Shown: piece after piece, positions 1 through 10,390 of the stretch
Layout: the number at the start of each line of letters is the position of its first letter
Position numbering within the stretch: the first letter of the stretch is position 1
Assembly (NCBI GenBank): GCA_937892665.1
Contig: CALBJF010000021.1
Location: 1 to 10,390, forward strand
Source of the DNA: an uncultured euryarchaeote
GTDB lineage: Archaea > Thermoplasmatota > Poseidoniia > Poseidoniales > Poseidoniaceae
DNA length: 10,390 bases
Reading direction: 5' to 3'
The notes under the pieces: model-generated
Databases searched by the model: none
Seen by the model: only the letters and a program-made list of their open reading frames with translations
What the model was told of the DNA's origin: nothing
Made by a program: the position numbers and the translations under genes

Positions 1-61
1 CTGGGAAGCCGACGATGATGAGTACGACGATGACGATGAGTACGACGATGACGAGGACTGA
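1..61 (+). CDS. C-terminal end of an unidentified protein with a highly acidic tail (partial)
   Basis: One reading frame is open from position 2 to a TGA at 59-61 and encodes WEADDDEYDDDDEYDDDED. Apart from the first residues it is almost only Asp, Glu and Tyr. The six-codon unit DEYDDD is present twice as a perfect 18-base tandem repeat (17-34 and 35-52). Acidic disordered tails of this kind occur on many archaeal proteins, including nucleic-acid-binding proteins, chaperones and proteins of salt-adapted cells, so the tail does not identify the gene. The rest lies upstream of the window. Frame choice rests on the strongly biased composition and on the stop falling 70 bases before the next gene's start. 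Confidence 0.6.
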   Translation, partial: WEADDDEYDDDDEYDDDED

Positions 62-118
62 CGTTCTCTAATCAACTACAAATCCTCAAGAAGGAAGCCC
101 AATCACCACTCTCTACGG

Positions 119-123
119 GGAGG
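119..123 (+). promoter_or_regulatory. Shine-Dalgarno site of the Lhr helicase gene
   Basis: A GGAGG core sits inside a G-rich run at 117-128 and ends 8 bases before the ATG at 132. It supports that start codon. No convincing TATA box is visible in the 70-base gap 62-131, so whether the helicase has its own promoter or is read from upstream cannot be decided here. Confidence 0.6.
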
Positions 124-131
124 GGGAGAGT

Positions 132-3100
132 ATGTCAAATGTATTTTCCCAATTGCACCCGCAACTGCAATCGTTCATTGAAGAACGTGGTTGGAACCCT
201 ACACCTGTTCAAGAGGCTGCTCTGCCAGACCTTTCTGAAGGAAAGAACAGACTTCTCATTGCACCAACAGGTTCTGGAAAAACACTCGCTGCTGTATTGC
301 CACTGCTTCATCGATGCAAAGTTGAAGAATGGGATCCACTCGCAATCCTCTACATCACGCCTCTGCGTGCACTCAATCGAGACGTAGATCGTCGTCTTGC
401 TGAATTGAGTGAAGTATTGGAGTTACGATTTGGTCTTCGTCATGGCGATACGCCCACAAGTGAACGGACTCGACAGGTTCGGAAGCCTCCTCATCTCTTG
501 GTTACAACTCCTGAAACGTTCCAATTGATGTTCACTGGACACCGACTACGAGGATTGCTTAGTAGCGTTAAAGCAGTCATTATCGACGAAGTACACGATC
601 TAGCAGGAAGTGAACGTGGATGGCAACTGCGTCTCGGTCTTGAGCGATTGGAAGCTTTGAGTGGACAACGACTTCAACGAATTGGTCTCTCTGCGACTGT
701 TGGTAACCCAAAACAAGTTGCTGAATGGATGGCTTCAGATTCTTGTGTACCAATCAATGCCCCTGCTGAACGTTCAACAGTCCTCTCTGTCGAAACTGCA
801 CCTCCACTGGCCGAGGATGAAGTGGGAGCTATTGAGATGCGCCTCTCACCAAGAGCACATGCTACGTTTCGCCTCCTTGCCGAACTTGTTGAAAAAGACC
901 CGCCGTGCCTGGTCTTCGTGAACAGTCGAAATGCAGCTGAGACAGTAGCACAGCGTTTGCAAACGATGGCTCCACAACTCAACATTGGCGTGCATCATGG
1001 AAGTTTAGCAGCAGAAACACGTCAGGATATGGAAGAGAATATCCGGAATGGGTCGCTTCATGCTCTCATCTGTACCTCAAGTCTTGAACTAGGAATCGAT
1101 GTTGGTTCGATTAAAAAAATCGTTCAGTTAGAGAGCCCACGTTCTGTAGATAGGATGCTTCAGCGGGTTGGTCGTGCCGATCACAGAATTGGGGGAATTG
1201 GCCGTGGCCATCTTCTCGCTTGGGAAACCGATGGTATTGCAGAAGCTGCTGTCGTTGCTCATCGATCGCACATGGGGTACATTGAGGCTGTTGAATGGAG
1301 GAAACGACCGTACAGTATAGCTGCGAATCAAATCATGCTCATGGCTCATAGCTTCAAGGTTGTACCTATCGATGAAGTTCATGAAACATTTGCCAATGCT
1401 GAGCAATTTGAGGATTGGGAACGAAAAGATACTGAGACGATGCTTGCAGTTCTTTCTGACCGATGGCTCTTGCGTTATGCTATCGATGTAAATGAACGCC
1501 CATGGTATCGCTGGCCTAAAAGCCTCTATCTTGAAGCAAAAGGATTGGTTCCTGAGGAAGAGGATTGGCCTGACGAATTGCCTCGATATGATGTTCCGGA
1601 CGAAGAAATTCCAACTGAGTATAAATCCAGAAAACTGCCGATACCGAAGCGTTTCAAGAATGGATGGTTTTCCTCAGCAGGCCGTACGCGCAAATGGGTG
1701 GAGAGCCACCTTTCGATGATACCTGACAAACAATCCTACCGTGTACGGGATGTAGTAACCCGTCGAACCATTGGAAATGTTGACGAATCATTTGTGCTTG
1801 AACTCAATGGAAGCGGAGAGGAAGAAGATGGACGCATACGCCAATTCGTCATGGCAGGACGTACATGGACGATCGTCGATGCTGACCCGGAACAAAGCGA
1901 AGTTCTTGTTGCTCCTGTCTCAATGCAAGGTGAAGCCCCTACATGGGTGGGTGAACTTCCACCAGTTCCTGCTGCAGTAGCCCGAAACATTGGCCGACTA
2001 CGTCGACTTATTGCTGAAGATTTCAATTTACTTGAACCGAGAGAATCAGATCAAATCGATCCCACAGGTATTCTTGCCCACGATGGAAGGCCATTGGCTG
2101 ATTATCCACTCGATGGAGAAGCACTTGGGCTTCTTGCTGATACGATTACTCGACACATCGATGCTACAGAAACATTACCTGATGATCAAATGATTACTAT
2201 CGAGCGCCGTTCTGAAGCACTTGTCATCAACATGTGTCAAGGGACATTGATCAATGAAACCATTGGCCATCTTCTCCTTGCAATGGCTTCAACCAAAACA
2301 GGACGCTGGGGCAGTTTGATGGTTGAACCAACCAGAATTCACCTCTCAGGTGCTGACCTAGAACCTCACGATGTTATTGATTGGCTCAATGAACTCCCAG
2401 CCGATGGAATTGAAGGGCTCCTTGCAGTAACGCTTCCAAATTCGCGACAAGTTCGTTGGAGATTTGCCCAAGTTGCGAAGACGTTTGGAATCCTACGTCA
2501 AGGCGTTGATCCGCGTAAAATCAATCTTGGCGCCTTGGTTCGCAAGTATCGAGGAACCATCGTCGTGGATGAAGTCCTTAGCAAACTCTACTTCGAACGC
2601 ATGGATATTCAAGGGGCAAAAGATGTCTTACGAAGTATACAATCAGGATTACTCGATATTGTCGTAACTCCAACGGGTCCAATCGGTATCTCAGACCGAA
2701 GTCAACGTGATCTTCTTCTTCCAAATTGGGACAATGAAGCGGTTCGAGCAAGACTACGTCTACGATTAATGAATGAACGAGCCGTTCTATGTTGCTTAAA
2801 ATGTCAAGCAATACGTCGGTTCAGAGTTGAACGATATCCAGATCTTAAGGATCCAGGAAACTGCATTGTTTGCAAAGGACAAATGCTTGTATGTGCCCGA
2901 GAAGGTCTTGAGAAGATGCTTGAAGGATGGGTTGCTTCTGATGAAGAAAGCGATCGCAATCGTATGATTCGAAACGCTTCCTTGCTCAAAACCCATGGAT
3001 TCCCTGCCATCGTATGCCTCATGGCAAGAGGTGTTGGAGAAGCGACTGCTCAACGTATTCTTCGAAAAGGGCACAGTAACAACATGGATAGTTTACTGCA

Positions 3101-3155
3101 ATCAATCCATCATGCAGAAATTGAATATGCCAGAACCCGACGTTTCTGGGGTTAA
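132..3155 (+). CDS. lhr: Lhr-family ATP-dependent superfamily 2 DNA helicase with C-terminal zinc motif
   Basis: Lhr proteins are 3'-to-5' DNA/RNA-DNA helicases linked to archaeal DNA repair and replication stress. The 1007-residue product shows the SF2 motifs in order: PTPVQ (23-27), Walker A APTGSGKT (44-51), TPLRALNRD (76-84), DEVH box (152-155), SAT (187-189), the second RecA domain with VFVNSR (261-266), CTSSLELGIDVG (314-325) and QRVGRADHR (344-352). The middle part has the Lhr-type pattern around residues 540-660, with IGNVDESF, AGRTW and W-x-GELPPVP before a helical module. Near the end is a putative zinc site, C888-x2-C891-x19-C911-x2-C914, then a helix-hairpin-helix-like stretch containing ARGVGEATAQRIL. 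Motif VI reads GRADH where the common form is GRAGH. The product is somewhat longer than many archaeal Lhr cores. Known: family function. Inferred: nucleic-acid binding by the C-terminal tail. A DEAD/H helicase of the Lhr class is near certain; the exact subgroup is not. Confidence 0.95.
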   Translation: MSNVFSQLHPQLQSFIEERGWNPTPVQEAALPDLSEGKNRLLIAPTGSGKTLAAVLPLLHRCKVEEWDPLAILYITPLRALNRDVDRRLAELSEVLELRFGLRHGDTPTSERTRQVRKPPHLLVTTPETFQLMFTGHRLRGLLSSVKAVIIDEVHDLAGSERGWQLRLGLERLEALSGQRLQRIGLSATVGNPKQVAEWMASDSCVPINAPAERSTVLSVETAPPLAEDEVGAIEMRLSPRAHATFRLLAELVEKDPPCLVFVNSRNAAETVAQRLQTMAPQLNIGVHHGSLAAETRQDMEENIRNGSLHALICTSSLELGIDVGSIKKIVQLESPRSVDRMLQRVGRADHRIGGIGRGHLLAWETDGIAEAAVVAHRSHMGYIEAVEWRKRPYSIAANQIMLMAHSFKVVPIDEVHETFANAEQFEDWERKDTETMLAVLSDRWLLRYAIDVNERPWYRWPKSLYLEAKGLVPEEEDWPDELPRYDVPDEEIPTEYKSRKLPIPKRFKNGWFSSAGRTRKWVESHLSMIPDKQSYRVRDVVTRRTIGNVDESFVLELNGSGEEEDGRIRQFVMAGRTWTIVDADPEQSEVLVAPVSMQGEAPTWVGELPPVPAAVARNIGRLRRLIAEDFNLLEPRESDQIDPTGILAHDGRPLADYPLDGEALGLLADTITRHIDATETLPDDQMITIERRSEALVINMCQGTLINETIGHLLLAMASTKTGRWGSLMVEPTRIHLSGADLEPHDVIDWLNELPADGIEGLLAVTLPNSRQVRWRFAQVAKTFGILRQGVDPRKINLGALVRKYRGTIVVDEVLSKLYFERMDIQGAKDVLRSIQSGLLDIVVTPTGPIGISDRSQRDLLLPNWDNEAVRARLRLRLMNERAVLCCLKCQAIRRFRVERYPDLKDPGNCIVCKGQMLVCAREGLEKMLEGWVASDEESDRNRMIRNASLLKTHGFPAIVCLMARGVGEATAQRILRKGHSNNMDSLLQSIHHAEIEYARTRRFWG

Positions 3156-3602
3156 TTATTCCAGATTGACGTTGCGAAGTTTCAGACCTGCTTCTTTCAT
3201 CATACCAGTTGAGCGAGTGAAGTCTTCAACCCATCGCTCAGGTATATCTGTTCCACCAGCATAAACTACTTCGATAATTCCTGCTTGAATCAATGAGCGA
3301 GCGCATCGAGTACAAGGAGGCCATGTCACATAGGCTGTGCAATCCTTGAGTGAAACTCCAATGCGTGCAGCATGCATAATCGCATTTTCCTCTGCATGAC
3401 AAATAAGAGGGTATTTTTCTTCTCGATTAGCGAGTCGTTCAATTGAATCATCGATGCCTCGAGGGAAGCCGTTGAAACCTGTGGAACGGATTTCTCTATC
3501 TGAGCCAACAACAACACAACCAACTTTTGTTGAAGGATCTTTACTCCAAGAACTGATGTGGTGTGCTAGCTCAATAAACCGAAGGTCCCACTTTTCGCTC
3601 AT
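3156..3602 (-). CDS. dCMP deaminase-family zinc enzyme
   Basis: This 148-residue cytosolic protein belongs to the cytidine/deoxycytidylate deaminase fold. The catalytic motif HAEENAI (69-75) supplies zinc ligand His69 and proton-shuttling Glu71. PPCTRC (95-100) supplies zinc ligands Cys97 and Cys100. The N-terminal SKDPSTKVGCVVV (20-32) and GFNGFPRG (42-49) blocks are typical of dCMP deaminases (dCMP to dUMP + NH3, feeding thymidylate synthase) rather than of cytidine deaminase or tRNA adenosine deaminase. Length is normal for the family. It lies 26 bases downstream of folC on the same strand, so the two are probably co-transcribed. Both serve thymidylate synthesis, one through dUMP and one through folate. 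I see no clear Shine-Dalgarno before the ATG at 3602. Its stop codon directly touches that of the convergent helicase gene. Substrate is inferred; a related deoxynucleotide deaminase activity is possible. Confidence 0.88.
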   Translation of the reverse strand: MSEKWDLRFIELAHHISSWSKDPSTKVGCVVVGSDREIRSTGFNGFPRGIDDSIERLANREEKYPLICHAEENAIMHAARIGVSLKDCTAYVTWPPCTRCARSLIQAGIIEVVYAGGTDIPERWVEDFTRSTGMMKEAGLKLRNVNLE

Positions 3603-3628
3603 GTTGACTCATACGGGGGTCGTTCATC

Positions 3629-4897
3629 CTACCTTTGAGTGTTTGGTGGGAACAATTCGAGATGATTTGACCCATAGAGGTGCAATGCCTCAAACAACTC
3701 ACCAATGAGGTATAGCGAACCAATAGCGAGAGTATATTCTGGTTGCAGTTGTTCAAGAAACAGTTTCGCCTCATGTGGTGTCGCTGCGTGAAGGATTCCT
3801 TGTTCACATGACCAATCAAGAGTTGCTAATTCAGAAAGAGGTACACCGGGATATCGCCCGGTTTGAGGTACTGTAAGCAAAACGTTCGATGGTGGATGCT
3901 TTTTGCAGAGTTCAAGCAGTGGTTGTACAAACCCCTCCAAATCGTCTTGTGGAGTGCAACCAAACACCAAACACCATTCTTTTTTTGAAGCCACATGATT
4001 GGTAATGGACGGTAGCACTCGCTTCAATCCACTCGGATTATGGGCAGCATCCACGAAAAGGGCCCCTCCCCACGACATCGGCTCGATATGTTGCATTCGA
4101 CCAGGCCAGTTGAGGGCATGCATCGATTCCTCTATCCACTCCGTATTGTAATTGAGGTGGTTCAAGACCACTTTTACCAACGCCAATGCTTCTTCTTCCA
4201 TTGAGGAATTTGAATCGATTGAAATCCACTCGACATTTGCAGACGAAGGACTCTCCCCAAGATGCTCTTGTCCAGCACGTTGTGTTTCGTTTTCAACTGC
4301 AGAACGAGCCTTAGTATCTTCAATCTCTCTGACAAAGATTGGTTTGCCTGGTCGAGCAATAGCTGCCTTTTCAGCAGCAATTTCAGCCAGTGTGTCTCCA
4401 AGAATCTCTCTATGTTCAAGTTGAATTGATGTGAGGAGGCATAGGTCTGCTGGTAAGATCCGTGTTGCATCAAAGCGCCCACCGAGTCCTGTTTCTACAA
4501 GGAACACATCAGGGCGAATGTCGCGAACACATAGGCAAGAAGCAAGAAATGTAACCTCAAAGAAGGTCAGTTCAATACCTAAATCGAGTTCAGTTTGCTG
4601 AATGAAGGACAGATAGATGTCGAACTGGTGTTCTGAGATGGGTCTGCCATCAATTCGAATTCGTTCCTCAAGACGAACAAGATGTGGTGAAGTGAACATG
4701 ACCGTAGTTTGATCCAATCGATTCAGATGTGTAGCCATGAAGGCACACGCAGTTCCCTTTCCGTTACTTCCTGCAACATGAATGATTGTTGATTCATAGG
4801 ATTGTATGAGGGATTTGTGAGCCTCATGCACGCGTTCCAGTCCAAGTTTCATACCACGGCTTTTGGTCAGGTCAAGCCACTGTCGGATACCGGACAT
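3629..4897 (-). CDS. folC: Folylpolyglutamate synthase / dihydrofolate synthase (Mur-ligase family)
   Basis: FolC-type ligases use ATP to attach glutamate to (dihydro)folate or dihydropteroate, retaining and maturing the cofactor. From the ATG at 4897 the product has 422 residues. It shows the P-loop HVAGSNGKGT (40-49), TSPHL (69-73), ETGLGGRFDAT (134-144), LEH (159-161, where DH is more usual), EKAAI (175-179) and the C-terminal-domain motif DAAHNPSG (283-290). Order and length fit FolC rather than the longer cell-wall Mur ligases. The frame is open to a GTG at 4927, but I prefer 4897 because a G-rich GGGGGAG lies just upstream (4907-4901) and the ten extra residues add no family feature. 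The gene leads a minus-strand pair with the deaminase. Archaea use either folate or tetrahydromethanopterin, so the cofactor actually modified is inferred, not seen. Confidence 0.92.
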   Translation of the reverse strand: MSGIRQWLDLTKSRGMKLGLERVHEAHKSLIQSYESTIIHVAGSNGKGTACAFMATHLNRLDQTTVMFTSPHLVRLEERIRIDGRPISEHQFDIYLSFIQQTELDLGIELTFFEVTFLASCLCVRDIRPDVFLVETGLGGRFDATRILPADLCLLTSIQLEHREILGDTLAEIAAEKAAIARPGKPIFVREIEDTKARSAVENETQRAGQEHLGESPSSANVEWISIDSNSSMEEEALALVKVVLNHLNYNTEWIEESMHALNWPGRMQHIEPMSWGGALFVDAAHNPSGLKRVLPSITNHVASKKEWCLVFGCTPQDDLEGFVQPLLELCKKHPPSNVLLTVPQTGRYPGVPLSELATLDWSCEQGILHAATPHEAKLFLEQLQPEYTLAIGSLYLIGELFEALHLYGSNHLELFPPNTQR

Positions 4898-4900
4898 TCG

Positions 4901-4907
4901 CTCCCCC
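4901..4907 (-). promoter_or_regulatory. Putative ribosome binding site deciding the folC start
   Basis: On the minus strand GGGGGAG is followed by three bases and then the ATG at 4897. It is the only G-rich element near the folC start. It favours that ATG over the GTG at 4927, which would place this element inside the coding region. The spacing is short for a GGAG core but acceptable if the run of five Gs pairs with the 16S tail through a G-U wobble. Confidence 0.45.
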
Positions 4908-5000
4908 AGATTCTTCGTGTAGGACACTCATCATAGGTGTGGCGATAGACGATTCTTGCTATGGTTGCGTCGATGTGCTCAAATGTGTTCCTCGTCTGGC

Positions 5001-5005
5001 AGGAG
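5001..5005 (+). promoter_or_regulatory. Shine-Dalgarno site selecting the start of the presenilin-type protease
   Basis: AGGAG ends 10 bases before the ATG at 5016 and only one base before the ATG at 5007. Aligned to the anti-Shine-Dalgarno sequence, the 10-base distance equals that of serS (7141), the 56-residue protein (9418) and the phosphatidyltransferase (9653). I therefore take 5016 as the start. The frame itself extends back to a TTG at 4956. Confidence 0.5.
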
Positions 5006-5015
5006 CATGAGCGAC

Positions 5016-7130
5016 ATGAACGGAGACTTCCGCCGCCAACTTCCATCTATGATTGGAATGGCCTCGATGTTCTTGGTTACCATCTTCCTTGCTATGTTTA
5101 TCCGTCCTTGGTACGATAAGGCTGGATTGCAAGCGTTCGGAGCTGAGGGGGCATCGCAGTTACGCTATATCGCCCTTGAATTGACGATGATTTTTGTGTT
5201 CACCGCAGCGATTCTCGCTCTCGCCCGTTACAAGAAAGAGTGGGTTATCAAGTACGGAATCATGGGCATTCTCTTCATCGCCTTGATGTATGCAAGCGTA
5301 CCACTCGCTCATCAGATTATGGTCGATGACACTGTAGAACCCTTCGAATATGAATCAACAGACTTCGTAGAGGCTGAATACTTGACTGAAATTGGTATGA
5401 ATCAATACATTGATTCAGTTCGCAGCAATGAAAATGGAATTATCAACAACACAATCAGATTAAACCAATTTGGAATGGATGAGCCGATTTGGACATCTGT
5501 CATTCCTCATGGAAACGAAAGTTATGAACTTGCTAAACTTGTTGTTGCAACGGGTCCAGATACAATCACAATCAACAATGGGGCACTGATTCAGACCCTT
5601 TCACTTACGGATGGGACTCTTCTCTCAACCTACGAGTGTTTTGAATACGATGCTGAAGGGAACATTTTCCCTCGTGTTGAATTTGGATGCATACTTGCAG
5701 TTGAAACAAGCGACTCTGTTTACATTGTCGATGGCGGAGAGAAAATTTTTCGTTTTGCAACCTTTGATGAAGCACCTAATATCATGACACTGCAGGCTGC
5801 CTGGCAACTTCCAAGCGAGATGAAAGTCGTCGATGATCTCATTGAAGCAGAATTACTTGACGACACCCATCTGCTTCTTGTTAGCAAGGAAATGGCTGGT
5901 GTTATAGAACTGGAAAAAAGCGCTCAAATAGGGGAAATTGGTTCAGGATTCCAACAACCTGCGAACGTTCTCATCAACGCAACCTCGAGTGCAAACTTCT
6001 CAGCAGCCGATGTAGGCTACTCCAATGTCGCTGATGTAACGATGAGCGAAGCAACGAATTCCAACCAACTTATTGTCCTAGGAACAGAAGATGGAGACAT
6101 CATGTCTTGGAATTATCAACCCGGTAAAGAGCCACTTGTCGTCGAAGAAAGCAGAGTATCAATCCCTGATTTCGCAAATCAAATCAGAGACGTTCGATTG
6201 ACAGATATTGACAATTCAGGTTATACTGAACTGTTGATTACAACTGGGGATGAAGCACGACTCTTGTATGGATCGAGTATGATTCAAAGATTGATTGTTG
6301 ATGTGGCTGAAGGAGAAAACGTTGCAGTTGCCTTTGGCGATACGCCGAAAGATGCAGCGGATGACACGACACATCTCTACGCAGTTGCTATCGGTGAAAA
6401 CTATTCAACAACCAAAGGTGTTGTCGAATCCTCGATGTTCCTAAGTGGAGGAATTGTCTTTGAGGACATTCCAACATTGATTGGGTTGCTTGTAAGCATC
6501 ATTTTGATGATTCTGCTGTACGTTCATAGTGAATGGTATGTTGTCAATACAGTAGGAATCCTTGTCGGTTCTGGTGTCATCGTTATGCTTGGTGTATCCT
6601 TTGTTCCTACTTTGATTATGGTGTTCATGGTCGCCGCAGCGATATACGATGCGTGGGCTGTGTATAAGTCGAAACACATGCTTGATCTTGCTGATACGAT
6701 GATCAATCTTAACCTTCCAATTCTCCTAGTGGCGCCACAAGGCTCAGATTATTCGTTCAGAGCAGAACGCGCACCTCTCGGAGATTCTGATGTCGAACCT
6801 TCGACTGAGATTCAATCATCATCGCAACCTCGTGAGCGAGTTATCAAGAAGAGTAACGATGCAATGCTGATGGGATTAGGCGATGTTATCTTCCCAGGTA
6901 TGCTGGTTCTCTCGACACTGCAATACATTGGTGGCGATGATGGCTGGATTATGGCCATCACCACACTGATCGGCAGCCTCGTTGGTTATTCTATCCTCAT
7001 GTGGTATGTTGGACAAGGTAAGGCACAAGCAGGCCTTCCACTCCTCAATGGTGGAGCGATTCTTGGTTATGTTCTAGGTGGATTGATGACCATCGGAATG
7101 GCTATGTTCCAATTCAATATCAGTTTGTAG
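5016..7130 (+). CDS. Presenilin/SPP-type intramembrane aspartyl protease (A22-like) with large ectodomain insert
   Basis: Presenilin-family proteases cleave membrane-spanning segments with two intramembrane aspartates. Numbered from the ATG at 5016 (704 residues), I see nine hydrophobic helices near 12-30, 52-72, 78-98, 485-504, 510-529, 530-550, 615-637, 644-664 and 674-698. Helix 6 ends in YD (Asp545), helix 7 carries GLGD (620-623, Asp623), and helix 9 starts with GLPLLNGG (673-680), the archaeal form of the PAL region. The helix 6-7 loop (551-614) is hydrophilic with an LPILLVAP patch, as in archaeal homologues. Typical archaeal presenilin homologues are about 300 residues. Here roughly residues 101-478 are inserted between helices 3 and 4, predicted outside the cell. 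The insert is beta-rich, with a DIDNSGYTEL calcium-loop-like motif (397-406) reminiscent of FG-GAP/VCBS propeller blades. serS follows after 10 bases. The protease call is firm by motif; substrate and role are unknown. Confidence 0.85.
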   Translation: MNGDFRRQLPSMIGMASMFLVTIFLAMFIRPWYDKAGLQAFGAEGASQLRYIALELTMIFVFTAAILALARYKKEWVIKYGIMGILFIALMYASVPLAHQIMVDDTVEPFEYESTDFVEAEYLTEIGMNQYIDSVRSNENGIINNTIRLNQFGMDEPIWTSVIPHGNESYELAKLVVATGPDTITINNGALIQTLSLTDGTLLSTYECFEYDAEGNIFPRVEFGCILAVETSDSVYIVDGGEKIFRFATFDEAPNIMTLQAAWQLPSEMKVVDDLIEAELLDDTHLLLVSKEMAGVIELEKSAQIGEIGSGFQQPANVLINATSSANFSAADVGYSNVADVTMSEATNSNQLIVLGTEDGDIMSWNYQPGKEPLVVEESRVSIPDFANQIRDVRLTDIDNSGYTELLITTGDEARLLYGSSMIQRLIVDVAEGENVAVAFGDTPKDAADDTTHLYAVAIGENYSTTKGVVESSMFLSGGIVFEDIPTLIGLLVSIILMILLYVHSEWYVVNTVGILVGSGVIVMLGVSFVPTLIMVFMVAAAIYDAWAVYKSKHMLDLADTMINLNLPILLVAPQGSDYSFRAERAPLGDSDVEPSTEIQSSSQPRERVIKKSNDAMLMGLGDVIFPGMLVLSTLQYIGGDDGWIMAITTLIGSLVGYSILMWYVGQGKAQAGLPLLNGGAILGYVLGGLMTIGMAMFQFNISL

Positions 7131-7134
7131 GTGA
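7129..7134 (+). promoter_or_regulatory. Shine-Dalgarno site of serS overlapping the upstream stop codon
   Basis: AGGTGA shares its first two bases with the TAG stop of the protease gene. It lies 6 bases before the ATG at 7141 and 3 bases before the ATG at 7138. The 6-base spacing matches the AAGGTG sites further right, so 7141 is the likelier start. The overlap suggests translational coupling of the two genes. Confidence 0.55.
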
Positions 7135-7140
7135 TGAATG

Positions 7141-8430
7141 ATGCTTGATATCCATTTATTCAGAGACGAACCCGACCGGATTCGTGCTGATTTCGATCGT
7201 CGCAGCCTTCCCCATGACCAGATTGATAATGTTATTTCATTGGATGCGAAATGGAAAGACTTGCTCCATCAAACCTCCGATTTGAGACGTCAAAAGAATG
7301 AGGCTGCTCGCGGAATTGGTGCTGCTAAGAAGTCCGGGGATGAGGCTGAAGCACAACGTATTCTTGCAGAAGTTGCTGATTTAGGTTCACGCATTTCTGA
7401 AATGGAAGCTCAAACCACAGCCGTTCTTGAAGAGCGAGATGCTATTCGTATGCGGATTCCTAATCTCCTTCATCCAGAAGTACCATCTGGTGCTGATGAA
7501 TCTGGTAATACCAAACTGTCCTTGCATGGTCAAGAACCAACGTTTACGTTTGAACCAAAGACCCACAATGAACTGATTGAAGAGAATAAATGGGTTGACC
7601 TTGAACGTGCTGCAAAGATTACTGGAAGTCGATTCTTTTTCCTAAAGGGAGACCTTGCTCGAATGGAAATGGCTCTGCAAGCCTTCTCCGTTGATTTCAT
7701 TCAACAACGTGGGTTCACTCTGGTTCAACCCCCAGTTATGATGAATCGTGCTGCTTACGAGGGTGTAACTGACCTTTCTGACTTTGAGACAGTGATGTAC
7801 GGAGTTGAACCCGATGGCTACTACATGATTGCAACTGCTGAACATCCTCTAACTGCTATGTTCATGGGAGAGACAATTCCAGAGGATCAATTACCCATCA
7901 AGATGGTCGGAGTCTCCCCTTGCTTCCGCCGAGAAGTTGGAGCTCATGGACAATCGGACAGAGGAATCTGGAGAGTTCATCAGTTCACTAAAATTGAACA
8001 AATCATTCTTACAACACCTGAAACATCTTGGGAACTTCATGAAGAATTACTTCAAAACTGCGTGGATTTGTGGGATGCACTCGGACTGCACTACGAAGTT
8101 GTGAACATCTGTACAGGAGATATGGGTACAGTTGCTGCTCGCAAGTATGATCTCGAAGCATGGCTTCCTGGGGCGAAAGCATTCAAGGAAATTGTATCGT
8201 GTTCGAATTGTACAGATTACCAATCGAATCGCCTCGATATTCGATATGGAACGCCTGGGCATCCAAATCAACCTATGGTTCACACATTGAATTCAACTGC
8301 AGTAGCGACTTCAAGGGCTCTCGTAGCCATTATTGAGCAAAATCAACTTGAAGATGGTCGCGTCAGAGTGCCAGAAGCCCTTCAACCCTATATGCAAGGT
8401 CAAGACACCCTTGAACCGTGCAACTGGTAG
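7141..8430 (+). CDS. serS: Seryl-tRNA synthetase (class II, canonical type)
   Basis: This cytosolic enzyme charges tRNA-Ser (and tRNA-Sec where present) with serine. From the ATG at 7141 it has 429 residues, normal for the family. The N-terminal part (about 1-105) begins MLDIHLFRDEP and is rich in charged heptads, the coiled-coil arm that grips the long variable arm of tRNA-Ser. The catalytic core shows motif 1 around GFTLVQPPVMMN (191-202), serine-site TAEHPL (232-237), motif 2 with CFRREVGAHG and RVHQFTKIEQ (261-287), and motif 3 with NSTAVATSRALVAIIE (384-399). The coiled-coil arm excludes the rare zinc-dependent methanogen-type SerRS. The AHG/RVHQF wording of motif 2 is like archaeal canonical enzymes. 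An ATG at 7138 precedes the chosen one in frame, but the Shine-Dalgarno spacing and family N-terminus favour 7141. The gene is probably co-transcribed with the upstream membrane protease. Confidence 0.96.
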   Translation: MLDIHLFRDEPDRIRADFDRRSLPHDQIDNVISLDAKWKDLLHQTSDLRRQKNEAARGIGAAKKSGDEAEAQRILAEVADLGSRISEMEAQTTAVLEERDAIRMRIPNLLHPEVPSGADESGNTKLSLHGQEPTFTFEPKTHNELIEENKWVDLERAAKITGSRFFFLKGDLARMEMALQAFSVDFIQQRGFTLVQPPVMMNRAAYEGVTDLSDFETVMYGVEPDGYYMIATAEHPLTAMFMGETIPEDQLPIKMVGVSPCFRREVGAHGQSDRGIWRVHQFTKIEQIILTTPETSWELHEELLQNCVDLWDALGLHYEVVNICTGDMGTVAARKYDLEAWLPGAKAFKEIVSCSNCTDYQSNRLDIRYGTPGHPNQPMVHTLNSTAVATSRALVAIIEQNQLEDGRVRVPEALQPYMQGQDTLEPCNW

Positions 8431-8432
8431 TT

Positions 8433-8452
8433 TTAATAACTATTAATAAATA
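8433..8452 (+). promoter_or_regulatory. AT-rich spacer with TATA-box-like repeats
   Basis: The 43-base gap after serS contains TTAATAA twice (8433-8439 and 8443-8449), ten bases apart. The second copy is centred about 28 bases before the ATG at 8474, where an archaeal TATA box would give a very short leader. The preceding TTTT (8431-8434) could also serve as a weak oligo-T terminator for serS. This is by-eye evidence only. Confidence 0.4.
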
Positions 8453-8473
8453 CTCAATTCGGAGCGGATTGAG

Positions 8474-9331
8474 ATGATGTATTTTGGATACGGGTCAAAC
8501 TTAGACTGGAAGGACTGGAAAGGATTTTGTGAAAGAAACGGACGAAGTCCTGATGGATTTACAGAGATTGAACCTGCATGGATCCTTGGTCATAACATGA
8601 AATTTCACTATCACTCATCAGGACGAAATGGTGGTGCAGCGGATGTGGTTCCTTTGAACCATTATCATGCAACCCCAGGAGCTCTATTCGAACTGGATGA
8701 GGATACTTGGCAAACCATGAACATGAAAGAAGGAACGAGAGGGGGTTATTACAAGCCCAAGGAAGTCCTTGTTGTAAGGCAAAGTGGAGAAATTTGCACA
8801 GCCTTGACGTACGTTGTTTGTGAGGACAAAATCAAACAACATTACACGAAACCAAGTGCTGAATATGAAGAATTAATCAGACAGGGACTTCTCAATCGAA
8901 AGCTTCCAGATACTGGTCTTGATCATTCCATGGATGGTTGTTGGGAACGCCCTGTCATCGAACATCTGTTTGTGTATGGGACATTGATGAGTGGTGAAGT
9001 GCGGCATGGGGAACTTTCTCCATACGTGGAGTCAAGAGTAAACGGGAGCGCGAAAGGCGTTCTCTATGATCTGGATGATTATCCTGGAATGAAGATAGGA
9101 GAAGGCCTTGTTCACGGCGAATTAATCAAAATGAATGATGTCGAATCCTGCTTGACCGATATGGATTCTATCGAAGGATTCTACGGATATGAAAGTAAAA
9201 ACTCTCTGTATAAGCGAACGATTGTTCTGATTCAAACGAACGATGCCGCAAAATGGGCGTGGACATACCACTATTCTGGACACGTAGAAGAGAATAATCG
9301 GATTAAATCTGGTCGGTGGAAACAGCGTTAA
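8474..9331 (+). CDS. Protein with two fused gamma-glutamylcyclotransferase-like domains
   Basis: The 285-residue cytosolic protein carries two copies of the GGCT/AIG2-like fold signature. Domain 1 (about 1-115) has YGSNL (6-10), GALFELDEDTW (69-79) and a candidate catalytic Glu86 in MKEG. Domain 2 (about 160-285) has YGTLMSG (168-174), GVLYDLDDYPG (195-205), VHGEL (213-217) and a candidate catalytic Glu234 in SIEGFYGYES. Family members with this fold release 5-oxoproline from gamma-glutamyl dipeptides, gamma-glutamylamines or glutathione-like thiols. The first half resembles GGCT and the second the AIG2/GGACT type. Both keep the substrate-binding YGS/YGT loop and an acidic residue, so both may be active. 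Single-domain proteins are usual, making the tandem form noteworthy. A GGAG at 8461-8464 lies nine bases before the ATG; a second in-frame ATG follows at 8477. Substrate is unknown. Confidence 0.8.
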   Translation: MMYFGYGSNLDWKDWKGFCERNGRSPDGFTEIEPAWILGHNMKFHYHSSGRNGGAADVVPLNHYHATPGALFELDEDTWQTMNMKEGTRGGYYKPKEVLVVRQSGEICTALTYVVCEDKIKQHYTKPSAEYEELIRQGLLNRKLPDTGLDHSMDGCWERPVIEHLFVYGTLMSGEVRHGELSPYVESRVNGSAKGVLYDLDDYPGMKIGEGLVHGELIKMNDVESCLTDMDSIEGFYGYESKNSLYKRTIVLIQTNDAAKWAWTYHYSGHVEENNRIKSGRWKQR

Positions 9332-9373
9332 CACTCCGAATTTGACTCGCGACATCTCTTTTCAAAACATCAG

Positions 9374-9380
9374 TTTAAAG
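9374..9380 (+). promoter_or_regulatory. Candidate TATA box for the 56-residue membrane protein gene
   Basis: TTTAAAG lies in the 86-base gap between 9331 and 9418. Its centre is about 41 bases before the ATG. A transcript starting about 25 bases downstream, near 9402, would have a roughly 16-base leader containing the AAGGTG ribosome binding site. This supports transcription separate from the cyclotransferase-like gene but remains a visual match. Confidence 0.35.
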
Positions 9381-9404
9381 GTAAAGATAAACGGAATCGG
9401 AGTT

Positions 9405-9410
9405 AAGGTG
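9405..9410 (+). promoter_or_regulatory. Shine-Dalgarno site of the 56-residue membrane protein gene
   Basis: AAGGTG (extendable to AAGGTGA) ends seven bases before the ATG at 9418. An identical AAGGTG with the same seven-base spacing precedes the next gene (9640-9645 to 9653). The site is the main evidence that this very short frame is a real gene. Confidence 0.6.
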
Positions 9411-9417
9411 AAAAAAA

Positions 9418-9588
9418 ATGAGTAATAAAATATCAAGAATCGGATTCGTATTAAGTATGTTGTCAGTTGCACTATCTCTTTACATATACTTCATACATGA
9501 TGATAAAATGCTAGGGATCTTCGTCGGTCTTTGGGCTCCAACACTAATTCTTGCAACAAAAGAAATTGAAACTATGCTTGAAAAGTAA
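9418..9588 (+). CDS. Small two-helix membrane protein, function unknown
   Basis: The frame encodes 56 residues beginning MSNKISRIGF. Two hydrophobic helices are evident, about residues 8-26 and 31-48, joined by a short HDDK turn. The positively charged N-terminus and the helix pair predict a hairpin with both ends in the cytoplasm. The second helix holds the block GIFVGLWAPTLILA, a Gly/Trp/Pro pattern that looks conserved-like rather than random. The C-terminus KEIETMLEK is charged. Supporting evidence is the AAGGTG ribosome binding site at proper spacing, a TATA-like element upstream and lack of any competing frame. It sits between the cyclotransferase-like gene and the phosphatidyltransferase gene, 64 bases from the latter. 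I do not recognise a named family and assign no function. Confidence 0.65.
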   Translation: MSNKISRIGFVLSMLSVALSLYIYFIHDDKMLGIFVGLWAPTLILATKEIETMLEK

Positions 9589-9639
9589 TCCTTACTCTTC
9601 CCCAGATTCAACCATCTTGTACGATTTTCTATAACCCGT

Positions 9640-9645
9640 AAGGTG
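9640..9645 (+). promoter_or_regulatory. Shine-Dalgarno site of the CDP-alcohol phosphatidyltransferase gene
   Basis: AAGGTG is followed by seven bases and the ATG at 9653, the same arrangement as at 9405-9418. It fixes the start of a frame whose 3' end is outside the window. Confidence 0.6.
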
Positions 9646-9652
9646 CCTGTTG

Positions 9653-10390
9653 ATGGATAAAATAGTATCTGGTAACAACAAAAAATACGGCACTATTGAG
9701 GTTTTTAACCTATCAGAGTGGGGTCGTCCTTTTGCTCGAATCGCTGCCAAGTTTCTTGAAAAGAAACCTATCTCGGTCATTCAAGTTACCAACATACATT
9801 TTCTGCTTTCTCTGTTTTGTGCATGGTTGATCTTAGAAGGCTATTTGCTGGAAAGCTGTTTCCTATTGGTCATAAAAGGCGTCATAGACGCAGTTGATGG
9901 TGAACTGGCTCGTATTCGTGAAAGGCCTTCGCATGTTGGCAGGTATTGGGATACTGTCTCTGATACGATTGGGCTCATCGCAGTGATGTGCGCTTTCGGT
10001 GTAGTATTAGATTGGGAAATAGCTCTAACATCAATCATAATTCTTGCCACCTTACTTCAATACTCATTATTCAATCATTTTTCAATATTAATGCGAATGC
10101 TAGGATCTGGAGATTCGACGAGTCGAATCGACGAACGTATTCGTCCTGTTGCTCAACCTTGGGAGAGCCAATGGGCTGTGAATATTTTTCACACGATTTA
10201 TGTTGTATTTTTCAGCTGGCAAGATAGCCTCATTTCCAAGTTGTCTGGAAAGGGTTCGGAAAAATTACGATTTGAATTAACCGTATCATCTTCCCTTGGT
10301 TACGGAATGCAATCTATTGTCATCTTTTTACTCGCACTCACTCAGAATCTTAGTTACTTACCGCACCTGGTTTTGGGTGTGAATGGCTTC
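9653..10390 (+). CDS. CDP-alcohol phosphatidyltransferase-family membrane enzyme (3' end missing)
   Basis: The frame runs open for 246 codons from the ATG at 9653 to the window edge. It contains the full catalytic signature of CDP-alcohol phosphatidyltransferases: D79-x2-D82-G83-x2-A86-R87-x8-G96-x3-D100-x3-D104. These enzymes move a phospho-alcohol from a CDP-linked donor to an acceptor at the membrane, with the aspartates binding metal. In archaea they make lipid head groups such as archaetidylinositol phosphate or archaetidylserine. Hydrophobic helices lie near 47-64, 66-78, 104-120, 122-140, 179-189 and 214-229. A roughly 40-residue hydrophilic N-terminal extension precedes the first helix. 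Several Ile codons are ATA, unlike the genes to the left. All catalytic residues are present, so it is probably active, but donor and acceptor cannot be read from the sequence. A preceding 64-base gap shows no strong promoter. Confidence 0.85.
   Translation, partial: MDKIVSGNNKKYGTIEVFNLSEWGRPFARIAAKFLEKKPISVIQVTNIHFLLSLFCAWLILEGYLLESCFLLVIKGVIDAVDGELARIRERPSHVGRYWDTVSDTIGLIAVMCAFGVVLDWEIALTSIIILATLLQYSLFNHFSILMRMLGSGDSTSRIDERIRPVAQPWESQWAVNIFHTIYVVFFSWQDSLISKLSGKGSEKLRFELTVSSSLGYGMQSIVIFLLALTQNLSYLPHLVLGVNGF

Follow-up and report, generated by a model that had tools for sequence, protein, structure and literature searches.

The window, a 10,390-nucleotide stretch of DNA from an archaeon of the Poseidoniales (an order that we take to be Marine Group II), encodes a PSH-type (A22) intramembrane aspartyl protease in which a second domain, predicted to be a beta-propeller, is inserted between membrane helices 3 and 4. 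The PSH core is ordinary and the insert is of a known fold type; it is the nesting of the two that appears undescribed, no description having been found among the literature matches listed. That the propeller, placed in the outer helix 3–4 loop, helps to decide which membrane proteins the PSH core cleaves is a proposal to which we give an even chance, and a sensor or scaffold role would fit almost as well as substrate selection.

The membrane core and its reading frame

The open frame on the + strand spans positions 4956–7130, from TTG 4956 to the stop at 7128–7130, with ATG 5007 and ATG 5016 as start candidates; counted from ATG 5016, the product has 704 aa (Table 1). The gene order in the window is Lhr-like helicase, FolC, PSH, SerS, and the PSH gene is the sole SPP match of its genome (82.78% complete). 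In Pfam, the SPP family PF06550 matched residues 487–691 (E = 1.3e-45), and the match to the NCBIfam PSH model, split in two stretches, cleared the cut-off of 125 with 217.5 bits.

A sequence-only reading of this DNA had seen nine hydrophobic helices carrying YD, GLGD and GLPLLNGG motifs, and the follow-up bears this out. The structure model of the window protein has nine long helices, with YD at residues 544–545 in helix 6, GLGD at 620–623 at the start of helix 7 and GLPLLNGG at 673–680 in helix 9. YD, GLGD and GLPLLN were conserved in all 54 rows of an alignment of the window protein with 6 database proteins and 47 named loci, all of the own-family type and near copies included. The protein therefore has the marks of the PSH/peptidase A22 class: YD and GxGD in adjacent helices, a PAL-like C-terminal motif and, as predicted, the nine-helix PSH fold. 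The predicted core superposes on the solved PSH (model range 10..690, 31–33% identity in the aligned core), and the window protein matched solved PSH 4hyc at E = 3.8e-32. Structure prediction had been proposed earlier as a check, and the model (pTM 0.59) shows an intact PSH core with an inserted beta-propeller. An intact presenilin/PSH core in the modelled protein is thus supported. The conserved aspartates and the PSH fold make intramembrane proteolysis likely, and the window protein is likely to have protease activity; an excerpt of PMC2947513 reports intramembrane proteolysis by the Methanoculleus marisnigri PSH.

Table 1. Features of the protease gene and its neighbours in the window
Feature	Position	Strand	Basis or remark
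Ectodomain-bearing intramembrane aspartyl protease of PSH type (A22), 704 aa	5016..7130	+	start may be ATG 5007
Predicted transmembrane helices 1–3 (residues 3–36, 49–72, 75–102)	5022..5321	+	structure model
Predicted beta-propeller ectodomain, residues 103–482 (380 aa), between helices 3 and 4	5322..6461	+	structure model; linked in part by profile to PSH inserts tagged FG-GAP
Cysteine pair C208 (5637–5639) and C225 (5688–5690), possible disulfide	5637..5690	+	both in 54/54 rows; disulfide inferred
DxDxSGxxE calcium-loop-like motif, residues 397–405	6204..6230	+	in/after loop between predicted strands 390–396 and 405–410
Predicted helices 4–6 (residues 484–503, 507–526, 531–552); catalytic YD at 6645–6650	6465..6671	+	structure model and alignment
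Helix 6–7 loop, predicted to be cytoplasmic and modelled with low confidence	6672..6872	+	pLDDT under 50 at 579–616
Predicted helices 7–9 (residues 621–638, 640–666, 670–692); catalytic GLGD 6873–6884; PAL-like GLPLLN 7032–7049	6873..7091	+	structure model and alignment
Seryl-tRNA synthetase (SerS), next gene	7138..8430	+	synteny marker outside the protease machine
FolC-like ligase, diverging upstream neighbour	3629..4927	-	synteny marker only

An open frame that combines two such different parts could be an assembly chimera or a frame fusion of two genes, a possibility raised in the sequence-only reading. We rejected it as extremely improbable. Core and insert share one open frame in 78 of the 80 named loci (the best 80 of 216), the other two, L083 and L149, being cut pieces; the neighbours of PSH are alike across the named loci, and full-length copies with 98–100% identity occur in other assemblies. 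A free-standing insert gene was also sought in 60 genomes of the order, and all 38 matches listed sit at PSH genes. The insert profile was matched solely at such genes, in 36 of the 60 genomes, some of them cut by contig ends.

The eukaryotic-type Presenilin model PF01080 weakly matched 37 of the 60 members of the A4 alignment (best E = 3.2e-4), possibly a sequence bridge from PSH to presenilin. In one own-family PSH (L214, G106:C38), an Ala/Thr/Gly-rich stretch greatly enlarges the helix 6–7 cytoplasmic loop.

The inserted domain

The propeller-like insert noticed from the letters was upheld, as a 380-aa predicted beta-propeller. It is almost wholly beta in the model of the window protein, where its predicted form is a ring of seven four-stranded blades. 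A second AlphaFold model, built from 11 rows (mean pLDDT 61.0), was used for the insert alone because its membrane core was largely under 60 pLDDT.

The insert is predicted to lie on the outer face from its charge pattern and from homology, in agreement with the earlier placement. Over the 54 rows, the helix 2–3 loop has a mean of 3.8 K+R, and the insert a mean of 13.0 K+R versus 64.2 D+E. Exactly two cysteines are present in 51 of the 54 inserts, and 41 of the 54 cores are cysteine-free. For the own family we infer, most simply, that the insert would be outside and carry a disulfide. Since the six sister-family inserts contain 2, 2, 4, 6, 6 and 6 cysteines, and 5 of the 14 inserts counted in other lineages contain none, the C208/C225 pair is not general. 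N-glycosylation sequons number 5.9 per insert versus 3.4 in shuffles, which is suggestive only.

The calcium-loop-like motif DIDNSGYTEL, picked out in the sequence-only reading, occupies residues 397–406 of the insert, beginning in the loop between two predicted strands, and is near-fixed in the own family (D397 in 54/54 rows, D399 in 52/54, G402 in 51/54, D or E at 405 in 54/54). The usual loop is DxDxSG, since residue 401 is S in 44 of the 54 rows. It stands out because the surrounding insert diverges to a mean identity to the window protein of 26.2%, while the core stays at 68.5% (41 rows whose core identity is below 80%). Sister-family rows have Q or C in place of the second aspartate, D399, and conservation of the loop is therefore not universal. 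In integrin-like VCBS propellers, a DxDxDG calcium loop lies between strands A and B (excerpt of PMC8023676). The DxDxSG loop may bind calcium. The integrin alpha/VCBS FG-GAP propellers resemble the insert in fold and in having, between two adjacent strands, a DxDxDG-like loop; the window propeller differs in that one such loop was noted, that serine is usually third and that the whole is nested inside a protease.

Which kind of propeller this is was approached by family and profile searches. No propeller family in Pfam matched the window protein at E up to 0.01, and its sole match in the propeller search at E up to 1 was weak, to KNTC1_N (E = 0.086). FG-GAP_3 weakly touched 12 of 60 alignment members (E up to 1), the best of which (E = 0.0015) may be among six rows from other lineages. 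Ten database relatives outside the order were scanned: seven matched FG-GAP_3 within the insert at E up to 0.01, three over the cut-off, and P0134 and P0208 gave no propeller match. For the related insert of P0123, the best alignments are to propellers, with integrin chains and lectins of Photorhabdus appearing alongside WD40 types. A profile of FG-GAP-tagged inserts (E2) was linked to the Poseidoniales insert at 82% with both families, 64% with the own family alone and 86% with the sister family alone, a link (63.6–86.0% by set) that covers 53–68 columns and is out of register. The profile of another FG-GAP-tagged set (E1) reached only 7.4–19.0%, and a DUF11 control profile gave 0.1% with E1 or E2. 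On all of this, the Poseidoniales insert is likely, though not proven, to be a propeller of the FG-GAP/VCBS type.

Distribution within the order

A PSH was found in 59 of the 60 order genomes. The insert profile matched all 30 genomes of the own family and 6 of the 30 of the sister family, in which 23 of the 30 genomes sampled have a PSH without the insert. Four sister-family loci, three without the insert and one with it, have the gene order Lhr-like helicase, FolC, PSH, SerS in common; thus, where checked, insert-less and insert-bearing PSHs are syntenic orthologues. SerS lies downstream of PSH in 79 of the 80 named loci, which were chosen by PSH match, and the 80th ends inside PSH. This synteny ends at the level of the order: a contig stretch of G042 is without any tested neighbour, and in one of G095, from the same class, the helicase is the sole tested neighbour present.

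A longer helix 7–8 outer loop as a substitute for the propeller was considered and rejected as a general feature. The mean GxGD-to-PAL span is 41 in the own family (103/104 parsed), 48 in the sister family with the insert (6/6) and 56 without it (12/17); in other groups it is 37 (3/3) and 43 (11/30) for insert-less and 48 (16/18) for insert-bearing proteins.

Inserts in other Thermoplasmatota

The statement in the sequence-only reading that known archaeal homologues lack such inserts proved wrong for part of the phylum. SPP matches were found in 333 of 389 sampled phylum genomes, and 64 phylum genomes were searched again for an insert at the helix 3–4 loop. Among the genes resolved, large inserts at this position were seen in 13 genomes from six other families (f8, f11, f18, f26, f28 and f33); in four of the 13 (G027, G036, G051 and G055) the insert-bearing genes are cut by contig ends, and the f11 and f28 inserts were counted by size and position, not by fold. 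The protein database was searched with the PSH core, restricted to lengths of 369–1174 aa, which gave 82 hits: 50 with extra helix 3–4 sequence (226–375 aa in 49 and 87 aa in one), 28 without and 4 unresolved. Precomputed propeller-type Pfam tags (FG-GAP, BBS or related) are on 45 of the 82 hits, and many of the insert-bearing ones carry the public name 'presenilin-like A22 family membrane protease'. The architecture is thus shared with other lineages, and automatic annotation already recognises the parts of which it is made.

A common sequence origin of all inserts was not upheld by profile comparison, which left several lineages without detectable sequence relation. In the first round the own and sister families were linked at 99.3%, f18 and f8 at 77.9%, and f11a and f11c at 98.5%, with all other pairs under 10%. 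The E2 profile, compared with clade B, f18, f8 and the Poseidoniales, was also linked to clade B (95.2%), f18 (93.9%) and f8 (85.7%); E1 was linked to clade B at 88.0% and gave only 0.2% with f11. On three core trees, gain and loss of the insert needed 2, 4 and 3 changes, and a single clade of all insert-bearing rows and the insert-less sister rows is not rejected (p-AU 0.355), so that the trees establish neither a single gain nor several. One core tree gathers the insert-less sister rows into a single group (100/99) placed inside the insert-bearing rows, a pattern that suggests loss of the insert; in another tree, with fewer of these rows, they are grouped at 78/42 only. A single loss is therefore likely, not proven.

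A PSH of another Thermoplasmatota family (L213, G160:C69) carries DUF11 in the helix 3–4 loop (E = 3.4e-7), at about residues 108–203 of a 384-aa frame. P0195 has an 87-aa insert there, in which nothing in Pfam scored over the cut-off.

Possible roles of the propeller

In the substrate-selection model, the membrane core would most likely use its two aspartates in the usual manner to cleave transmembrane segments, and the propeller, most likely on the outer face, would filter substrates, either binding them or excluding those with bulky outer parts. The place of the propeller on the outer loop suggests such a role by analogy with nicastrin, the fused propeller being an analogue of nicastrin's proposed role; steric hindrance by nicastrin is said to contribute to selectivity (excerpt of PMC7248309). 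Retention of the insert in the own family and the constraint on the calcium-like loop there argue for an active propeller, as does the presence of DUF11, a different outer domain, in the same loop in G160. Against it stand the insert-less orthologues in 23 of 30 sister genomes and the freely varying insert sequence.

The rapid divergence of the insert would also suit an adhesion or scaffold domain that places the protease at a surface layer or partner protein, with catalysis and substrate choice unaffected. Propellers act primarily as scaffolds according to an excerpt of PMC8023676, and sister-family orthologues without the propeller still keep the protease. However, insertion inside the enzyme's own outer loop, not at an end, ties the propeller to the core, and with the insert present in every one of the 30 own-family genomes sampled we regard a pure scaffold as rather unlikely. 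A sensor or regulatory domain that responds to calcium, glycans or a surface ligand and switches the protease, leaving substrates untouched, would be in keeping with a near-fixed calcium-loop-like motif inside a fast-changing own-family domain, and with the alignments of the P0123 insert. The calcium loop of FG-GAP propellers is often structural only, however, and the motif loop is altered in sister-family rows; we doubt that sensing is the role.

Substrate selection by the propeller could be one case of a wider arrangement, in which the helix 3–4 outer loop of archaeal presenilins would be an evolutionary slot in which ectodomains dock (propellers and, once, DUF11), fusing a substrate-selecting 'nicastrin function' to the catalytic subunit, one polypeptide doing the job of the gamma-secretase complex. 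We offer this tentatively and on balance lean against it. If it is true, a single marine order supplies natural pairs that differ in whether the ectodomain is present.

Work on gamma-secretase has long raised the question of substrate choice by presenilin-family proteases and of the extent to which an outer domain filters it. Because the outer domain here belongs to the same chain, and some syntenic orthologues have the propeller while others lack it, the role of an ectodomain becomes testable in single-chain enzymes, and a relative of Alzheimer-linked presenilin with a fused propeller may offer a simple natural system for studying that choice. The planktonic archaea of the Poseidoniales are widespread and abundant, and the protein would give them a surface-facing intramembrane protease.

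Relation to known systems

The M. marisnigri PSH (MCMJR1; PDB 4hyc, 4hyg, 4y6k; A22) has the same core fold with YD and GxGD aspartates, but is a 301-residue chain without a large helix 3–4 insert. Other Thermoplasmatota PSHs (e.g. P0137–P0180) share the architecture, with a large and often propeller-type insert at the same loop, but these inserts differ in sequence, and their E2 profile link to the Poseidoniales insert is out of register. Human gamma-secretase (presenilin, nicastrin, APH-1 and PEN-2) likewise combines a presenilin-type core with a large outer domain, but its nicastrin is a subunit of its own, aminopeptidase-like in fold and not a propeller. The nicastrin model matched none of 20 relatives over the cut-off and one below it (E = 8.6e-4), and the APH-1 model matched none of the 20; no control genome matched either model. 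Among the literature matches listed, no title or opening of an abstract describes a presenilin-propeller fusion, and the literature search found no paper naming both 'Poseidoniales' and 'presenilin'. Raut, Glass and Lieberman (2021) reportedly treat the archaeal roots of SPP and presenilin and may mention such inserts.

Observations on individual loci

At L100, L105, L108 and L109 the upstream FolC lies on the + strand and does not diverge from PSH. The insert-less sister-family PSH of L166 (G150:C17) has ∼45–50 additional residues in its helix 3–4 loop; they are mostly hydrophobic and may form added membrane helices. G147 bears two different insert-less PSH genes, L159 and L160, on two contigs; its contamination is listed as 3%, so this genome may be a mixture. 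The L081 record, titled 'uncultured Rhodobiaceae bacterium', bears a Poseidoniales PSH-SerS locus and is therefore probably a mis-binned assembly.
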